In this document: in pieces, positions 1 to 64,000 of the stretch
Layout: every line of letters starts with the position of its first letter
Numbering within the stretch: position 1 is the first letter of the stretch
DNA from: Cloacibacterium normanense
Lineage (GTDB): Bacteria; Bacteroidota; Bacteroidia; Flavobacteriales; Weeksellaceae
DNA length: 64,000 bases
Assembly (NCBI RefSeq): GCF_002943105.1
Contig: NZ_PTPZ01000003.1
Span: 186,001-250,000 of the forward strand
Direction of reading: 5' to 3'
Notes under the pieces: generated by a model
Seen by the model: only the letters and a program-made list of their open reading frames with translations
Databases searched by the model: none
Told to the model about the DNA's origin: nothing
Made by a program: the position numbers and the translations under genes

Positions 1-1
1 G

Positions 2-925
2 GAAAAAGGAGAAGGAATAGAAATTGCAAAAAAATACAGCATTTATTCTTATCCTACTTTGCTATTCATAGACGGAGACGGAAAAGTGGTGTATAAAGCT
101 GCAGGCTACATGAGTCCACAAGAACTCATCAGTATTGCCAAAGAAGCCGTGAATCCTGAAAATACTTTAGAAAATAAAATAGCGAAGTTTGAGGCAGGCG
201 AAAAAGAACCAGAATTTTTAAAGGGATTGATTAAAAATACCTATGCAACTGATTTTTCATTGGCTCAAAAAGTGGCTACCCGTTATTTCCAAACGAGAAC
301 AGACGCTACATATTCTAAAGAAGAAGCAGGAATGTTGTTGTTTTTTACCAAAACCATAGATGATGATTTGTATAAAATCTTCACGGCAAAAAAGGCAGAA
401 CTTTCTACGCAAATTCCAGAAAGTTATTTGGCGGAATATGATAAGCAACTCAAATTGAACACGGTTTTACAAAAATCTTTCGATGCCAATAATCAAAGCA
501 TTAATGAACCTATTTTTTTAGCTGAAGGAACAAAAATTTATGGCGAAAAAGAAGCAAAGCAACTTTTGAATAAAATCAATATGGATTTGTTTTTTACTCA
601 AAAAAAATATGAGGATTACGCAAAATCTGCATTGAATTATTATCAAAATCCAAAAGATTTTGCCACTGATGAACTCAATAATGTCGCTTGGAATTTTTAC
701 CTCTACGTTACAGATAAAACTTTGTTGACTCAAGTAACACAATTGTGTTTAGAAGGTATAAAAAAAGAAGAAAATAGCCAGAATACAGATACTTTAGCCA
801 ATATTTATTATAAATTGGGAGATAATAAAAATGCTAAACTTTGGGCGAAAAAATCTATCGAAATTGCTAAAGCGAAAGGAGATGAATATGCATCAACTGA
901 AGAATTATTAAAAAAGATAAATTAA
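2..925 (+). CDS. Thioredoxin-fold protein, 5' end outside window
   Basis: The reading frame is open from base 2, so the true start lies upstream; the first in-frame start-like codon in the window (TTG at 59) is internal. The N-terminal visible part reads ...YSIYSYPTLLFIDGDGKVV, which carries the cis-proline (YPT) and the following beta-strand/turn of a thioredoxin fold; the CxxC would lie upstream and cannot be seen. About 250 residues of helical, repeat-like sequence follow, ending in a TPR-like stretch (LANIYYKLGDNKNAKLWAKKSIEIAK). This fits periplasmic thioredoxin-family proteins of Flavobacteriia with a C-terminal helical domain. Exact role unknown. The next gene starts 6 bases after the stop, so the two may be cotranscribed. 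Confidence 0.75.
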   Translation, partial: EKGEGIEIAKKYSIYSYPTLLFIDGDGKVVYKAAGYMSPQELISIAKEAVNPENTLENKIAKFEAGEKEPEFLKGLIKNTYATDFSLAQKVATRYFQTRTDATYSKEEAGMLLFFTKTIDDDLYKIFTAKKAELSTQIPESYLAEYDKQLKLNTVLQKSFDANNQSINEPIFLAEGTKIYGEKEAKQLLNKINMDLFFTQKKYEDYAKSALNYYQNPKDFATDELNNVAWNFYLYVTDKTLLTQVTQLCLEGIKKEENSQNTDTLANIYYKLGDNKNAKLWAKKSIEIAKAKGDEYASTEELLKKIN

Positions 926-931
926 ACACAA

Positions 932-1498
932 ATGCTTTTAAAAAATTATTATTTTCTCATACTATTTAGTATTGGAATAAATGTTAGTGCGCAAACGTAT
1001 GTTAAAGTCAATGGTTTTACCCTTCCTGCACTGATGTTAAACGCAGGAATAGAAACGAAACTTACGGATAAAACTACTTTTCAAGCAGATGTTTTCGTTT
1101 CCCCTTGGAAATCACTTTTCGGAAATAGAATGCTTTTTGCAATTGGGAGTTTAGAATATCGTTATTACTTTACTGAAAGTTTTAAAAGTTGGTATATTGC
1201 CGCTAATACCGGAGCAGCTGTTTATAGAATGCAAAAATACAACCATCTTAATTTGGGAATTCATCAAGAAGGATATTCTGTTTTTCTTGGTGCTACAGTA
1301 GGATATGTAGTAAAAGTAAATGACAAGATAAACTTAGATGTATTTTTAGGTGGTGGCAATGCACAATCTAAATATAGATCTTATTTTAATGCATTTCCAG
1401 ATATTAGAGCAGACAAGGAAGAAGGAGCTTCTATCAATGGAAGCGGAGAATGGATTCCTTATAAAGGTGGCGTAATGATTTCTTATCAATTAAAATAA
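932..1498 (+). CDS. Probable outer-membrane beta-barrel protein, unknown function
   Basis: 188 residues beginning with a signal peptide (MLLKNYYFLILFSIGINVSAQ, cleavage expected after SAQ, a common Flavobacteriia junction). The mature part alternates hydrophobic and polar residues with many aromatics (FVSPWKSLFG, LEYRYYFTESFKSWYIA, GYSVFLGATVGYVVKV) and ends in a strand rich in Y and hydrophobics (GGVMISYQLK), the pattern of a small 8- to 10-strand porin-like barrel such as DUF3575-type proteins. It sits 6 bases after the thioredoxin-like gene and 4 bases before a small membrane protein, so a three-gene operon is likely. Function not recognised. Confidence 0.7.
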   Translation: MLLKNYYFLILFSIGINVSAQTYVKVNGFTLPALMLNAGIETKLTDKTTFQADVFVSPWKSLFGNRMLFAIGSLEYRYYFTESFKSWYIAANTGAAVYRMQKYNHLNLGIHQEGYSVFLGATVGYVVKVNDKINLDVFLGGGNAQSKYRSYFNAFPDIRADKEEGASINGSGEWIPYKGGVMISYQLK

Positions 1499-1502
1499 TA
1501 AT

Positions 1503-1709
1503 ATGAAAATAACAAGTGTTAAATTTTTAGTGGTTTTGGTGATTACTTTCGTCATCGTGTTTTTGATGAATTACATCGGGAATACACAACCAGACAAATT
1601 ACAAAGCGCTATCCTTAATGGACTTGGCGGAATGGTAGGGCTTACCATCGGGATGATTATTTACAACAGAAGCAAAAATGACCAATCAGGCCCGCAACAT
1701 TTCGATTAA
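1503..1709 (+). CDS. Small two-helix membrane protein, unknown
   Basis: 68 residues with two predicted transmembrane helices (roughly residues 8-22, FLVVLVITFVIVFLM, and 37-53, ILNGLGGMVGLTIGMII) joined by a short polar loop, then a charged tail (NRSKNDQSGPQHFD). It starts 4 bases after the outer-membrane protein stop, which supports translation from the same message. Its stop lies one base from the end of the convergent TauE-like gene. No family recognised. Confidence 0.65.
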   Translation: MKITSVKFLVVLVITFVIVFLMNYIGNTQPDKLQSAILNGLGGMVGLTIGMIIYNRSKNDQSGPQHFD

Positions 1710-1710
1710 A

Positions 1711-2496
1711 TTACGGCCAAAAAACTTCTTTGCTGTATCGTAAAATCATCAGCATTACGATAATTAAAAATACAATTCTGATAAATCCATTGCCTTTTTT
1801 AAAGGCAATTTTTGTTCCTAGAAAGTTTCCTGCAATATTGAAAACCGCCATTAAGATGGCTATTTCTAACAGATAATTTCCGTGGCTGATGAAAACCAAA
1901 AGCGCAGAAATATTGGTGATGCAATTCACCACTTTAGCATAAGCAGAGGCCGAAAGAAAATCAAATCCTAAAATCACCACGAAAGCCAAAACAAAGAAAC
2001 TGCCTGTTCCCGGTCCGAAAAATCCATCGTAGAAACCAATCACTGCTCCAATCACTGCTCCGAAAATCATCTTTTTGGTGGTGCTTAAATCTTTGGTCGC
2101 GACATTTCCTAAATCTTTTTTGATGAAAGTATAAATCGCAATCGCAATCAGAATAATTAAAATCAAAGGTTTTAATGCTTCAGAATCTAAGTAACTCACT
2201 GTTCTAGCTCCCAAAAATGAAAACAGGAAGGAAAAAAGCGAGATTGAAAGCAAAACTTTCCAGTTGAAACGAATTCTTTTGGCATATTGTACCGCTGCAA
2301 TGCTGGTTCCAGAAAGCGCGGCGATTTTATTGGTTCCAAAAAGTGTAGGCAATGCCAATTGAGGAAACTGAATCAACAAAGCGGGCAATTGTATCAAACC
2401 ACCACCGCCAACTATTGCATCTAAAAATCCTGCAATAAAGGCGAATGCAGCTAAAAAGAATAGCGTATAAAAACTGTAATCAGAGAAAAAATCCAT
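1711..2496 (-). CDS. TauE/SafE (TSUP) family membrane transporter
   Basis: 261 residues, almost entirely hydrophobic with about eight transmembrane segments. The family hallmark is the N-terminal GFLDAIVGGGGLIQLPAL (about residues 23-40) repeated in weaker form near residue 150 (GFYDGFFGPGTGSFFVL), the duplicated TSUP half-motif. Members export sulfite, sulfonates or related organosulfur anions; the substrate cannot be told from sequence. It ends one base from the convergent small membrane gene and begins 10 bases downstream of the NamZ gene on the same strand, so it may share that message. Confidence 0.85.
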   Translation of the reverse strand: MDFFSDYSFYTLFFLAAFAFIAGFLDAIVGGGGLIQLPALLIQFPQLALPTLFGTNKIAALSGTSIAAVQYAKRIRFNWKVLLSISLFSFLFSFLGARTVSYLDSEALKPLILIILIAIAIYTFIKKDLGNVATKDLSTTKKMIFGAVIGAVIGFYDGFFGPGTGSFFVLAFVVILGFDFLSASAYAKVVNCITNISALLVFISHGNYLLEIAILMAVFNIAGNFLGTKIAFKKGNGFIRIVFLIIVMLMILRYSKEVFWP

Positions 2497-2506
2497 TTAC
2501 AATTGA

Positions 2507-3766
2507 TTAGTTTTCGTAGAGAACATATTTGCGACGGATTTTCTCGAAATTTTCTAAATCTTTTTGCCAAGATTTTCTAATTTCTGTTTCTGGAGTTCCC
2601 GAAATAATTTGCTTGCGCAATTCATCTGTTCCTGCTAAAGTATCAAACCAAAGGTTTTTTAAGAAGAAGTCTTGAGCTTTTTTGTCAAAATTTTGATATG
2701 CATTGATTACGAAGCTTAAATCTAATTTTCCTTTAATTTCTGGGAATTGACGTAAATCTTTTCCGTAGCATAATTTACCATTTAAGAATGGGTCTTTTGC
2801 ACCTGAAGTTGGTTTCGGAGTAAAAGAAAATTCATGATTTTTTAACCAAGGACTTCCATACACTTGAAAAGGAAAATCTGTTCCTCTTCCTACAGAAACC
2901 TGCGTTCCTTCGAAGAAGCAAAGACTAGGATAGAGGTTGATAGATTGATTATTCGGTAAATTAGGCGAAGGTTTTTCAGAAATTGGATATCTTTTGTTTT
3001 TGTGATAATTCAGCATTGGGATGAGTGTATATTTTACCTGCACTGCATTTTTCATCCATTTTTCACCGTTCACCATTTTTCCATATTCCCCAATCGTTAA
3101 TCCATACACTACGGGAACTTTGTGCAGTCCTACGAAACTGGTCCATTTTTCTTTTAAAACTGGTCCGTCTGTATAACCATCATGAGGATTTGGACGGTCT
3201 AGAACAATGATTTCTTTACCATTTTCTGCGGCAGCTTCCATTACGTAAGTGAGTGTAGAAATGTACGTGTAAAATCTTACGCCCACATCTTGAATATCAA
3301 AAAGCACAATGTCTACGCCTTGTAATTGTTCAGGTTTTGGTTTTTTATTGTCGCCATAAAGCGAAATAATCGGTAAACCCGTTTTGGTGTCAATTCCGTT
3401 TTTGACATGTTCACCAGCATCTGCAGTTCCACGAAAACCGTGTTCTGGAGCAAAAATATGCTTGATTTTGATATTATTTTGAACCAAAAAATCTACCAAA
3501 TGCGTTTTGTCTGCCAATAAACTCGTTTGATTAGCAACTATTGCTACAGTTTTATTTTTCAGAAGTGGCAAATAGAGTTCTGGTCTGTCTGCAGCGTTTT
3601 TAAAACAATTTTCTTCTTTATTTTTTGGTTTTTCTAAGGCAATTTCTACCGTTTTTACAGGTTCTGGAGTGGGATTAGCATTGTTTTTTTGAGTGCTACA
3701 ACTTTGTAACCCAAAAATCATTAGCATAATAAGAACTAAATCTTTAATTTTGACACTTAAATTCAT
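2507..3766 (-). CDS. DUF1343 / NamZ-type exo-beta-N-acetylmuramidase lipoprotein
   Basis: 419 residues. A lipoprotein signal is visible (LIMLMIFGLQSCSTQ, lipobox cysteine near residue 23), so the protein is probably anchored in a membrane of the envelope. The core matches DUF1343: GKTVAIVANQTSLL, the ...FAPEHGFRGTADAGEHV motif, DIQDVGVRFYTYISTL and LDRPNPHDG. DUF1343 proteins related to Bacillus NamZ remove terminal MurNAc from peptidoglycan fragments, so a role in muropeptide recycling is likely. The start codon abuts the start of the divergent permease; a TATCTTTG -7 box for this gene (3814-3821, complement) lies inside the permease coding sequence. Confidence 0.85.
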   Translation of the reverse strand: MNLSVKIKDLVLIMLMIFGLQSCSTQKNNANPTPEPVKTVEIALEKPKNKEENCFKNAADRPELYLPLLKNKTVAIVANQTSLLADKTHLVDFLVQNNIKIKHIFAPEHGFRGTADAGEHVKNGIDTKTGLPIISLYGDNKKPKPEQLQGVDIVLFDIQDVGVRFYTYISTLTYVMEAAAENGKEIIVLDRPNPHDGYTDGPVLKEKWTSFVGLHKVPVVYGLTIGEYGKMVNGEKWMKNAVQVKYTLIPMLNYHKNKRYPISEKPSPNLPNNQSINLYPSLCFFEGTQVSVGRGTDFPFQVYGSPWLKNHEFSFTPKPTSGAKDPFLNGKLCYGKDLRQFPEIKGKLDLSFVINAYQNFDKKAQDFFLKNLWFDTLAGTDELRKQIISGTPETEIRKSWQKDLENFEKIRRKYVLYEN

Positions 3767-3772
3767 TTGATT

Positions 3773-5002
3773 TTGAAATTTCCAATATATTTTTCTAAAA
3801 AAATAGCGTTCTCCAAAGATAACAAAAATAATCTTTCACGCGTGATTGTCTTCATCGGAAGGCTTTCTGTAGCGCTGGGAATTATTGTTTCATTGGTGAC
3901 GGTTTCTACGGGTTTAGGCTCCAAAAAAGCCATTAAAAATCGTATGGCAGATTTCGTGGGTCACATTTCTGTGAAATCTACCAAAAGCAATTCTTCCTAT
4001 AATTCTTCGGTGCTTCACCAAGAAGGATTAAATGTAAAGGGTATTAAAAATCTATCAGATGTTTCTAACACGCAATCGTATGCTACGGTTTCTGGGATTC
4101 TGAGAACCGAAGAAAACTTTGCGGGTGTTATCCTAAAAGGTGTAGCCAAAGATTTTGACGCAGAGCGTTTTCAGAGTTTTATGGTAGCTGGAGAAGTCCC
4201 GAAATTTACCGAAGAAGGCTATAACAATCAAGTCATTCTTTCCGATAAAATTGCCAATGATTTGCATCTGAAACCCAAAGATAGCATCGTTGCTATTTTT
4301 TCTAAAGAAGACCAACAACCCATTTACAGAAAATTTGAAATTTCTGGAATTTACAAGACAGACATCAAAATGATAGATGATTTGTTTATCATCGGCGATA
4401 TTAATCATGTGAGAAAAATTCAAGATATGGCAAAAACGGAAGTGGGAGGAGTAGATATTTTCTTGAAAGACAGTGATGATATGGATGCTGTTTATCCAAC
4501 AATTGAAAAACTCATTGGTTACAAAAATTACGCAGAAAAAGCAACAGATAAATATCCACAAATCGTAGATTGGATTAATATTTTTGATACCAACATCGGA
4601 CTGATTATCACGATTATGCTGATTGTAGTAGTCATTAATATCATAATGGTTTTGCTTATTCTTATTATTGAGCGCACCAATTCTATTGGAATGCTGAAAA
4701 CTTTGGGTGCAACCAACGGACAAATTCGAGCGATTTTCATCAACTATACTTTGCTGATTATGATTCCTGGATTGATTATGGGGAATGTAATAGGTTTAGG
4801 ATTTTTGGTGCTTCAAAAAATCTTCGGATTTATCAAACTTAATCCTGAGAATTACTATGTAAGCACGGTTCCTGTAGATTTAAACCCTGTCTACATTTTG
4901 GGAATTTCTGTTGGAATTTTGGCGATTTCTGCATTCGCTCTTATTTTGCCAAGTTATCTAATTTCTAAAATTTCTCCTGTAAAAGCGATTAAGTATAACT
5001 AG
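3773..5002 (+). CDS. FtsX/LolE-like ABC transporter permease
   Basis: About 410 residues with MacB-like topology: one N-terminal transmembrane helix (VIVFIGRLSVALGIIVSLVTVSTGL), a large extracytoplasmic domain, then three C-terminal helices (LIITIMLIVVVINIIMVLLILIIERT; IFINYTLLIMIPGLIMG; ILGISVGILAISAFALIL) and the family motif TNSIGMLKTLGATNGQIRAIF. It probably forms the membrane half of a lipoprotein-release or peptide-export ABC system; no ATPase gene is adjacent. There is no ATG start. TTG at 3767 and TTG at 3773 are both possible, and I chose 3773 because it gives MKFPIYFSKKIAFSKD, like homologues I remember. A TAATTTTG -7 box (3745-3752) lies inside the divergent NamZ gene. Confidence 0.85.
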   Translation: MKFPIYFSKKIAFSKDNKNNLSRVIVFIGRLSVALGIIVSLVTVSTGLGSKKAIKNRMADFVGHISVKSTKSNSSYNSSVLHQEGLNVKGIKNLSDVSNTQSYATVSGILRTEENFAGVILKGVAKDFDAERFQSFMVAGEVPKFTEEGYNNQVILSDKIANDLHLKPKDSIVAIFSKEDQQPIYRKFEISGIYKTDIKMIDDLFIIGDINHVRKIQDMAKTEVGGVDIFLKDSDDMDAVYPTIEKLIGYKNYAEKATDKYPQIVDWINIFDTNIGLIITIMLIVVVINIIMVLLILIIERTNSIGMLKTLGATNGQIRAIFINYTLLIMIPGLIMGNVIGLGFLVLQKIFGFIKLNPENYYVSTVPVDLNPVYILGISVGILAISAFALILPSYLISKISPVKAIKYN

Positions 5003-5048
5003 TTGTAGAGTTGTAGAATGGGAGAATTGTAGAGTTGGAGTTATAGAG
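5002..5048 (+). repeat. 16-bp minisatellite, degenerate copies
   Basis: About three imperfect units of the GGGAGAATTGTAGAGT type directly after the permease stop codon. The same unit occurs at 57021-57084 (four clean copies), inside the glycosyltransferase gene (9047-9070) and at the 3' end of rlmB (14021-14046). A different family, the AATCTGTG repeat found again at 59561-59669, follows at 5061-5084 on the other strand. Confidence 0.85.
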
Positions 5049-5165
5049 AAATCTTTTATGTTTCCCACAGATTTCACAGATTTTATTGTTTTTTTTTGCA
5101 ATGTAAGAAATGCAATGAAGCGACATAGCAATTAGTTTTTTTTCTCAAATTTCTAAAGTACGGAG

Positions 5166-5206
5166 TTTGTCATTGACTTCGTCTAATCTTCGATTTTCGA
5201 AGGAAT
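5166..5206 (+). repeat. Dispersed repeat with TTCGA hairpin, copy 1
   Basis: 41 bases starting TTTGTCATTGACTTCGTC and ending CGAAGGAAT. Nearly the same sequence occurs on the other strand at 59497-59538. It contains a small fold-back (CTTCGATTTTCGAAG). It lies in the gap between the permease and the HNH gene; nothing else is seen in that gap. Confidence 0.8.
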
Positions 5207-5252
5207 GTAGAAATATAAGTTTGGAAATTTTTTAAACTACAAACTCGGAGAC

Positions 5253-5573
5253 CTAGTAGTGTGGAGGATTTATAATGGCATTTTTCACTACTTCTGCAAC
5301 CGTGTTTTGGTTAATATTTTTTGATAAGCAATAATTGCTTTTTAACCAATCAGTTAAAGTTTTTGCTCCTTTACTTGCATTGCAGGAAGTGCAGCACAAA
5401 GCAATATTGTCAATAGAATTTATTCTAATGTCATTTACAATATGTTCCCATGAAGGTCGAGTTTTTCTGGATTGATGATTTATAGAAAAATCAACACCAC
5501 AGTAAACACAACATAAATCTCTTTTAAGAACAAATTCTTCAGTTTCTCTTGGAATTCCCCACTGATTTGCCAT
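5253..5573 (-). CDS. Stand-alone HNH endonuclease-domain protein
   Basis: 106 residues made up of one HNH/zinc-ribbon module: C22-x2-C25 (CVYCG), a WEH motif with the catalytic histidine at 44 (PSWEHIVND), N56 (SIDNIAL) and C61-x2-C64 (CTSCNASKG). The two CxxC pairs would hold the structural zinc and the H/N/H residues the catalytic metal. There is no attached DNA-binding, methylase or toxin domain and no phage or intein neighbour, so the substrate is unknown. The gene stands alone, flanked on both sides by dispersed repeats, which could mean a recent arrival. Confidence 0.8.
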   Translation of the reverse strand: MANQWGIPRETEEFVLKRDLCCVYCGVDFSINHQSRKTRPSWEHIVNDIRINSIDNIALCCTSCNASKGAKTLTDWLKSNYCLSKNINQNTVAEVVKNAIINPPHY

Positions 5574-5737
5574 TTTTTTAGATTATTATTTTTGCTCTAA
5601 ATTAGAAAATAAAATTCACGTTACATTATTGAAACCCATAAAACCAATAAATACTTTAAAATATTTGTTTAGATTCCTGCGGAATGACAAAGTGTACGGT
5701 TTAAATTTTTAAAAATCCTCAAAAAAATCACCGAAAC

Positions 5738-5882
5738 GTGAATTTTAGCCCTGATTGAGCGATTGTTTGAGCTCTTTTTGTTTTTTAGATATTTCGAGTT
5801 TGCTCAATATGACAAAAAAACAAAAAAGCGAGTCGCGAAAGCAGGACTGAAAGTGAACAGATGAAAAAAACGTCTTGCTTCT
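5738..5882 (+). repeat. Composite hairpin repeat, copy A
   Basis: About 145 bases whose reverse complement recurs at 13748-13895. Order of parts: TGAATTTTAGCCCTGATT, GCGATTGTTTGAGCTC, a T-rich arm (CTTTTTGTTTTTT), a core related to CTGAGCnnAGTCGAAG (5787-5814), an A-rich arm (ACAAAAAAACAAAAAAGC) complementary to the T-rich arm, then CGCGAAAGCAGGACTGAAAG and a terminal CTTGCTTC. Transcribed, it would fold into one long stem with the core at the tip. It fills most of the 351-base stretch 5574-5924, which also holds a short GATTCCTGCGGAAT element (5672-5690) and the cysteine synthase promoter; I see no gene there. Confidence 0.85.
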
Positions 5883-5907
5883 TTTTAAAATTAAAATCGT
5901 ATTTTTG
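5875..5907 (+). promoter_or_regulatory. Bacteroidetes-type promoter for the 5925 gene
   Basis: TTG at 5875-5877, 22 bases, then TATTTTTG at 5900-5907, matching the TTG-N17-23-TAnnTTTG pattern of the Bacteroidetes primary sigma factor. The TTG box lies inside the conserved CTTGCTTC end of composite repeat A, so the repeat may supply the -33 element. Start codon 18 bases downstream. Confidence 0.6.
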
Positions 5908-5924
5908 CGGCTCAAATTTTTACA

Positions 5925-6908
5925 ATGAACTACGCAAAAAATATTTTAGAAACGATAGGAAATACACCACTGGTAAAGCTAAACAACGTTTTAGGAGAAG
6001 ATTTTCCTGCATTGGTTTTAGCAAAAGTAGAAACCTTCAATCCTGGGAATTCTGTAAAAGACAGAATGGCACTGAAAATGATTGAAGATGCTGAAAAAGA
6101 CGGTCGTCTGAAACCTGGAGGAACCATCATTGAAGGAACTTCTGGAAATACAGGAATGGGATTGGCTTTAGCAGCCATTATCAAAGGTTACAAGTGTATT
6201 TTCGTGACTAATTCTAAACAATCAAAAGAAAAAGCAGATATTTTACGTGCTTTAGGTGCAGAAGTGGTGATTTGTCCTACTGATGTAAAACCTACCGATC
6301 CGCGTTCTTATTACCAAACTGCAAAAAGATTAACCGAAGAAACTGAAAACGCTTGGTATGTAAACCAATATGATAATCTTTCTAACAGAGCAGCGCATTA
6401 TGAATCTACGGCACCAGAAATTTGGGAACAAACTGAAGGGAAATTGACTCATTTTGTAGTAGGAGCAGGAACTGGAGGCACGATTACAGGTTGCGGAACG
6501 TTTTTCAAAGAAAAAAGTAAAGATATCAAAGTTATTGGTGTAGATACTTATGGTTCTATTTTGAAAGAAATTCATGAAACGGGCGAAATTCACTTAGAAA
6601 ATGCTTACACTTATATTACAGAAGGAATTGGCGAAGATATTTTGCCTGAAAACTATGATATGTCTGTGATAGACCATTTCGAGAAAGTTACCGATAAAGA
6701 TGGCGCGATCTATGCAAGAAAATTAGCTAAAGAAGAAGGGATTTTCTGTGGTTATTCTGCAGGAAGTGCAATTGCTGCGATAAAGCAAATGCAAGACCAA
6801 TTTACCAAAGATGATATCATAGTAGTTTTGCTTCATGACCACGGCTCTAGATATGTAGGGAAAATCTACAATGATGACTGGATGAAAGAAATGGGTTGGC
6901 TAGATTAA
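5925..6908 (+). CDS. PLP-dependent cysteine synthase / cystathionine beta-synthase-like enzyme
   Basis: 327 residues of the beta-substituting PLP family (fold type II). Visible signatures: TIGNTPLVKLN at the N-terminus; NPGNSVKDRMA with the Schiff-base lysine K45; GTSGNTG at 71-77, the substrate-carboxylate loop; GAGTGGT at 180-186, the phosphate-binding loop; CGYSAGSA with the serine that contacts the pyridine nitrogen. The family makes cysteine from O-acetylserine and sulfide, or cystathionine from serine and homocysteine. The EGIGEDILP stretch and the YxNQYDN motif resemble short CBS enzymes, so I leave the exact reaction open. Monocistronic: own promoter upstream and a strong terminator downstream. 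Confidence 0.85.
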   Translation: MNYAKNILETIGNTPLVKLNNVLGEDFPALVLAKVETFNPGNSVKDRMALKMIEDAEKDGRLKPGGTIIEGTSGNTGMGLALAAIIKGYKCIFVTNSKQSKEKADILRALGAEVVICPTDVKPTDPRSYYQTAKRLTEETENAWYVNQYDNLSNRAAHYESTAPEIWEQTEGKLTHFVVGAGTGGTITGCGTFFKEKSKDIKVIGVDTYGSILKEIHETGEIHLENAYTYITEGIGEDILPENYDMSVIDHFEKVTDKDGAIYARKLAKEEGIFCGYSAGSAIAAIKQMQDQFTKDDIIVVLLHDHGSRYVGKIYNDDWMKEMGWLD

Positions 6909-6938
6909 TACAAAAAAAATCTATTCAAAATAAATAAA

Positions 6939-6966
6939 ATCGGGAAGAGCAATCTTCCCGATTTTT
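6939..6966 (+). terminator. Rho-independent terminator
   Basis: Perfect 10-bp stem ATCGGGAAGA / TCTTCCCGAT with a GCAA loop, flanked by A-rich and T-rich runs, 30 bases after the cysteine synthase stop. It may act in both directions, since a leftward gene remnant lies beyond it. Confidence 0.85.
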
Positions 6967-6981
6967 CATATCAAATCAAAA

Positions 6982-7062
6982 TTAATTTCCACAATTTTCA
7001 TTAGGCGAATGAATGATAGCGTCATAATCTGCCTGTGAAATAAACTGAGGAAAAGCTATTTT
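6982..7062 (-). pseudogene. C-terminal remnant of a third DUF2202 gene
   Basis: Directly after the tandem TAATAA stops of the DUF2202 gene, the same frame stays open and encodes KIAFPQFISQADYDAIIHSPNENCGN followed by a stop (described in two parts: AFPQFISQADYDAII, then HSPNENCGN). This is the C-terminal motif of the neighbouring DUF2202 proteins (VPQYISKNDYEKIINAEHEQCG; THQYISGKKF...NSC). No start codon or upstream half is present. I read it as the tail of a lost tandem paralogue. Confidence 0.65.
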
Positions 7063-7065
7063 TTA

Positions 7066-7743
7066 TTAATTCATGCAATTTTCATTTCCAAAACCATTTC
7101 CTCTTCCTCTATTTCCTCTACCTTTTCCTTGATTTTGGCATTGCATGCCGTTTTGCAGACCACATTGTTCATGTTCTGCATTGATGATTTTTTCGTAATC
7201 ATTTTTAGAAATATACTGAGGAACGTACTTAGCGTTTCTCATTTCTAAATTACGTGAAAAAGCTCTCAAATGATTTCTAGAAGCACATTCCAGAAATTTG
7301 TAAACATTGGCGATGTCTTGGTTTTGAGTTTCTTTGGTTAATCTTTGCAAGTCGTAAATATCTACATCTTCTATCGTTGCTCCTGCTTTTAAAGCTTCAA
7401 TTTCTGAAACTTTTCCTTTTGCAGTAAGTTCATTGTATAATTTTTGAAGATTTTGATTTTTAAATTTTCCTTCGGGAAGAATTTCGTAAGGAATTTTATT
7501 TTGGTCTAAAAGTTCTTGTACTTTTTGCATATGCACTTTTTCACTTTCTTTGATATTGGCAAAAGGTCTAGTTTCCCATTTTGAATATAAAAAAGTGTAC
7601 ACATCATGCGCTAATTTTTCTTCTTCTAACATGAAAAGGAGAGAAGAAGCATCTGTTTCTTTAGTGTTTTTAGAAGTGTAATTGGTAAAAATTACCATTC
7701 CAAAAATCACAAGAATAACTAAGGTGAAAGATTTGGTTTTCAT
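7066..7743 (-). CDS. DUF2202 domain protein, secreted or membrane-anchored
   Basis: 225 residues. The N-terminus has a hydrophobic segment (FTLVILVIFGMVIFTNY) that should act as a signal or anchor. The central domain is DUF2202: LLFMLEEEKLAHDVYTFLYSKW, where E-E-K-x-A-H-D resembles a ferritin-like helix pair, and ASRNHLRAFSRNLE. The C-terminus is Gly/Arg/Asn-rich (QGKGRGNRGRGNGFGNENC). The domain is known in bacteria and archaea without an established function; a ferritin-like metal site is an inference from the E/H pattern. It is one of two intact tandem paralogues plus a remnant, all on this strand. Confidence 0.75.
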   Translation of the reverse strand: MKTKSFTLVILVIFGMVIFTNYTSKNTKETDASSLLFMLEEEKLAHDVYTFLYSKWETRPFANIKESEKVHMQKVQELLDQNKIPYEILPEGKFKNQNLQKLYNELTAKGKVSEIEALKAGATIEDVDIYDLQRLTKETQNQDIANVYKFLECASRNHLRAFSRNLEMRNAKYVPQYISKNDYEKIINAEHEQCGLQNGMQCQNQGKGRGNRGRGNGFGNENCMN

Positions 7744-7882
7744 TTCTGTGAGATTTTTATATTAGACAAAAATCACAACAGAAAGTTAAGTTGAATTTTG
7801 ATTAAAATGAATGTAAAGTACTATTAATCAATAAATTTTACCATTATTGGATGAAAATTTACCAATGAGAAAATAAAGAATT

Positions 7883-8476
7883 TTAGTCGTATTTTATGCT
7901 GCAAGAATTCACAGAACCATTCACAACATTTTTAAATTTTTTGCCCGAAATGTATTGATGGGTGTATTTTTCGCCTTTTTCTCTCAAAGCTCTGTAATAA
8001 ACAAAAAGATGATTTTTAGTGCCGCATTCTATACCATTTGCTGCTTCTCTAATGCTTGATTTTTGGCTATTTTTTCTTACGATATAGAGGTCATTGAGGT
8101 TCAATTCTTCTATTTTTATAGCAGTTTTCAGCGCCGAAGTTTCATCTATCGCCTCCGAAAGTAGTTGATTTTTAAGGTTTTCTGTTTCTTCTAAACTTTC
8201 ATTTTCTAGAACGGTGATATTCTGTTTTGCAAGAATATTTTTCCAAATTTCAATGTGTTTTTGCTTTCTTTTGGCAATATTTCCGAAAAGATTATTTTGA
8301 TATTGTGCATAGAAATTTTCGTAAACTTCTTTTGCAATTTTCTCTTTGCCAATGAGTTGCGTAATTGTAGTGATTTCTTTTTCAGAAAGTTGAGATGTAG
8401 TTCTAGCGGTTCTCGGTTGCATCAATGAACACGAAACTAAAAATATCGAAACTAAAAAAGCAAATACCAATTTCAT
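7883..8476 (-). CDS. Divergent DUF2202-like lipoprotein
   Basis: 197 residues with a lipoprotein signal (VFAFLVSIFLVSCSLMQP, lipobox cysteine near residue 16). The body has the order of the neighbouring DUF2202 protein: IGKEKIAKEVYENFYAQYQNNLFGNIAKRKQKHIEIW, NLNDLYIVRKNSQ, CGTKNHLFVYYRAL and HQYISGKKFKNVVNGSVNSC. The E/H positions are partly changed, so it is a diverged paralogue. It lies 1 base after the glycosyltransferase stop and is probably the last or next-to-last gene of that leftward transcription unit. Confidence 0.65.
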   Translation of the reverse strand: MKLVFAFLVSIFLVSCSLMQPRTARTTSQLSEKEITTITQLIGKEKIAKEVYENFYAQYQNNLFGNIAKRKQKHIEIWKNILAKQNITVLENESLEETENLKNQLLSEAIDETSALKTAIKIEELNLNDLYIVRKNSQKSSIREAANGIECGTKNHLFVYYRALREKGEKYTHQYISGKKFKNVVNGSVNSCSIKYD

Positions 8477-8477
8477 T

Positions 8478-9812
8478 TTAAAACCATTTATTCATTAAAT
8501 CAACAAGTTTATGAGTCAAATTTTTTCTAGAAAATTGCTCAATATTTTCAGCGTTTTGGTTCAGCGTTCCTGATTTCCAATTTTGGTAAGATTCTAAAAT
8601 AAAATTCTTTAGATTCTCTTTTTCATCATAGCCAAAATGTTTTCCAGCTTTTGTTTCATTGAGAATTTTCTCCACATCAGCATCTTTTGGACCGAAAGAA
8701 AGAATCGTTTTTCCCGTTGCCAAATACTCGAAAATTTTTCCTGGAATAATCCCTTTTGAAGATTCTTGAGGGAAATTCGTCATCAATAAAACCGTTGAAT
8801 CTTGCATGTGTTTTAGCGCAACATCGTGAGTTTGATAACCCAAATTCGTTAAGTTATTTTTAAGAGCTGAACTTTCTATTTTTTGTAAAATTTTATCATC
8901 TAATCTTCCTACAAACTTCAACTCAAAATCGTTTTTGAAGTCTGCATTTTCTTGAACCAAATCATTTAAAGTTTCCCAAAGAATTTCAGGATTTCTGAGT
9001 TGTTCTAAAACCCCGATGTAACTTAACGTGAATTTAGTGGTAAAATTGGAGAGTGGTAGAGTTTTAGAGTTTTCTTCTGTCATGCTGAGCGTAGTCGAAG
9101 CATCTACATCAAATCCATTCGTAATGCAGAAAGCATTTGCTCCATTTTTTCTGAAATTTTCAGCATCGGTATAACTTGTCGCCAAAGTAATATCTGCATT
9201 TTTGAACACTTCAGATTCTAATTTCCTATGCTTTTTATCGGCAATTTTAGTCAATTTCAGATGTTTGTAATACGAAATTTCAGTCCAAGGATCACGGAAA
9301 TCTGCAATCCATTTTAAGTCTGGAAATTTCTTCTTTAAACCTAACCCAATCAAGTGCAAAGAATGTGGCGGACCAGTTGTTACCAAAACATCATAGTGAT
9401 TGACTTTCAGGTATTTTTCTAGAAATTCTACGGAAGGTTTTACCCAAAAAACACGTGCGTCTGGAATAAAGAAATTTCCACGAACAAAAATCGAAAGTTT
9501 GGCTTTCCATGATTGGTTTTCGCCGACATCAAACTGTCCCGCTTTGAATTTTTTATTGTCTTTCCCGAATTTTTCAGCCAATTGGTAAGGTTCCCAAATT
9601 TTGGTTTTAATCATTTTTAGATTTTTTGGAACGTCTTTTTGTAAGGTTTCATCTACAATCGGATAACTCGGATTTTCTGGAATAAAAACCGTAGGTTCCC
9701 AACCAAAATCAGGTAAATATTTTACAAATTTTAACCAACGCTGAACTCCCGGTCCTCCAGCTGGAGGCCAGTAATAAGAGATGATGAGTATTTTTTTAAG
9801 TTCTTTTTCCAA
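8478..9812 (-). CDS. Family-4-like glycosyltransferase carrying repeat-derived insert
   Basis: 444 residues, GT-B fold. The N-terminal donor/acceptor domain begins ILIISYYWPPAGGPGVQRWLKFVKYL (the GGxG loop); the C-terminal domain begins near LSYIGVLEQLRNPEILW and includes TNFPQESSKGIIPGKIFEYLATGKTILSFGPKDAD, the usual nucleotide-sugar site with conserved PGKxFEYLA. It should add sugars to a lipid- or surface-linked glycan in the cytoplasm. Residues about 236-256 (DASTTLSMTEE, then NSKTLPLSNF) are encoded by two dispersed repeats, in frame, at the linker between the domains. Gap of 16 bases to the upstream YfhO gene. Confidence 0.85.
   Translation of the reverse strand: MEKELKKILIISYYWPPAGGPGVQRWLKFVKYLPDFGWEPTVFIPENPSYPIVDETLQKDVPKNLKMIKTKIWEPYQLAEKFGKDNKKFKAGQFDVGENQSWKAKLSIFVRGNFFIPDARVFWVKPSVEFLEKYLKVNHYDVLVTTGPPHSLHLIGLGLKKKFPDLKWIADFRDPWTEISYYKHLKLTKIADKKHRKLESEVFKNADITLATSYTDAENFRKNGANAFCITNGFDVDASTTLSMTEENSKTLPLSNFTTKFTLSYIGVLEQLRNPEILWETLNDLVQENADFKNDFELKFVGRLDDKILQKIESSALKNNLTNLGYQTHDVALKHMQDSTVLLMTNFPQESSKGIIPGKIFEYLATGKTILSFGPKDADVEKILNETKAGKHFGYDEKENLKNFILESYQNWKSGTLNQNAENIEQFSRKNLTHKLVDLMNKWF
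9047..9106 (+). repeat. Two dispersed repeats inside the glycosyltransferase gene
   Basis: Bases 9047-9070 are a variant of the GGAGAGTnnTAGAG 16-bp minisatellite. Bases 9079-9106 contain the core CTGAGCGTAGTCGAAG, flanked by TGTCATG and CATCT. The first family is intergenic at 5002 and 57021, the second at 13814. Here both are translated in frame on the minus strand. Confidence 0.9.
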
Positions 9813-9828
9813 AGATTTTACGATTTAT

Positions 9829-12372
9829 TCAGTTTTTAAAACTTTTTTTTCTAATGAGAAAATAAATCCCCACCAAAGAAAGCAATACAAACAAACCAAA
9901 AGCAATTAAGGAAATGGTTTTTCCTTTGGCTATCACTTCTGGTTCGAATATCATTTTTACAGTGTGAGTTCCTGCTGGAACGTAAACGGCTCTCAATAAA
10001 TAATCAGCTTTGATGTATGGAACTTCTTTTCCGTCTACAAACATTTTCCAGCCTTTTGGATAATAAATTTCAGAAAAAACAGCCAATTGTGGCGTTTTAG
10101 ACTGTGTTTTATATTCCAGTTCGTCTGCTTGATATTTTGTTAAATTTACAAAAGCAGTAGAATCAGTTGCTAAAGTTTTTCCTTCAAAATATTTTTGATC
10201 ATCCTTCGAAATAACCGCCGTTTTTTTAGAATCTATATTTCCTATTTCATCTATTTCTTCATTCGGAGTATTTACAAATTTTACATCAGAAACCAGCCAA
10301 GCATTTCCATTTGCATTCGGATTGATTTGAACTTGAGGTTGTTCCAATGTTCCGCCAACTACATATTTGGTGTTCAATAAATTCAGAATTTGCGGAATTT
10401 GAGCAGACTTCACACTGTCTTCAGCATAGAAATAATGATTGATTAAATCGTCATACCTTCTGAGTTTTACAGCGTGATAACCACCAACAGAAGCCTTGTA
10501 ATAAGAAGTATTGGTTTCATTAAAAGGTCCTAAAAGTTGATTGAAAATTCTATAATGAGTTTTATCTTTTTCGGTGATTTCTTCTAAAGTTTTATTCATA
10601 TTCGCTCTAGAAAGCAAATCATTTAAAAGTGGATTATCACCTGCTTTTCCAGCTAAATAATCTGAATTTTCGGTCACAAATGGAGTTTGTGCAAAAGCTT
10701 TATCAACAAAATTATCGCTGTTTAAATATCTCTTATTCACCGACCATAAATCAAATAAACTTACCAATCCTATAACGATTAGAGCAATGTTTTGAGATAA
10801 TTTTTTCTTCAATGCAAAATATAGTGCTAAAGCAGTGATAGAAACATAAATCATGGCTTTAATAGCATCGATTCTAAACATCGTGAAACGTTCGCCAACC
10901 AAATAATCTAATAAATAAGGAGGCAAATAAGCGGTTTCATTTGAAGTAGCAAATCCGAGTAAGCTTTTCCCAAAAATAACCAATAATAAAGTAATTCCTA
11001 AAACTGCAGAACTTCCGTAAACTAAAACTTTTTGTTTGTAATCTTCGGTAAGTTTTTCATCGTTAAAAAATCTGTATAATCCAATGATTGCAATGAGTGG
11101 GAACAATAATTCCACAACAACCAAGATAGAACTTGGAGCTCTAAATTTATCGTAAAACGGAACAAATTTGATGAATAATTCAGACAATGGCATGAAATTG
11201 CTTCCCCAAGCTAAAAGCACAAAAAGTACAGACGCGCCTAAAATCCAATAACGGTATTTTTTCCACCCGAAGAAAAATCCTAAAATGGCTAAAAATACCA
11301 CAATTGCACCTTGATAAGCCGGTCCAGAAGTTCCTGGTTGGTCTCCCCAATACGTTAAACTTCCTCCAAATCCTTTAGAAATTTGGTCATATTCTTCTTG
11401 TGAGGTTACATTTTCTTGAACCAATTCCTGAACTTTTTTCATCATTTCGTCTGAGCCTTCTTCATCACTTGCTCCTCCCATTGCTCTTGGAATGAATAAG
11501 TTCAAGGTTTCTAGTTTTCCATAGCTCCAGTTCAGAATTTCTTGTTTTTTCATTCCGTCATTATCTGCAGCATTGTGCTCAGATTTCAGAATTTGTTTTC
11601 CACGAACGGTTTCTTTTACATATTCAGAATTGGCGAGAAGTCTCTGACTGTTCATTCCAATTCCCAGAATCATCGCCAAAGCCAAAATTCCCGAAGAAAT
11701 GAAGAAATGTTTCCATGGCGTTTTTCCTGTAGCTGCTCTTACCAATTCAGACAAGAATAAAAATCCTAATGCCAAGAAAAGGTAATACGTCATTTGTGGA
11801 TGGTTTGCAGCAATTTGCAATCCCATGAAAAGTGCAGTGACAATGAAACCAAGAATATATTTTTTACGAATATAGACGAGTAAAATCCCCGCTAAAAGTG
11901 GTGCGAAATAAGTTAAAGTGGCTACTTTGCCATTATGACCAGCTGCAATGATGATGTAGAAATACGTGGAAAGTCCAAAAAATGTGGAACCTAACAAGGC
12001 ATATTTCCAATTTTTAGTCGCAACATAGCCGAGTAAGAAAAATCCAGCAAAAAGCAGAAAAATAAAATTCGCAGGTTTTGGCAAAAAGTTCAGCGTGTCA
12101 TCTATTTTTTTGATGATATCACCTCTAAACTGTGAACCCGACTGATAAGTAGGCATTCCGCCAAACATGGCATCACTCCAATAAGTTTCTTTGCCGTTTT
12201 CGGCTCTGTAGTCTAAAAGTTCTTTTGCGCCACCTTTGTATTGTACAATGTCATGTTGCAAAAGTTGTTTCCCAGAAATGATAGGATTGTTATAAACTAA
12301 AGCTAAAACTACAAAAATCGCCAATGAAATGACGATGTAAAGAATGTTTTTATTTTTCAGCATATTTTGCAA
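9829..12372 (-). CDS. YfhO family integral membrane protein
   Basis: 847 residues with about a dozen transmembrane segments and a C-terminal extracytoplasmic domain (HYRIFNQLL, NTKYVVGG, SEIYYPKGWKMFVDGKEV, VPAGTHTVKMIFEP) that is typical of YfhO. YfhO proteins are GT-C-like; in Gram-positives they help glycosylate teichoic acids. In Bacteroidota the role is not settled, but the gene regularly sits beside glycosyltransferases, as here, so a part in cell-surface glycan assembly is likely. The start context gives MLKNKNILYIV a few codons in (ATG 12363), a possible alternative to 12372. A 60-base gap separates it from the upstream DUF4834 gene. Confidence 0.85.
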   Translation of the reverse strand: MQNMLKNKNILYIVISLAIFVVLALVYNNPIISGKQLLQHDIVQYKGGAKELLDYRAENGKETYWSDAMFGGMPTYQSGSQFRGDIIKKIDDTLNFLPKPANFIFLLFAGFFLLGYVATKNWKYALLGSTFFGLSTYFYIIIAAGHNGKVATLTYFAPLLAGILLVYIRKKYILGFIVTALFMGLQIAANHPQMTYYLFLALGFLFLSELVRAATGKTPWKHFFISSGILALAMILGIGMNSQRLLANSEYVKETVRGKQILKSEHNAADNDGMKKQEILNWSYGKLETLNLFIPRAMGGASDEEGSDEMMKKVQELVQENVTSQEEYDQISKGFGGSLTYWGDQPGTSGPAYQGAIVVFLAILGFFFGWKKYRYWILGASVLFVLLAWGSNFMPLSELFIKFVPFYDKFRAPSSILVVVELLFPLIAIIGLYRFFNDEKLTEDYKQKVLVYGSSAVLGITLLLVIFGKSLLGFATSNETAYLPPYLLDYLVGERFTMFRIDAIKAMIYVSITALALYFALKKKLSQNIALIVIGLVSLFDLWSVNKRYLNSDNFVDKAFAQTPFVTENSDYLAGKAGDNPLLNDLLSRANMNKTLEEITEKDKTHYRIFNQLLGPFNETNTSYYKASVGGYHAVKLRRYDDLINHYFYAEDSVKSAQIPQILNLLNTKYVVGGTLEQPQVQINPNANGNAWLVSDVKFVNTPNEEIDEIGNIDSKKTAVISKDDQKYFEGKTLATDSTAFVNLTKYQADELEYKTQSKTPQLAVFSEIYYPKGWKMFVDGKEVPYIKADYLLRAVYVPAGTHTVKMIFEPEVIAKGKTISLIAFGLFVLLSLVGIYFLIRKKSFKN

Positions 12373-12432
12373 AAATTTATCTTTTGTTGTTTGTTTCGGA
12401 AAAACTCCGGTTCTATGATTTAGGTCGTTACT

Positions 12433-12666
12433 CTACCTTTTTTCTTTTTCCTCTACTTCTTCGTATTCCACGGTTTCCGCATCCCATTTTACTTGTTCTT
12501 TAGTAGGTTTTGCAGGTTTGGGCGAAACGTTTTCTCTGTTTCTAGGATTAAGACTAGGAAAATTTTTATAAAATTGATTAAAGAATATCCTTTTCAAAAT
12601 ATTCCAAACAAAGAATATAATGATGGTTGCTAAAACTAATTCGAATAAATATTTAACCAGTGCCAT
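12433..12666 (-). CDS. DUF4834-like small membrane protein
   Basis: 77 residues: one N-terminal transmembrane helix (LFELVLATIIIFFVWNILKRIF) and a charged cytoplasmic tail ending EYEEVEEKEKR. Size, position upstream of YfhO and the tail agree with the Bacteroidota family DUF4834, as I recall it. Function unknown. It begins 3 bases after the stop of the upstream lipoprotein gene, so the two are translationally close. Confidence 0.7.
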   Translation of the reverse strand: MALVKYLFELVLATIIIFFVWNILKRIFFNQFYKNFPSLNPRNRENVSPKPAKPTKEQVKWDAETVEYEEVEEKEKR

Positions 12667-12669
12667 TTT

Positions 12670-13722
12670 TTAAAATTTATAACTAGGATTGATTGTAACT
12701 AAAGAGTTGGTCTTTTTAGACATGCTTTGCGATTGTTTTCCGTCGCTCAAACTTTCTTTTTCCGTAGTGTTCATTTGGATTTTAGAGCCTAGAATCCAAC
12801 CAGAGTTGGCGTCTATTTTTATGGTTCCTGTTTGATTCCCTTCTATGCTTACAGAATGCGTCATTCCGTTTTTAGATTGTGTTTTTGCTTTTCTAGGAAT
12901 TCCACCTTTTACAGTAATTTCTGCAATTCCGTCTTCTACTTTTGCTAGAGTATAAGTGGTATTTATTTTTACACTTCCATCTGGAGTTACATTGTCAGAC
13001 TGTGTCCATGTTCCGCCTAATTTTACGCCTTTTGCTGGAAGAATATTTAGGTTTTTTCCAAATTGTTCTTTTAAAAATTTCTCGTTGAAACTCAATTTAA
13101 ATCCTTCCATGAAATTTTTAAGTTGAGCAGCATCTTTAATCACCGAAGCAGCAGCATCATTGGTTTTTTTGTAAACGGGTTCAAAACCTTTAATAGAAAG
13201 AATTTTCCCAGTTTTGTCCATGGTAATTTTTAATTTATTACCTGTTTGTGCTTTTTGTACAGCCCACATAAATTTTTGTTGAGCATCTTCAGGAGCGTTT
13301 CCTTTTGTATCTATCGCTTGGGTTTTTCCTTGAGAAGTTGCAGACATTCTTTTCCCAACCAACGTCATAGAAATTTCGTAGTTTCCTTTAGCATCGATAT
13401 TATCTACGGTAAACGTCATTTCGTCTGTAGATTCATTCGTTCCAGAAATGTTTTGTTTCCCGTCAGAAAGCGTTTGCACATCTCTTTGGTAGGTACTGAA
13501 AGGATACGTTTTTCCTTTTTCTAATTTAAAAGTTGCGTGGTAAACACCTAAAGAATCTTTAATGGCAGGATTTTCTACTTTTGCTGTTTCTTTATCTTCC
13601 ACAGGAACTTCTACAGTGATGGTTTTTCCAGTTTTAGGGTCAACTTTGGTTACGGTTTTTGTTTCTTTTTGACAAGAAACGATTGCTATTGAAAGCAGCG
13701 CAATTGCTGTAATTTTTTTCAT
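12670..13722 (-). CDS. DUF6263-like lipoprotein
   Basis: 350 residues with a clear lipoprotein signal (AIALLSIAIVSCQKE, cysteine near residue 17), a Lys/Thr-rich linker (KTVTKVDPKTGKTITVEVPVEDKE), then an all-beta domain with FKLEKGKTYPFSTYQRD, ISMTLVGKRMSA and GTIKIDANSGWILGSKIQMNT. This matches the Bacteroidota family I know as DUF6263; no function is established. It is the first gene of the leftward set DUF6263 - DUF4834 - YfhO - glycosyltransferase. Composite repeat B lies 26 bases upstream of the start, in the promoter position. Confidence 0.7.
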   Translation of the reverse strand: MKKITAIALLSIAIVSCQKETKTVTKVDPKTGKTITVEVPVEDKETAKVENPAIKDSLGVYHATFKLEKGKTYPFSTYQRDVQTLSDGKQNISGTNESTDEMTFTVDNIDAKGNYEISMTLVGKRMSATSQGKTQAIDTKGNAPEDAQQKFMWAVQKAQTGNKLKITMDKTGKILSIKGFEPVYKKTNDAAASVIKDAAQLKNFMEGFKLSFNEKFLKEQFGKNLNILPAKGVKLGGTWTQSDNVTPDGSVKINTTYTLAKVEDGIAEITVKGGIPRKAKTQSKNGMTHSVSIEGNQTGTIKIDANSGWILGSKIQMNTTEKESLSDGKQSQSMSKKTNSLVTINPSYKF

Positions 13723-13747
13723 TGATTTTAATTATTTTGTATCATTT

Positions 13748-13895
13748 GAAGCAAGAATCTTGCCTTTTTATTCACTTTTAGTCCTGCTTTCGCAACTCGC
13801 TTTTTTGTTTTTTTGTCATGCTAAGTAGAGTCGAAACATCTTAAAAAAAACAAAAAGAGCTCAAACATATCGTTTAATCAGGGCTATAATTCATG
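13748..13895 (-). repeat. Composite hairpin repeat, copy B
   Basis: On the minus strand it follows the same order as copy A: TGAATTATAGCCCTGATT, GAGCTC, a T-rich arm, the core (13814-13841, GAGTCGAAACATCT on the plus strand), an A-rich arm, GCGAGTTGCGAAAGCAGGACT and a terminal CTTGCTTC. It fills about half of the 309-base stretch 13723-14031, which also holds two TTCCTACGGAA palindromes and a minisatellite copy. No gene is visible there. Confidence 0.85.
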
Positions 13896-13942
13896 TTTAG
13901 GGTTTTCGTTTGACAATTTACCAATTTTATGCAAAAAACATT

Positions 13943-14011
13943 CGGTTCCTACGGAACCGCCATTTTTTAATATTAATTATATTTCTACACACATTGCGTT
14001 CCTACGGAACG
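13943..14011. repeat. Pair of TTCCTACGGAA palindromes
   Basis: Two perfect palindromes, CGGTTCCTACGGAACCG (13943-13959) and CGTTCCTACGGAACG (13997-14011), 37 bases apart. A related CTACGGAA element sits in the dispersed repeat at 59497. They may act as fold-back signals at the 3' end of rlmB. Confidence 0.75.
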
Positions 14012-14020
14012 GCTAAAAAT

Positions 14021-14046
14021 ACTCTCCAACTCTACAATTCTCCAAC
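14021..14046 (-). repeat. Minisatellite copy that ends the rlmB gene
   Basis: On the minus strand it reads GGTTGGAGAATTGTAGAG..., one and a half units of the 16-bp family seen at 5002 and 57021. Its TAG is the rlmB stop codon, so the last residues (VGEL) come from the repeat. Confidence 0.8.
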
Positions 14047-14898
14047 CATTTTCTGTCTCACTGCTTCATAAAGAATCGCTCCACAAGCTACAGAAACGTT
14101 CAGGGACTGTGTTTTTCCAGTGATTGGCAATTTTATTTTTTCATCAGCATGATGCATTACTTCTTTAGAAATTCCTGTTTCTTCATTTCCCATTACGATG
14201 GCGCAAGGTTCTGAAAAATGAGCGTCATAAATCATTTTTTCTGCCTTTTCAGTGGCTGCAAAAACGGTAACTCCTGATTGCTGAAGAAAATCTACTACGT
14301 GAGCCAAATTATTTTCTTTGCAGATTTTTACATTGTAAAGTGCACCCGCCGAAGTTTTAATCGCATCAGAATTGATAGGAGCAGCTCCTTTGTCTGGAAT
14401 TACAATTGCGTCTATTCCTACACATTCTGCAGTTCTGGCAATCGCTCCGAAATTTCTTACATCTGTCAATCTATCCAAAATCAATAAAAACGGAACTTTT
14501 CCTTCTTCAAAAATCTGTGGCAACAAATCCTCGATTTTATAAAACGGAATTTCTGAGATAAATGCTACTACACCTTGGTGATTTTTTCTGGTAAAACGAT
14601 TCAGTTTTTCTACCGGAACCGTGTTTGGTCTGATGTTATGTTTTTTCAGTAATTTTTTTAATTCCGAATAAATCTCACCTTGTAAACCACCTTGCACAAA
14701 AATTTTGTCGATGGTTTTCCCAGCTTCTATCGCTTCCATTACAGGTCTCAAACCGAAAATGAAATCTTCGGTTTTTTGTTCCGAGTTACGAGATTCGTGT
14801 TCCGAGTTTCTATTGTCAAAACGAGGTTTTCTGTCGAAATTTTTTGGACCAAAACTTCTTCTTTCGCCTGAGCTATATTTTTTATTAAATTCTCCCAA
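14032..14898 (-). CDS. rlmB: 23S rRNA (guanosine-2'-O-)-methyltransferase RlmB (TrmH/SpoU family)
   Basis: 288 residues. After a basic, low-complexity N-terminus of about 45 residues comes the substrate-binding domain (FIFGLRPVMEAIEAGKTIDKIFVQ) and the SPOUT catalytic domain with the three family motifs: LDRLTDVRNFGAIARTAE (motif 1), IVMGNEETGISKEV (motif 2) and IKLPITGKTQSLNVSVACGAILYEA (motif 3), which form the trefoil-knot SAM site. It methylates a guanosine 2'-OH in 23S rRNA (G2251 in E. coli). Residues 30-41 (RNSEHESRNSEQ) are encoded by a repeat also found upstream of the DUF58 gene, and the C-terminus and stop come from the 16-bp minisatellite. Confidence 0.92.
   Translation of the reverse strand: MGEFNKKYSSGERRSFGPKNFDRKPRFDNRNSEHESRNSEQKTEDFIFGLRPVMEAIEAGKTIDKIFVQGGLQGEIYSELKKLLKKHNIRPNTVPVEKLNRFTRKNHQGVVAFISEIPFYKIEDLLPQIFEEGKVPFLLILDRLTDVRNFGAIARTAECVGIDAIVIPDKGAAPINSDAIKTSAGALYNVKICKENNLAHVVDFLQQSGVTVFAATEKAEKMIYDAHFSEPCAIVMGNEETGISKEVMHHADEKIKLPITGKTQSLNVSVACGAILYEAVRQKMVGEL
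14779..14810 (-). repeat. TCGGAACACGA-type repeat inside rlmB
   Basis: The minus strand contains two ACTCGGAACA units around a CGAATCTCGTA centre. The intergenic element at 16676-16750 has the same AATCTCGTAAC and CGAGTTTCGAG parts. It encodes residues 30-41 in the variable N-terminal tail of RlmB. Confidence 0.7.
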
Positions 14899-14924
14899 TT
14901 TTTTGATTTTTAAAATTTATTAAA

Positions 14925-14956
14925 CTTGCTTTTAACAAGTCTTGCTTTTAACAAGT
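14925..14956 (+). repeat. Tandem 16-bp repeat upstream of rlmB
   Basis: Two exact copies of CTTGCTTTTAACAAGT, each with an ACTTG...CAAGT fold-back, followed by decaying CTTACTTTTACTTGG copies up to about 14985. It lies between the rlmB start and the end of the DinB gene, so it may overlap the rlmB leader. Confidence 0.85.
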
Positions 14957-14988
14957 CTTACTTTTACTTGGTTATTTTTACTTGGCTC

Positions 14989-15459
14989 TTAGAACTGCTC
15001 TCCTGCTAAAGCACGTTTTTGAGCCATTGCGTATCCAAAATGTAAACTTTCGTGCATATTGTTGAAAATAATTGCATCTTGAATATTTTTTAAATCAATT
15101 CCAAAACTTGTAGAATAAGCAGTGTAATCTGGGAAAAAATCATCGTCATAATCTTTCATCAGAATTTTAGAAGTTTCGATAAGTAGGAAACCTAAATCTT
15201 CCACTTCAGATTCAGAAACATCCAGATTGGGAAGCGTGCCTTTTTTGTAAGTATCTACCCAATATTTGTCTATTCTAAAAGGATTTCCGCTTAAATAATA
15301 ACACAAAAGTTGCTGAGTAGCTACGCAATGTGCAATATTCCAATAAATATTATTGTTAAAACCATCTGGAATGGTCAACATGTCTTTGTGAGACGTATTT
15401 TGTAAAATATTAAGAAGGTTTTTTCTTACTGCTCTATGATTTTGAAAATGAGTATTCAT
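14989..15459 (-). CDS. DinB family protein
   Basis: 156 residues, predicted four-helix bundle of the DinB/YfiT type. It has the metal-ligand histidine early (NIYWNIAHCVATQQLL) and a later HESLHFGYAMAQKRAL with two histidines in a helix, so the usual three-His site is probably complete. DinB-fold proteins include thiol-dependent transferases and many of unknown role. No operon partner is evident; the gene ends near the tandem repeats upstream of rlmB. Confidence 0.8.
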   Translation of the reverse strand: MNTHFQNHRAVRKNLLNILQNTSHKDMLTIPDGFNNNIYWNIAHCVATQQLLCYYLSGNPFRIDKYWVDTYKKGTLPNLDVSESEVEDLGFLLIETSKILMKDYDDDFFPDYTAYSTSFGIDLKNIQDAIIFNNMHESLHFGYAMAQKRALAGEQF

Positions 15460-15495
15460 TTAAAATTGATTTTAATCTCCAAAAATACTGAAAAA

Positions 15496-15575
15496 GGCTG
15501 GAAGTTTGATGCTTGATGCGGGAAGTTTTTGGAAATTTTAAGAAAACTTCAAACATCCAACTTCTAGCATCCAAC
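15496..15575. repeat. Imperfect inverted minisatellite (GGAAGTTTGATG type)
   Basis: The left arm (15496-15530, GGCTGGAAGTTTGATGCTTG...) is imperfectly complementary to the right arm (15543-15575, ...AACTTCAAACATCCAACTTC). The units resemble GGAAGTTnGATGCT. It lies between the divergent DinB and moxR genes. Confidence 0.7.
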
Positions 15576-15666
15576 ATTTTAACAAACTTTAACCAAAATT
15601 TGGCATTAATTGTGTTGCCAATTCCTTGAAAATCGTGAAATTTACAGTCTAATTTTTCAAAAAATT

Positions 15667-16671
15667 ATGCAAGAACTTAATCAAGCCGAAGATATTAAAC
15701 AACTCACCGAAAAAGTAAAAGAACAGAACGTTTATTTTTCACTTTTGAAAAAGGAAATTAACAGAGCAATTATCGGACAAGAATACATGGTAGACAGACT
15801 TTTAATTGGTCTGTTAGGAAATGGTCATGTTTTGCTGGAAGGTGTTCCTGGTTTGGCAAAAACTTTAGCCATCAAAACCCTTTCAGAAGCGGTTCATGGA
15901 GCGTTTTCTAGAATTCAGTTTACGCCAGATTTATTGCCTGCAGACGTTATCGGTACGCAGATTTATAATGTGAAAGAAAACGATTTTTCCATCAAAAAAG
16001 GTCCTGTTTTTGCAAATTTTGTTTTGGCGGATGAAATCAATCGTGCTCCAGCAAAAGTGCAATCTGCACTTTTGGAAGTCATGCAAGAAAAACAAGTGAC
16101 GATTGGTGATGAAACTATGAAATTGCCAACACCGTTTTTGGTTTTAGCGACGCAAAACCCAATTGACCAAGAAGGAACTTATCTTTTGCCAGAAGCACAA
16201 ACCGACCGTTTTATGCTGAAATGCAAAATTGATTATCCTGAATTTGAGGAAGAAAGACAAGTCATGAGAATGGTTTCTACTTCGGATATTCCACAAATAA
16301 AACCCGTGATTTCTTTGGAGCAAATTGTAGAAGCCAAGAAAATCATTAATCAAATTTATCTAGACGAAAAAATTGAGAAATATATTCTTGATATGGTTTT
16401 TTCGACCAGATTTCCAGAGAAATATGGACTTTCTGAACTGAAAAATTACATAAGTTTCGGTGCGTCACCTAGAGCTTCTATTAATTTGGCGATTGCTTCA
16501 CGAGCTTATGCTTTCTTGAAAGGTAGAGCTTTTGTAATTCCTGAAGATGTGAAAGCGATTGCGAAAGATGTTTTACGTCACAGAATTGGTCTTAGCTTCG
16601 AGGCGGAAGCAGAAGATGTAGATGCAGACGCAATTGTAGAAAAAATTTTAGGCAAAGTTTCTGCTCCGTAA
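15667..16671 (+). CDS. MoxR family AAA+ ATPase
   Basis: 334 residues from ATG 15667 (MQELNQAEDIKQL); the longer frame from 15610 adds residues with no family similarity, so I reject it. Walker A is GVPGLAKT (59-66), Walker B VLADEINRAPAK, sensor 1 LATQNPIDQEG, and the helical lid follows (SPRASINLAIASRAYAFLKGR). MoxR ATPases act as chaperones that activate VWA-domain partners; the following DUF58 and Bat genes are such partners. First gene of the operon that runs to 23270. Confidence 0.92.
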   Translation: MQELNQAEDIKQLTEKVKEQNVYFSLLKKEINRAIIGQEYMVDRLLIGLLGNGHVLLEGVPGLAKTLAIKTLSEAVHGAFSRIQFTPDLLPADVIGTQIYNVKENDFSIKKGPVFANFVLADEINRAPAKVQSALLEVMQEKQVTIGDETMKLPTPFLVLATQNPIDQEGTYLLPEAQTDRFMLKCKIDYPEFEEERQVMRMVSTSDIPQIKPVISLEQIVEAKKIINQIYLDEKIEKYILDMVFSTRFPEKYGLSELKNYISFGASPRASINLAIASRAYAFLKGRAFVIPEDVKAIAKDVLRHRIGLSFEAEAEDVDADAIVEKILGKVSAP

Positions 16672-16675
16672 AATG

Positions 16676-16750
16676 ATACGAGTTTCGAGTTTCGAGATAC
16701 GAGTTGTATTTCGTGAAATCTCGTAACACGTAACTTACAACACGTAACTC
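16676..16750 (+). repeat. TACGAGTTTCGAG minisatellite between moxR and DUF58 gene
   Basis: Short units such as CGAGTTTCGAG and ATACGAGTTGT are followed by partly complementary AATCTCGTAACACGTAAC and TACAACACGTAAC, so the whole can fold back. Related to the block inside rlmB (14779-14810). It fills the only sizeable gap of the early Bat operon. Confidence 0.75.
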
Positions 16751-16752
16751 TT

Positions 16753-17616
16753 ATGCAAATAAAAGATATTGTAAAAAAAGTAAAACAAATAGAAATCCGT
16801 ACTCGAAAGAGAACGGAAAATACTTTGATGGGGCAATATCACAGTGCTTTTAAAGGTCAAGGAATGGCTTTTGCAGAAGTTCGTCCGTATCAATTTGGAG
16901 ATGATATCAGAAGAATTGATTGGAACAAAACCGCACGTTTCAAAGAACCTTACGTAAAAGTGATGGAAGAAGAACGTGAACTCACCATGATGATTTTGGT
17001 AGACATTTCTGCCTCTATGAATTATGGGACAAAAATTCAACTGAAAAGAGAATTGGTGGCAGAAATTTCGGCAAGTTTAGGATTTTCGGCGGCAGGAAAT
17101 AATGATAAAGTAGGTCTGATTTTGTTTGCGGATAAAGTGTATAAAGTTATTCCGCCACAGAAAGGTAGAAAACATATTTTAGCCATAATTTCTACGATTT
17201 TGACCGCAGATTATGTGCAGGCAGAAACCAATATAGATGCGGCTTTAGAATATATGATGCATGTTTTTAAAAAGAAATCTCTAGCGTTTCTTTTTTCTGA
17301 TTTTGCAGATGAATTTGACGAAAAATTATTGAAAATCGCTTCCAAAAAACATCAATTACTAGGTTTGAGAGTTTTTGACGAAAAAGACAATGAAATTCCA
17401 GATGTAGGTTATGCTTTTTTCAGAGATATAGAAACAGGAAAACAAATTTGGGTAAATACGTCTAACCAAAGATGGCGTTACAATTATGCAGAAGCTCAGA
17501 AACAAAAAATAAGACACCTGAGAGAAGCTTTTGAGAAAAGTTCTGCAAGTTTTGTAGAAGTGAAAGCAGAGGAAGATTATACCAAGGTTTTGTATAATTA
17601 TTTTCAGAAAAAATAG
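16753..17616 (+). CDS. DUF58 domain protein of the MoxR/Bat operon
   Basis: 287 residues. DUF58 signature GQGMAFAEVRPYQFGDDIRRIDWNKTARF near residues 36-66, followed by a VWA-like domain with the MIDAS start DISASMNYG (about 83-91). Members are cytoplasmic partners of MoxR ATPases in envelope maturation or stress functions. The gene lies 81 bases after moxR and 13 bases before the BatD-like gene, as in other Bacteroidota Bat operons. Confidence 0.9.
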   Translation: MQIKDIVKKVKQIEIRTRKRTENTLMGQYHSAFKGQGMAFAEVRPYQFGDDIRRIDWNKTARFKEPYVKVMEEERELTMMILVDISASMNYGTKIQLKRELVAEISASLGFSAAGNNDKVGLILFADKVYKVIPPQKGRKHILAIISTILTADYVQAETNIDAALEYMMHVFKKKSLAFLFSDFADEFDEKLLKIASKKHQLLGLRVFDEKDNEIPDVGYAFFRDIETGKQIWVNTSNQRWRYNYAEAQKQKIRHLREAFEKSSASFVEVKAEEDYTKVLYNYFQKK

Positions 17617-17629
17617 AAAATAGCAATTA

Positions 17630-18637
17630 ATGAAGAAAAATTTTTTAAAAATTTTCAATCAATATATAGACCGACAACTCGATAAAGTTTCGCCAAATCT
17701 AAAAAGGTTCAAATGGCCTTTTGTTGCTTTTGGAGTGATTAAAAAATTGGCTTTGTTGTTTATTTTTGTTGCTCAATGTTTTTCTGCACAGACGCTTTCT
17801 TCTAATTTGTCTAAAGAAAAAATTGCGCTAGGCGAAAAAGCAACCTTTCGAGTAACCATCAATGGTTTAGGAGGAAAAGATGTGATTTCTAAACCTAAAA
17901 ATGAGCTCTTGCCTTTTCATTTAGAAGAAACAAAAGACGAAATCAACAAAACATACGATCAATACACCAGAACTGTAGAATTTCAGGTTTTTGAGGAAGG
18001 GAAATTTTCCATTCCAGAACTTGAATTTTCGATAAATGGAGCAGAAACCATCAAAACGATTCCTTACGAAATTACGGTTTATAATCCTGTGAATGCAGAT
18101 GATCAAATCAACGATATTATGAACAATAAGCAAGTTGATTTGGGTTTCAGTGATTATTGGGAAATGTATAAATGGTATATTTTAGGAGGTTTGGTGATTT
18201 TTACTTCCCTGTTTTTATTTTTAAGTTTCTTCAAAAATGGCGTTTTCAGAAATTCTGGAAAAGAGAAAAGTCCGATTCATAAAACATTACAAGATCTAAA
18301 AAATCTAGAAAAGAAGAAATACGCAGAAAAAGGCAATTACAGAATGTTTTATGTAGAATTGATAGACATAACCAGAGCTTTTTTGGTAAAACAATATCAT
18401 ATTCCTGCAGATGTTTTGTTGACCGATGATTTAATCGATGTGATGAAACATACCAATAAAATTTCGCCAGAGAATGAAAAAATAGTGGAAGAGGTTTTTC
18501 TGAGAGGAGATTTGGTGAAATTTGCCAAAATTCTTCCGAATCAAGAATTGATGGAGCGTGATTTTTTAGAGATTTATGAATTTGTAGAACGTTCGGTTAC
18601 AGATATTGAAGCAGAACATTTAAGAGAAGTGCATTAA
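17630..18637 (+). CDS. BatD-like / membrane-anchored protein of the Bat operon
   Basis: 335 residues. A hydrophobic signal or anchor lies unusually deep (LALLFIFVAQCFSAQ, about residues 40-54) behind a basic N-terminus. A beta-sandwich follows (LSSNLSKEKIALGEKATFRVTINGLG), like the first domain of BatD, then a transmembrane helix (WYILGGLVIFTSLFLFLSF, about 183-201) and a cytoplasmic helical tail with FYVELIDITRAFLVKQYHIPADVLLTDDLI. It sits between DUF58 and batA, where Bacteroidota often have a DUF4381-like gene. Exact role unknown; a scaffold for the VWA proteins is plausible. Confidence 0.7.
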   Translation: MKKNFLKIFNQYIDRQLDKVSPNLKRFKWPFVAFGVIKKLALLFIFVAQCFSAQTLSSNLSKEKIALGEKATFRVTINGLGGKDVISKPKNELLPFHLEETKDEINKTYDQYTRTVEFQVFEEGKFSIPELEFSINGAETIKTIPYEITVYNPVNADDQINDIMNNKQVDLGFSDYWEMYKWYILGGLVIFTSLFLFLSFFKNGVFRNSGKEKSPIHKTLQDLKNLEKKKYAEKGNYRMFYVELIDITRAFLVKQYHIPADVLLTDDLIDVMKHTNKISPENEKIVEEVFLRGDLVKFAKILPNQELMERDFLEIYEFVERSVTDIEAEHLREVH

Positions 18638-18638
18638 G

Positions 18639-19622
18639 ATGAATTTTGAGATAGACAGTCCATATTTTTTATTGCTATTTTTGCTTTTTATTCCGCTTTT
18701 GATAAGGGATTTTAGCAAGAAGAAAAATTCGGGAATTAATGTTCCGACTACCCAAAATATGTCTATAGCAGGAAGTTTTTCTTGGGTTCAAAAATTTTTA
18801 CAATTTTCTAAATACATCATTATTTCTGCGCTGATTATTGCTTTGGCTAGACCTAGAACTTACACCATTTTTAGCGATAGAGACGAAACCAAAGGCATTG
18901 ACATTTTCTTAGCGATTGACATTTCGCCCAGTATGTTGGCCAAAGATTTAGAGCCTGATAGAATTACAGCTTTGAAAAAAATAGCAACGGATTTTGTCAA
19001 AAAAAGGGAAGGCGATAGAATAGGAATTGTGGAATATTGGGGAGAAGGAATTACAAAAGTTCCGCTCACTTCTGACCATCAAGTGGTTTTAGATGAAATT
19101 AGAGACATGAGTCCGAGTGAAGAACTTACGGGAACAGCGATTGGAGAAGGACTTTCTGTAGCGGTTAATCATTTGAAAGACAGTAAATCAAAGTCTAAAA
19201 TCATTATTTTAATGACTGATGGCGTAAATACGGTTCCGAATGCGATGCCACCACAGTTTGCAGGTGAATTGGCAAAATCCTACGGAATTAAAGTGTACAC
19301 GATAGGAATCGGAACGAATGGTTTTGCGTTATTTCCGCAGATTACATCTTTTGGGATACAATTTTTCGAACAAGAAGTACAGATTGATGAAGCTACGCTT
19401 TCTGAAATTGCGACTTTAACAGGTGGAAAATATTACAGAGCTACTTCTAATACGAGTTTAGAAAATGTATATAACGAGATTAACTCTTTAGAAAAATCGA
19501 AAATTAAGACCAATAAAATTTACAATTACGAAGAATATTTCAGGGTTTTTCTTTGGATTGCCTTGGTGTTTTTAATAATAGATGCAGTTTTAAGATGGAG
19601 AATTTTCAGGATTTTTAATTAA
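18639..19622 (+). CDS. batA: VWA domain membrane protein BatA
   Basis: 327 residues. Two N-terminal membrane segments (YFLLLFLLFIPLLI; YIIISALIIALARP), a periplasmic VWA domain with a MIDAS motif DISPSMLAKD (about 88-97) and GTAIGEGLSVA plus MTDGVNTV, and a C-terminal helix (FRVFLWIALVFLIIDAVL). It starts 1 base after the previous stop. Bat proteins in Bacteroides and Leptospira are linked to oxygen or oxidative-stress tolerance, though the mechanism is unclear. Confidence 0.88.
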   Translation: MNFEIDSPYFLLLFLLFIPLLIRDFSKKKNSGINVPTTQNMSIAGSFSWVQKFLQFSKYIIISALIIALARPRTYTIFSDRDETKGIDIFLAIDISPSMLAKDLEPDRITALKKIATDFVKKREGDRIGIVEYWGEGITKVPLTSDHQVVLDEIRDMSPSEELTGTAIGEGLSVAVNHLKDSKSKSKIIILMTDGVNTVPNAMPPQFAGELAKSYGIKVYTIGIGTNGFALFPQITSFGIQFFEQEVQIDEATLSEIATLTGGKYYRATSNTSLENVYNEINSLEKSKIKTNKIYNYEEYFRVFLWIALVFLIIDAVLRWRIFRIFN

Positions 19623-19631
19623 AAAATAGAA

Positions 19632-20639
19632 ATGAATTTTAGTCTAGGAAATATTTGGTATTTATTGTTGTTATTGCTTTTGCCAGTAATAGCATGGCTT
19701 CTTTTTGGTTTCAAAAAATGGAAATCAGAAAGGAGAAATATTTTTGCTGAAGCTCAATTTCAAGAAGATTTATTTCCGAAAGATCATCAATTTTCTAAAT
19801 TTTTCCCAGTTTTATATTTGTTGGCTTTCGTTTTTTTGATTTTAGCAATGGTAGATTTTTTGGGAGGAAAAGAAGAGATGAAAATCCAACAAAAAGTAAA
19901 TTCTGTGATTTTTTTGCTAGATGTTTCTAACTCTATGAACGCACAAGATGTGCAACCTTCTCGATTAGAACAAGCCAAAAACATTTTGATCAATACCATA
20001 CAAAATTTGGGCGATGACAAAGTAGGAATCGTAGTTTTTGCAGGAGATGCACAATCTATAATGCCTTTGACTACAGATTATTCTGCCGCCGAAACGTATA
20101 TTGGAGCGATAGAAACCACTACGATTGGGAAACAAGGGACAGATTTTCTAAAAGCAATAGAAGTAGCCACAGAAAAATTTAAAAATGTTCCGAAAGGTGC
20201 TAGAAAAATCGTTTTAATTAGTGATGGCGAAGATAATGAAGGAAATGACAAAGCGGCGATAGATGAAGCATTGAGACAAGGAATAACCATCAATTCTGTA
20301 GGAATAGGAAAAGACGATGGAGCGCCAATTCCTATTTATGAATTTGGGCAATTAATGGGCTATAAAACAGATGCTCTCGGCGAGACGATTATTACCAAAA
20401 GACAAACAGAAGCATTGATGTCTCTCGCTTTTGATACTAATGGCGAATATGTGGACGGAAATGATATGGAAGCAGCGGTGAATAAAATTGTTTTACAACT
20501 CAGAAACCAAAAAGGAGCTTCGGAAACATTGGTAAATACACAATCTGCGGTGCATTATTACCAATGGTTTTTGGGCGTTTCGCTTTTTATATTTGTCATT
20601 ATTTTTCTTTTTAATCCTAAAAAAGATTTCAATTTTTAA
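19632..20639 (+). CDS. batB: VWA domain membrane protein BatB
   Basis: 335 residues with the same layout as the gene before it: two N-terminal helices (WYLLLLLLLPVIAWLLF; FPVLYLLAFVFLILAMVDFL), VWA with MIDAS DVSNSMNAQD, the threonine region DFLKAIE and ISDGEDNEGN, and a C-terminal anchor (WFLGVSLFIFVIIFLF). The start lies 9 bases after batA. BatA and BatB probably form a heteromeric periplasmic complex activated by the MoxR ATPase. Confidence 0.88.
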   Translation: MNFSLGNIWYLLLLLLLPVIAWLLFGFKKWKSERRNIFAEAQFQEDLFPKDHQFSKFFPVLYLLAFVFLILAMVDFLGGKEEMKIQQKVNSVIFLLDVSNSMNAQDVQPSRLEQAKNILINTIQNLGDDKVGIVVFAGDAQSIMPLTTDYSAAETYIGAIETTTIGKQGTDFLKAIEVATEKFKNVPKGARKIVLISDGEDNEGNDKAAIDEALRQGITINSVGIGKDDGAPIPIYEFGQLMGYKTDALGETIITKRQTEALMSLAFDTNGEYVDGNDMEAAVNKIVLQLRNQKGASETLVNTQSAVHYYQWFLGVSLFIFVIIFLFNPKKDFNF

Positions 20640-20762
20640 AAATGAAAACTTTAGAAAACGCAAAACCTTGAATTTTAGTCTCAAAAAACTACTTTTTTAT
20701 CAATTATTTAACATTTCTAGGATTTAATTTTAAGAATTAAAGCGATATTTTTGTACCAACAA

Positions 20763-21554
20763 ATGTTGATAAAGTTTTTTGTACATATTAGCTTATTTTT
20801 TCTTGGTCTCTTTAATGTTAAGGCCCAAGAAAGTTTAAACACCCTAATCTTCAGAGGAAACCGAAGCTTCGACAAACAAAAGTATGGCGAAGCTACTTCT
20901 ACATTTTCGGAAGCGGTGAAAAAAAATGAAAAAGATTTTGGTGCGCATTATAATTTGGGCAATTCTTTGTATAAAATAAAAAAGTACGACGAAGCGATTG
21001 CCGAATATCAAAAAGCACAAAAAAATACCAATAATAAAGATGAAAAAGCAGCTTCTTATTACAACGAAGGAAATGCTCATCTTCAAAATGGTGATGGCGA
21101 AAAAGCAGTTAATGCTTATAAGAATGCTTTGAAATTCGATCCAGATAATGAAGCGATTTTAAAAAATTTACAAATTGCAAAGAAGAAGCAAAAGCAAAAA
21201 GACAATAAACAAAATCAACAAAACCAACAGCAAAATCAACAAAATAACCAAAATAAAAACCAAGATAATAATCAAAATCAGCAAGGAGATCAAAATCAAG
21301 AAAATAAAAATAACAATACCAAAAATCAACCGAAAGGTAATATAGGCGATCAAAATAAAGGAAAAGGAAATCAAGGAGCGGAAAAACAAAATCAGAAAAA
21401 TGAGCCGCAGAATCCTAATGACCCAAATAAAATCCCTAAAGATTTGCAAAAATTAATTCTGCAAAGAAGTGCAAATCAAGAAAGAGAAACCGCCAAAAAA
21501 TTACTCAATAAAAATGGTTACTATTCACCAGAAAGCAATACAAAAGACTGGTAA
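20763..21554 (+). CDS. batC: TPR protein BatC with Asn/Gln-rich tail
   Basis: 263 residues from ATG 20763 (MLIKFFVHISLFFLGLFNVKAQ is a signal peptide); TTG 20751 only adds four residues. Three TPR-like helical pairs follow (LIFRGNRSFDKQKYGEATSTF; AHYNLGNSLYKIKKYDEAIAEY; SYYNEGNAHLQNGDGEKAVNAY), then about 80 residues of Q/N/K-rich low complexity and a conserved end (LQKLILQRSANQERETAKKLLNKNGYY). A TATTTTTG box at 20746-20753 suggests an internal promoter inside the 123-base gap after batB. Confidence 0.85.
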   Translation: MLIKFFVHISLFFLGLFNVKAQESLNTLIFRGNRSFDKQKYGEATSTFSEAVKKNEKDFGAHYNLGNSLYKIKKYDEAIAEYQKAQKNTNNKDEKAASYYNEGNAHLQNGDGEKAVNAYKNALKFDPDNEAILKNLQIAKKKQKQKDNKQNQQNQQQNQQNNQNKNQDNNQNQQGDQNQENKNNNTKNQPKGNIGDQNKGKGNQGAEKQNQKNEPQNPNDPNKIPKDLQKLILQRSANQERETAKKLLNKNGYYSPESNTKDW

Positions 21555-21557
21555 TTA

Positions 21558-23270
21558 ATGCAAAAAGTTCTCAACATATTATTTTTTGTAATGTCTGCAA
21601 TTTCTTACGGACAAGTTACCGTTTTGACTGATGTCAATACCAAAGAACCGAAGCAAAATGAACCCGTTGTTCTCACCATTGTACAAGAAGTGGTAGGCGA
21701 AAACATGGAACAGCAGAGTCCCCTTCGTCTTCCTGATTTATCAAAATTCGATATTGTAGGAAGTGCTTCCGAACAAAATACTTTCATTGACCAAAAAAGA
21801 GGAATTAGAGTAAACCAAATCATTTATCAATTATATCTTCAGCCAAAAGTTACGGGAAAAGTGAAAATTGGCTCGGCTTTACTTACCGTAAATGGTAAAA
21901 TTTATAAATCAGAACCTTTTGATATTTTGGTGAAAGAAACGTCACGAGCTGAAACCGAATATCTTTCTAAAGATGTGTATCTGAATGTAGAAGTTCAAGA
22001 CAAGGAAGTTTATGAAAATCAGCCAACTGTAGCGGTTTTGAGAGCTTATAGCAAGAATTATGATAATTTCAGAAAATTAGAAAATATAAAATTTCCGCAA
22101 CAAAATAACGCGAGAATTAAGCCTATCAGTTACAAAAAACAAGACATAGAAAATGTAAATGGCGAAATGGCTTCGCAAGTAATTGCTATGTTTATTATTT
22201 TTCCAGAAGAAGCGGGTAATGTAGAAATAGAGCCAGTTTCGGCAATGGTGAAAACGCCAGAAATCAGTAAAATTGTTTCGAATAAGGTTAAAATTAATGT
22301 AAAAACTTTGCCGAAAGATTCTCCAGAGAATTTTAAAAATGCGGTAGGGAAATTTCATGTTTCCATTAAAGAAATAGCAAAAACAGAACCTCTGGAAGTA
22401 AACAAACCGATTGACGTTTTGGTGAAAATTTCAGGTTTAGGAAATTTAGACGAAGATAAATTGCCGAAATTAATAGAATCTAAAGATTATACTTTTTTCA
22501 AACCTCAGATTATAAGCAAATTATCTACCAATAAAGAAGGAGTGAAAGGTTCAATTACTGCAAAATATGTGGTGATTCCTAAGCATGAAGGGAAAATCAA
22601 TATTTCTACTGAACCGTTTTCGTTTTTCAATCCAGAACTGAATCAGTACATTGATTTGGGTGTGAAAAGTATTGTGTTGAATGTACTAAATTCAGCTCAA
22701 ATTGCAGCGCAGAAATCAACTATTGATATTGTGGATGATTATACTGCCAATGTTTTAAATAGCGTTCCTTTGCCTGTTATCGAAAAAGAAAAACATACAC
22801 AGTCTTACCGTTTTAATTTTAAAAATTTATTTTTTGGTTTGGCAGTGCTTGTAATGGGAACTTTCCTTTTCTTCTTGTGGATTAGACCAAAGAAAAAAGC
22901 TTTGGTTACTGTTGAAAATAAACCAATAACTACCATTAGAGAAGAAGAAGAAAAAATTAAAAATCTTCTAAAACCAGGCTTTGAAGCGAATTTAGAATAT
23001 ATGAAAACGCTTTTGTCTAACAGAGACTATTCAGCATTTTTTGCTACTTATGAAGAGTTGCAACAAGATGCAGAACAGCATATTCAGCAAAAATTTGGAA
23101 TGGGATTGAAAGCATTTTTAGAAAATTACAAAGGTTCTCAGTTCACCGAAGATTTCAGAAATCTAGAACAACAAATTTCAATAGAAAAATACTCGCCTAT
23201 TCATGACGACTCTCATTTAGAAGAGCTTTACAACTCTATAACTGCGATGTATTCTGAAATTATGGAATAA
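21558..23270 (+). CDS. batD: BatD, periplasmic beta-domain protein
   Basis: 570 residues. Signal peptide (KVLNILFFVMSAISYGQ), several beta-sandwich domains with the BatD motif VLTDVNTKEPKQNEPVVLTIVQ and LRLPDLSKFDIVGSASEQNTF, one transmembrane helix near the end (LFFGLAVLVMGTFLFFLWI, about 424-442), then a cytoplasmic helical tail. It starts 3 bases after batC. Last gene of the moxR-Bat operon; probably organises BatA/BatB at the membrane. Confidence 0.88.
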   Translation: MQKVLNILFFVMSAISYGQVTVLTDVNTKEPKQNEPVVLTIVQEVVGENMEQQSPLRLPDLSKFDIVGSASEQNTFIDQKRGIRVNQIIYQLYLQPKVTGKVKIGSALLTVNGKIYKSEPFDILVKETSRAETEYLSKDVYLNVEVQDKEVYENQPTVAVLRAYSKNYDNFRKLENIKFPQQNNARIKPISYKKQDIENVNGEMASQVIAMFIIFPEEAGNVEIEPVSAMVKTPEISKIVSNKVKINVKTLPKDSPENFKNAVGKFHVSIKEIAKTEPLEVNKPIDVLVKISGLGNLDEDKLPKLIESKDYTFFKPQIISKLSTNKEGVKGSITAKYVVIPKHEGKINISTEPFSFFNPELNQYIDLGVKSIVLNVLNSAQIAAQKSTIDIVDDYTANVLNSVPLPVIEKEKHTQSYRFNFKNLFFGLAVLVMGTFLFFLWIRPKKKALVTVENKPITTIREEEEKIKNLLKPGFEANLEYMKTLLSNRDYSAFFATYEELQQDAEQHIQQKFGMGLKAFLENYKGSQFTEDFRNLEQQISIEKYSPIHDDSHLEELYNSITAMYSEIME

Positions 23271-23315
23271 TAAAAGTATTTCATACTTTTGTGAAAATAA
23301 TAAAAAAATCACACT

Positions 23316-23912
23316 ATGTTAGAATCGTTTTCTTTTAAAGAAACCTTGACTTGTTTTATGGTTTTGTTTGCAGTAATCGATATTTTAGGTTCGGTTCCTA
23401 TTATTGTTTCTCTTAGAAAGCAATTCGGGCATATTGATGCAGAAAGAGCATCGATTGTTTCTGGAGCATTGATGATTGTTTTTCTTTTTGTAGGAAAAGA
23501 AATGCTAAAATTCATCGGGATAGACGTGAATTCGTTTGCAATTGCGGGAGCTTTGGTTATTTTTATTATTGCTTTGGAAATGATTTTGGGAATAGAAATT
23601 CACAAAGTAGAAAACGTGAAGGCTGCTTCTATCGTTCCGATTGCGTTTCCTTTAGTAGCCGGAGCTGGAACATTGACGACTACCTTATCACTTCGTGCAG
23701 AATTTCATGTAGTGAATATAATTTTAGGGATTTTGCTCAATACCATTTTGGTTTACATCGTTCTAAAATCTGCCAATTTCTTAGAAGAAAAAATAGGAGA
23801 TGCTACGCTGATGATTTTCAAAAAAGTTTTTGGAATTATCCTTTTAGCGATTTCTATTAAATTATTTACCGCTAACTTTGCGCAGTTATTTTCTACTTAC
23901 GTACAATTTTAA
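23316..23912 (+). CDS. MarC family membrane protein
   Basis: 198 residues with six predicted transmembrane helices. Family features: FKETLTCFMVLFAVIDILGSVPIIVSL at the start and IAFPLVAGAGTLTTTLSLRAEF, the conserved AGAG(T) loop of MarC (UPF0056). MarC was once linked to multiple-antibiotic resistance in E. coli, but that was not confirmed; transport substrate unknown. Followed 33 bases on by a small membrane protein and a shared terminator. Confidence 0.88.
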   Translation: MLESFSFKETLTCFMVLFAVIDILGSVPIIVSLRKQFGHIDAERASIVSGALMIVFLFVGKEMLKFIGIDVNSFAIAGALVIFIIALEMILGIEIHKVENVKAASIVPIAFPLVAGAGTLTTTLSLRAEFHVVNIILGILLNTILVYIVLKSANFLEEKIGDATLMIFKKVFGIILLAISIKLFTANFAQLFSTYVQF

Positions 23913-23945
23913 AATTATCAATATTAAATCATAAATCTCATACCA

Positions 23946-24143
23946 ATGACAACGTTTTACAAAGTTTTTTTAGTGCTTTTTATTATATTTTTAGGAGTTA
24001 ATCTTTATGCAATCGACTGGAATTTAGGTTTTATGCATTCAGAAAACAATAAATTCTTATTCTCTATAGTCGCATCTATTATAGGAATTTTAGTTACTCT
24101 GGTTATGAACACTTGGAAAAAACTTTCGCAGAAAAATAGTTAA
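23946..24143 (+). CDS. Small two-helix membrane protein, unknown
   Basis: 65 residues with two transmembrane helices (VFLVLFIIFLGVNLYAI; FLFSIVASIIGILVTLVMNTW) and a short basic end (KKLSQKNS). Similar small proteins are common in Flavobacteriia, but I cannot name a family. It lies between marC and a strong terminator, so it is probably cotranscribed with marC. Confidence 0.6.
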   Translation: MTTFYKVFLVLFIIFLGVNLYAIDWNLGFMHSENNKFLFSIVASIIGILVTLVMNTWKKLSQKNS

Positions 24144-24145
24144 TG

Positions 24146-24175
24146 AAAAATCCGCTTCTAGAAGCGGATTTTTTT
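24146..24175. terminator. Bidirectional hairpin terminator between convergent genes
   Basis: Perfect palindrome AATCCGCTTC-TA-GAAGCGGATT extended by A5 and T7 flanks, between the small membrane gene (+) and the isochorismate synthase gene (-). It overlaps the last codon of the latter by one or two bases. Confidence 0.85.
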
Positions 24176-25148
24176 ATTGTAAATGATGAAGAATAGCTTG
24201 AGATTTCAGTTCGGTTTCTCGCCATTCTTTTTCTGGCGAAGAAAGTGCCGTAATTCCGCCACCTGCAAAAGCGATTACTTGATTTTTGTAAATTTTTGCA
24301 CATCTAAGATTCACAAAGCAATAAATTTCTTCCTCGGTTTCTATTTTAATGTAACCTGCGTAAAATTCACGGTTATATTGTTCAATTTCTATAATTTTTT
24401 CTTTGCAAAATTCCTTCGGAATTCCACAAACTGCGGGAGTAGGATGGAGTTCTTCAATTAATTCTTCAAGTCTATTATCTTCGATTTTTGCAGTGAAATC
24501 AGTTCTTAGATGTTTAATATTCCCAGAAATATGATTATAAGTTTCAGACTCTTCGACCTCGCTCAGAGTGACATATTTTTTTAAAATTTCAGAAATATAA
24601 TGGGTGACAGGCTTTTGTTCTTCAATTTCTTTTTCGCTCCATTCTGCATCTACTGGAAGAGTTCCTGCCAAACTCATGGTGAAAAACTCATGTGTTTTTT
24701 TATTGAATTTTCCTAAAATTTCTGGTGTTGCACCGATCCAAATTTCTTCATCAGAAATAAGCAGATAACAAAGCGTATTTGGGTATTTTTTGCATAGCAG
24801 TTGGTAGGTTTCTTCTAAATTGATAGAAGAAATTTCTTTAGCAATAGGTCTAGAAATAACAAGTTTTGGCAAGTTATTTTGCTTGATAATTTCAATCGCT
24901 TTTTCTAATTTTTGGAGATATTCTTCATGCTGAGGAATATTTAGTTCAGCATTATTTTCAGGAAAATTTTCTACCTCAAAAAAAGAAGATTTGAGTTCTT
25001 CTGAAGTACAAACTTCTAGATTTTCTGCTTGTAAATGAATGGTTTTCCCATTGGTAAAAGGAAAAAAAGAAGCCACATTTCTTGCAGCTTCATGATGATG
25101 TATTAGGATAAACTTTTCTTCAAAAGGCAATCTAAAAATAGCTTTCAT
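24174..25148 (-). CDS. menF: Chorismate-binding enzyme, probable isochorismate synthase MenF
   Basis: 324 residues, the short form found in Bacteroidota. Catalytic-domain motifs: LPKLVISRPIAKEI, ISDEEIWIGATPEILGKF, MSLAGTLPVDAEWSEKEIEEQKPVTHYI, ELHPTPAVCGIPKE (the conserved HPTPAVCG loop) and IYCFVNLRCAKIYKNQVIAFAGGGITALSSPEKEW. These fit isochorismate synthase, the first step of menaquinone synthesis, better than anthranilate or aminodeoxychorismate synthase. The start overlaps the thioesterase stop by one base, which supports a menaquinone link. Residues about 192-203 (VTLSEVEESET) are repeat-encoded. Confidence 0.82.
   Translation of the reverse strand: MKAIFRLPFEEKFILIHHHEAARNVASFFPFTNGKTIHLQAENLEVCTSEELKSSFFEVENFPENNAELNIPQHEEYLQKLEKAIEIIKQNNLPKLVISRPIAKEISSINLEETYQLLCKKYPNTLCYLLISDEEIWIGATPEILGKFNKKTHEFFTMSLAGTLPVDAEWSEKEIEEQKPVTHYISEILKKYVTLSEVEESETYNHISGNIKHLRTDFTAKIEDNRLEELIEELHPTPAVCGIPKEFCKEKIIEIEQYNREFYAGYIKIETEEEIYCFVNLRCAKIYKNQVIAFAGGGITALSSPEKEWRETELKSQAILHHLQ
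24546..24573 (-). repeat. CTGAGCnnnGTCGAAG core repeat inside menF
   Basis: On the minus strand: TGTCACT, CTGAGCGAGGTCGAAG, AGTCT. Same core as at 9079-9106 and in composite repeats A and B, but in the opposite orientation relative to the host gene. It adds about ten in-frame residues. Confidence 0.88.
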
Positions 25149-25576
25149 TACTTTTCTATTTTTCGGTTAATCACCATATTCGTCATCGTAGAATGACACA
25201 GTAAACTTCCGTTTTCGTCTTTTATTTCTATTTCTAAAAAATGGAGGGTTTGTCCTTTTCTAATCATTCTAGCCGTTCCAGTAACGGTTCCTTCGGTTTT
25301 ACTTTTGAGATGATTAGAATTGATATTGGTTCCTACAGCAGCTTTTCCTTCGTGTGCTACCAAAATATTAGAAAGACATGAGCCTAAACTTTCTGCAAAT
25401 GCAATGTTAGCACCACCATGCAATAAACCTAATGGCTGATGAACTCTAGAGTTTACGGGCATAGTTCCCACCAAATAATCGTCTCCCAAATCGGTGAAAA
25501 CGATTTCTAAAGTTTCCATTAAAGTGTTTTTATTCCAAAGGTTGAGCTGTGCTAATTTTTCTTCGTTGGTCATCAT
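25148..25576 (-). CDS. PaaI-type hotdog thioesterase, candidate DHNA-CoA thioesterase
   Basis: 142 residues, single hotdog domain. The signature is RVHQPLGLLHGGANIAFAESLGS, with the catalytic acidic residue in AES and the HGG turn, followed by VGTNINSNHLKSKTEGTVTGTARMIRKGQTLHFLEIEI. Such enzymes hydrolyse aromatic acyl-CoA thioesters. The one-base overlap with menF makes 1,4-dihydroxy-2-naphthoyl-CoA, an intermediate of menaquinone synthesis, the likely substrate (MenI role). A second ATG three bases in (25573) is an equal start choice. Confidence 0.8.
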   Translation of the reverse strand: MMTNEEKLAQLNLWNKNTLMETLEIVFTDLGDDYLVGTMPVNSRVHQPLGLLHGGANIAFAESLGSCLSNILVAHEGKAAVGTNINSNHLKSKTEGTVTGTARMIRKGQTLHFLEIEIKDENGSLLCHSTMTNMVINRKIEK

Positions 25577-25594
25577 AAAAATTCAACTTTTAGA

Positions 25595-26170
25595 TTAGTA
25601 GATTTTTGGATTCCACTTTTCTGGATATTTTGGAGTGATTTTTTTGTAATATTCTTGTAATTCTTCCATGATGCTTTCGTAGCTTCTGGTTTCTAAATCT
25701 TCTACAGAAATCATTTTACCAAGATGAATTTGTTTTGTTCTAAAATCTCCTGCTGCAATTACAATAGGTACTTTTGCTTCAATTGCCATATTATAGAAAC
25801 CTTTTCTCCATTTTGGCACCCAACTTCTGGTTCCTTCTGGTGTAATGACTAAAGAAAAATTATCTTTTTTAAATTCGTTTACTACAAATTGAACTAAATT
25901 ATTTCTTTGGCTTCTATCGATTCCAACTCCTCCCAATGCTTTTACGATAAAACCGTACCAAGCCTTTGTGTGAGCATCTTTTATGATAACTTTTAGTTTC
26001 TTATCAAGAACCCAATAAGCTAGATTTCCAAGAATGTATTCATCATTAGCAGTGTGTGGAGCTACGACTAAAACGCAACGGTCTAAATTGCTTGCGGGAC
26101 CTTCTAACACAATCTTCCAACCCCAAACCCAAAGGATAAACTTTGCGATAATTTTCTTAATAAATTTCAT
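25595..26170 (-). CDS. PlsC-like 1-acylglycerol-phosphate acyltransferase family protein
   Basis: 191 residues from ATG 26170 (MKFIKKIIAKFILWVWGW); the longer frame has only a TTG start upstream and runs through a promoter, so I reject it. Motifs: APHTANDEYILGN in the place of HX4D, GGVGIDRSQR, VITPEGTRSWVPKWRKGFY (the PEGTR acyl-acceptor motif), and VPIVIAAGDFRTKQ. The catalytic box reads H-T-A-N-D-E, so the aspartate is one residue closer than in HX4D, with a glutamate at the usual place. Membrane-associated phospholipid or lipid acylation is likely. Confidence 0.82.
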   Translation of the reverse strand: MKFIKKIIAKFILWVWGWKIVLEGPASNLDRCVLVVAPHTANDEYILGNLAYWVLDKKLKVIIKDAHTKAWYGFIVKALGGVGIDRSQRNNLVQFVVNEFKKDNFSLVITPEGTRSWVPKWRKGFYNMAIEAKVPIVIAAGDFRTKQIHLGKMISVEDLETRSYESIMEELQEYYKKITPKYPEKWNPKIY

Positions 26171-26194
26171 ATATTTCTCTTTAAAAAACAAAAC

Positions 26195-26229
26195 AAGTAA
26201 CCTTAGCAAAAAGGTTACTTGCAAATATA
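26195..26229 (-). promoter_or_regulatory. Promoter with overlapping 9-bp inverted repeat for the acyltransferase
   Basis: On the minus strand a TATATTTG -7 box (26229-26222) is followed directly by AAGTAACCT-N8-AGGTTACTT (26220-26195), perfect 9-bp arms that would cover the transcription start. This looks like a repressor operator (for example TetR-type) or a 5'-end hairpin. Confidence 0.55.
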
Positions 26230-26439
26230 ATTATTTTATAGATTATAATCTTTCTAAAATAGACTGCTGATGAACTCCATTATTTTCATCACGATTTCTA
26301 AGACAAATTGTATCATAATTTCAAGTGTTTTTTGTTTGTTTTATGTGAGTTTCATTCACTTAGCGAAGGTAATAATTATTTTTAATTTTAAAATATTTTA
26401 AATGTTAAAATTTTATAAAATATCTTTTCACTTCGGCTA

Positions 26440-26506
26440 CTTAGTTTCTAGTGTAGGGTTGCGGAAGTTTCTGTTGTTATCATCGGCAACCCAACTAAAC
26501 TAGAAC
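26440..26506. other. Long imperfect inverted repeat after the PspC gene
   Basis: The left arm (TTTCTAGTGTAGGGTTGC, 26445-26462) and right arm (GCAACCCAACTAAACTAGAA, 26486-26505) are complementary except for a small bulge, loop about 23 bases. It lies just 3' of the PspC gene (stop at 26510) and may end or stabilise its message. The rest of the 339-base stretch 26171-26509 holds the acyltransferase promoter and AT-rich sequence without a visible gene. Confidence 0.6.
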
Positions 26507-26509
26507 TAT

Positions 26510-28246
26510 TTATTTTTTGGTGTTAATTTCTATTTTAGAATCTCCATCTTTAATTGAAATATTAAGGTCTTTTAAATTTTCTAAATCTTTTAGACTGTTA
26601 ATATTTTTGATGTCTTTTTCTAAAATGCTGTCTGCAACTTTTTTAGGATATTTTTTTCCGTTGATAATTACACTGTCAGCATTTTCAGAATCATATTCTA
26701 TCGTAGTTCCGTTGATGTTTATTTTATTTTTTTCGATAACGATATCTCCATTTTCATTGTTGTTATTTTCATCGTCATCATCTATTCCGTTTGCGTTAAG
26801 GTCACCGTTTACATTCAGATGTTCGTTTCCTTTTGCAACTTTCATGTCTTTAGGAACTACCAATTCATAATCTACACTGTAATGTCTGAATCTGTATTGG
26901 TAAGGATAACTTACGAAATTTGGTAATAAAATTTTGTTACCTACCACTTCTACAGGAACATTAAGTTCTAGAGGTTTATTGTAACCTTCCGCATATTTTT
27001 TGATGATGAGGTAAGGCTGAGTAATATTAGCATTTCTTACTACTTCTACGTTTGGATAATCTTCTTCGAAAACCGTTTTTTTATCAGAGAAAATATCATC
27101 ATCATAAGCAGTATAATTCGCTGGAATGTTTACTTGTTTTTTGTCAATGATAAGGCTGTCAGTTGGCTGAACATTGATAGAAATATTTTCGGTTTCTTCT
27201 TTGTCACCTTTATAAGACATATCTATTTTTGCCATGTTTACTCCGAAATAAGTTCCTAAAAGCACAATTGCTAAGAATAAACCACCCAATACATATCCTA
27301 AATTTCTTAATTTAGTTTTAGGAGATAATAATTTGATGCTGATTAAGCTGAAAAGAACTGCTGGAAATAATGTTCCGAGTACAATGAGTGAAGAAAGGAT
27401 ATATTTCATGCCGCCATCGTCAAATAAGAAGTTCATTTTGCTTACACCAGGAAAATCAGGATTTCCAAATAAATTGAAAAAGAAGAATAAACCGATGATC
27501 GCTCCAAGTGCTAAGAAAGCGAAAATAGCACCGAAAAGAACTCTTAAAACGTTTAGCAATCCACTACCAGCAGAAGTAACTACAGGTTTAGCTTCATTGT
27601 ACATTTCGCCTACTTTTGCAGTAGATTCATTGGCAAATTTTACGATATTGCTAGATTCTTCTTTTAAGTTGTCAAAATTCAAGGGTTTACCTTTCATTTT
27701 AAGGAAATCTGCTGCAGTTTCTGCTTTTGGAAGGATAATCCAAAATACTAAATATAAGAATACGATGAGAGTAGTAGAGATTCCAGCAGTGAACAATCCT
27801 AAAAATGCTACACCAAACCAGATAACTCTCATCCAAGTTACATCCATCCCGAAATAGGCAGCTAGACCAGAGCAAACTCCTGCTAATTTCATATTTTCTG
27901 GGTCACGGAACAGTTGTTTTTGCTGTGCCGAAGAAAATGAAGGTCTTGATTTTTTATTGGCAGTTTTATCAGAAAAATAAGCTTCTTCTTGCTCTTCTAT
28001 AACTTCTGGTTTACCAATTTGGGCAATTACTTTTTCTATATCATCATCATTTACCACTTCTCTTTTTCCCATGTTATCTTTTAGAATTTCTACAATTCTA
28101 ATTTCGATATCATGCATAATTTCGTCTGCTTCTGATTCCTCTAGAGAACTTCTCAGTGCAGTGAGGTAGTCACTCAGTTTTATGTATGCGTGTTCTTCTA
28201 TTACGAAAGAAAAACCAGCAAGTCCTATTGATAATGTTTTGTTCAT
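26510..28246 (-). CDS. PspC domain envelope-stress protein
   Basis: 578 residues. An N-terminal cytoplasmic part (KTLSIGLAGFSFVIEEHAYIKLSDYLTALRSSL, then EIMHDIEIRIVEILKDNMG) is followed by the PspC domain (LFRDPENMKLAGVCSGLAAYFGMDVTWMRVIWFGVAFLG, about residues 111-170) with its transmembrane pair, further helices near 235-345, and a C-terminal extracytoplasmic region rich in Asn/Asp (DLNANGIDDDDENNNNENGD). It follows the PadR gene by 10 bases, an arrangement common in Bacteroidota where PadR controls PspC genes. Confidence 0.82.
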   Translation of the reverse strand: MNKTLSIGLAGFSFVIEEHAYIKLSDYLTALRSSLEESEADEIMHDIEIRIVEILKDNMGKREVVNDDDIEKVIAQIGKPEVIEEQEEAYFSDKTANKKSRPSFSSAQQKQLFRDPENMKLAGVCSGLAAYFGMDVTWMRVIWFGVAFLGLFTAGISTTLIVFLYLVFWIILPKAETAADFLKMKGKPLNFDNLKEESSNIVKFANESTAKVGEMYNEAKPVVTSAGSGLLNVLRVLFGAIFAFLALGAIIGLFFFFNLFGNPDFPGVSKMNFLFDDGGMKYILSSLIVLGTLFPAVLFSLISIKLLSPKTKLRNLGYVLGGLFLAIVLLGTYFGVNMAKIDMSYKGDKEETENISINVQPTDSLIIDKKQVNIPANYTAYDDDIFSDKKTVFEEDYPNVEVVRNANITQPYLIIKKYAEGYNKPLELNVPVEVVGNKILLPNFVSYPYQYRFRHYSVDYELVVPKDMKVAKGNEHLNVNGDLNANGIDDDDENNNNENGDIVIEKNKININGTTIEYDSENADSVIINGKKYPKKVADSILEKDIKNINSLKDLENLKDLNISIKDGDSKIEINTKK

Positions 28247-28256
28247 AGTTTAGTTT

Positions 28257-28586
28257 TTATGATGTTTTGGTGATTTGGTTTACAGATTCTGTTAATTCAT
28301 TCCAAGTATTTTGTAATTCTGCTAAAAAGGTTTTTCCTTTTTCAGTAATTTGGTAGTATTTTCTTGGCGGTCCACTGGTAGATTCTTCCCATCTGTAAGC
28401 AAGAAATTCTCCATTTTTCAATCTTGTAAGTAGCGGATAAAGAGTTCCTTCTACTACATCTAGCTTTCCTTTTTTGAGTTCGTCTATTAAATCAGAAACA
28501 TACATTTCTTTATTATTGATAAGGCTCAAAATACAGAACTCTAGAATTCCTTTTCGCATTTGCGCTTTGGTATTTTCTGTGTTCAT
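28257..28586 (-). CDS. PadR family transcriptional regulator
   Basis: 109 residues, winged-helix PadR-N domain: MRKGILEFCILSLINNKEMYVSDLIDELKKG, LDVVEGTLYPLLTRLKNGEFLAYRWEESTSGPPRKYYQITEKGKTFL. The GTLYPLLTRL recognition helix and the GPPRKYY wing are textbook PadR. It is first in the leftward unit padR-pspC and lies downstream of a second, short PspC gene. Two near-identical 26-bp sequences sit in the promoters of padR and the short PspC gene, so it probably regulates both, including itself. Confidence 0.92.
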   Translation of the reverse strand: MNTENTKAQMRKGILEFCILSLINNKEMYVSDLIDELKKGKLDVVEGTLYPLLTRLKNGEFLAYRWEESTSGPPRKYYQITEKGKTFLAELQNTWNELTESVNQITKTS

Positions 28587-28655
28587 GTTTTTTTAGTTAT
28601 TAGTGGTTTTTATAATTTGTTATAACATTCATTTTACGAATTTTTTTCTGTTGAA

Positions 28656-28698
28656 CAAAAATAGGTATTTTTTAGTAATATGCAATGCAAAGTAGTAA
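28656..28698 (-). promoter_or_regulatory. padR promoter with putative PadR operator, copy 2
   Basis: On the minus strand: TTG (28685-28683), 19 bases, TATTTTTG (28663-28656). The TTG lies inside a 26-bp sequence (28673-28698; plus strand TAGTAATATGCAAT...AAAGTAGTAA) that matches 29041-29066 at 24 of 26 positions. Confidence 0.7.
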
Positions 28699-28715
28699 TG
28701 CAAAAAAATATATTA

Positions 28716-28994
28716 CTATTTTCTTTCTTCGAAGTAGTGAATCGTTCTCGTTTTTGGTAAAAGTAACCAAAGTAAAAAATAGACGAATACGACCATAAAC
28801 GTAGAAATTCCCGCCGAAAATATTCCGAAGAATGCCAGTAAGAACCATGCAACTCTTACTAAAGAGGCATCTATCCCGAAATATCTTCCAAGTCCTGAAC
28901 AAACACCAGCGATTCTTCTATTGTCTCCATCGCGAGTTAGTTTTGCTCTACAACCAGTGTAATATTGGTTTTCATTTTGTTGATAAGTTTTCAT
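28716..28994 (-). CDS. Short PspC domain protein
   Basis: 92 residues from ATG 28994 (MKTYQQNENQYYTGCRAKL); the frame upstream to 29024 is open but crosses the -7 box. The PspC core LTRDGDNRRIAGVCSGLGRYFGIDASLVRVAWFLLAFFG aligns with the PspC part of the 578-residue protein, followed by a second helix (ISTFMVVFVYFLLWLLLP) and a short charged end. It is a stand-alone inner-membrane PspC, probably controlled with padR by the same operator. Confidence 0.85.
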   Translation of the reverse strand: MKTYQQNENQYYTGCRAKLTRDGDNRRIAGVCSGLGRYFGIDASLVRVAWFLLAFFGIFSAGISTFMVVFVYFLLWLLLPKTRTIHYFEERK

Positions 28995-29021
28995 TTTAAT
29001 GATTTTTGTGATTTTCTTATG

Positions 29022-29066
29022 CAAAGATATATATAAAATTTAGTATTATGCAATACAAAGTAGTAA
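29022..29066 (-). promoter_or_regulatory. Short PspC gene promoter with putative PadR operator, copy 1
   Basis: On the minus strand: TTG (29053-29051), 21 bases, TATCTTTG (29029-29022). The TTG is inside the 26-bp operator-like sequence 29041-29066, which contains the inverted repeat GTATT-ATGC-AATAC. Confidence 0.7.
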
Positions 29067-29141
29067 ATATTTTTTAATGATTTAATTAAGTTGCTGATTA
29101 TCAGTTATAAAAATTTTAATTGTAAATTTTAATAATTTTTG

Positions 29142-29211
29142 TTTTTGACAAAAATCACGTTTTCATTGTAACATCTGTTACCGAAATTGGTGAAAACCAA
29201 CCGTAAGTTTG
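29142..29211 (+). promoter_or_regulatory. Two-operator promoter of the persulfide reductase gene
   Basis: TTGAC-AAAA-ATCAC (29145-29158, FNR/HcpR-like), then TGTAAC-ATCT-GTTAC (29167-29181; perfect 6-bp arms GTAACA/TGTTAC), then 21 bases after 29182 the -7 box TAAGTTTG (29204-29211). No TTG box at the normal distance, so the palindrome probably replaces it as an activator site centred near -42. The same three blocks with identical spacing lie in front of the SQR operon (39432-39501). Confidence 0.65.
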
Positions 29212-29270
29212 CAGTATGAATTTTGTTTCACTTTAGAAATGAAGTTTTTTAATCCATTAAAGATTTATAG

Positions 29271-30911
29271 ATGAAAATACTAATAGTAGGAGGAGTTGCA
29301 GGAGGCGCAACAGCAGCAACCAGATTGAGAAGACTCTCAGAAGAAAACGAAGTCATAATTTTTGAAAAAGGACAATATGTAAGTTTTGCGAATTGCGGTT
29401 TGCCTTATCATATCAGCGGAACGATTGACAAGAGAGACGCTCTTTTATTACAAACACCAGAATCTCTTAAAGAAAGATACAACTTAGATGTAAGAGTTTT
29501 TACAGAAGTTTTATCTATTTATACAGTCGATAAAAAAGTTTCAGTAAAAAATTTACAAACAGGCGAAATTTACTTAGAAAACTATGATAAACTCTTGCTT
29601 TCTCCAGGTGCAGAACCTATAAAACCTCCTTTTGAAGGAATTGATTCTGATAAAATTTATACACTCAGAAATATTCCTGATATGGATAAAATTGTGGCAA
29701 AAACCAAAAATGCGCAGAATTTTGTAGTTGTTGGCGGTGGTTTCATTGGTCTTGAAGTAGCAGAAAATCTCATTGAAGCAGGTAAGAATGTGAAGTTGGT
29801 AGAACTCGGTAACCAAGTAATGGCGCCTGTAGATTTTGATATTGCCAGTTTCGTTCACGAAAAAGCCAAACAAAAAGGGCTTGAATTGTTGTTAAACGTT
29901 GGCGTAGAAAAATTCAATGACAAAGGCGAAACCATAGAAGTATTCTTAAACAATGGAACTTCCGTAGAAACAGATGCTGTAATTCTCGCAATCGGTGTAA
30001 AACCCGAAACCAAATTAGCAATAGAAGCGGGTTTGGAAATTGGTGAAACTCGTGGAATTTTGGTGAACGAATTTATGCAAACCTCTAATCCTGATATTTA
30101 TGCAGTTGGAGACGCAATAGAAGTAGCGCATTACATCAACAATAAAAAAGTGTTGATTCCTTTAGCTTGGCCAGCAAACAGACAAGGTAGAATAGTAGCT
30201 GACAATATCGTTCTAGGAAATCAATACAAATATACAGGAAGTTTGGGTTCTTCTATTTTGAAATTTTTCGAACTTTCTGTGGCTTCAACTGGACTCAATG
30301 AAAAAACATTAAAACGTTTCGGAATTTCTTATAAAACGGCGATTGTAACAAGAGGTCATCACGCTGGTTATTATCCTGGTGCTAAAAATATAGTTCTAAA
30401 AGTTATTTTCGATGAAAATGGTAAAATTTTCGGAGCCCAAGCTGTTGGCGAAGCTGGAGTTGATAAAAGAATTGATGTAATTGCAACGGCTATCAAAGGA
30501 AATCTCGCTGTTTATGATTTACCAGAAATTGAAATTACTTATGCTCCGCCTTTTAACTCTGCGAAAGATCCTGTAAATATTGCTGGTTATGCTGCGGAAA
30601 ATATTTTGAAAGGGGATTTAGAAATGGTGAATTATGATGAATTTTGGGATTTTGTGAAAGAAAATGATGCAGTAATTTTAGATGTAAGAACTTCCAAAGA
30701 ATTTTCAGGAGGAGCAATTGAAGGAGCAATTAATATTAACGTAGATGATTTACGAGCAAATCTCGAAAAATTAGATAAGAATAAAATGTATGCCATTTAT
30801 TGCCAAGTTGGTTTGCGTGGTTATTTAGCCAATAGAATTATGAGAAATAACGGTTTTCGAGCCGTGAACTTAAACGGAGGGTACAATCTTTGGTCAAAAG
30901 TTCAATCATAG
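29271..30911 (+). CDS. CoA-disulfide/persulfide reductase with C-terminal rhodanese domain
   Basis: 546 residues. The FAD-binding Rossmann motif ILIVGGVAGGATAATRLRRL opens the protein; the redox cysteine is C42 in SFANCGLPYHISG; NAD(P)H motif VVVGGGFIGLEVAENLIEAG (about 152-171); then TSNPDIYAVGDAIEV and the dimerisation domain. A rhodanese domain occupies the last 100 residues (VILDVRTSKEFSGGAIEGAINI) with active cysteine C511 in YCQVGLRG. This is the CoADR-RHD architecture of NADH-dependent persulfide/polysulfide reductases, which reduce CoA- or glutathione-bound sulfane sulfur to sulfide. Own terminator downstream. Confidence 0.9.
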   Translation: MKILIVGGVAGGATAATRLRRLSEENEVIIFEKGQYVSFANCGLPYHISGTIDKRDALLLQTPESLKERYNLDVRVFTEVLSIYTVDKKVSVKNLQTGEIYLENYDKLLLSPGAEPIKPPFEGIDSDKIYTLRNIPDMDKIVAKTKNAQNFVVVGGGFIGLEVAENLIEAGKNVKLVELGNQVMAPVDFDIASFVHEKAKQKGLELLLNVGVEKFNDKGETIEVFLNNGTSVETDAVILAIGVKPETKLAIEAGLEIGETRGILVNEFMQTSNPDIYAVGDAIEVAHYINNKKVLIPLAWPANRQGRIVADNIVLGNQYKYTGSLGSSILKFFELSVASTGLNEKTLKRFGISYKTAIVTRGHHAGYYPGAKNIVLKVIFDENGKIFGAQAVGEAGVDKRIDVIATAIKGNLAVYDLPEIEITYAPPFNSAKDPVNIAGYAAENILKGDLEMVNYDEFWDFVKENDAVILDVRTSKEFSGGAIEGAININVDDLRANLEKLDKNKMYAIYCQVGLRGYLANRIMRNNGFRAVNLNGGYNLWSKVQS

Positions 30912-30932
30912 TAATAGTTTTTTGTTAACAAG

Positions 30933-30964
30933 AAGGCTTCAATTTTTATTGGAGCCTTTTTTAT
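30933..30964 (+). terminator. Rho-independent terminator
   Basis: Stem AAGGCTTCAAT / ATTGGAGCCTT (11 bp with one G-T-type mismatch), T4 loop, then a run of Ts, 21 bases after the persulfide reductase stop. Confidence 0.85.
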
Positions 30965-31147
30965 TTCAATAATTGTTCAATAATAATATGATTTTAATCA
31001 GAAATCTCCAAAACATGACAAATGTATGCTTATAAAACTCAAAGTTCTTATGCGTTAATTAATAAATTTGTTAATTGAACTTTTGTGACCAATCTTTTCT
31101 AAAAGTCACTTTTTATAAATGTAGATAACATCAAATAAACACATAAA

Positions 31148-32782
31148 ATGAGTTTTATTAAAACGGATTTAACCAAACTTGCAAACCTTAATAAAAGCAA
31201 GGGAACTGGTTCTATTAGGAAAAGCAAACCAGAATACGTTGATTTTTTTCCACCTTGTAATAACGCTTGTCCAGCTGGCGAAAATATTCAGGCTTGGCTT
31301 TCTCTGGCTCAAGAAGGAAAAATAGAAGACGCTTGGAGAAAATTAACCGAGCAAAATCCTATGGCTGCGATTCATGGGAGAGTTTGTTATCATCCTTGCG
31401 AAAATTCTTGCAACAGAAAAGATTTAGATTCTTCGGTGAGCATTCACGCGGTAGAAAGATTCTTAGGAGACGAAGCATTAAAAAATAATTGGCAATTTTA
31501 TCCTCCGAAAACGCTTACTGGTAAGAAAATTATGATTGTAGGTGCAGGTCCTTCTGGACTTTCGGCGGCATATCATCTTAGAAAATTAGGCCACGAAGTC
31601 ACTATTTTCGAAGCTGGCCCAGTTGCTGGTGGAATGATGAATTTTGGGATTCCTGCGTACAGAATGCCTAGAAATATTCTTCAAGCTGAAATTAAAAGAA
31701 TTGAAAATTTCGGAGTAAAAATTGTTTTGAATTATAAAGTTCAAGATATTCTCCAAGAAAAAGAAAATGGTGGTTTCGATGCGGTTTTTGTAGCTATTGG
31801 AGCTCATTTAGCCAAAAAAGTAAATATTCCAGCTCAAGAAGCGAGTAAAATTTTAGATGCGGTTTCTTTCTTGAAAGAAGCAGATGAAAATAGCGATAAT
31901 AAACCACTTTTAGGAAGAAGAGTCGCCATTTATGGAGGTGGAAATACTGCAATGGATGCAGCCAGAACTGCAAAAAGATTAGGTGCAGATGAAGCAATGA
32001 TTATCTACAGAAGAGATCGCGAACATATGCCTGCTCACGAATTTGAAGCAGATGAAGCTTTAAGCGAGGGGGTGAAAATCCATTGGTTGAGCACCATTAA
32101 AAATATGGAAACTTCTTCTATCACCGTTGAAAAAATGCAAGTGGTTAATGGAAAAGCCGTCCCAACTGGTGAATACGAAACTTTGGAAGCAGATTCATTA
32201 ATTCTAGCTCTCGGACAAGAAGCAGACACCGATTTCTTGAAACATATTGAAGGAATTACCTTCAAAGAAGATGGAACAACCGTTGAGGTAAATCCTTCAA
32301 TGATGACAGGTTATCCTGGAATTTTTGCAGGTGGTGATATGGTTCCTAGTGAAAGAACCGTAACGATTGCAACTGGACACGGTAAAAAAGCAGCCAGAAA
32401 TATTGATGCTTGGCTTAGAAATACCACTTACGAAAAACCAGCCAACAACCCTTTAGTTACCATCGAAAAACTACAAATTTGGTTCAAAACAGATGCTGAA
32501 AAGAAAGCTCAGCAACATCTAGAAATTGAGAAAGCGGTAGAAACTTTTGACGAAATTGTTGCAGGTTATACCACCGAAGAAGCCGTCTACGAAGCGCAGC
32601 GTTGTCTCTCTTGTGGAAATTGTTTCGAGTGTGATAGTTGTTATGGAGCGTGTCCAGAAGGTGCGATTTTCAAAAATGGAAAAGGGGAAGGTTACACGAT
32701 AAATTATGATTTGTGTACAGGTTGTGGCGTTTGCGCAGAACAATGTCCTTGTCACGCTTTAGATATGGTTTTAGAACATTAA
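31148..32782 (+). CDS. GltD-like NAD(P)H oxidoreductase with ferredoxin domain, partner of NifJ
   Basis: 544 residues. The N-terminal helical Fe-S domain has cysteines CNNACPAGENIQAWL and GRVCYHPCENSCNR, as in glutamate synthase small subunit; FAD motif IMIVGAGPSGLSAAYHLRKLG (about 128); NADPH motif VAIYGGGNTAMDAARTAKRLGADEAMIIYRR (about 258); then a C-terminal two-cluster ferredoxin (CLSCGNCFECDSCYGACP; CTGCGVCAEQCPCHAL). There is no large glutamate synthase subunit; the next gene, 13 bases on, is NifJ. I infer that it passes electrons between reduced ferredoxin and NAD(P). Confidence 0.85.
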   Translation: MSFIKTDLTKLANLNKSKGTGSIRKSKPEYVDFFPPCNNACPAGENIQAWLSLAQEGKIEDAWRKLTEQNPMAAIHGRVCYHPCENSCNRKDLDSSVSIHAVERFLGDEALKNNWQFYPPKTLTGKKIMIVGAGPSGLSAAYHLRKLGHEVTIFEAGPVAGGMMNFGIPAYRMPRNILQAEIKRIENFGVKIVLNYKVQDILQEKENGGFDAVFVAIGAHLAKKVNIPAQEASKILDAVSFLKEADENSDNKPLLGRRVAIYGGGNTAMDAARTAKRLGADEAMIIYRRDREHMPAHEFEADEALSEGVKIHWLSTIKNMETSSITVEKMQVVNGKAVPTGEYETLEADSLILALGQEADTDFLKHIEGITFKEDGTTVEVNPSMMTGYPGIFAGGDMVPSERTVTIATGHGKKAARNIDAWLRNTTYEKPANNPLVTIEKLQIWFKTDAEKKAQQHLEIEKAVETFDEIVAGYTTEEAVYEAQRCLSCGNCFECDSCYGACPEGAIFKNGKGEGYTINYDLCTGCGVCAEQCPCHALDMVLEH

Positions 32783-32795
32783 TCAATTGAAAAAA

Positions 32796-35700
32796 ATGAA
32801 AAATCAAAATAAAATAATAGCAACCATCGACGGCAACGAAGCTGCGGCTTACATCGCATACCGAGTAAACGAAGTTTGTGCCATTTATCCTATCACGCCA
32901 TCTTCTACTATGGCAGAATTGGCAGACGAATGGGCGTCTAAAGGAATTAAAAATATCTGGGGAAACGTTCCTGAAATTATAGAAATGCAAAGTGAAGGTG
33001 GAGCTGCTGGTACAGTTCACGGTTCGCTTCAAGCTGGTGCTTTAACAACAACTTTTACCGCATCTCAAGGGTTAATGTTGATGCTTCCAAATATGTACAA
33101 AATTGCAGGAGAACTTACGAGTGCCGTTTTTCACGTAGCGGCGCGTTCTTTGGCAGCACAAGCTTTGTCGATTTTTGGTGATCATCAAGATGTAATGGCA
33201 GCCAGAACTACTGGTTTTGCGATGCTTTCTTCTACAAGTGTTCAAGAAGCACACGATATGGCGCTCATTGCCCAAGCTACAACTTTGAGAGCGAGAATTC
33301 CTTTTATCCATTTCTTTGACGGTTTCAGAACTTCTCACGAAGTGAATAAAATTAATTTGTTGAATGACGACCAAATTCGTGGAATGATAGATGACGAATT
33401 GGTGATTGCACATAGAAACAGAAGTCTCAATCCTGATAAACCTTTCGTAAGAGGAACTGCTCAGAATCCTGATGTTTATTTCCAAGGAAGAGAAACTTCT
33501 AATCCTTATTATGCTAAAATTCCTACCATTTTAAAGGAAGAAATGCAGAAATTCTCTGAAATTTCAGGTAGAAATTATGCTCCAGTTTCGTATTTTGGGC
33601 GTCCTGAAGCAGAAAATGTTATCGTAATTATGGGTTCTGGAGTAGAAACAGTGATTCCAACTTCTGAGTTTCTCAATAAAAATGGAGAAAAAACAGGTGT
33701 TCTGAAAATCTCGTTGTTTAGACCATTCCCAAATGAAGATTTCATTTCGGTTTTACCAAAATCTGTGAAAAAAATCGCTGTTTTAGACAGAACCAAAGAA
33801 CCTGGAAGCAATGGTGAACCAATGTATCAAGACGTTTTGGTTTGCCTTACAGAAGCGCTTACGAATGGAACTTTAGATAAAATGCCTAAAATTATTGGTG
33901 GTAGATACGGACTTTCGTCTAAAGAATTTACACCAGCAATGGTAAAAGCGGTTTATGATAATTTAAAAACCGAAAATTCTAAAAACCATTTTACGGTAGG
34001 GATTACAGATGATGTAAGTTTTACCAGTATTAATGTAGATTACAACTTTAAATTAGATGATTCTGGATGGAATCAAGCACTATTTTTCGGTTTGGGAGCA
34101 GATGGAACCGTAGGCGCGAATAAAAATTCGATTAAAATTATTGGCGAAAACACAGAACTTTCAGCGCAAGGATATTTCGTTTATGATTCTAAAAAATCTG
34201 GAGCGAAAACTGTTTCTCACCTTCGTTTTGGGCACGAGCCGATTGAAGCGCCTTATTTGATTTCAAAAGCAGATTTTATCGCTTGTCATTTCTTCAAATT
34301 TTTAGAAAATGAAGATATGCTCAGTTTTGCTAAAAATGGAGCGAAATTTTTATTGAATTCACCTTATTCTAAAGACGAAGTTTGGGATAAATTGCCATAC
34401 CAAGTTCAGCAACAATTGATTGAAAAAAATATTAAATTTTTCGTGATAGATGCTAATGAAGTTGCCGAAAAAACAGGAATGAGAGGCAGAATTAATACCA
34501 TTATGCAAACGTGTTTCTTTGAACTTTCAGGGGTTTTGCCAGAAGAAGAAGCGATTAAGCAAATTAAAAAAGCGATTGAAAAAACTTACATCAAAAAAGG
34601 ACAAGCTATAGTTGATAAAAACTTTGAAGCTGTTGATCAAACCTTAGCCAATTTATTTGAAGTTAATATTCCAGATGCAGTAACCGCCGAAAAAGGAGAG
34701 GAGCAAACCATCGACGAAAATGCACCAGATTTTGTAAAAAATATCACTTACAAAATGATGATTGGGAAAGGTGATGATTTACCTGTAAGTGCTATTCCTG
34801 CTGATGGAACTTATCCAAACGGAACTACAAAATGGGAAAAACGTAATATTTCTGAAAAAGTAGCCCATTGGAATGCAGATATCTGCATACAGTGTGGTAA
34901 TTGTAGTTTTGTTTGTCCTCATTCTGTGATTCGTTCTAAATTTTATCACAAAGATTTATTGACGGAAGTTCCAGAAGGTTTCCAATCAGCACCAATTAAT
35001 GCAAGAGGTTTCCCTGAAACTAAATTCACGCTTCAGGTTTATGAAGAAGATTGTACTGGTTGTAAATTATGCTACGAAGCTTGTCCGGTTATCGATCAAG
35101 AAAATGAAGAATTACGTGCGATTAATATTTTACCAAAAAATCCAGACCTTAAAAAACATAGAAAAGTGATTTCTTATTTCGAGAAATTGCCAATTCACGA
35201 TAAAAATATGGTGAATTATTCCACTGTTCACGGCGTACAATTTTTAGAGCCAATGTTCGAGTTTTCTGGAGCTTGTGCAGGTTGTGGAGAAACACCTTAC
35301 ATCAAAGTTCTCACTCAACTTTTCGGTGATAGATTAATGGTAGCCAATGCGACGGGTTGTTCATCAATCTACGGAGGAAATTTACCAACTACACCTTGGA
35401 GTTCTAATTCTAAAGGAAAAGGACCAGCTTGGAGCAATTCTCTCTTCGAAGATAATGCCGAATTTGGTTTAGGAATGAGACTTTCTGCGGATAAGCAATT
35501 GCAAATGGCTCATTATTACGCCGAAAAATTAAAACCAGAGTTAGGCGAAGATTTCATCAATGAAATTATCCATGCACCTCAAAAATTAGAAAGTCAAATC
35601 ATCAAACAAAGAGAAAGAGTAGAAATTCTAAAAAATAGATTGCAATTTTCTGAAAATCCAGATGCGAAACATCTCTATTCTCTTGCAGATCATTTGGTTC

Positions 35701-36371
35701 ATCGTGCTGTTTGGCTTATTGGTGGTGATGGTTGGGCTTATGATATCGGAAGTGGAGGTTTAGATCACGCGCTTTCTACAGGTAGAAATATCAATGTTTT
35801 GGTTTTAGATACTGAGGTTTACAGTAATACAGGTGGACAAAGTTCTAAAGCTACGCCAACTGCTGCTTCTGCGAAATTTGCAACTGCAGGAAAACGTGTT
35901 GGCAAAAAAGATTTGGCAATGCAAGCTATTTCTTACGGAAATGTTTATGTAGCAACCGTTGCAATGGGCGCAAATCCTCAACAAACATTATTGGCGATGC
36001 GTGAAGCAGAAGCTTATGACGGACCTTCATTAATTCTAGCGTACAGTCATTGTATTGCACACGGAATTGATATGGAAAAAGGTTTGAACCAACAAAAAAT
36101 GGCTGTAGCAAGTGGTTATTGGCCATTGATTAGATTCAATCCTGTGTTGAGAAAAAACAATAAAAATCCTTTTATCTTAGATTCTATTCGTCCTACAATT
36201 CCGTTTGAGGAATATGCGTACAACGAATTGCGTTACCGAGTTCTAAAACAAACGCAACCGCAAGATGCAGAACATTTGATGCAATTAGCACAAGAAATTG
36301 TAGATTTAAGATGGAAAACGTACGAAGATATGGCTTCATTAGGAGCTGAAAACTTCCAACCAACTTTTTAA
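32796..36371 (+). CDS. nifJ: Pyruvate:ferredoxin (flavodoxin) oxidoreductase
   Basis: 1191 residues from ATG 32796 (MKNQNKIIATIDGNEAAAYIAYR). Full domain set: the pyrimidine-binding domain (CAIYPITPSSTMAELADEW), domain II, the gamma domain, a two-cluster ferredoxin insert (C697 CIQCGNCSFVCP; C753 CTGCKLCYEACP), CAGCGE near 827 for the third cluster, and the TPP motif GDGWAYDIGSGG near 977 with YSNTGGQ. It oxidises pyruvate with CoA to acetyl-CoA, CO2 and reduced ferredoxin. Cotranscribed with the GltD-like gene (13-base gap). Its presence supports anaerobic or microaerobic growth. Confidence 0.95.
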   Translation: MKNQNKIIATIDGNEAAAYIAYRVNEVCAIYPITPSSTMAELADEWASKGIKNIWGNVPEIIEMQSEGGAAGTVHGSLQAGALTTTFTASQGLMLMLPNMYKIAGELTSAVFHVAARSLAAQALSIFGDHQDVMAARTTGFAMLSSTSVQEAHDMALIAQATTLRARIPFIHFFDGFRTSHEVNKINLLNDDQIRGMIDDELVIAHRNRSLNPDKPFVRGTAQNPDVYFQGRETSNPYYAKIPTILKEEMQKFSEISGRNYAPVSYFGRPEAENVIVIMGSGVETVIPTSEFLNKNGEKTGVLKISLFRPFPNEDFISVLPKSVKKIAVLDRTKEPGSNGEPMYQDVLVCLTEALTNGTLDKMPKIIGGRYGLSSKEFTPAMVKAVYDNLKTENSKNHFTVGITDDVSFTSINVDYNFKLDDSGWNQALFFGLGADGTVGANKNSIKIIGENTELSAQGYFVYDSKKSGAKTVSHLRFGHEPIEAPYLISKADFIACHFFKFLENEDMLSFAKNGAKFLLNSPYSKDEVWDKLPYQVQQQLIEKNIKFFVIDANEVAEKTGMRGRINTIMQTCFFELSGVLPEEEAIKQIKKAIEKTYIKKGQAIVDKNFEAVDQTLANLFEVNIPDAVTAEKGEEQTIDENAPDFVKNITYKMMIGKGDDLPVSAIPADGTYPNGTTKWEKRNISEKVAHWNADICIQCGNCSFVCPHSVIRSKFYHKDLLTEVPEGFQSAPINARGFPETKFTLQVYEEDCTGCKLCYEACPVIDQENEELRAINILPKNPDLKKHRKVISYFEKLPIHDKNMVNYSTVHGVQFLEPMFEFSGACAGCGETPYIKVLTQLFGDRLMVANATGCSSIYGGNLPTTPWSSNSKGKGPAWSNSLFEDNAEFGLGMRLSADKQLQMAHYYAEKLKPELGEDFINEIIHAPQKLESQIIKQRERVEILKNRLQFSENPDAKHLYSLADHLVHRAVWLIGGDGWAYDIGSGGLDHALSTGRNINVLVLDTEVYSNTGGQSSKATPTAASAKFATAGKRVGKKDLAMQAISYGNVYVATVAMGANPQQTLLAMREAEAYDGPSLILAYSHCIAHGIDMEKGLNQQKMAVASGYWPLIRFNPVLRKNNKNPFILDSIRPTIPFEEYAYNELRYRVLKQTQPQDAEHLMQLAQEIVDLRWKTYEDMASLGAENFQPTF

Positions 36372-36403
36372 TTGAGAATTGAAAGTTGAAAATTGAAAAT
36401 GAA

Positions 36404-36440
36404 AACCTTGCTGAATTTCAAAATCAGTAAGGTTTTTTTT
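36404..36440 (+). terminator. Terminator after nifJ
   Basis: Stem AACCTTGCTGA (36404-36414) with TCAGTAAGGTT (36424-36434), then T8. A short ATTGAAAGTTGAAAATTG minisatellite lies between the nifJ stop and the hairpin (36371-36400). Confidence 0.88.
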
Positions 36441-36466
36441 AATAAATTTGATATAAATAAATTTAA

Positions 36467-37051
36467 ATGAAAAATCTAATAACCACATTTTTTCTTTTTC
36501 TTGGAATCGTTGCTTTTTCACAGGAAAAAACCTTTGATACTGTTTCTCAGCAATTAAAAAATTCATCTAAAATTGATAATAGCGATAAAAAAGTAGCTAA
36601 TCTTTTTCAAAGATTCTATAACGAAGCATTACAGTCTGATAAAGGCGAGTTAAGTAATGATACTCCTGAAATAATTAATAAAACTTTTGAGGATAATAAC
36701 TTAAAAAATGGACATATACTTTTTGTATTTTTCATGTATCAAGATTATATTTCTAAAACAGCAGCGATAGGTAAACCTACGAACTCAAAATATCAGGTTC
36801 AAGTGATGGATTTTTTATACAAAGAGAGTAAGGAGATTTGGGAAAGAGTTCCTGCAATTATTTATATTTATGGATATGAAGCCCTTGATAACGACAATAA
36901 AATAGAAGAATCTGCAAAAATGATTTCTGAAGGATTGAAAGAGTATCCTGATTCTGTTCCTTTAAAGGTTTATCAGTACCTTAAAACAAAAGATCAACTT
37001 TTGAAAGAGGATTTAATTAAAAATCATGCTAACCATTGGATGGTTTTGTAA
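36467..37051 (+). CDS. Secreted protein, unknown function
   Basis: 194 residues with a signal peptide (MKNLITTFFLFLGIVAFSQ). The mature part is helical and polar, with a TPR-like C-terminus (YIYGYEALDNDNKIEESAKMISEGLKEYPDSVPLKVYQYLKTK). No family recognised. A TAAATTTG -7 box lies at 36443-36450, so it has its own promoter directly after the nifJ terminator, and it ends at a bidirectional terminator. Confidence 0.65.
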   Translation: MKNLITTFFLFLGIVAFSQEKTFDTVSQQLKNSSKIDNSDKKVANLFQRFYNEALQSDKGELSNDTPEIINKTFEDNNLKNGHILFVFFMYQDYISKTAAIGKPTNSKYQVQVMDFLYKESKEIWERVPAIIYIYGYEALDNDNKIEESAKMISEGLKEYPDSVPLKVYQYLKTKDQLLKEDLIKNHANHWMVL

Positions 37052-37070
37052 TATAAAATTTAATGCAAAC

Positions 37071-37106
37071 AAAAAATCCCCACCGAGAAATTGGTGGGGA
37101 TTTTTT
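37071..37106. terminator. Bidirectional terminator between convergent genes
   Basis: Perfect 13-bp stem AAAAATCCCCACC / GGTGGGGATTTTT, with A and T runs on the two sides, between the secreted protein gene (+) and the dsrE-like gene (-). Confidence 0.92.
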
Positions 37107-37124
37107 CAACACAAAAGTTTTTAT

Positions 37125-37643
37125 TTAGATAAAAATAATTTGAGTGCCTTCTCCAGCTGCTCTTGCGTAGAAATCACCTACAGTTAAGATGCCTTCCACT
37201 TCTGGAGTTAAGTCTTCTTCTTTTAAATCAAACATTTCAAAAGCCAATTTACAAACCCAAAGTCTGCAACCAGAAGCGGATAAAATTTCTAAAAATTCAT
37301 CAATTGGCGGAATGTCTAATTTTTCCATTTTAGATTTCATCATTTTGGTTGCCAGAGCTTCCATTCCGGGCAAACCGCCTAACATGGTAGGCATGTGCAT
37401 TGCAGGATTACCTACAGTAGCCACGTGAATGTCTTTTAGTCTGTCTTTAATTACAGCATCTAGTCCGAAGAATGTAAAGAAAATTTCTGCTTCCATACCT
37501 TCCATTCTCGCACCGTTTGCCAAAATAAAACCTGCGTAAACACTTTCTAAAGTTCCTTTAGAAATGATTACCATTACTTTTTCTATAGGTTTTAGAGATT
37601 TATCTAAATCTGCTAATGGATTTTTTAATAATGTAGTTTCCAT
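37125..37643 (-). CDS. DsrE/DsrF-like (DsrE2-type) sulfur-transfer protein
   Basis: 172 residues. The fold signature is KVMVIISKGTLESVYAGFILANGARMEGMEAEIFFTFFGLDAV, a DsrE-like strand-helix-strand, followed by a Met/Gly-rich loop (MPTMLGGLPGMEALATKMMKSKM), typical of DsrE2A proteins, and the conserved cysteine region ASGCRLWVCKLAFEMF (C-x4-C). DsrE-family proteins bind persulfide sulfur and hand it to TusA/TusE-like carriers. Third gene of the SQR-TusE-DsrE unit, separated from tusE by a hairpin-forming gap. Confidence 0.82.
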   Translation of the reverse strand: METTLLKNPLADLDKSLKPIEKVMVIISKGTLESVYAGFILANGARMEGMEAEIFFTFFGLDAVIKDRLKDIHVATVGNPAMHMPTMLGGLPGMEALATKMMKSKMEKLDIPPIDEFLEILSASGCRLWVCKLAFEMFDLKEEDLTPEVEGILTVGDFYARAAGEGTQIIFI

Positions 37644-37663
37644 ATTTTTTTGTTTTATTTATT

Positions 37664-37746
37664 GAGGGATTAGGCTTGAGGGATTAAGTTTTTAGTATTT
37701 GAAAAAAAATCAATTTACTAATCCCTTCATCCTAATTCCTAAATCC
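37664..37746. repeat. Inverted GGGATTAGG repeat between tusE and dsrE genes
   Basis: The left arm (37664-37688, AGGGATTAGGCTTGAGGGATT) is largely complementary to the right arm (37718-37746, CTAATCCCTTCATCCTAATTCC). It would fold into a long hairpin in the polycistronic message and might set the DsrE level or partly end transcription. Confidence 0.75.
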
Positions 37747-37749
37747 TTT

Positions 37750-38058
37750 TTAAATACAAGATTTTGGTTTAGAAATTCCTGCTAATCTACTAGAGATTTT
37801 TAGTGGTCCTTTTGGGAACAATTCATAGAATTCTTTAATATCTACTACGCCAGATTTTCCTACGCCTCTTATGGTTAATGCTACATCTTTTTTCTGTTGG
37901 TCTCTTAAATATTCTAACACGTCGAAATGTCTGTTTCCTAGTTCTAAACCGTCTTCTTTAGCCATTTCTTTAGCTACTTCGTGATTCCATTGGTTCATGT
38001 CTGTAAGGTATCCCTCGTCGTTTACATTGATTGTAAAACCTGCATAAGTTTTTTCCAT
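37750..38058 (-). CDS. tusE: TusE/DsrC family sulfur-relay protein
   Basis: 102 residues, whole-length match to TusE/DsrC: INVNDEGYLTDMNQWNHEVAKEMAKEDGLEL, LEYLRDQQKKDVALTIRGVGKSG, and the C-terminal arm LAGISKPKSCI with the active cysteine (CysA) at the penultimate position, C101. DsrC proteins that work with the dissimilatory sulfite reductase have a second cysteine 11 residues earlier; here that place is a serine (S90). So it should be a sulfur carrier rather than a DsrAB redox partner. It lies between SQR and DsrE. Confidence 0.88.
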   Translation of the reverse strand: MEKTYAGFTINVNDEGYLTDMNQWNHEVAKEMAKEDGLELGNRHFDVLEYLRDQQKKDVALTIRGVGKSGVVDIKEFYELFPKGPLKISSRLAGISKPKSCI

Positions 38059-38139
38059 TTTGATAATATTTTTTTTGTTAATTTTTTTTGAAATTTTAGA
38101 AATTCACCGTTCACAGCCCAGCGAATTCACTATTCACTT

Positions 38140-39387
38140 TTATACTGTTTCCTTGTCAAATTTCTTTCCTGCTCTGCTCATAGTAGGCGTTACGAAAGGT
38201 ATTTTTCTTGCTGGTAGAAGCATATTCCAATACACCCATTTAAAAGCCATTTTTCCGAAGTGGTTAAAAGCACTTTCTTCTAATAAATTTAGCGGACCGA
38301 TTCCAGCGAATGGGAATTTTCCTTTTAATGGTTCTACATCATAATTGAAGTCAATCAATAATGCTTTTCCTTTTCCTGTTTCTATGAAACAATTGGCGTG
38401 ACCGTCAAATTCTGGATTAAGTGGTTTTCCTTCTATATATTTTAGAATATTTTTAGTAAGAATTTCGGCTTCGAAATGTGCTACAGAACCAGCTTTTGAA
38501 GCAGGAACATTCGTAGCATCACCGATTACGAAAATATTTTCTTTTACTTTACTTTGTAAGGTATTTTTGTCCGTAGGAACGTAGTTTAAATCATCTCCAA
38601 AACCTGAACGAAGAATACATTCGTCTCCCATATTGGTAGGTATGGTTACTAATAAGTCAAAATCTACCACTTCGCCACCGTAATCGAACATTTTTCCGTT
38701 TTCTCCTTCTATATGTTCTACTGCGAAATCTGGAACAATTTTTATATTTTTTTCCTCTAATAAATAATTGAGCGTTTCAGTAGTTTTAGGCTTTGTAAAT
38801 GCGCCAGAAAGTGGAGTAACATAAGAAATTTCTACTTTGTCTCTCATTCCTTTTTTGGTGAAGTAATCATCTGCTAAAAAAGCAAATTCTAGCGGAGCAA
38901 CAGGACATTTTATTGGCATTTCGGTGATGTGAACCACTAATTTTCCTCCTGGCCAAGTTTCTAATTTTTTAGCCAATGCACAACTTCCCTCGAAAGTGTA
39001 GAAATCGAAAATATTTTTTTGCCAAGTGTCTCCTTTCATTCCCGGAACTTCTTCTGGAGCGATTTTACAACCTGTAGCAATGATGAGAATGTCATATTTT
39101 ACATTTCTTCCGTTTTCTAAAATAACGGTATCTGTATCTTTATCTATTCTGTCGATTTTTTCACGAATAAGTTGAATTCCTTTTGGTAAAAATTCATCAA
39201 TCGTTCTTTTTACATCTTCTGGTTGATAGGTTCCAAAAGGAATAAATAAAAATCCTGGCTGGTAGTAGTGAGACTTAAATTGGTCTACCAAAGTAATTTG
39301 CCAATCTTTTTTATTCAGTTTTTTTACTAGGTGATTCGCCATCATAGTTCCGGCGGTTCCTGCTCCTAAGATTACTAAGTTTTTCAT
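38140..39387 (-). CDS. sqr: Sulfide:quinone oxidoreductase-like FAD enzyme
   Basis: 415 residues. N-terminal FAD motif LVILGAGTAGTMMANHLVKKL, the SQR-typical YYQPGFLFIPFGTY, the second motif DILIIATGCKIAPEEVPGM and NIFVIGDATNVPASKAGSVAHFEAEIL near 284-310. Candidate redox cysteines are C136, C161 (IKCPVAPLEF) and C333 (ANCFIETG), a spacing like the three cysteines of SQR. It lacks an NAD-specific partner and ends in amphipathic helices that could bind the membrane. It should oxidise sulfide to sulfane sulfur and reduce menaquinone. First gene of the SQR-TusE-DsrE unit, with the shared two-operator promoter upstream. Confidence 0.85.
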   Translation of the reverse strand: MKNLVILGAGTAGTMMANHLVKKLNKKDWQITLVDQFKSHYYQPGFLFIPFGTYQPEDVKRTIDEFLPKGIQLIREKIDRIDKDTDTVILENGRNVKYDILIIATGCKIAPEEVPGMKGDTWQKNIFDFYTFEGSCALAKKLETWPGGKLVVHITEMPIKCPVAPLEFAFLADDYFTKKGMRDKVEISYVTPLSGAFTKPKTTETLNYLLEEKNIKIVPDFAVEHIEGENGKMFDYGGEVVDFDLLVTIPTNMGDECILRSGFGDDLNYVPTDKNTLQSKVKENIFVIGDATNVPASKAGSVAHFEAEILTKNILKYIEGKPLNPEFDGHANCFIETGKGKALLIDFNYDVEPLKGKFPFAGIGPLNLLEESAFNHFGKMAFKWVYWNMLLPARKIPFVTPTMSRAGKKFDKETV

Positions 39388-39431
39388 ATTTTCTAACTTT
39401 ATAAGAATGAGTAATTCTTAATTTTCTTGTA

Positions 39432-39501
39432 CAAAGTTACATCAGCGCTAAATGGACTTGTGTAACTTATATTACACAACCTCAATGACTTTTGTCATTA
39501 A
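39432..39501 (-). promoter_or_regulatory. Two-operator promoter of the SQR operon
   Basis: Read on the minus strand: the palindrome AATGACAAAAGTCATT (39499-39484), then TTGTGTAA-N6-TTACACAA (39479-39458, perfect 8-bp arms), then the -7 box TAACTTTG (39439-39432). The distance from the TGTAA...TTACA palindrome to the -7 box is 21 bases, and the two palindromes are 23 bases apart centre to centre, exactly as at 29142-29211. Confidence 0.7.
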
Positions 39502-39556
39502 AATCGAAATAAAATCCGTTATTTTTATTTGACTTAAATTTGTAAAAAATTAAAAA

Positions 39557-40144
39557 ATGTACTTAGAAAAAGAGATAGAGTTCATCCTTACTTTAGACCA
39601 ACTCAAAAACGTAATCCGTAGAAATTTTAATCATGACAATTCCCGAAGAGAAAATACAGCAGAACATTCATGGCAAGTCATTGTTTTTGCACAGATTCTT
39701 TTTCCCTATGCTCGAAACAAAGAAAAAATAGATTTAGGAAGAGTGATTAAGATGCTTTCTATACATGATGTGGTAGAAATAGATGCGGGAGATACATTTT
39801 TCTATGATGAAAAAGCAAATGAAGGAAAATTTGAACGTGAACTGGCTTCTGCTGAGAGAATTTTCGGGATTTTGGCAGAACCTATGAAATCAGAATTTAT
39901 GAATCTTTGGTTAGAATTCGAAGCTGGAGAAACAGAAACTGCCATTTTTGCAAGTGCTGTAGACAGAATGATTCCTTTTGTGATGAATTGTTTTAACAAT
40001 GGTTTGAGTTGGATAGAAGCAGGAGTAGAGTTCGAGAAGGTGAAAAAAATGCTTCGCCCGAGAATAGAATTGGCTTCAGAAGATATGCTCGATACCTTTG
40101 ATGTGTTGATTAGAAAGGCTTTTGACGAAGGAAAACTTATTTAA
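39557..40144 (+). CDS. HD-domain phosphohydrolase (HDDC2/YfbR-like)
   Basis: 195 residues. Metal-binding HD-fold residues: RRENTAEHSWQVIVFAQ (the first His), LSIHDVVEIDAGD (the HD pair) and ASAVDRMIPFVMNCFNNG (the distal Asp). This is the short HD family with 5'-deoxynucleotidase or similar activity. A TAAATTTG -7 box lies at 39535-39542. The start is divergent from the SQR operon; the two-operator region lies between them, so the HD gene may also be affected by it. Confidence 0.82.
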   Translation: MYLEKEIEFILTLDQLKNVIRRNFNHDNSRRENTAEHSWQVIVFAQILFPYARNKEKIDLGRVIKMLSIHDVVEIDAGDTFFYDEKANEGKFERELASAERIFGILAEPMKSEFMNLWLEFEAGETETAIFASAVDRMIPFVMNCFNNGLSWIEAGVEFEKVKKMLRPRIELASEDMLDTFDVLIRKAFDEGKLI

Positions 40145-40151
40145 TTATGAT

Positions 40152-40197
40152 TTAAGGATTTTCGATTTTTTAATTGACAAAAAATCGAAAGTCCTAA
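40152..40197. terminator. Bidirectional terminator between HD gene and mutS2
   Basis: The arms TTAAGGATTTTCGATTTTTT (40152-40171) and AAAAAATCGAAAGTCCTAA (40179-40197) pair with few mismatches. It overlaps the stop codon of mutS2. Confidence 0.82.
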
Positions 40198-42344
40198 ATT
40201 CTTTCCAATTCATTTCCATCAATTTGCGTTTTAAAAAGTCCGTAATTCACGGTTACTTTTCCGTTTTTGTGAATGGTTTCTATGGTTCCCACAGAGGTAG
40301 AACCCGCAATTCTTACACGTTGACCAACTTTCATCCAAACTGCGCGTTCTTTCTGGGTTTTTTCTTCCAATTTTTGGTTGGTTTCTGCAATTTGAACTTG
40401 TATATTTTCTTTTTTCAGTTGTTGTTCTACTTTACGTTTGGTAACTTTCAGTTTCTCAGATTCTGCTTTGTCTGAACCGAGTTTTCGGAATTTTTCCTGT
40501 TCCAGAATTTTTACAAAATCCTTTACGATATCTTTTCTTGATTTTCCTCGTAAATAACCATCAATAAAAGCTTCTATCTTATTCCCGAACTGTAATTTGC
40601 GGTGTTCTTCTTCATACAATTTCTGAAAATTATACAGTTTTTGTTGAAGTTGCTCATTCAGTTTTTGCAGATTTTCACGCTTATCTTCTACCGATTCTTT
40701 TTGCTCGACAAGGTTAGATTTCAGTTTTTCAACCTCAAATTTTTCTTGTTGCAATTTCACGATGGTTTTATCGAGATTTACCACGTCTTTTTCTACTTTA
40801 GAACGAGCATTTTTAATGATAAATCTTGGAATTCTATTTTTTTCTGCCACTTCAAAAGTGAAAGAACTTCCAGCTTGTCCCACTTCTAATTTATACAAAG
40901 GTTCCAATGAATATTCATCGAAAAGCATCGCAGCATTCGTTGCATTGGGCAATTGTTCTACCACCAATTTAATGTTGGTGTAATGTGTGGTGATAATCGC
41001 AAAAGATTTTTTTTCGTAGAAAAATTCCAGAAAACTTTCTGCTAAAGCGCCACCCAATTCTGGGTCAGAACCCGTCCCGAATTCATCAATCAGAAGCAAA
41101 GTATTGTCATCAGCTTCTCTGATGATTCCAGACATTTTCTTGAGTCGAGAACTGTAGGTAGAAAGATGGTTTTCAATAGATTGATTGTCACCAATATCCG
41201 TTCTGATTTTTTCAAAAAAGAACATTTCAGATTTCGGATGAACAGGCACTAAAATCCCGCTTTGTATCATCAATTGAAGCAAACCAACGGTTTTCAGTGT
41301 AATCGATTTTCCACCAGCATTTGGTCCAGAAATACAGAGAATTCGGTTATGCTCTGTCAAAGTCAATGTTTGCGGATAGATTTCCTTTTTTTCTTCTCGG
41401 TTTCTCAATAAAAGCAACGGGTGAAATGCGTTGACCAATCTCATGGTTTTATGACGATTGATTTTGGGCAAAACGCCACCAATTTTTTCTGCAAATTTGG
41501 CTTTTGCTCTCGTAATGTCTAAATCGAAAATATATTTTTGATATTCTTCTAATTCAGGCGCGAAAATGGCAATTTCTGCCGTAAGTTTTCGCAGAATTTT
41601 ATCCACTTCTTTCTTTTCTTCTTCTTCCGCTTCACGAAGTTTAAAGTAATGTCTAGAAACACTTTCTGGCTGAATATACGTGATAGAACCCGTTTTAGAA
41701 ACGCCTAAAACTCTACCGGGAACTCTTTTTTTGAAACCAGATTTTACTGCCAAAACTCTTTGGTCATCAATCACCGTTTCTTTAATTTCATCTAAAAAAT
41801 CGGTGGAAGAAAGGTGAGAAAGTGTTTTGCTAAAATTCTCTTGAATATGTTTTTTAGCGTGCTGAATTTCGGTTCTCAAAGATTTTAAAATGGGTGAAGC
41901 TTCAGATTTTACTTCACCAAAACGATTAAAAACTTTGTCGATTTTATCTACAATTTCCTTCTTGAAATCCAATTGCATCACTTCTTCCAACAAAATAGGG
42001 AAAGTTTCGGCAAGTGAAGGAAAGAATTTCTGCAATTTCCCGATTTGTTCGGTGAGGTTTTTAATCTTGATAAAAGCAGCGTTTTCTAACCTGAAATTTT
42101 CGATGTGCATTACCTTGAGTTCTGCTTCTATATCTTCGTATTCACTAAACGGAATTGCGTTTGAACTCTCATAACTCGTGAGATATTCGGCAGTTTTTTT
42201 CAAAGTAATTTCTGCTTCATCTATTTTTAAAAGTTTGAGATGAAGGATTTTTTCTGCCACTTTTGGCGAATACGCATAAGGAGAAATTTCCGCGAGTAAT
42301 TTCGGGAATTCTAATTCTTGTAAATTTTCTTTGGTTACTTGCAC
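40194..42344 (-). CDS. mutS2: MutS2-type ATPase without a C-terminal Smr domain
   Basis: 716 residues. The MutS core/lever region is followed by the ATPase: Walker A GPNAGGKSITLKT, Walker B LLLIDEFGTGSDPELGGALAESFLEFF and the signature ATNAAMLFDEYSLEPLYKLEVGQAGSSFTFEVAEKN. A coiled-coil of about 100 residues follows (VEKDVVNLDKTIVKLQQEKFEVEKL) and a small beta-domain ends the protein (VGQRVRIAGSTSVGTIETIHKNGKVTVNYGLFK). The usual Smr nuclease domain of about 80 residues (with its DLR/HGxG motifs) is absent. MutS2 limits recombination or rescues collided ribosomes; without Smr the nuclease step would need a partner. Confidence 0.88.
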   Translation of the reverse strand: MQVTKENLQELEFPKLLAEISPYAYSPKVAEKILHLKLLKIDEAEITLKKTAEYLTSYESSNAIPFSEYEDIEAELKVMHIENFRLENAAFIKIKNLTEQIGKLQKFFPSLAETFPILLEEVMQLDFKKEIVDKIDKVFNRFGEVKSEASPILKSLRTEIQHAKKHIQENFSKTLSHLSSTDFLDEIKETVIDDQRVLAVKSGFKKRVPGRVLGVSKTGSITYIQPESVSRHYFKLREAEEEEKKEVDKILRKLTAEIAIFAPELEEYQKYIFDLDITRAKAKFAEKIGGVLPKINRHKTMRLVNAFHPLLLLRNREEKKEIYPQTLTLTEHNRILCISGPNAGGKSITLKTVGLLQLMIQSGILVPVHPKSEMFFFEKIRTDIGDNQSIENHLSTYSSRLKKMSGIIREADDNTLLLIDEFGTGSDPELGGALAESFLEFFYEKKSFAIITTHYTNIKLVVEQLPNATNAAMLFDEYSLEPLYKLEVGQAGSSFTFEVAEKNRIPRFIIKNARSKVEKDVVNLDKTIVKLQQEKFEVEKLKSNLVEQKESVEDKRENLQKLNEQLQQKLYNFQKLYEEEHRKLQFGNKIEAFIDGYLRGKSRKDIVKDFVKILEQEKFRKLGSDKAESEKLKVTKRKVEQQLKKENIQVQIAETNQKLEEKTQKERAVWMKVGQRVRIAGSTSVGTIETIHKNGKVTVNYGLFKTQIDGNELERI

Positions 42345-42380
42345 AATGCAAAGATAATGTAAAGTCGTTGAATTGTAAAG

Positions 42381-42414
42381 TTGTAAAATCGTTCCGATGA
42401 TTTTTGTAAATTTG
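42381..42414 (+). promoter_or_regulatory. Promoter for the lipoprotein pair
   Basis: TTG (42381-42383), 23 bases, TAAATTTG (42407-42414), 15 bases before ATG 42429. The TTG sits in an AATTGTAAAGTTGTAAAA direct repeat. Confidence 0.55.
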
Positions 42415-42428
42415 ATGAAATGAATTTT

Positions 42429-42806
42429 ATGAAAAAACTAATAGCGATTTTAACTTTTTTGAGTTTGATTTCTTGTGGAAATACTTTTCCTGAAAAGCGA
42501 AGTTTTGATAAAATAAATTCTATCGAAATTGAAAACATTCATATAAAGAAAAATTTGAATGATTCAATAGTTGTAGATTTTAGTAAAAATGATATTGAAA
42601 ATTTTGTAAATGAGATTAATTCTTCAAATAAATTAGAGTTAAGAAAAGCAATTCCAAATTATTGGATTTTTGTGAAATTTAAGAATGGAAATGAGCGTAA
42701 ATTTAAATTAACTGATACTTATATTGGAGAAAATGATTGGTATATGAAGACTAGAAAAACTAACTTGTTTCAAAATATATACATTGAAAATCAAAAGTCT
42801 AAATAA
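42429..42806 (+). CDS. Small lipoprotein, unknown function
   Basis: 125 residues from ATG 42429 (ATG 42420 adds only MNF). Lipoprotein signal MKKLIAILTFLSLISCGN with lipobox LISC. The mature part is charged, with a beta-rich end (WIFVKFKNGNERKFKLTDTYIGENDWYM). Its signal peptide is almost the same as that of the next gene (KKLI-I-T-LSLISC), which suggests a duplicated or recombined leader, although the mature parts differ. No family recognised. Confidence 0.65.
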   Translation: MKKLIAILTFLSLISCGNTFPEKRSFDKINSIEIENIHIKKNLNDSIVVDFSKNDIENFVNEINSSNKLELRKAIPNYWIFVKFKNGNERKFKLTDTYIGENDWYMKTRKTNLFQNIYIENQKSK

Positions 42807-42813
42807 TAAAACT

Positions 42814-43527
42814 ATGAAAAAACTAATAACAATTTTCACGGTTTTAAGTTTGATTTCTTGTAAAAAGGAAGTTCAAACATTTTCCAAAAACATAACAATA
42901 ATTCAAGATACTGTTCAAAATTTAAAAATAAAAAATATAAAAGAAAAGGATTATGCAATATCTAATATCATGTATATTGGGAAAATAAAAGATAGTGTAG
43001 AATTGTTAGATAATCTTTTTTTACCACCTCCTCCTGAACCTTTGGTAAGTTCTAATGAAGATAAGAAGTGGAAAAAATATAGATTGAAAAAAGAAATGAT
43101 TTGGAAAGATTTGATGAAATATTTAAAAGATTTTCACAAGTATCAATTGATTAAAAAAGGAAATATTACTCTTGAATTCAATGAAAAAGATACAATTATT
43201 AGTTTTGATGATATTAATCTAGACTATTATAAAAGTTTTCCCATATTTATAAAAAATGTTTCAAAAGATACTTTGAGTTTAGGAACAGAAGGTTATTTCC
43301 CGCTAATATTAGAAGCGAAAAATAAAAAAGGAAAATGGATTGAAGTAAATAAGTTTCCATATAATTGTGGTTCTTTTTTTAAATTAGTTTGTTTACCTCC
43401 AAACGAAATTATTATTACTTCAATGTTTCACTACAAAGGAAATTATAAAACAAAATTAAGATTTAAAATTTTAGATTTTGTTTCAAGAGAATATGATGGA
43501 AGTATAAACGAAGAACAATTCAGATAA
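42814..43527 (+). CDS. Lipoprotein, unknown function
   Basis: 237 residues from ATG 42814 (MKKLITIFTVLSLISCKKE; lipobox LISC, Cys about 16); the longer frame from 42784 overlaps the previous gene without family support. The mature part carries NLFLPPPPEPLVSS and a beta-rich C-terminal half (FPIFIKNVSKDTLSLGTEGYFPLILEAKNKKGKWIEV...NCGSFFKLVCLPPNEIIIT), like a domain for surface binding. Seven bases after the upstream lipoprotein; probably one operon. More AT-rich than its neighbours. No family recognised. Confidence 0.65.
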   Translation: MKKLITIFTVLSLISCKKEVQTFSKNITIIQDTVQNLKIKNIKEKDYAISNIMYIGKIKDSVELLDNLFLPPPPEPLVSSNEDKKWKKYRLKKEMIWKDLMKYLKDFHKYQLIKKGNITLEFNEKDTIISFDDINLDYYKSFPIFIKNVSKDTLSLGTEGYFPLILEAKNKKGKWIEVNKFPYNCGSFFKLVCLPPNEIIITSMFHYKGNYKTKLRFKILDFVSREYDGSINEEQFR

Positions 43528-43597
43528 TTTCAAAAGATTTTCGTTTCTTGCAATGACGATTTTACAACCCAACAAATTCACAACTTTACAACAAATC

Positions 43598-44239
43598 ATG
43601 ACTTGGACAGAAATTCTTGCCCCAATAAAAAATACAGAATATTTTGAAACGCTTTGGCGAAATGTAGAAGAAGAATATGCTACAACCAAATGTTTTCCGC
43701 CAAAAAATCAAATTTTCCGAGCGATTGAACTTACTCCTTTTGATGAAGTAGAAGTAGTGATTATTGGGCAAGATCCGTATCATAATGATTTTCAGGCAAA
43801 TGGTTTGTGTTTTTCGGTTTCTGATTTGGTAAAAGCGCCGCCATCTCTCAAAAATATTTTCACAGAACTGAAAGACGATTTGGGAATTGAAAAAAATAGT
43901 AACGAACTGGATTCTTGGGCGAAACAAGGCGTTTTATTATTGAATGCTACTTTAACAGTTCGTGCGCATGAACCGAATTCTCACAAAGATTTGGGCTGGG
44001 AAAAATTCACAGATTTTATCATCAAAGAAATTTCAGAGAAAAAAGAAAATGTGGTTTTTGTTTTGTGGGGCGCATTTGCACAAAAAAAAGCTTCGCTCAT
44101 AGATGAAACGAAGCATTTTATCATTCAGTCGGCGCATCCTTCTCCGTTTTCTGTATATAGAGGTTTCTATGGAAGCAGACCTTTTTCTAAAATTAATGAA
44201 TATCTGATTTCTAAAAATAAGAAACCGATAAACTGGTAG
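43598..44239 (+). CDS. ung: Uracil-DNA glycosylase, family 1
   Basis: 213 residues from ATG 43598 (MTWTEILAPIKNTEYF); the frame to 43553 adds 15 residues outside the family. Motif A is IIGQDPYHNDFQANGLCFSV with catalytic D59 and Y61; uracil-binding LLLNATLTVRAHEPNSH; motif B HPSPFSVYRGFYGSRPFSK with the catalytic histidine. It removes uracil from DNA in base-excision repair. The fold length is close to E. coli Ung. Followed by composite repeat C. Confidence 0.95.
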   Translation: MTWTEILAPIKNTEYFETLWRNVEEEYATTKCFPPKNQIFRAIELTPFDEVEVVIIGQDPYHNDFQANGLCFSVSDLVKAPPSLKNIFTELKDDLGIEKNSNELDSWAKQGVLLLNATLTVRAHEPNSHKDLGWEKFTDFIIKEISEKKENVVFVLWGAFAQKKASLIDETKHFIIQSAHPSPFSVYRGFYGSRPFSKINEYLISKNKKPINW

Positions 44240-44263
44240 TGAATCTTATGATTTGCCGTTCTT

Positions 44264-44354
44264 TTGCGTGAGCGATTGCAGTGTAAATCCTTTTTTTTCG
44301 ATGGCTGAGCTTGACGAAGCCACCGAAAAAAAGATTGTAACGGAAAGCGCGGTC
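44264..44354 (+). repeat. Composite hairpin repeat, copy C (diverged)
   Basis: Same layout as copies A and B, shorter: GTGAGCGATTGCAG, a T-rich arm (AATCCTTTTTTTTCG, 44286-44300), a tip GGCTGAGCTTGACGAAGCC (44303-44321), an A-rich arm CGAAAAAAAGATT (44324-44336), then GTAACGGAAAGCGCGG. It lies between the convergent ung gene and a lipoprotein gene and could act as a terminator. Confidence 0.72.
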
Positions 44355-44403
44355 TTTTTTCGGTTGTTGGCAAAAGTTTTGGCGAAAAAGACACGCCCAA
44401 AAA

Positions 44404-44883
44404 TTATTCTACTTTAATATCTACCACGTATTTTCCTTTCAGTTTTTCAAAGTTTACTTCTGTAGAATTGGCGGGATAAAAATTAACAAGCGTGTATTTG
44501 TGACCATTAAAAACGAAAGAATTTTTAAGGTTTTTTCCAGCATCATCTATCGTAGAAACGATGAATTTTCTAGGTCTAGAATGCACACTCATCACTTCTA
44601 TTTCTGCAGAAGCATAACCTGCCCAAACACAACGAGCGTTCATAGGACATCTGTTGTCTTCGGTCACATTATTGAAGGTTATGTTTACTTTTTCATTTTC
44701 TAAAAATATATTTTGTTTTTCTATCAAACGAGTAACGCCAGATTCTGGTTTTTCTGTAGGATAGGTAGAATTTACTTCTTGAGAGCTGGTTACAGGCATT
44801 TTCATTTCTGTAGATTTTTGTTGGCAAGTGCATTGAGTTACCAAAAAGGTAGCTGCTGCTAATATTAAGAATTTAGTGTTCAT
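44404..44883 (-). CDS. Lipoprotein with CPxxxxCVWAG motif, unknown function
   Basis: 159 residues. The signal MNTKFLILAAATFLVTQCTCQQ has a lipobox-like cysteine near 18. The mature domain has two cysteines in EDNRCPMNARCVWAGYASAEIEV, a motif seen in many bacterial secreted proteins of unknown role, and beta strands to the end (YTLVNFYPANSTEVNFEKLKGKYVVDIKV). Four bases separate it from the upstream DUF456 gene on the same strand. Confidence 0.7.
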   Translation of the reverse strand: MNTKFLILAAATFLVTQCTCQQKSTEMKMPVTSSQEVNSTYPTEKPESGVTRLIEKQNIFLENEKVNITFNNVTEDNRCPMNARCVWAGYASAEIEVMSVHSRPRKFIVSTIDDAGKNLKNSFVFNGHKYTLVNFYPANSTEVNFEKLKGKYVVDIKVE

Positions 44884-44887
44884 ATTT

Positions 44888-45373
44888 TTAAGAATTGAAG
44901 ATATTAATAAGTACTACCAAAAACATTGCCAATCCTACCATAAGATTAAAACCTGTTCCGTAGATAAAGCCAATGAAAGCACCTTTGGTAGCTTTGAGTG
45001 CTTTTTGTTTGTCGTTTCTATCATGCAAAAGTTCGCCTAAGAAAACACCTAATAACATACCAATAAGAAAACCAAGTGGTGGAAAAAATAAACCTACAAT
45101 CGTCCCGATAAAACCTCCGTATTTTCCGTAATTGCTGCCGCCATATTTTTCGGTGGTTTTGATAGGAATAATGTAATTGAGCACCAATGAAATGAGCGTT
45201 AAAATCCCAAAAATGACAATATACCAAATAGAAAAATCTGGATTTGCACCGTATTTGTAAAGAATTAATCCTACAAAACTCACCGCTAATCCTGGTAAAA
45301 CTGGCAAGAAAGTTCCTAGAATTCCTATTCCTATGATGATAAGTGAGACAATGGTAATAATATTTTGCTCCAT
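44888..45373 (-). CDS. DUF456 family membrane protein
   Basis: 161 residues, four transmembrane helices with Gly-rich repeats: IIGIGILGTFLPVLPGLAVSFVGLILY at the start and GGFIGTIVGLFFPPLGFLIGMLLGVFLGELL in the middle, the two hallmarks of DUF456. Function unknown. The start is divergent from the mechanosensitive channel gene; the short gap between them holds a TATTTTTG box for the latter. Confidence 0.88.
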   Translation of the reverse strand: MEQNIITIVSLIIIGIGILGTFLPVLPGLAVSFVGLILYKYGANPDFSIWYIVIFGILTLISLVLNYIIPIKTTEKYGGSNYGKYGGFIGTIVGLFFPPLGFLIGMLLGVFLGELLHDRNDKQKALKATKGAFIGFIYGTGFNLMVGLAMFLVVLINIFNS

Positions 45374-45456
45374 AAATCCTTAATTAGTTTGGTTAAAAGT
45401 AATAAATAAAAGCAAATTCCCAATGATATTTTTTATTTTTGCGTAAATTTAGCTTT

Positions 45457-46698
45457 ATGGGATTATTAAGAAAATGGAGTTTAGAAATTGGTCAGTTTGT
45501 AAAAGAAAATTTTACAGAGGAATTGACTTTGCCGGCTACTATTGGATTTAAAATCCTTTTTTTATGCTTGGTTTTTATCGTTATTGATTTTATTTCAGTA
45601 ATGTTTTGGAAATTTTTTTCTAGATTTTTGGTCAATGTTTTTAAAAGCAAACCCATTCTAAAAGAAGCATATAAACAAAAAGCTTGGCGTTCTATTGGGC
45701 ATTTTTTCTCTTTGTTTTTTGTTTACCTTATATATGATGAAATTTTTGCCGTTATTCACCCAAAAACGCATATTTATGTGGGAAGATTAATTGTTTTTGG
45801 GCAAGTAATGGTCATCGCTTTCTTGGCTTATCGTTTCGCTAAAGCTTTAGAAAATTATTACATTCAAAATAAAGATAATTATAGAATAACTGCTATTAAA
45901 GCGCTTTCTGAAACCATTAGGATTTTTGGAACTGTTGTTTTTTCATTAATAGGAATTTTTGTAATTTTTGGAATAGAACTTCAGACTGTTTTAGGAGTTT
46001 TAGGAGCTGTAACTGCGGTAATTTTGTTGGTTTTCCGAGATACCATTTTAGGATTTGTGACAGGAATTCACGTTTCTACTTCTAAAAATCTTAAAATTGG
46101 CGATTGGATTGGAATTCCGAAGTATAATATTGAAGGAAATATTCAAGATATTAATTTATTGACGACAAAAATTGTCAATTTTGACAAAACCATTTCCACA
46201 ATTCCTACCTACGATCTGCTTTCTACGGAAATCAGAAATCACCAAGTAATGTACGAAGGTAGTAGCCGAAGAATTAAGCGTTCGATTTATTTTAATATCA
46301 AGTCTTTCAAATTTGTGGATGATGAATTTTATGAAAAAGTAAAAGACATCAACTTGATTTCTGAATATATGGATAGAAAACTTCGCGAAATTGCAGAAAG
46401 CAAGAAGAATATTCCACATGCTGAAAGAATTATCAATGGTCAACAGTTAACCAACATCGGACTTTTTAGAAATTATGTGTTGAATTACCTTAAAAATAAT
46501 CCAAAAGTAGATCAAGACGAAATCGTTTTGGTTCGTCAGTTAGAAATTTCTCCTCAAGGAATGCCTTTAGAAATTTATTGTTTTGCCAATAAAGCAGAAT
46601 TGGTAGATTACGAAAGAATTCAGGCAGATATTTTTGACCATATTCTTACCGCAGCACAAGAATTTGACCTTGAAATCATGCAAATAAGTAAAGTATAA
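45457..46698 (+). CDS. MscS family mechanosensitive ion channel
   Basis: 413 residues from ATG 45457 (MGLLRKWSLEIGQFV); TTG 45439 lies inside the -7 box TATTTTTG (45434-45441). Four to five helices, the pore-lining helix (LGVLGAVTAVILLVFRDTILGFVTGIHVS) and the cytoplasmic beta domain (LKIGDWIGIPKYNIEGNIQDINLLTTKIVNFDKTISTIPTYDLLS) identify MscS. It resembles the YbdG/MscM type in having an extended C-terminal domain. It should release solutes on hypo-osmotic shock. Confidence 0.9.
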   Translation: MGLLRKWSLEIGQFVKENFTEELTLPATIGFKILFLCLVFIVIDFISVMFWKFFSRFLVNVFKSKPILKEAYKQKAWRSIGHFFSLFFVYLIYDEIFAVIHPKTHIYVGRLIVFGQVMVIAFLAYRFAKALENYYIQNKDNYRITAIKALSETIRIFGTVVFSLIGIFVIFGIELQTVLGVLGAVTAVILLVFRDTILGFVTGIHVSTSKNLKIGDWIGIPKYNIEGNIQDINLLTTKIVNFDKTISTIPTYDLLSTEIRNHQVMYEGSSRRIKRSIYFNIKSFKFVDDEFYEKVKDINLISEYMDRKLREIAESKKNIPHAERIINGQQLTNIGLFRNYVLNYLKNNPKVDQDEIVLVRQLEISPQGMPLEIYCFANKAELVDYERIQADIFDHILTAAQEFDLEIMQISKV

Positions 46699-46744
46699 TA
46701 TAAAATTTTAGAAATAGGATTATAGAAGTGGGACGAATTTTGTC

Positions 46745-46779
46745 AAAATCTAAAATCTAAAATCTAAAATCTAAAATCT
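46745..46779 (+). repeat. Five tandem copies of a 7-bp unit before pdxJ
   Basis: Five exact AAAATCT units in a row, ending 6 bases before the pdxJ ATG, where a ribosome-binding region would be. Copy number could vary by slippage. Confidence 0.9.
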
Positions 46780-46785
46780 AAAATA

Positions 46786-47505
46786 ATGACAAAATTATCA
46801 GTAAATATCAATAAAATCGCGACCATCAGAAATGCAAGAGGCGCAGAAACACCAAGTGTAACAGAAGCAGCGATTAAAATTCAGGAATTTGGTGGACAAG
46901 GAATTACCATCCACCCAAGACCAGACGAAAGACACATCACCAGAAAAGATGTGTACGATTTAAAACCTTTGGTTTATACAGAATTTAATATCGAGGGAAA
47001 TCCTCATCGTCCGTTTATTGATATGGTTTTAGAAGTAAAACCAGAGCAAGTTACCTTGGTTCCAGATGCAGATGATGCCATCACTTCTAATGCAGGTTGG
47101 GATTGCGAGAAAAATCTAGATTTTTTAAAATCTGTGATTGCAGAATTTAAAAATGCAGGCATTAGAACGTCTATTTTCCTTGACCCAAATCCTGTAATGG
47201 TGAAATTTGCAGCAGAAACAGGAACCGACAGAATAGAACTTTACACCGAAGCATACGCCAGAAATTACGAAACCGACAAAGAAGCAGCCATAAAACCCTA
47301 TTACGAAACAGCTGTAGAAGCTACAAAATACGGTTTAGGAATTAATGCAGGACACGATTTATCTCTTGACAATTTAAAGTATTTCGCCGATAATATTCCT
47401 AATTTATTGGAAGTTTCTATAGGACACGCTTTAATTTCTGAAGCATTGTATTTGGGTTTAGAAAACACCATTCAAGCGTATTTAAAGAGATTGGCGAAAT
47501 GGTAA
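46786..47505 (+). CDS. pdxJ: Pyridoxine 5'-phosphate synthase
   Basis: 239 residues, the usual length. Motifs: [36 protein letters not shown] (phosphate binding), [56 protein letters not shown] and [16 protein letters not shown] with the gating loop. It condenses 1-deoxyxylulose 5-phosphate and 3-amino-2-oxopropyl phosphate to pyridoxine 5'-phosphate, the last step of the DXP-dependent vitamin B6 route. The leader is almost all 7-bp repeats. Next gene in the same direction is a hydrolase after 149 bases. Confidence 0.95.
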
Positions 47506-47654
47506 ATTCAATTGAAAGTTGATAGTTGAGAATTGAAAATTTTAAATCTGCTGAAACAGCAAAATCAGCGAGAAAAATTGTATTCTAAAGATTGATTTTT
47601 CTTTGCGAGCTTTAGAAATAAATAAAAAATTCTGCGCACTTTGCGTGAAAAAAT

Positions 47655-48428
47655 ATGCAAATTTTACATTCAAAAATATACGGACAAGAAAAAAACGGAA
47701 CGCCATTGCTCGTTTTTCATGGACTTTTCGGGATGCTAGACAATTGGGGAAGTTTCGGAAAAGAGTTTGGAGAATTGTTTCCAACTCATTTGATTGATTT
47801 AAGAAATCACGGAAAAAGTTTTCATTCAGACGAGATGAATCATCAAGTTTTGGCAGATGATATTCTGAATTATATGAATTTTCATGGCATCGAAAAAGCC
47901 AATCTTCTCGGGCATTCTCTCGGTGGAAAAGCCGTGATGACTTTCGCAATTTCTTATCCCGAAAAAGTAGAAAAACTGATTGTTGCAGATATCGCTCCAA
48001 AAGCGTATCCTCCACATCATCAGGGAATTATCAAAGCGCTTCAATCGGTAAATTTCGATGAAGTAAAATCAAGACAAGACGTGGAAAACGTTTTGGCTCA
48101 GTACATTCCAGAGAAATTTGTGATTCAGTTTTTGACTAAAAATTTGTATTGGACGGAAGATAAAAAACTCAATTGGCGTTTTAACATCAATACTTTGGCC
48201 GAAAAATACAATGATTTCGTTGCCAATGCCATAAAATTTGGAAAATTCGAGGGCGAAACTTTGTTTTTAGCAGGTGCAAAATCTCATTATATTCTTCCGC
48301 AAGATGAATTATTGATGCGCCAAAAGTTCCCGAAATATCAATTGGTTTCTATTGCTAATGCAGGACACTGGCTTCAAGCCGAAAACCCAAAAGATTTCAA
48401 TCAAGCGGTAAAAGAATTTTTAGCTTAA
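47655..48428 (+). CDS. Alpha/beta hydrolase, YbfF-like esterase
   Basis: 257 residues. Oxyanion region LLVFHGLFGMLDNWGSFGKEF, nucleophile elbow NLLGHSLGGKAVMTFA (Ser about 93), the acid in the FEGETLFLAGAKSHYI region and the histidine in SIANAGHWLQAENP complete the triad. It resembles short-chain esterase YbfF, substrate unknown. Its stop overlaps that of the convergent glycosyltransferase by four bases (TTAA shared). The upstream gap holds ATTGAAAGTTGA and CTTTGCG-type repeats. Confidence 0.85.
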   Translation: MQILHSKIYGQEKNGTPLLVFHGLFGMLDNWGSFGKEFGELFPTHLIDLRNHGKSFHSDEMNHQVLADDILNYMNFHGIEKANLLGHSLGGKAVMTFAISYPEKVEKLIVADIAPKAYPPHHQGIIKALQSVNFDEVKSRQDVENVLAQYIPEKFVIQFLTKNLYWTEDKKLNWRFNINTLAEKYNDFVANAIKFGKFEGETLFLAGAKSHYILPQDELLMRQKFPKYQLVSIANAGHWLQAENPKDFNQAVKEFLA

Positions 48429-50095
48429 TTCACAGTTGCTTTTACAAATTTCGAATTATAAGCATTCCCCAAAATACAATTGGTGGTAATGCCGAAATTG
48501 TAATCGCCAGCTTTTAGGTTTTGCGTGTTGATTTTAATCTGAGTTTTGAAAATTTCTCCAGGTTTTAAAACGGTTGGCATTTTTTCAATTTCTGTAGGAA
48601 TATCCGTTGTTTCTCTGTGCGCCAAAAATACAGCAGTAATGGTCACTGGAATTTCAGGATGATTGAAATTTACCACGTTTTTTGTAGGATTATAAATCGT
48701 AATCGGAATAATTTGATTGTTTTTGAGTTGTTCGGAAGGAAGCTCAAATTCTATTTTTAATCGGTTGGGTGTTTGGAAATGTTCTACATAAAAACCATTA
48801 AAGCTAATCTGTTCTTTATCTAATAATTTTATCGCTTTTGGAGATTCTGGTTTTTCTACAAAAACTCTTTTTCCAAAATAGTTTTGTTCTCTTTGCCAAA
48901 TGTCAAATTGTGTTTTTTTAACATTTAAAGAACCTAGAGTAGAAGATTCGTTTCCCGTAAAATAATTGTACAAAGAAGTCGATTGGAATGAACCGGTAAA
49001 TAAAACGGGAGTTTTTCCTATTTTCTCAGCTAAAGTTTTGTATTTCTGTTCTTTACCTGTGAATTCTAAAGTTTTAGGAAGAAGGTTTGTTAAAATAACT
49101 ACTCTAGCGAGAAAAACTAAAAATATAGAACCCAAAACATACGTGCGCACATATTTTTTCCAAGATGGCTTTTCTTTGATAAATTGTAAGAATAAAATTA
49201 ACATCGGAATAGAGGCAATTACTGTCCAATGTGGCTCTACATGTCCTCTAAGACTCGTTAAAGCAAAGAAAACCAAGAAACCTACACTTACAAAATAATA
49301 GGCTTTTTCTTGAAGATTTTGGTATTTATTTTTAAAAAGTAAAATAACAAAAGGAATTAATATAAACGGATTGAAAACCGCAAATTGGTTGGGTAGATAT
49401 TCTAGAAAATAAATAAATTCAAAATCTTCTGAACGATCTACCAAGTGATACTGAAACGTAGGGAAATTATGCTCAATATGCCACATTAAATGTGGAATCA
49501 TCAATAAAGAAGTTATAATTCCAGCAAGATAAATATAAGGTTTTGTCAGCATTTTTAAGTTAGAAATCACCACGAAAAACACCAATAAAACAGCTTGATA
49601 TTTACTGTAAAAAAGCAATGCAACAGAAATTCCTAGTAAAACTGCATTCCAAAAATTTTGTTTTTCGGTAAATCTTTGGTATAAAATAAAAAATACAGTC
49701 CCAAAAAATAATAGAGGAACATCTGGTGTGGTGATGAAGGAATAAGCATTCATCATGACTAAACCCAGTGATAGAATTATAAATTCATTTACATAAGAAG
49801 CTTTGTCTTTCGGTAAAAGGTATTTCCAAATGAGAAATAAATTTCCAGAAAATAATAAAACGGTTAAAAATCTTACTCCCAGATTTCCATTAAAAAAAAG
49901 TTGAGAAATCTTAATCACCAATGCTACCATCGGTGGATGATCATAATATCCCCAATCTAAATCTCTCGCATATTGGTAGTAATAGGCTTCATCTAAAGTA
50001 ATTTCGGTAAAAAATGCCTGTAAAAGATTGATGAAAGTAATAATGAGTATGAAAAGATAAATTTTTTTAGATGAAGTTTTAGGGGTTTCAGACAT
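48425..50095 (-). CDS. ArnT/PMT-like (GT39/83) membrane glycosyltransferase
   Basis: 556 residues from ATG 50095 (MSETPKTSSKKIYLF); the extension to 50119 runs through the -7 box. First helix IYLFILIITFINLLQAF, then the conserved extracytoplasmic loop with acidic pair (ITLDEAYYYQYARDLDWGYYDHPPMVALVIKI), about ten more helices, and a C-terminal periplasmic domain (YIGTTNCIL-like strands). GT-C enzymes of this type move a sugar from polyprenyl-phosphate to lipid A or protein; acceptor unknown. Confidence 0.85.
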   Translation of the reverse strand: MSETPKTSSKKIYLFILIITFINLLQAFFTEITLDEAYYYQYARDLDWGYYDHPPMVALVIKISQLFFNGNLGVRFLTVLLFSGNLFLIWKYLLPKDKASYVNEFIILSLGLVMMNAYSFITTPDVPLLFFGTVFFILYQRFTEKQNFWNAVLLGISVALLFYSKYQAVLLVFFVVISNLKMLTKPYIYLAGIITSLLMIPHLMWHIEHNFPTFQYHLVDRSEDFEFIYFLEYLPNQFAVFNPFILIPFVILLFKNKYQNLQEKAYYFVSVGFLVFFALTSLRGHVEPHWTVIASIPMLILFLQFIKEKPSWKKYVRTYVLGSIFLVFLARVVILTNLLPKTLEFTGKEQKYKTLAEKIGKTPVLFTGSFQSTSLYNYFTGNESSTLGSLNVKKTQFDIWQREQNYFGKRVFVEKPESPKAIKLLDKEQISFNGFYVEHFQTPNRLKIEFELPSEQLKNNQIIPITIYNPTKNVVNFNHPEIPVTITAVFLAHRETTDIPTEIEKMPTVLKPGEIFKTQIKINTQNLKAGDYNFGITTNCILGNAYNSKFVKATVN

Positions 50096-50107
50096 TCTTT
50101 TTTTTTG

Positions 50108-50140
50108 CAAAAATAACAAACTTTATCATCTAAATTCAAA
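50108..50140 (-). promoter_or_regulatory. Promoter of the GT39-like gene
   Basis: On the minus strand: TTTG (50140-50137), 21 bases, TATTTTTG (50115-50108), 12 bases before the ATG at 50095. Confidence 0.65.
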
Positions 50141-50246
50141 CATTAATTGTTTAAGTTAACATAATTCTTTATATCTTTATTATTTGTATGTTTGGGTAAA
50201 TTTTTATTCAAAAATTTACAATTAAAATTTACAAGAATTGGATTAA

Positions 50247-50276
50247 TTGTTTTTGCAATTATAAATGTTATTTTTG
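50247..50276 (+). promoter_or_regulatory. Promoter of the epimerase gene
   Basis: TTG (50247-50249), 19 bases, TATTTTTG (50269-50276). The leader to the ATG at 50332 holds an ATCCATCATCTAACATCCATC minisatellite (50297-50317). Confidence 0.65.
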
Positions 50277-50331
50277 CAAAGAATATTTTCCAAAATCATC
50301 CATCATCTAACATCCATCACCCTTCATAAAA

Positions 50332-51336
50332 ATGATATTAGTTACAGGTGCAACAGGAATTCTCGGGAGAGTAATCGTTTTAGAACTGCTAAAACGTGGC
50401 AAAACAGTACGCGCTACAAAAAGAAAATCCAGCAATCTGCAGGAGGTTAGAAAATCATTTCAATTTTATACAGAAACTCCTAATGAATATTTTGATTCCA
50501 TAGAATGGATAGAAGTAGATTTTGAAGATATTCATTCGCTACAAAACGCCTTAAATGGAGTAGAAGAGGTTTATCATTGCGCCGCTAAAGTGAGTTTTCA
50601 TCCTAAAGATGAAAAAAAAATGTATCAAACTAATATTGAAGGCACAAAACAACTTCTGTTTGCTTGTCAAAATTCTTCGGTGAAGAAATTCCTTTTTGTA
50701 AGTTCTATCGCAGTTTTAGATGGATTGAATGAAAACGGAGAATTAGACGAAAGTTCTGATTTTAATCCGAAAATCGACCATTCTGCGTATGCAATTTCTA
50801 AACATTTTTCTGAAATGGAAGTTTGGCGTGCATCAGCAGAAGGTTTAAAAACGGTAATTGTAAATCCGGGAATCATCATCGGTAGCGGAAACTGGAAAGA
50901 AAGCAGTGGAACTTTATTCAAGGAATTGGGCGAAAATGCCTATACATTTTCTGGAGGAACTTCTTACGTAGATGTTCGAGATGTGGCTCAGATTTCCATT
51001 GAATTGATGGGAAAAAATATTTTTGGCGAAAGATTTATCTTAATTTCTGAAAATAAAAAATACCAAGACGTTGCTAATTTTATCAAGCAAAAACTAGGAA
51101 AACAAGCTGTAAAACTCGTTCCAAAAGGTTTGTTGAAAACGGGAGTTTTCTTGAATTCAATTTTAGGTTGGCTTATTTCTCCACTGAAAATGGCGAATAA
51201 AGTAAACGTACAATCGGTTACCGAATTCAATAAAATATCAAATAAAAAAATAAAAGAAAAGCTCAATTACGAATTCATTCCACTGGAAGAAAGTTTAGCT
51301 TTTCATGTAGAAAATTATAAAAAAGACAGAAGCTAG
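50332..51336 (+). CDS. NAD-dependent epimerase/dehydratase family (extended SDR)
   Basis: 334 residues. N-terminal MILVTGATGILGRVIVLELLKRG (GxxGxxG NAD site), acidic loop WIEVDFEDIHSLQNAL, VYHCAAKVSFHP, and the active-site pair in HSAYAISKHFSEMEVW (YxxxK, Y about 150). This is the dihydroflavonol-reductase-like branch of SDRs, substrate unknown. The last residues (KKDRS) and stop are read from a GACAGAAGCTAGAAGACG-type repeat that runs on into the intergenic region. Confidence 0.85.
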   Translation: MILVTGATGILGRVIVLELLKRGKTVRATKRKSSNLQEVRKSFQFYTETPNEYFDSIEWIEVDFEDIHSLQNALNGVEEVYHCAAKVSFHPKDEKKMYQTNIEGTKQLLFACQNSSVKKFLFVSSIAVLDGLNENGELDESSDFNPKIDHSAYAISKHFSEMEVWRASAEGLKTVIVNPGIIIGSGNWKESSGTLFKELGENAYTFSGGTSYVDVRDVAQISIELMGKNIFGERFILISENKKYQDVANFIKQKLGKQAVKLVPKGLLKTGVFLNSILGWLISPLKMANKVNVQSVTEFNKISNKKIKEKLNYEFIPLEESLAFHVENYKKDRS

Positions 51337-51355
51337 AAGACGAAAGTCCGAAGAT

Positions 51356-51445
51356 TTGAAAATCTTTGATTTTCAACTTTGTCTAACTCTGCAAATTCGC
51401 TTTAGCGAATTCTTAAAATATTTTCAAAGAATGATAAAAATCATT
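51356..51445 (+). other. Chain of perfect hairpins upstream of mevalonate decarboxylase
   Basis: TTGAAAATC-TTT-GATTTTCAA (51356-51376), AATTCGC-TTTA-GCGAATT (51394-51411), AAAATATTTT (51416-51425) and AATGAT-AAAA-ATCATT (51430-51445) follow one another. CTTTG (51377-51381) and CAAAG (51425-51429) could close a stem around the second and third. Confidence 0.65.
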
Positions 51446-51461
51446 GCGTTTTAAAAAAAAT

Positions 51462-52520
51462 ATGGAAAATCAATTTTTAGGAAATCAACATTTCAATATA
51501 TCAAATCAAGTGGTGTCTGCAACTTGTCCTTCAAATATTGCCTTAATCAAATATTGGGGAAAATACGCCAACCAAATTCCTGCAAATCCGAGTATTTCAT
51601 ATACTTTGAATCATTGCAATACCCAAACTTCAATGGAGTTTTTGGCAAATGAGCCTTTTTCTGTTCAGACTTTTTTGGCAGGAAATGAAGAATTGAAATT
51701 TGCAGAAAAAATCGAGAAATATTTTAAAAATATTGAACAATATTTGCCTTGGATTCTCAAAGGGAAATACGTTATTAAAACCGAAAATACATTTCCGCAC
51801 AGTTCAGGAATTGCAAGCTCTGCTTCTGGTTTTGGCGCTATTGCAAGTTGTTTGATGAGCTTAGATGAGATTTTCTCTACTGACAACCATCAACCATCAG
51901 TCATCAACCAAAAAGCTTCTTTTTTAGCAAGACTAGGTTCTGGAAGTGCTTGCAGAAGTTTGTATAACGGACTTGTAGTTTGGGGAAAAACGGATGAAGT
52001 AGAAGGAAGTTCTGATTTATACGCGGTAAAATATCCTGATGAAGAAATTCATCCGATTTTTAAAAATTTCAATGATTGGGTTTTACTCATTCACGAAGGC
52101 GAAAAATCGGTAAGTTCTACTGTTGGTCACGGTTTGATGAATACCAATCCTTATGCAGAAAGACGTTTCCAAGAAGCGAGAGATAATTTTGTTCCTCTTA
52201 AAGAAATTCTGAAAACGGGAAATCTTGAGAAATTTATTAAGTTGGTAGAACACGAAGCATTAACGCTTCATGCGATGATGATGATGAGCGAACCCGCTTT
52301 TATTTTAATGAAAACAGGAACGTTGGAAGTTATCAATAAACTTTGGAGTTTCCGTAAAGAAACAGGTCATCCTTTATTTTTTACGTTAGATGCTGGAGCA
52401 AATGTTCACTTGCTTTTCCCAGAAAACGAAAGTTCTGATGCTATCAAAAATTTCATAGAAACAGAATTATTACAACACACGCAAAAAGGAGGAGTAGTAA
52501 AAGATGTGATGAAGTTTTAA
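51462..52520 (+). CDS. mvaD: Diphosphomevalonate decarboxylase
   Basis: 352 residues from ATG 51462 (MENQFLGNQHFNISN); TTG 51444 is an unlikely start. GHMP kinase-fold enzyme: ATCPSNIALIKYWGKYANQIPANPSISYTL at the start with the lysine and serine contacts, the ATP loop FPHSSGIASSASGFGAIASCL, ARLGSGSACRSLYNGLVVWGK with the catalytic Ser/Arg, and FTLDAGANVHLLFPENE with the catalytic Asp. It makes isopentenyl diphosphate in the mevalonate route, used by many Flavobacteriia. Residues about 140-149 (DNHQPSVINQ) come from an AACCATCAACCATCA repeat. Confidence 0.9.
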   Translation: MENQFLGNQHFNISNQVVSATCPSNIALIKYWGKYANQIPANPSISYTLNHCNTQTSMEFLANEPFSVQTFLAGNEELKFAEKIEKYFKNIEQYLPWILKGKYVIKTENTFPHSSGIASSASGFGAIASCLMSLDEIFSTDNHQPSVINQKASFLARLGSGSACRSLYNGLVVWGKTDEVEGSSDLYAVKYPDEEIHPIFKNFNDWVLLIHEGEKSVSSTVGHGLMNTNPYAERRFQEARDNFVPLKEILKTGNLEKFIKLVEHEALTLHAMMMMSEPAFILMKTGTLEVINKLWSFRKETGHPLFFTLDAGANVHLLFPENESSDAIKNFIETELLQHTQKGGVVKDVMKF

Positions 52521-52529
52521 ATCAATAGG

Positions 52530-52552
52530 AACGGGTTTTAGCCCGTTTTTTA
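52530..52552 (+). terminator. Rho-independent terminator
   Basis: AACGGG-TTTTAG-CCCGTT followed by Ts, 10 bases after the mvaD stop. Confidence 0.85.
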
Positions 52553-52637
52553 ATTTAGAAATAAATTCAGAACATTTCTTACCTTACATCAATTCATTCG
52601 CTTCTCAGAAATGGTAATTTTGAAGAAAATTTAGAAA

Positions 52638-53666
52638 ATGAAAAAATTCGAAATAGGAGTTGGAATGTTTGGCGATTTGGCTTTCGATAAAGAAACTGGA
52701 AAGTTTGCCAATCCTCAACAAAAATTACAGGAGATTTTAGCGGAAATAAAATTGGCAGATGAGTTAGGAATTGATGTATTTGCTTTGGGCGAACATCACC
52801 GACCAGATTACGTGGTTTCTTCCCCAGAAATGGTGCTTTCTGCAGCTGCTTCTATTACTGAAAATATCAAGTTAATGAGCGCGGTTATTGTTTTAAGTTC
52901 AGCAGAACCTGTAAAAGTGTATCAAGATTTTTCTACTTTGGATTTAATTTCTGGTGGAAGAGCCGAAATTGGCGTAGGTAGAGGAAGTTTCATTGAATCT
53001 TTTCCGCTTTTTGGTTACGATTTAGATGATTATCACGAACTTTTTGAAGAAAAATTAGATTTATTACTCAAAATAAATACTCAAGAAAACGTAACTTGGA
53101 AAGGCAAACTTCGTGCTCCTATGGAAAATCAAACGGTTTATCCTAGAGCAACGAACAACGGAAAATTACCTGTTTGGATTGCAGTTGGGGGAACTCCAGA
53201 ATCGGTTTTGAGAGCTGCTAGATTAGGTTTGCCGTTAATCGTGGCGATTATTGGTGGTTTGCCAAGACAGTTCAAACCTTTGATTGATTTTTACAAAAAA
53301 GAATATCTGAGACACGGTCATAATCCAGACGAAATGCAAATCGGAATTCATTCTCACACTTTAGTCAGCGAAAATCCTGAAGTAATTGATGGATATTTTG
53401 AAAATTATGCCGCTCAAATGAACAGAATTGGCAGTTCTAGAGGTTGGTCTGCTTACACCAAAATGCAATATGAAGGCGGCAGAAGCAAAGAAGGCGCTCT
53501 ATTTATTGGAAATTCTGATGAAGTAGCTGAAAAAATCAATGTGGTGAAAGAAATGTTTGGCTTAACCAGATATATCGCTCACATGGATGTTGGTGCGCCA
53601 AATCACGAGGTGATGATGAAAAGTATAGAATTATTCGGAACGAAAGTTGCTGAAAAAGTAAGATAA
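52638..53666 (+). CDS. LLM class flavin-dependent oxidoreductase (luciferase-like)
   Basis: 342 residues, TIM-barrel luciferase family: EIKLADELGIDVFALGEHHRPDYVVSSPEMVLSAAASITENIKLMSAVIVLSSAEPVKVYQDFSTLDLISGGRAEIGVGRGSF covers the first half and fixes the FMN-binding strands; VWIAVGGTPESVLRAARLGLPLIV gives the second half. Such enzymes are FMNH2-dependent monooxygenases or reductases; substrate unknown. A TAATTTTG box lies at 52615-52622. Followed 10 bases later by a VOC-domain gene, so the two are likely one unit. Confidence 0.88.
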   Translation: MKKFEIGVGMFGDLAFDKETGKFANPQQKLQEILAEIKLADELGIDVFALGEHHRPDYVVSSPEMVLSAAASITENIKLMSAVIVLSSAEPVKVYQDFSTLDLISGGRAEIGVGRGSFIESFPLFGYDLDDYHELFEEKLDLLLKINTQENVTWKGKLRAPMENQTVYPRATNNGKLPVWIAVGGTPESVLRAARLGLPLIVAIIGGLPRQFKPLIDFYKKEYLRHGHNPDEMQIGIHSHTLVSENPEVIDGYFENYAAQMNRIGSSRGWSAYTKMQYEGGRSKEGALFIGNSDEVAEKINVVKEMFGLTRYIAHMDVGAPNHEVMMKSIELFGTKVAEKVR

Positions 53667-53676
53667 ATTTAAAGTC

Positions 53677-54054
53677 ATGAAAATACATCATATTGCTATT
53701 ATCTGTTCTGATTATCAGGTTTCTAAAAAGTTTTACACAGAAATTTTAGGGCTAAATATCATCAGAGAAGTTTACCGAGAAGAAAGACAATCTTACAAAC
53801 TAGATTTGGCGATTGGTGATGATTATGTCATTGAATTATTTTCTTTTCCGAATCCACCGAAAAGACCTTCCAGACCAGAAAGTTGTGGTTTGAGACATTT
53901 GGCTTTTGCAGTAGAAAATGTAGAAGAAAAACGTGCAGAATTGTTGCAAAAAGGAATCGATTGTGAAGAAGTCAGAATAGATGAATTTACCGATAAAAAG
54001 TTCTTTTTCATCGCAGATCCAGATGATTTGCCTTTAGAATTTTACGAAATGTAA
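53677..54054 (+). CDS. VOC family protein (glyoxalase/YaeR-like)
   Basis: 125 residues of one paired beta-alpha-beta-beta-beta unit: MKIHHIAIICSDYQVSKKFYTEILGLNIIREVYREER opens with the metal-ligand histidine, the middle has DDYVIELFSFPNPPKRPSRPESCGLRHLAFAVENVEEKRAEL with another His, and the end ADPDDLPLEFYEM has the acidic ligand. This is the YaeR/SMU1112-like branch. Metal-dependent lyase or dioxygenase-like role, unknown substrate. Just 10 bases after the LLM gene. Confidence 0.88.
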   Translation: MKIHHIAIICSDYQVSKKFYTEILGLNIIREVYREERQSYKLDLAIGDDYVIELFSFPNPPKRPSRPESCGLRHLAFAVENVEEKRAELLQKGIDCEEVRIDEFTDKKFFFIADPDDLPLEFYEM

Positions 54055-54161
54055 CTTTTTAAAATCTCAAAAGACTTATTTATTGAATTTTTAAGAAATT
54101 TTTGTGATTTTTGAACAAATATTTCTGAAACGCAAAGTTTTATTTTAACAGCAATCAAAAA

Positions 54162-54238
54162 AAGAAAGCAAAGTTTTTTCGCTTTGCGAATTTTTAAGCG
54201 TAAGCTTCAAGCGAATTATTTCGCTTCTTTGCTTCCTT
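54162..54238 (+). other. Cloverleaf-like branched fold-back element
   Basis: Outer stem AAGAAAGCAAAG (54162-54173) / CTTTGCTTCCTT (54227-54238), 11 of 12 pairs. Inside are three perfect small hairpins: TTCGC-TTT-GCGAA (54178-54190), AAGC-GTAA-GCTT (54196-54207) and AAGCGAA-TTAT-TTCGCTT (54209-54226). The shape is a four-way junction, 66 bases before the NTF2-like gene. It does not match tRNA conserved bases. Confidence 0.7.
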
Positions 54239-54303
54239 AAAATAGATTTAAATTTTTTATCTTCTTTGCGTTTATATAAAAATAATATCTAATAATTTTT
54301 GAT

Positions 54304-54732
54304 ATGAAAAAAATCTTCTTTCTCCTGATTTCCAGTTTTTCTTTTGCTCAAAACGTATCAGAAAAAGAAATCGTAAAGCCGATTGAAAACCTTTTCAATG
54401 CAATGAAATCTGCAGATTCTCTTGGAGTGAAAAACGCTTTTTCTGGTTCTGCAATTATGCAGACTTTTGGTAAAAATCAAGAAATAAGAACGGATAAAGT
54501 AGAAGATTTTGCCAAACAAGTTGCCGCATCTCAAGCTGGCGATTTAGACGAAAGATTCACTATTTCTAAAATTTTGGTTGATGGAAATATGGCTTCGGTT
54601 TGGGTTCCGTATCAGTTTTATTATAAAGGTAATTTTTCGCATTGCGGTGTCAATAGTTTTCAACTCGCGAAAATCAATAATGAATGGAAAATTCAATATA
54701 TCATTGATACTAGAAGAAAAAAATGTGATTAG
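54304..54732 (+). CDS. Secreted NTF2/SnoaL-like protein
   Basis: 142 residues. Signal peptide MKKIFFLLISSFSFAQ, then the NTF2-like cone fold: EKEIVKPIENLFNAMKSADSLGVKNAFSGSAIMQTFG, FTISKILVDGNMASVWVPYQFYYKGNFSHCGVNSFQLAKINNEWKIQYIIDTRRK. This is the nuclear-transport-factor-2-like family common in Flavobacteriia (older label 'putative lumazine-binding'). Function unknown. Its last 4 bases overlap the end of the convergent EEP gene. Confidence 0.82.
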   Translation: MKKIFFLLISSFSFAQNVSEKEIVKPIENLFNAMKSADSLGVKNAFSGSAIMQTFGKNQEIRTDKVEDFAKQVAASQAGDLDERFTISKILVDGNMASVWVPYQFYYKGNFSHCGVNSFQLAKINNEWKIQYIIDTRRKKCD

Positions 54733-55823
54733 ATTTCATCTTCTGTAGCGACTTCTTCTCGGTTGTCGCTTTTTTCTTTTTTGCCTTCTTCAATCAGTTG
54801 GTTTACTTCGTGAATCTCGCCATTTTCTAAAGTTTTAATTTCCTCTTTTTGTTCATCATTTTCACGGTCAATAAAAAAACTGAATCCCAATGGAAAATGG
54901 TCTGAACCAATGCTAGGATAAGTGAAAATTTCTTTCACAAAAATCTCTTTGCTGTGATATAATAAATCAAGCGGAACTCTGAAAAACCAATGTTTGGCAT
55001 GAAAAGTGGCGAAAATTCCTCTTCCAATTCTCGCATCTATGAGTTCGCTGGTTTTTCTAAATAATTGCGAAGAATATGCCCAAGCAACATTATTGAAATC
55101 TCCCGAAACCAAAACAGGAATTTTATGACTCTTCACTTTTTTGGCAATACTTAATAAATCGCCATCTCTTTCTTTAGAAGTTTTTTCTTCAGTAGGACTT
55201 GGTGGAGGAGGATGAACACCAAAAAATACAAATTCATATCCATCTTTGGTTTTTAATTTTGCTTCAATACTCGGTAAATCATCGGCAACAAAATAATGCG
55301 TTTTTACTTCTAGAATTTCCAATTTTGAATAAAAATGCATTCCGTAAGTGTTTTCTAAGGTCACTTTTTCAGAAAATGGATAATCTTTTTCTACTACTCG
55401 CATTGCTTTTTCCCAATCCGTGTTACTCTCCATCGTAATGAAAAAATCGGGTTGTTCTTTGGTAATTAAATCAATTATTTTTTGAAATTGAGTATTGAAT
55501 TGATAAACATTTACAGCAATTCCTCTCACCAATTCTGAAGCGTGTTTTGGTCTGCGATGGTCTTTGTTTTTATAAAATTTAGTAAATCGAATAAGAGTAA
55601 AAACGTGATAAATGATAAATCCTAATTGAAAAATTTGTAAAACAAAAAGTAAGGTTTCTCCTTTTGCCCAAAACCAAGAAATCCCAAAAACAATGACTTG
55701 TAAAATGGTGATTTGAAGCATCAAAAATTCAGGAACTCTAAAAATCCAATGCTGGTTTTTACTGAACGGTAAAACGCTCAATATCAAAAGAAAGATTGAG
55801 AGAAAACAGAGAAGTTCTATCAT
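54729..55823 (-). CDS. Membrane-anchored endonuclease/exonuclease/phosphatase family protein
   Basis: 364 residues. Three N-terminal helices (LLCFLSIFLLILSVLPF; LMLQITILQVIVFGISWFW; LLFVLQIFQLGFIIYHVF) anchor an EEP domain that should face the periplasm: IAVNVYQFNTQFQKIIDLITKEQPDFFITMESN (catalytic N and E), VFFGVHPPPPSPTEE, VLVSGDFNNVAWAYS (DxN) and IGSDHFPLGF (SDH). A charged C-terminal tail follows. Likely a phosphodiesterase for nucleic acid or lipid head groups. Confidence 0.88.
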   Translation of the reverse strand: MIELLCFLSIFLLILSVLPFSKNQHWIFRVPEFLMLQITILQVIVFGISWFWAKGETLLFVLQIFQLGFIIYHVFTLIRFTKFYKNKDHRRPKHASELVRGIAVNVYQFNTQFQKIIDLITKEQPDFFITMESNTDWEKAMRVVEKDYPFSEKVTLENTYGMHFYSKLEILEVKTHYFVADDLPSIEAKLKTKDGYEFVFFGVHPPPPSPTEEKTSKERDGDLLSIAKKVKSHKIPVLVSGDFNNVAWAYSSQLFRKTSELIDARIGRGIFATFHAKHWFFRVPLDLLYHSKEIFVKEIFTYPSIGSDHFPLGFSFFIDRENDEQKEEIKTLENGEIHEVNQLIEEGKKEKSDNREEVATEDEI

Positions 55824-55908
55824 TTGCCTTTAAAGTTTATGCTAAATTATTCATTTTCCGTATTTTTACGCAGTAAATCTGAAAATCTAATAAAATAAAA
55901 AGTAAATT

Positions 55909-57018
55909 ATGAAAATTGGAATTCTTGGTGGAGGCCAACTCGGAAGAATGTTCATTCAAAATGCATTAAACTACGACGATGAATTTCACGTTTTAGACCC
56001 CAACTCTGATTGTTCTTGTGCTAATATTTCACATTTTTCCCAAGGAAATTTTAATAATTATGAAGATGTTTTGGCTTTCGGTCAAGATAAAGATGTGATT
56101 TCCATAGAAATAGAACATGTGAATGTAGATGCGCTTTTCGAATTGGAAAAACAAGGGAAAAAAGTGATTCCCAATGCGGAAATCATCAAAACCATCCAAC
56201 AAAAAATTCTACAAAAAGAGTTTTATAAAAAACACAACATTCCAAGTCCTGATTTCGAAATTTTTGATGGAACTTCAGAAGAAATTAAGATTGAATTTCC
56301 TTTCGTTCAAAAACTCAATACTGGTGGTTATGATGGAAAAGGTGTGCAAATCATCAAAAATGCCGATGACTTAAAAAATCTTTGGACAGAAGATTCGGTT
56401 TTAGAAAATTTGGTGGATATCGACAAAGAACTTTCCATTATCATTGCCAAAAACGAAAATGGAGAAACCAAAACTTTTCCCGTAACAGAAATGGTGGCCG
56501 ATGAAAAACTGAATTTGTTGGATTTCAATATTTGTCCTGCCGATATTTCATCAGAAGTTCAATCTCAAATTGATGCCATTGCAGAAAAATTTATTTCCGC
56601 AGCCAATTCTGCTGGACTTTTTGCTATCGAATTATTCCTTGATAAAAACGGAAAAGTTTGGGTAAATGAAACAGCGCCAAGATTACACAATTCTGGTCAT
56701 CAAGCACAAGAAGGAAACGCGAATTCTCAATTTGAACAATTTTACAGAGTTTTGAAAAATGTACCATTGGCAGATACAGACGCTTTTGGATTTTCAGGAA
56801 TGCTGAATTTGGTTGGAGAACAAAACTACAGCGGAAAAGTAAAATATGAAGGTTTAGAGGAGGTTTTAAAACTTCCAAAAACTTATGTTCATCTCTACGG
56901 AAAAACAGAAACCAAACCGGGTAGAAAAATGGGACACATCAATGTTTTAGCCAATTCCAGAGAAGAATTACTAGAAAAACTGAATCATATTAAAACTTTG
57001 GTAAGAGTGATTGCTTAA
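55909..57018 (+). CDS. purK: 5-(carboxyamino)imidazole ribonucleotide synthase
   Basis: 369 residues, ATP-grasp enzyme: ILGGGQLGRMFIQNALNY at the N-terminus, IEIEHVNVDALFELEKQGKKVIPN, FVQKLNTGGYDGKGVQII (the Gly-rich ATP loop), ELSIIIAKNENGETKTFPVTEMV, AIELFLDKNGKVWVNETAPRLHNSGHQ (catalytic) and HLYGKTETKPGRKMGHINVLA. It makes N5-CAIR from AIR, bicarbonate and ATP in purine synthesis. Its usual partner purE lies 1.36 kb downstream in the same direction, with an opposite-strand transporter between them. Confidence 0.95.
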   Translation: MKIGILGGGQLGRMFIQNALNYDDEFHVLDPNSDCSCANISHFSQGNFNNYEDVLAFGQDKDVISIEIEHVNVDALFELEKQGKKVIPNAEIIKTIQQKILQKEFYKKHNIPSPDFEIFDGTSEEIKIEFPFVQKLNTGGYDGKGVQIIKNADDLKNLWTEDSVLENLVDIDKELSIIIAKNENGETKTFPVTEMVADEKLNLLDFNICPADISSEVQSQIDAIAEKFISAANSAGLFAIELFLDKNGKVWVNETAPRLHNSGHQAQEGNANSQFEQFYRVLKNVPLADTDAFGFSGMLNLVGEQNYSGKVKYEGLEEVLKLPKTYVHLYGKTETKPGRKMGHINVLANSREELLEKLNHIKTLVRVIA

Positions 57019-57020
57019 GT

Positions 57021-57084
57021 GGGAGAGTTTTAGAATGGGAGAATTGTAGAGTGGGAGAGTTTTAGAGTGGGAGAGTTGTAGAGT
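57021..57084 (+). repeat. Four tandem copies of a 16-bp minisatellite
   Basis: GGGAGAGTTTTAGAAT, GGGAGAATTGTAGAGT, GGGAGAGTTTTAGAGT, GGGAGAGTTGTAGAGT, starting 2 bases after the purK stop. Same family as 5002, 9047 and 14021. Confidence 0.95.
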
Positions 57085-57100
57085 TTTAAAACTTTCGTCA

Positions 57101-58033
57101 TTAATCTTGGGACTTCAGACTTCTAGCTTCCGACTTTTTAAACATTTCCTTTTTTAGGTTCATAATAAAGACTCCAGAAATAATAAGAATAGCCGCAAAA
57201 ATAAATTTTGTGGTTATTTTTTCATCTAAAATCAGCCAACCTAAGAAAATGGCGATAATCGTATTCACGTAGTTCAGCATTGAAATTTGTGATGGATTTA
57301 CCCTTTTTAGGGCATAAAGAAATGCATAATAAGTAATCACTGAACCAAAAACGCCCAAATAAACTACGTAAGCAAAAGATTCTGCACTCCATTTTTCGAA
57401 ATCATAATTTTTAGTAAAAGCAAAGGCGAAAATAAGTTGCAGAATTCCAGCAAAAGCAAATTGATAGAATAAATTCAATAAAATATTATCAGAATGAATC
57501 GTTATTTTTTTGGTGAAAAGTGTTCCAGAAGCCCAACCTAAAATCCCAATGAATAAAACAATAAGTCCCAATCTATAATCAGGATTTAGCAATTCTTGTA
57601 AACCATCAGAAAAAATGAGCAAAACACCACTAAAACCTAGAATTAATCCTAAAACAGATTTCAGTTTAAATTGTTCTAAACCAATGAGAACACTTCCCAG
57701 AAATACAATAATCGGTGAAGTAGCAGTAAGAACAGAAGCAAGGCTGCTATTGATGTGTTTCTCTGCAATGGTTGTCATTCCGTTAGCAATGATAATCATG
57801 AGCGTAGAAAGAATGATTTGAGTTTTCAGATTTTTCAAACCAATCCATTTCAGTTGTTTTTTATAGACCAAAAAACATAACAATAAAAGTGCAGCAATGC
57901 TTTGTCTGATTCCGGTAACAAACCAAGGTGGTATGGTTTCTACAGCAACTCTAATTCCTAAATATGTAGTTCCCCAAACTATTGCAACCGTGATAATGGC
58001 TAAAATAAGTTTGAAATCTTTTTCTGTGTTCAT
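57101..58033 (-). CDS. EamA/DMT family transporter
   Basis: 310 residues from ATG 58033 (MNTEKDFKLILAIITV); the longer frame to 58072 has no family support. Ten helices in two EamA halves, with WGTTYLGIRVAVETIPPWFVTGIRQSIAALLLL in the first and NPSQISMLNYVNTIIAIFLGWLILDEKI in the second. Drug/metabolite exporter, substrate unknown. The C-terminal tail (KKSEARSLKSQD) is encoded by a GACTTCAGACTTCTAGCTTC-type repeat (57109-57139). It lies between purK and purE on the opposite strand. Confidence 0.85.
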   Translation of the reverse strand: MNTEKDFKLILAIITVAIVWGTTYLGIRVAVETIPPWFVTGIRQSIAALLLLCFLVYKKQLKWIGLKNLKTQIILSTLMIIIANGMTTIAEKHINSSLASVLTATSPIIVFLGSVLIGLEQFKLKSVLGLILGFSGVLLIFSDGLQELLNPDYRLGLIVLFIGILGWASGTLFTKKITIHSDNILLNLFYQFAFAGILQLIFAFAFTKNYDFEKWSAESFAYVVYLGVFGSVITYYAFLYALKRVNPSQISMLNYVNTIIAIFLGWLILDEKITTKFIFAAILIISGVFIMNLKKEMFKKSEARSLKSQD

Positions 58034-58171
58034 AATGATTTTCGCGGTACGAAGATATTTAATTCTGAACAAAGAGTCTTTCTAAATTTTTAATTTTATG
58101 AAAAAAACTTAATCTTTCACCAAAATTTTTTCATCGCAATGGCGCAAATCTAAATTTTTAAATCTTTATGC

Positions 58172-58234
58172 TTTTAAGACGCAACTTTTAACTTCGTTAA
58201 AATTGAAAATCTTTGATTTTCTTGCGTCTTAAAA
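58172..58234 (+). other. Perfect three-way-junction fold-back element
   Basis: Outer perfect 13-bp stem TTTTAAGACGCAA (58172-58184) / TTGCGTCTTAAAA (58222-58234) encloses two perfect 7-bp hairpins, TTTTAAC-TTC-GTTAAAA (58186-58202) and GAAAATC-TTT-GATTTTC (58205-58221). The linkers are only 0-2 bases. It lies in the 345-base stretch 58034-58378, which also has CTTTGCG-type repeats (58259-58275) and the purE promoter; no gene is seen there. Confidence 0.85.
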
Positions 58235-58351
58235 ACGTTTTTGCTGGTAAAGTGAATTAGCGTCTTTGCGTTTTATCTTATTCACAATTTCTTTGTATTA
58301 AGCATTGATAATAATAGAAGCATTCTCTTCAAAAGGAAACGTATTTTTTTC

Positions 58352-58365
58352 TATCTTTGAAGGAG
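58352..58365 (+). promoter_or_regulatory. purE -7 box and ribosome-binding site
   Basis: TATCTTTG (58352-58359) followed by AAGGAG (58360-58365) before ATG 58379. A Shine-Dalgarno-like AAGGAG is unusual in this window. No TTG box at the normal distance. Confidence 0.5.
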
Positions 58366-58378
58366 TAAAAATGTAAAA

Positions 58379-58879
58379 ATGGTTTCAATTATCATGGGCA
58401 GTCAGAGCGATTTGCCAATTATGCAACAAGCTGCTGATTTTCTTAAATCTCTAGAAATTCCTTACGAACTCACCGTAGTTTCTGCGCACAGAACGCCAGA
58501 GCGCATGTTCGATTTTGCAAAATCTGCCAAAAACAGAGGCGTAAAAGTCATCATTGCAGGAGCAGGAGGTGCTGCACATTTACCAGGAATGGTGGCGAGT
58601 TGTACTACTTTACCAGTGATTGGTGTGCCTATTTTGTCGTCTAATTCTATTGATGGTTGGGATTCTGTTTTGTCTATTTTGCAAATGCCTTCAGGAATTC
58701 CTGTGGCTACAGTTGCTTTGAATGGGGCTAACAATGCTGGGATTTTGGCTGCTAAAATTTTAGGAAGTTCAGACGAAGAAATTTCTACAAAATTGGAAAT
58801 TTATCAATTGAGCCTGAAAGAAAAAGTGCTTTCTACCATCGAAGAAATCAAAAAAGAACATCCGAATCAATTTGATTAA
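58379..58879 (+). CDS. purE: N5-CAIR mutase
   Basis: 166 residues: VSIIMGSQSDLPIMQQAADFLKSLEIPYELTVVSAHRTPERM (the GSxSD and SAHRTP motifs that bind CAIR), VIIAGAGGAAHLPGMVASCTTLPVIGVPI, GWDSVLSILQMPSGIPVATVALNGANNAGILAAKIL. It converts N5-CAIR, made by PurK, to CAIR. The length and short form identify the bacterial class I mutase. The RDD gene starts 4 bases after the stop, so these two are cotranscribed. Confidence 0.95.
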   Translation: MVSIIMGSQSDLPIMQQAADFLKSLEIPYELTVVSAHRTPERMFDFAKSAKNRGVKVIIAGAGGAAHLPGMVASCTTLPVIGVPILSSNSIDGWDSVLSILQMPSGIPVATVALNGANNAGILAAKILGSSDEEISTKLEIYQLSLKEKVLSTIEEIKKEHPNQFD

Positions 58880-58883
58880 CATT

Positions 58884-59438
58884 ATGGAAAATCTTAAATA
58901 TGACACATTTTACAGGAGATTTTTTGCTAGAATAATAGATTATTTTTTTGTTATTCTAGTTTTGAAGATTTTTACAATATTTATTCCAGAGACTCAATAC
59001 ACAATAGTAGGATTTGATGTTGCGCACGGAATTAAAGAAATTCCTAATCCTATGAGAGATTTTTGGATTCATTATTCTGAAGCAGTTAAAAGTTTAGTTT
59101 TAATTATTTATTTTGTATTGTTTCATTATTTTGGAGGACAGACAATTGGAAAAATGATAGTTTCTGTTAAAGTATTGAGTTTTAATGAAGAAAATAAAAT
59201 CTCTTTTTATCAAGCACTTTTGAGAAATTTAGTAGATATTATTTTTTTAATTTTAATTCTTTTTGTCTCAAATGAATATATAACAGGAGGTTTAGGGGTG
59301 TCTTGGTTAGTAGTTAATTTAATTCAAATTTTCTCTAATAAAAAGTATAGAACAATTGAAGATTTAATTGCAAATACCGTTGTAGTGAGAATTTTTTCTG
59401 AAAAAGCTATTGTTGAAGAAGCGAATCAATCAGAATAA
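58884..59438 (+). CDS. RDD family membrane protein
   Basis: 184 residues from ATG 58884 (MENLKYDTFYRRFFARIIDYF); the longer frame starts with a TTG inside purE. Family motif FYRRFFARIIDYFFVILVLKIF, then FHYFGGQTIGKMIVSVKVLSF with the conserved G-Q-T-(I/L)-G-K loop, and helices near the end (LVDIIFLILILFVS). RDD proteins are small membrane proteins of mostly unknown function, some of them Na+/H+ exchangers. AT-richer than purE. Confidence 0.85.
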   Translation: MENLKYDTFYRRFFARIIDYFFVILVLKIFTIFIPETQYTIVGFDVAHGIKEIPNPMRDFWIHYSEAVKSLVLIIYFVLFHYFGGQTIGKMIVSVKVLSFNEENKISFYQALLRNLVDIIFLILILFVSNEYITGGLGVSWLVVNLIQIFSNKKYRTIEDLIANTVVVRIFSEKAIVEEANQSE

Positions 59439-59496
59439 GAAAAATATATTTTTGGCTTTTGTCTATAATTACTATTTGTAAAATTTTGATTTTTTG

Positions 59497-59672
59497 ATTC
59501 CTACGGAAATCGAAGATTCGACGAAGTCAATGACAAAGAAGTTTGAAGAAAATTGTTTAAAAAAATCTGTGCAAATCTGCGTAATCTGCGGTAAACAAAT
59601 TTATTTTTTTGATGAAAGACAAATAAACTTCTAAAAAATCTGTGTAAATCTGCGTAATCTGTGGGAAATAAA
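59497..59672 (-). repeat. Dispersed TTCGA repeat (copy 2) and duplicated AATCTGTG/AATCTGCG repeat
   Basis: 59497-59538 is the reverse complement of the element at 5166-5206. Further on, AAATCTGTGCAAATCTGCG... (59564-59595) is repeated as AAATCTGTGTAAATCTGCG... (59637-59669), a direct duplication 73 bases apart. The same AATCTGTG word occurs on the other strand at 5061-5084. It fills the gap between the RDD gene and the esterase gene. Confidence 0.82.
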
Positions 59673-59673
59673 T

Positions 59674-60498
59674 CTAATCTAACCACAAAACAGCCGCTTC
59701 AAATTCTCTTCGCCAATACATTTCGTTGTGTTTTCCGTCTTCGTCTATTTTTAGGAAAATATTTTTAGATTTCACGTTTTTAGATTTAAGATTTTCGATG
59801 ACGCGTTTAGTTTGAACTTCCATGTCTTCATCTTCGTGCTTTCCTTGAACAAAATAATATTTCTGATGCTTTAAATTGACTTTAGAATGGCTAATAAATG
59901 CATTCAAATCTTCGGCATTAAACCAAAAAGCAGACGAAAAAGCCAATACTTTCCCGAAAGTTTCAGGATATTTCACCGCGGCATAAACAGAAATCAGCGC
60001 TCCGAGTGAACTTCCACCAATCGTGGTGTGTTTTTTACCCGTTTTTGTTCTATAATTTTTATCGATATAAGGTTTCAATGTTTCCACGATGAATTTTACA
60101 TAGTTTTCGCCATTTCCACCGCCGTATTTTGCATTTTTGAAGGGAGAAAGTTCTTCAATTCGTTTTTCGCCACCGTTATCTATTCCTACAACAATTACAG
60201 ATTTTCCGGTTTTTTCAAAAATTTTGTTCAGTGTTTCATCTGCTTGCCATTCACCAGCGTAAGAAGTAGCGTCGTCAAAGAGATTTTGCGCATCTTGAAG
60301 ATACATCACTTCATATTTTTTGCGAGAAGTTTCGTAATCTTTAGGCAAATAAATCCAAATTCTTCGTGTGGTTTTAAGTTGAGGAACGTCGAAATTTTCA
60401 GAAATAATCTTCACATTTTCTGTCGCCGTACTTTTCTTTTCTTGACTCCATAAAAAAGTACAACTGAGGATAAACAGAAAGCGAAAGAGATTTTTCAT
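59674..60498 (-). CDS. Secreted esterase D / Fes-like alpha/beta hydrolase
   Basis: 274 residues. Signal peptide (LFRFLFILSCTFLWSQ), then the putative esterase family (PF00756-type): RRIWIYLPKDYETSRKKYEVMYLQDAQNLFDD, IVVGIDNGGEKRIEELSPF, GKKHTTIGGSSLGALISVYAAVKYPETFGKVLAFSSAFWF with nucleophile Ser in GGSSLG, and a late GKHNEMYWRREFEAAV with the catalytic His. Ester or siderophore hydrolysis in the periplasm is possible. Residues 236-246 (SKNVKSKN) come from an AAATCTAAAAA-type sequence. Confidence 0.85.
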   Translation of the reverse strand: MKNLFRFLFILSCTFLWSQEKKSTATENVKIISENFDVPQLKTTRRIWIYLPKDYETSRKKYEVMYLQDAQNLFDDATSYAGEWQADETLNKIFEKTGKSVIVVGIDNGGEKRIEELSPFKNAKYGGGNGENYVKFIVETLKPYIDKNYRTKTGKKHTTIGGSSLGALISVYAAVKYPETFGKVLAFSSAFWFNAEDLNAFISHSKVNLKHQKYYFVQGKHEDEDMEVQTKRVIENLKSKNVKSKNIFLKIDEDGKHNEMYWRREFEAAVLWLD

Positions 60499-60504
60499 GA
60501 CGAA

Positions 60505-61347
60505 TTATTTTAAGATGCCTCGGATTTTGTTGGCGTTTTTGATGAGTTCTTCCAGAAGTTCAAAATTCTCTTTTTCTAGAGCAGATTTGAATTTTCTGAG
60601 CTGTGTAATGTGTTCATTCAGTACGTCTAACACATTTTCTTTGTTTTGTTTGAAGATAGGAACCCACATTTCTGGATGCGATTTTGCCAAACGAACCGTA
60701 CTCGAAAAACCAGAACTCGCCAGTTGGAAAATGGTATCTTCTTCTCGTTCTTTTTCTAAAACCGTGTTTGCCAAAGCGTAAGAAGTGATGTGAGAAATGT
60801 GAGAAATGTACGCAGTGTGAACGTCATGAGCATCTGAATTCATATAAATCAGGTGCATTTCTAGGTTTTTGGCGATATTTTCTACCAATGCTAATGCGTC
60901 TTGGTCAGAATCTTCACGGTCGCAAATTACAGCAGCTCTTCCTGCGAAACTTTCTTTTTGAGCGGCTTTAGGTCCAGAATTTTCGGTTCCCCACATTGGG
61001 TGAAATGCTACAAATCTTTTTCGGTTCGGATGATTTTTGATGGCTTCTACAATTCCAGATTTGGTAGAACCAGTATCCATTACCGTTTGTTTATCGGTGA
61101 TTAAATCTAGAACTTGTGGTAAAATTTTAACCGTAGCATCTACAGGAATTGCGGTAATGATAAGGTCTGCGTTTTTAATACCGTTTTCAAAATCTTCGAA
61201 ACGGTCTATAATTCCAAGTTCTTGGGCTTCTTGAAGGTGAGTTTCTGATTTGTCAATTCCTATAAATTCTGCTCCGAAATTTTTTTCGCGGAGCTTTAGG
61301 GCGATAGAACCACCAATTAAACCTACACCAATAATAGCAATCTTCAT
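60505..61347 (-). CDS. tyrA: Prephenate dehydrogenase
   Basis: 280 residues. NAD-binding MKIAIIGVGLIGGSIALKLREK, ADLIITAIPVDATVKILPQVL, VMDTGSTKSGIVEAI, RFVAFHPMWGTENSGPKAA (substrate His/Gly-rich motif) and the all-helical C-terminal domain (AHDVHTAYISHISHITSYALANTV, ASSGFSSTVRLAKSHPEMW). It oxidises prephenate to 4-hydroxyphenylpyruvate for tyrosine synthesis. No chorismate mutase or ACT domain is fused. It lies 6 bases upstream of the esterase gene. Confidence 0.93.
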   Translation of the reverse strand: MKIAIIGVGLIGGSIALKLREKNFGAEFIGIDKSETHLQEAQELGIIDRFEDFENGIKNADLIITAIPVDATVKILPQVLDLITDKQTVMDTGSTKSGIVEAIKNHPNRKRFVAFHPMWGTENSGPKAAQKESFAGRAAVICDREDSDQDALALVENIAKNLEMHLIYMNSDAHDVHTAYISHISHITSYALANTVLEKEREEDTIFQLASSGFSSTVRLAKSHPEMWVPIFKQNKENVLDVLNEHITQLRKFKSALEKENFELLEELIKNANKIRGILK

Positions 61348-61362
61348 TTTGAAATTAATTTT

Positions 61363-61599
61363 TTAGAGTTCTTTTTCCTTTTGTTTGATTTGATTAGAAA
61401 TATTCAGAATATTAATAAAATTGGGAATCAACGTAGCCACTGCTACTGCTATAAAGGTTGCAAAAGATTTTCCGTTGTAATACATCATGCTGAGTACAAT
61501 AATCCAAAGAATAACCAATCCTAAAAAGATTCCTAAGAAAACTTTTTGTAATTTTTTTAATTGGGGAACACTCAGGTCTGTGTATTTTTTCTTTTGCAT
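61363..61599 (-). CDS. Small membrane protein, unknown
   Basis: 78 residues with two helices (VFLGIFLGLVILWIIVLSMMYY; SFATFIAVAVATLIPNFINIL) and charged ends (MQKKKYTDLSVPQLKKLQK; KQKEKEL). No cysteine motif and no family that I can name. Fifteen bases upstream of tyrA and 6 bases after the next gene, so it is part of the leftward tyrA cluster. Confidence 0.65.
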   Translation of the reverse strand: MQKKKYTDLSVPQLKKLQKVFLGIFLGLVILWIIVLSMMYYNGKSFATFIAVAVATLIPNFINILNISNQIKQKEKEL

Positions 61600-61605
61600 A
61601 AGTTG

Positions 61606-61977
61606 TTATTTTAGTTTTTTAAGACTGATGAAATGAGCATTTTCTTTGCATTTTTCAAAAGTAATTTCATACTTAGGATTTCCTTCTGGCGCTGTAAGTA
61701 AATAACTTGGACAAGGTTTTTTCTGTGCATCACTTTTATCAAAGTTAATTTCTCCATTAGTAATAATGCTGTCTTTCAGAAATTTTTCGTCGATTTTCAT
61801 GGTTTTCATTTCTGCTTGAAAAGTTTCAGAATAGGTAAAATCTTTCGATAAAGTTTCGGCAATTACTCTAGAATTGGGAAGATAACCGCTACAACTTACC
61901 CCTTTTTTGTTCAAAATAAAGAATACAATTAGTAATCCTGGAATTAACCCGATGAAAAAGAATTTCAGTTTTCTCAT
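61606..61977 (-). CDS. Small membrane-anchored protein, unknown
   Basis: 123 residues. One N-terminal helix (FFFIGLIPGLLIVFFILN) and an outer part with three cysteines (VSCSGYLPNSRV, KKPCPSYLL, EKCKENAHF). The sequence RVIAETLSKDFTYSETFQAEMK looks like a small folded domain. Similar proteins occur in related Flavobacteriia, but I do not recall a function. Six bases separate it from the following small membrane gene. Confidence 0.62.
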   Translation of the reverse strand: MRKLKFFFIGLIPGLLIVFFILNKKGVSCSGYLPNSRVIAETLSKDFTYSETFQAEMKTMKIDEKFLKDSIITNGEINFDKSDAQKKPCPSYLLTAPEGNPKYEITFEKCKENAHFISLKKLK

Positions 61978-62007
61978 TGAATATGATGTAAAAAGTAAGT
62001 TGAAAAT

Positions 62008-63198
62008 TTAAAAAATTAAAAGGTTGATGTCGTGATAAGTAAGGTCGAATTTGTCGCAAATCACTTTTTTGGTATGTCTGCCTTTATACATGTAAAGCGA
62101 TTGTTTCATTTCGTTTCTTTTCAAAAGCATATTTTCGAAACCACCTTCTTCGTCATAGTTCAGGAGATAACTTAGGAAGAAATTAGAAATAGCTTTCGTA
62201 GTGGTTCTCGGCATTCTAGAAGATAAATTAGGCAATCCACAATGAAGAACTTCGTGTTTAATGATAACAGGATTTTCGTGAGTGGTTACTTCTGTAGTTT
62301 CTATACAGCCGCCGTAATCTATGGTCAAATCTATAATTACAGAGCCTTTTTTCATGGCTTTTACCATGTCTTCTGTCACTACATAAGGCATATTGAGTCT
62401 AGGTAATGCACCAATTACTACATCAGCTCTTCTCAATGCTTTTTTTAATTCTTTTGGGTCTATAATTGAAGTTGGGACTCTACTGTCTATTAGTGTATGT
62501 AATCTTCTTAATTTAGATAAAGAATTGTCAAAAACTCTTACACTTGCCCCTAAACCGATGGCTGCTTTCGTCGCAAATTCTCCTACAATTCCAGCTCCTA
62601 GAACTACTACTTCTGTAGGACGAACTCCGGTAATTCCACCGAGCATTAAACCATTTGATTTAGCCAATAATTCTGAAGCGTACAAAATGGAAATTCCACC
62701 TGCGATTTCGCCAATGAGTCTGATAAGTGACAATTGGCGGTATTCGTCCATAATGAATTCAAAAGCGATGGCATTTACCTTTTTTTCTGCTAATTTTTTA
62801 AAATAATCTTTGTCTCTTAAGTTAATTTGAAGTGCAGAAACCAAATAAGCATTTGGTTTTAGAAATTCCATTTCTTCTTCGGTTGGTGGATTGATTTTAA
62901 GAACCAAATCTTGTCCGTACACTTCTGCTTGACTGGTTGTAATCTGAGCTCCTGCTTCAGAAAACTGTAAATCTGTAAAGAACGAACCTTCACCAGCGCC
63001 AGCTTCTAAAATAATATCATGACCATGTTCTACCAAAACTTGTACTGCATCTGGCGTAATACACAGTCTTTTTTCGTGTAAACAGGTTTCTTTTGGAATA
63101 CCAATGCTAAATTTTTTCCCTTTTTTGAGAACCTCTAATTTTTCCTCTTTAGGAATGAGTTGTTCTTCAGTAAAAGGTGTAAATATGGTAGAACTCAT
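62008..63198 (-). CDS. ald: Alanine dehydrogenase
   Basis: 396 residues. FSIGIPKETCLHEKRLCITPDAVQVLVEHGHDIILEAGAGEGSFFTDLQFSEAGAQI gives the N-terminal domain of the AlaDH/PNT family; the NAD motif VVVLGAGIVGEFATKAAIGLGASVRVFD; VIGALPRLNMPYVVTEDMVKAMKKGSVIIDLTIDYGGCIETT. It deaminates alanine to pyruvate with NAD+. The family is shared with transhydrogenase alpha subunits, but no beta subunit is present. A TATCTTTG -7 box for the gene lies at 63218-63225 (complement). Neighbours tsaE and porX keep a gene order I remember from other Flavobacteriia. Confidence 0.88.
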   Translation of the reverse strand: MSSTIFTPFTEEQLIPKEEKLEVLKKGKKFSIGIPKETCLHEKRLCITPDAVQVLVEHGHDIILEAGAGEGSFFTDLQFSEAGAQITTSQAEVYGQDLVLKINPPTEEEMEFLKPNAYLVSALQINLRDKDYFKKLAEKKVNAIAFEFIMDEYRQLSLIRLIGEIAGGISILYASELLAKSNGLMLGGITGVRPTEVVVLGAGIVGEFATKAAIGLGASVRVFDNSLSKLRRLHTLIDSRVPTSIIDPKELKKALRRADVVIGALPRLNMPYVVTEDMVKAMKKGSVIIDLTIDYGGCIETTEVTTHENPVIIKHEVLHCGLPNLSSRMPRTTTKAISNFFLSYLLNYDEEGGFENMLLKRNEMKQSLYMYKGRHTKKVICDKFDLTYHDINLLIF

Positions 63199-63281
63199 TG
63201 TTTTAAATTTTAATCTACAAAGATAGCGAAAAATGGGATAGGTAAAACCTTAGAAATCATGGATTCTTTCTAAGAAAAATT

Positions 63282-63695
63282 TTAGTGGAAAACAATTTCT
63301 CTATAATCACCATAATTGGTAATTGTCATTTCATGATGAGGTAAATCTGCCAATTCTTCTTCGTAGATTTCTGGCCATTCTATAATGCAGAGAAAAGCAT
63401 TGTCTAGATATTCTTCAATCCCAAAATCATAGGCTTCTTCTATTTTTTTGAGTCGATAAAGATCAAAATGAAAAACTTTTCCTTTCGGTGAATGGTATTC
63501 ATTTACAATAGCGTAAGTAGGCGAAGAAACTTCGTCTGTGCTTCCTAAACTTTTCATCAAAAACTGAGAAAATGTTGTTTTGCCAGCACCTAAGTTTCCT
63601 TTGAGCAAAAGGATATTGTGTTTTAAATTGGGCAAAATTTCATCTACTACTTTTTGCCAATCTTCAATTTTTTCTATTTGGAATGTTTGAGACAT
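63282..63695 (-). CDS. tsaE: tRNA N6-threonylcarbamoyladenosine ATPase TsaE
   Basis: 137 residues from ATG 63695 (MSQTFQIEKIEDWQKV); the frame to 63758 crosses a terminator-like region. Walker A is GNLGAGKT (33-40), switch VSSPTYAIVNEYHSPKGKVFHFDLYRL and LCIIEWPEIYEEEL, the TsaE signature (IEWP). With TsaB and TsaD it makes t6A37 on ANN-decoding tRNAs. Essential in most bacteria. Confidence 0.93.
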   Translation of the reverse strand: MSQTFQIEKIEDWQKVVDEILPNLKHNILLLKGNLGAGKTTFSQFLMKSLGSTDEVSSPTYAIVNEYHSPKGKVFHFDLYRLKKIEEAYDFGIEEYLDNAFLCIIEWPEIYEEELADLPHHEMTITNYGDYREIVFH

Positions 63696-63743
63696 GTTTT
63701 TTGAAAATTTTTTCAAAAATACGGAATTGTTATGGTGTAAAAA

Positions 63744-63773
63744 AGCGGAAAAAATCAATTGATTTTTTCCGCT
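63744..63773. terminator. Strong palindromic terminator after the porX-like gene
   Basis: Perfect 15-bp arms, AGCGGAAAAAATCAA / TTGATTTTTTCCGCT, between the tsaE start and the end of the porX-like gene. Confidence 0.85.
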
Positions 63774-63805
63774 CCATGCCTAAGTATAAATAAACTATGA
63801 AAAAA

Positions 63806-64000
63806 CTACTTAGGTTCTAAAATACTGATAGGTATAATGATTTCTTCTAGTGAAATTCCGCCATGTTGATAGGTGTCTTTGTAATAATTCACAAAGTGGT
63901 TGTAATTTTTGGGATAAGCCAAAAAGATGTTGTTTTTCGCAAAAATATACTTGCTGCTGAGATTTCCTTTGGGTAAAAATAATTTTTCTGGATTCGTAAT
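63806..64000 (-). CDS. porX: PorX-like response regulator with PglZ domain, 3' end only
   Basis: The minus strand from 64000 is open down to a TAG at 63806-63808 and encodes about 64 C-terminal residues: NPEKLFLPKGNLSSKYIFAK, then NNIFLAYPKNYNHFVNYYKD, then TYQHGGISLEEIIIPISILE and a final PK. The HGGISLEEIIIP end is the PglZ-domain signature, and the YPKNYNHFVNYY stretch matches the C-terminus of PorX proteins as I remember it. PorX (response regulator plus PglZ phosphatase-like domain) controls type IX secretion genes in Bacteroidota. The start lies beyond the window. Confidence 0.8.
   Translation of the reverse strand: MTNPEKLFLPKGNLSSKYIFAKNNIFLAYPKNYNHFVNYYKDTYQHGGISLEEIIIPISILEPK

Follow-up and report, generated by a model that had tools for sequence, protein, structure and literature searches.

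A CRP/FNR-type operator at constant spacing to the -7 box in promoters of sulfur genes of Cloacibacterium and other Bacteroidota, and its candidate regulator

Sulfide-oxidising and rhodanese genes occur in several genera of heterotrophic Bacteroidota, and no regulator for them was found among the literature matches listed. The 64,000 nucleotides of Cloacibacterium normanense DNA analyzed here (the window) contain two sulfur units, one headed by a sulfide:quinone reductase (SQR) gene and the other by a gene for a CoA-disulfide-reductase-like (CoADR) flavoprotein with a rhodanese domain. The likeness of their promoters raises the question of whether both units answer to the same regulator and, if so, to which protein and to which signal.

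Common blocks in two sulfur promoters

A sequence-only reading of the window had aligned the SQR promoter (39501 to 39432, minus strand) with the CoADR-rhodanese promoter (29142 to 29211, plus strand) over 70 bases without a gap. Such an alignment exists and has 39/70 identical bases, divided into 23/25 at the fixed block positions and 16/45 at the others. The features of the two units are as follows:

39486..39497, minus strand: block 1 of the SQR promoter, TGACAAAAGTCA, an FNR-type palindrome read directly; predicted centre about -64.5
39461..39476, minus strand: block 2 of the SQR promoter, TGTAATATAAGTTACA, predicted operator; predicted centre -41.5
39432..39439, minus strand: -7 box of the SQR promoter, TAACTTTG, 22 bases after GTTAC; consensus TAnnTTTG
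38140..39387, minus strand: sulfide:quinone reductase (type III SQR), first gene of the unit; NF049943, 650 bits, cut-off 525
37750..38058, minus strand: DsrC/TusE-like sulfur carrier; PF04358, 85.9 bits
37125..37643, minus strand: DsrE2-like protein; PF13686, 111 bits; NF047629 below cut-off
29146..29157, plus strand: block 1 of the CoADR-rhodanese promoter, TGACAAAAATCA; pattern match and alignment
29167..29182, plus strand: block 2 of the CoADR-rhodanese promoter, TGTAACATCTGTTACC, predicted operator; predicted centre -41.5
29204..29211, plus strand: -7 box of the CoADR-rhodanese promoter, TAAGTTTG, 22 bases after GTTAC
29271..30911, plus strand: CoADR-like flavoprotein with a C-terminal rhodanese domain, candidate persulfide reductase; PF07992, PF02852, PF00581
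31148..32782, plus strand: GltD-type Fe-S flavoprotein; NF009410, 757 bits, cut-off 516
32787..36371, plus strand: pyruvate:ferredoxin oxidoreductase; PF01855, PF01558, PF10371, PF17147

The window SQR (38140-39387) exceeds the cut-off of a model in NCBIfam whose name refers to a selenoprotein subtype of SQR, although the SQR frame contains no in-frame stop. The CoADR models TIGR03385 and NF007123 match the CoADR-rhodanese protein below their cut-offs. Judging from gene order and strand, the GltD-type flavoprotein and the pyruvate:ferredoxin oxidoreductase probably belong to the CoADR operon.

The blocks are real, after small corrections to their first description. Block positions 4-15, 25-39 and 62-69 were one too low and become 5-16, 26-40 and 63-70; the spacer of the inner palindrome is N4 (TGTAAY-N4-RTTAC) rather than N5; and the 21 bases reported between palindrome and -7 box hold when counted from the full 16-mer, while the count from GTTAC is 22. 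The palindromes are indeed 23 bp apart, centre to centre. The corrected common architecture thus reads TGAY-N4-RTCA, N9, TGTAAY-N4-RTTAC, N22, TAnnTTTG. With N5, the two-palindrome pattern has no match in the C. normanense genome; once corrected, it has exactly two in 2.84 Mb, the SQR and CoADR-rhodanese promoters, and it occurs in two places each in 4/6 genomes of the same genus.

The claim that the promoters are not a recent duplication also stands. Only 16/45 of the bases outside the blocks are identical, and the blocks are kept in diverged genomes: in the two most diverged of the genus, G001 (C. rupense) and G005, 22-24/25 block positions are retained, against 16-23/45 outside. Recent promoter duplication is rejected on both counts. 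In these two genomes the counterpart of the SQR promoter precedes a different, SQR-like gene of 399 residues (in G001, region L068:4694-7521), and therefore the promoter has been kept while the gene behind it differs. In G001 a perfect palindrome, TGTAACTTTTGTTACA (L068:6242-6257), stands immediately 5' of the ATG of the SQR gene and lacks a -7 box at 22; this is possibly a repressor-type site.

Fixed spacing and the genes downstream

In the C. normanense genome the palindrome alone shows no enrichment (62 matches, 62 in the control). What stands out is the palindrome combined with a -7 box at constant spacing. When a composite of both elements (TGTAAYN4RTTAC-N22-TANNTTTG, with up to one mismatch) was searched in 59 genomes, that of C. 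normanense included, 138 matches were found, compared with 16 in the control. The seven genomes of the genus contribute 58 of them (control, 0) and the remaining genomes 80 (control, 16), so that, by the control, roughly a fifth of the matches beyond the genus are to be expected anyway. C. normanense itself has five exact and three one-mismatch matches, and none in the control. At three mismatches the composite is barely enriched (110 vs 86 control) and too noisy to use. If the spacer is left free (TGTAACN4GTTAC-N{8,36}-TANNTTTG), 43/50 matches fall at 22, two at 21 and five are scattered, with a single control match.

Class II activators act from operators centred about -41.5. According to excerpts of a study in a flavobacterium (PMC9723704), the -7 box TAnnTTTG lies at -12 to -5, and because of this placement the palindrome is predicted to be centred at -41.5. 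With the almost invariant spacing of 22, the class II position proposed for the inner palindrome is borne out relative to the predicted start. The operator centre is that of other class II CRP/FNR-dependent promoters, although these have a -10 box where the Bacteroidetes -7 box TAnnTTTG stands here.

Could the common blocks be due to chance, or be a relic of a duplicated promoter? The lack of enrichment of the palindrome alone would fit such an origin. The control counts rule out chance, and the spacing peak, the occurrence in other genera and the conservation of the blocks between diverged spacers in two further genomes speak against either origin, which we regard as hardly conceivable.

The composite sites of C. 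normanense precede the SQR gene, the CoADR-rhodanese gene, three rhodanese genes, yeiH, a TolC-HlyD operon and a MarR gene; a match with two mismatches lies before an MBL-rhodanese gene. One palindrome between yeiH and a gene for a lipoprotein-like rhodanese (L067:4990-5005) serves two divergent promoters with mirrored spacing, and in G002 the -7 boxes are at 22 on both sides. By eye, a TCTATC-like element, possibly a further site, was seen 5' of the operator at L168:7251, L197:3119, L206:2870, L208:3289 and L213:948.

Among 90 sites taken from the fetched loci, not from all 138 matches, 63 precede homologues of 11 of 12 seed proteins; this is a raw count, with no background rate for the gene classes, and it includes near-identical genomes and two sites without a downstream ORF. 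The C. normanense CoADR promoter is not among the 90. The targets are 19 rhodanese, 14 MBL-rhodanese, 12 TolC, 7 TauE/SafE, 3 YeiH, 6 SQR or SQR-like and 2 CoADR genes; without TolC, 51/90 sites precede homologues with functions in sulfur transfer, sulfide oxidation or sulfur transport. Target genes for the handling of sulfide and persulfide, as in a reactive-sulfur-responsive regulon, are thus present. The two promoters of the window are very likely members of a larger sulfur regulon in C. normanense and many of its relatives. The sites before the TolC-HlyD operon and the MarR gene count against this view. We take it to be a CRP/FNR-family regulon with new content; no description of such a regulon was found among the literature matches listed (open-licence papers). 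The TolC-HlyD operon with its operator at spacing 22 (for instance, L065:5323-5367), which accounts for the 12 TolC site-gene pairs and sometimes lies beside the regulator gene, suggests a link between a TolC-type operon and sulfur metabolism.

The candidate regulator and its operator letters

The sequence-only reading had proposed a CRP/FNR-family regulator common to both sulfur units and encoded outside the window. The genome has five HTH_Crp_2 matches, three of them above cut-off, and all five lie elsewhere. One of them provides a candidate: the gene at C12:124206-124820 stands in front of TauE/SafE, MBL-rhodanese, rhodanese and thioredoxin genes (the last identified by reading the sequence), and its product belongs to the CRP/FNR family, with PF00027 at 53.8 bits and PF13545 at 44.2 bits, both above cut-off. 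Its counterpart in C. rupense is 94% identical, and a structure model of this orthologue (pLDDT 77) matches CRP-family structures with a best E value of 3.7e-16. Close or distant relatives are found in 43/59 genomes (E 1e-12).

Sites and regulator genes tend to lie together. When C. normanense and its close relatives G002, G003, G004 and G006 were omitted, 33/95 listed sites, in 20/32 genomes, were found at most 10 kb from a regulator match at E 1e-12, where 0.94 were expected; these regulator matches include distant paralogues with 28-40% identity, and part of the proximity could reflect clustering of sulfur genes. In addition, 80 named loci around relatives of the regulator contain 20 sites in 18 loci, and none in the control; three of the 20, in L243 and L244, are the same DNA as in G005 and G001. 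These sites are distributed among Flavobacterium, Pedobacter, Paenimyroides, Cloacibacterium and metagenome-derived genomes, and the genes behind them are that of the regulator, TauE/SafE, MBL-rhodanese and a handful of others. No composite site at one mismatch or less was found in the fetched DNA of the remaining 62 loci, to which all those of Chryseobacterium and Sphingobacterium belong.

A relationship between the regulator and its operator was also found at the level of single residues. Excerpts of Rodionov et al. 2005 (PMC1274295) report that residues 180 and 181 of CRP/FNR proteins correlate with operator letters, and that the GTAAC form of HcpR2 sites is tied to loss of Glu181. In our set, regulators with Val after the first Arg of the recognition helix (TARVVVSR or SSRVVISR-like) have TGTAA/TTACA in both halves at 52/56 sites, while those with Glu at that place (REATSR, REAVSR, REVVSR, REVISR) have at least one TGTGA/TCACA half at 17/21 sites. 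Fisher's P is 6e-10 by site and 8e-4 by genome with the genus Cloacibacterium counted once, both values being inflated by relatedness. Only sites that fully match the other pattern positions were counted, G049 and G041 were added by hand, and G017, which has one regulator of each type, was omitted. As an example of the TGTGA form, the SQR-like gene of G041 (helix REVISR) is preceded by TGTGATGAATGTCACG-N22-TAAATTTG. Exceptions exist: among Glu regulators, one TGTAA site in G048 and 3/7 sites in G035; among Val regulators, one TGTGA site in G030 and one, before a CoADR gene, in G027; and one mixed site each in G001 and G005. Operator letters vary together with a single residue of the recognition helix (Val or Glu), in agreement with the published rule. 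This provides a specificity rule, in which one residue would set operator preference, that can be tested by a single residue change. As far as sequence can tell, the C12 protein is likely the regulator at block 2 of both promoters. The analysis arrives at a specific protein as candidate regulator, an exactly spaced operator and a list of targets for several genera.

Two known regulators have similar operators. NtcA, the cyanobacterial nitrogen regulator, has a GTA-N8-TAC operator and an Arg-Val helix start, and both features recur here; the NtcA model, however, matches the C. normanense regulator weakly (33 bits, cut-off 245), and the regulon of NtcA concerns nitrogen. The second is HcpR2, also of the CRP/FNR family. 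Its operator GTAACnnnnGTTAC (GTAAC-N4-GTTAC) is identical to block 2, and HcpR2 proteins, which have Pro at 181, target hcp and are predicted to respond to NO or nitrite (excerpts of PMC1274295). If the C12 protein were of this type, the sulfur genes would be part of a nitrosative-stress response. Besides the operator, a perfect palindrome inside the nos cluster, TGTAACAAAAGTTACA (L064:14492-14507), and the presence of Porphyromonas gingivalis HcpR (9day) among the fold matches would be in keeping with that interpretation. We consider it quite unlikely. The regulator has Val, not Pro, at 181, a difference on which HcpR2 identity was rejected; 9day is only 17% identical in the fold match and absent from the 38 sequence matches at E 0.001; and the nos palindrome lacks a -7 box at 22, whichever strand is read. 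The gene sets appear to differ as well, with hcp as target in one case and sulfur genes in the other. No hcp-like gene was noticed by eye among the first 100 residues of the products downstream of regulon sites, and the excerpts of PMC1274295 contain no such sulfur regulon.

The upstream FNR-type box and the probable signal

The sequence-only reading had taken the two palindromes as possible sites for two dimers of one regulator. Their spacing of 23 bp, about two helical turns, would allow two dimers on one face of the DNA, and both have CRP-like half-site geometry. Their half-sites differ, however, those of block 1 being of FNR type (TGAY/RTCA) and those of block 2 of NtcA/HcpR2 type (TGTAA/TTACA). 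When the block 1 box was scored as at least 7/8 letters of TGAYNNNNRTCA, it was found at gap 9 in 5/90 regulon sites only, all of them SQR, SQR-like or CoADR promoters (the C. normanense CoADR promoter has the box by definition). Over 44 other gaps there were seven matches in total, two of them in SQR promoters from a different genus, where the gap is 18 or 19. Moreover, the TGAY type forms class II promoters of its own at N23; addition by hand over 59 genomes gave 149 matches compared with 5 in the control, but the 149 include TGTGA-type sites that belong to the sulfur regulon. Some of the TGAY-type promoters lie directly downstream of a different CRP/FNR gene. Binding of a single regulator to both boxes is disfavoured by the restriction of block 1 to SQR, SQR-like and CoADR promoters, and we judge the two-dimer arrangement unlikely. 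Block 1 is probably a different, FNR-type box, read by a second CRP/FNR protein.

One candidate for such a protein emerged. A second CRP/FNR gene of C. normanense, on contig C13 near the nos cluster, encodes the helix RTETIIR, and a TGAY-N4-RTCA class II box lies after the RTETIIR-type gene and before the next gene in G005, G011 and C. normanense (L362, L233 and L064:6620-6680; in the last, the -7 box is one letter off). A TGAY-type class II box also follows the gene of an RTETIIR-type relative in G023. The position of these boxes suggests that they are the protein's own operators. Because the helix lacks Arg180 and has Glu181, the protein is expected at TTGA halves under the published rule (excerpts of PMC1274295). 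On account of that expectation and of the boxes after its gene, the RTETIIR-type protein is our first candidate for block 1, and it might be its reader.

Altogether, we propose with good confidence a model in which the C12 CRP/FNR-family activator would bind TGTAAY-N4-RTTACA centred at -41.5 and, in class II fashion, would activate transcription from the TAnnTTTG -7 box. It would switch on genes for the oxidation of sulfide, the carriage and removal of sulfane sulfur and the export of sulfur compounds. At the SQR and CoADR operons, another CRP/FNR protein bound to the FNR-type box at -64.5 would probably add a redox or nitrogen-oxide input. Computation supplied the operator with its constant spacing and gene set, the tendency of sites to lie near regulator genes, the covariation of helix and operator, and the confinement of block 1 to a few promoters.

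The gene set points to reactive sulfur (persulfide, polysulfide or sulfide) as the probable signal. The only cysteine of the C. normanense regulator, at position 73 in the motif GESC, is invariant in 36/36 aligned regulators chosen from 80; a cysteine within GESC was found in 73/73 parsed regulators of the 80 and, by eye, a cysteine was seen at the same place in 30 regulators. The cysteine is single in the C. normanense protein and in 55/73 parsed relatives, while a more distant clade has three, the two others close by. In our reading of the alignment, Cys73 lies beside the start of the phosphate-binding cassette of CRP; the structure model is CRP-like but of low certainty at just this place (pLDDT 54-61). 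A conserved cysteine at the edge of the effector pocket suggests sensing of reactive sulfur, in which this residue may take part. BigR uses a dithiol pair (excerpts of PMC7315123), and the presence of one cysteine in the C. normanense regulator counts against the sulfur-sensing model.

Another possibility is that the signal is low oxygen or the general redox state, and that the sulfur genes are merely induced under anaerobic conditions. The continuation of the CoADR operon into pyruvate:ferredoxin oxidoreductase would agree with such a signal, as would one site before a gene that reads, by eye, like a bd oxidase subunit, and the two further cysteines of the more distant regulator clade. FNR, however, senses oxygen through a 4Fe-4S cluster, for which the single cysteine of the C. 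normanense regulator is too few, and the 51/90 sites before sulfur-transfer, sulfide-oxidation or sulfur-transport homologues also argue against an oxygen or redox signal, which we thus view as rather unlikely. Our proposal in its full form is tentative: in Cloacibacterium and numerous further Bacteroidota, a lone-cysteine CRP/FNR protein may both sense reactive sulfur and act as a class II activator, with a switch between TGTGA and TGTAA by one helix residue while the regulon is kept, and with a second CRP/FNR protein 23 bp upstream at sulfide-oxidation operons.

Persulfide-responsive regulons are also known to include SQR, rhodanese and TauE-type targets. Those of CstR, SqrR/BigR and FisR contain persulfide dioxygenase and YeeE/YedE genes as well (excerpts of PMC7315123). 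Gene content is alike, especially for FisR and BigR, but the protein families differ, and the regulon described here combines a CRP/FNR-family protein with class II promoters.
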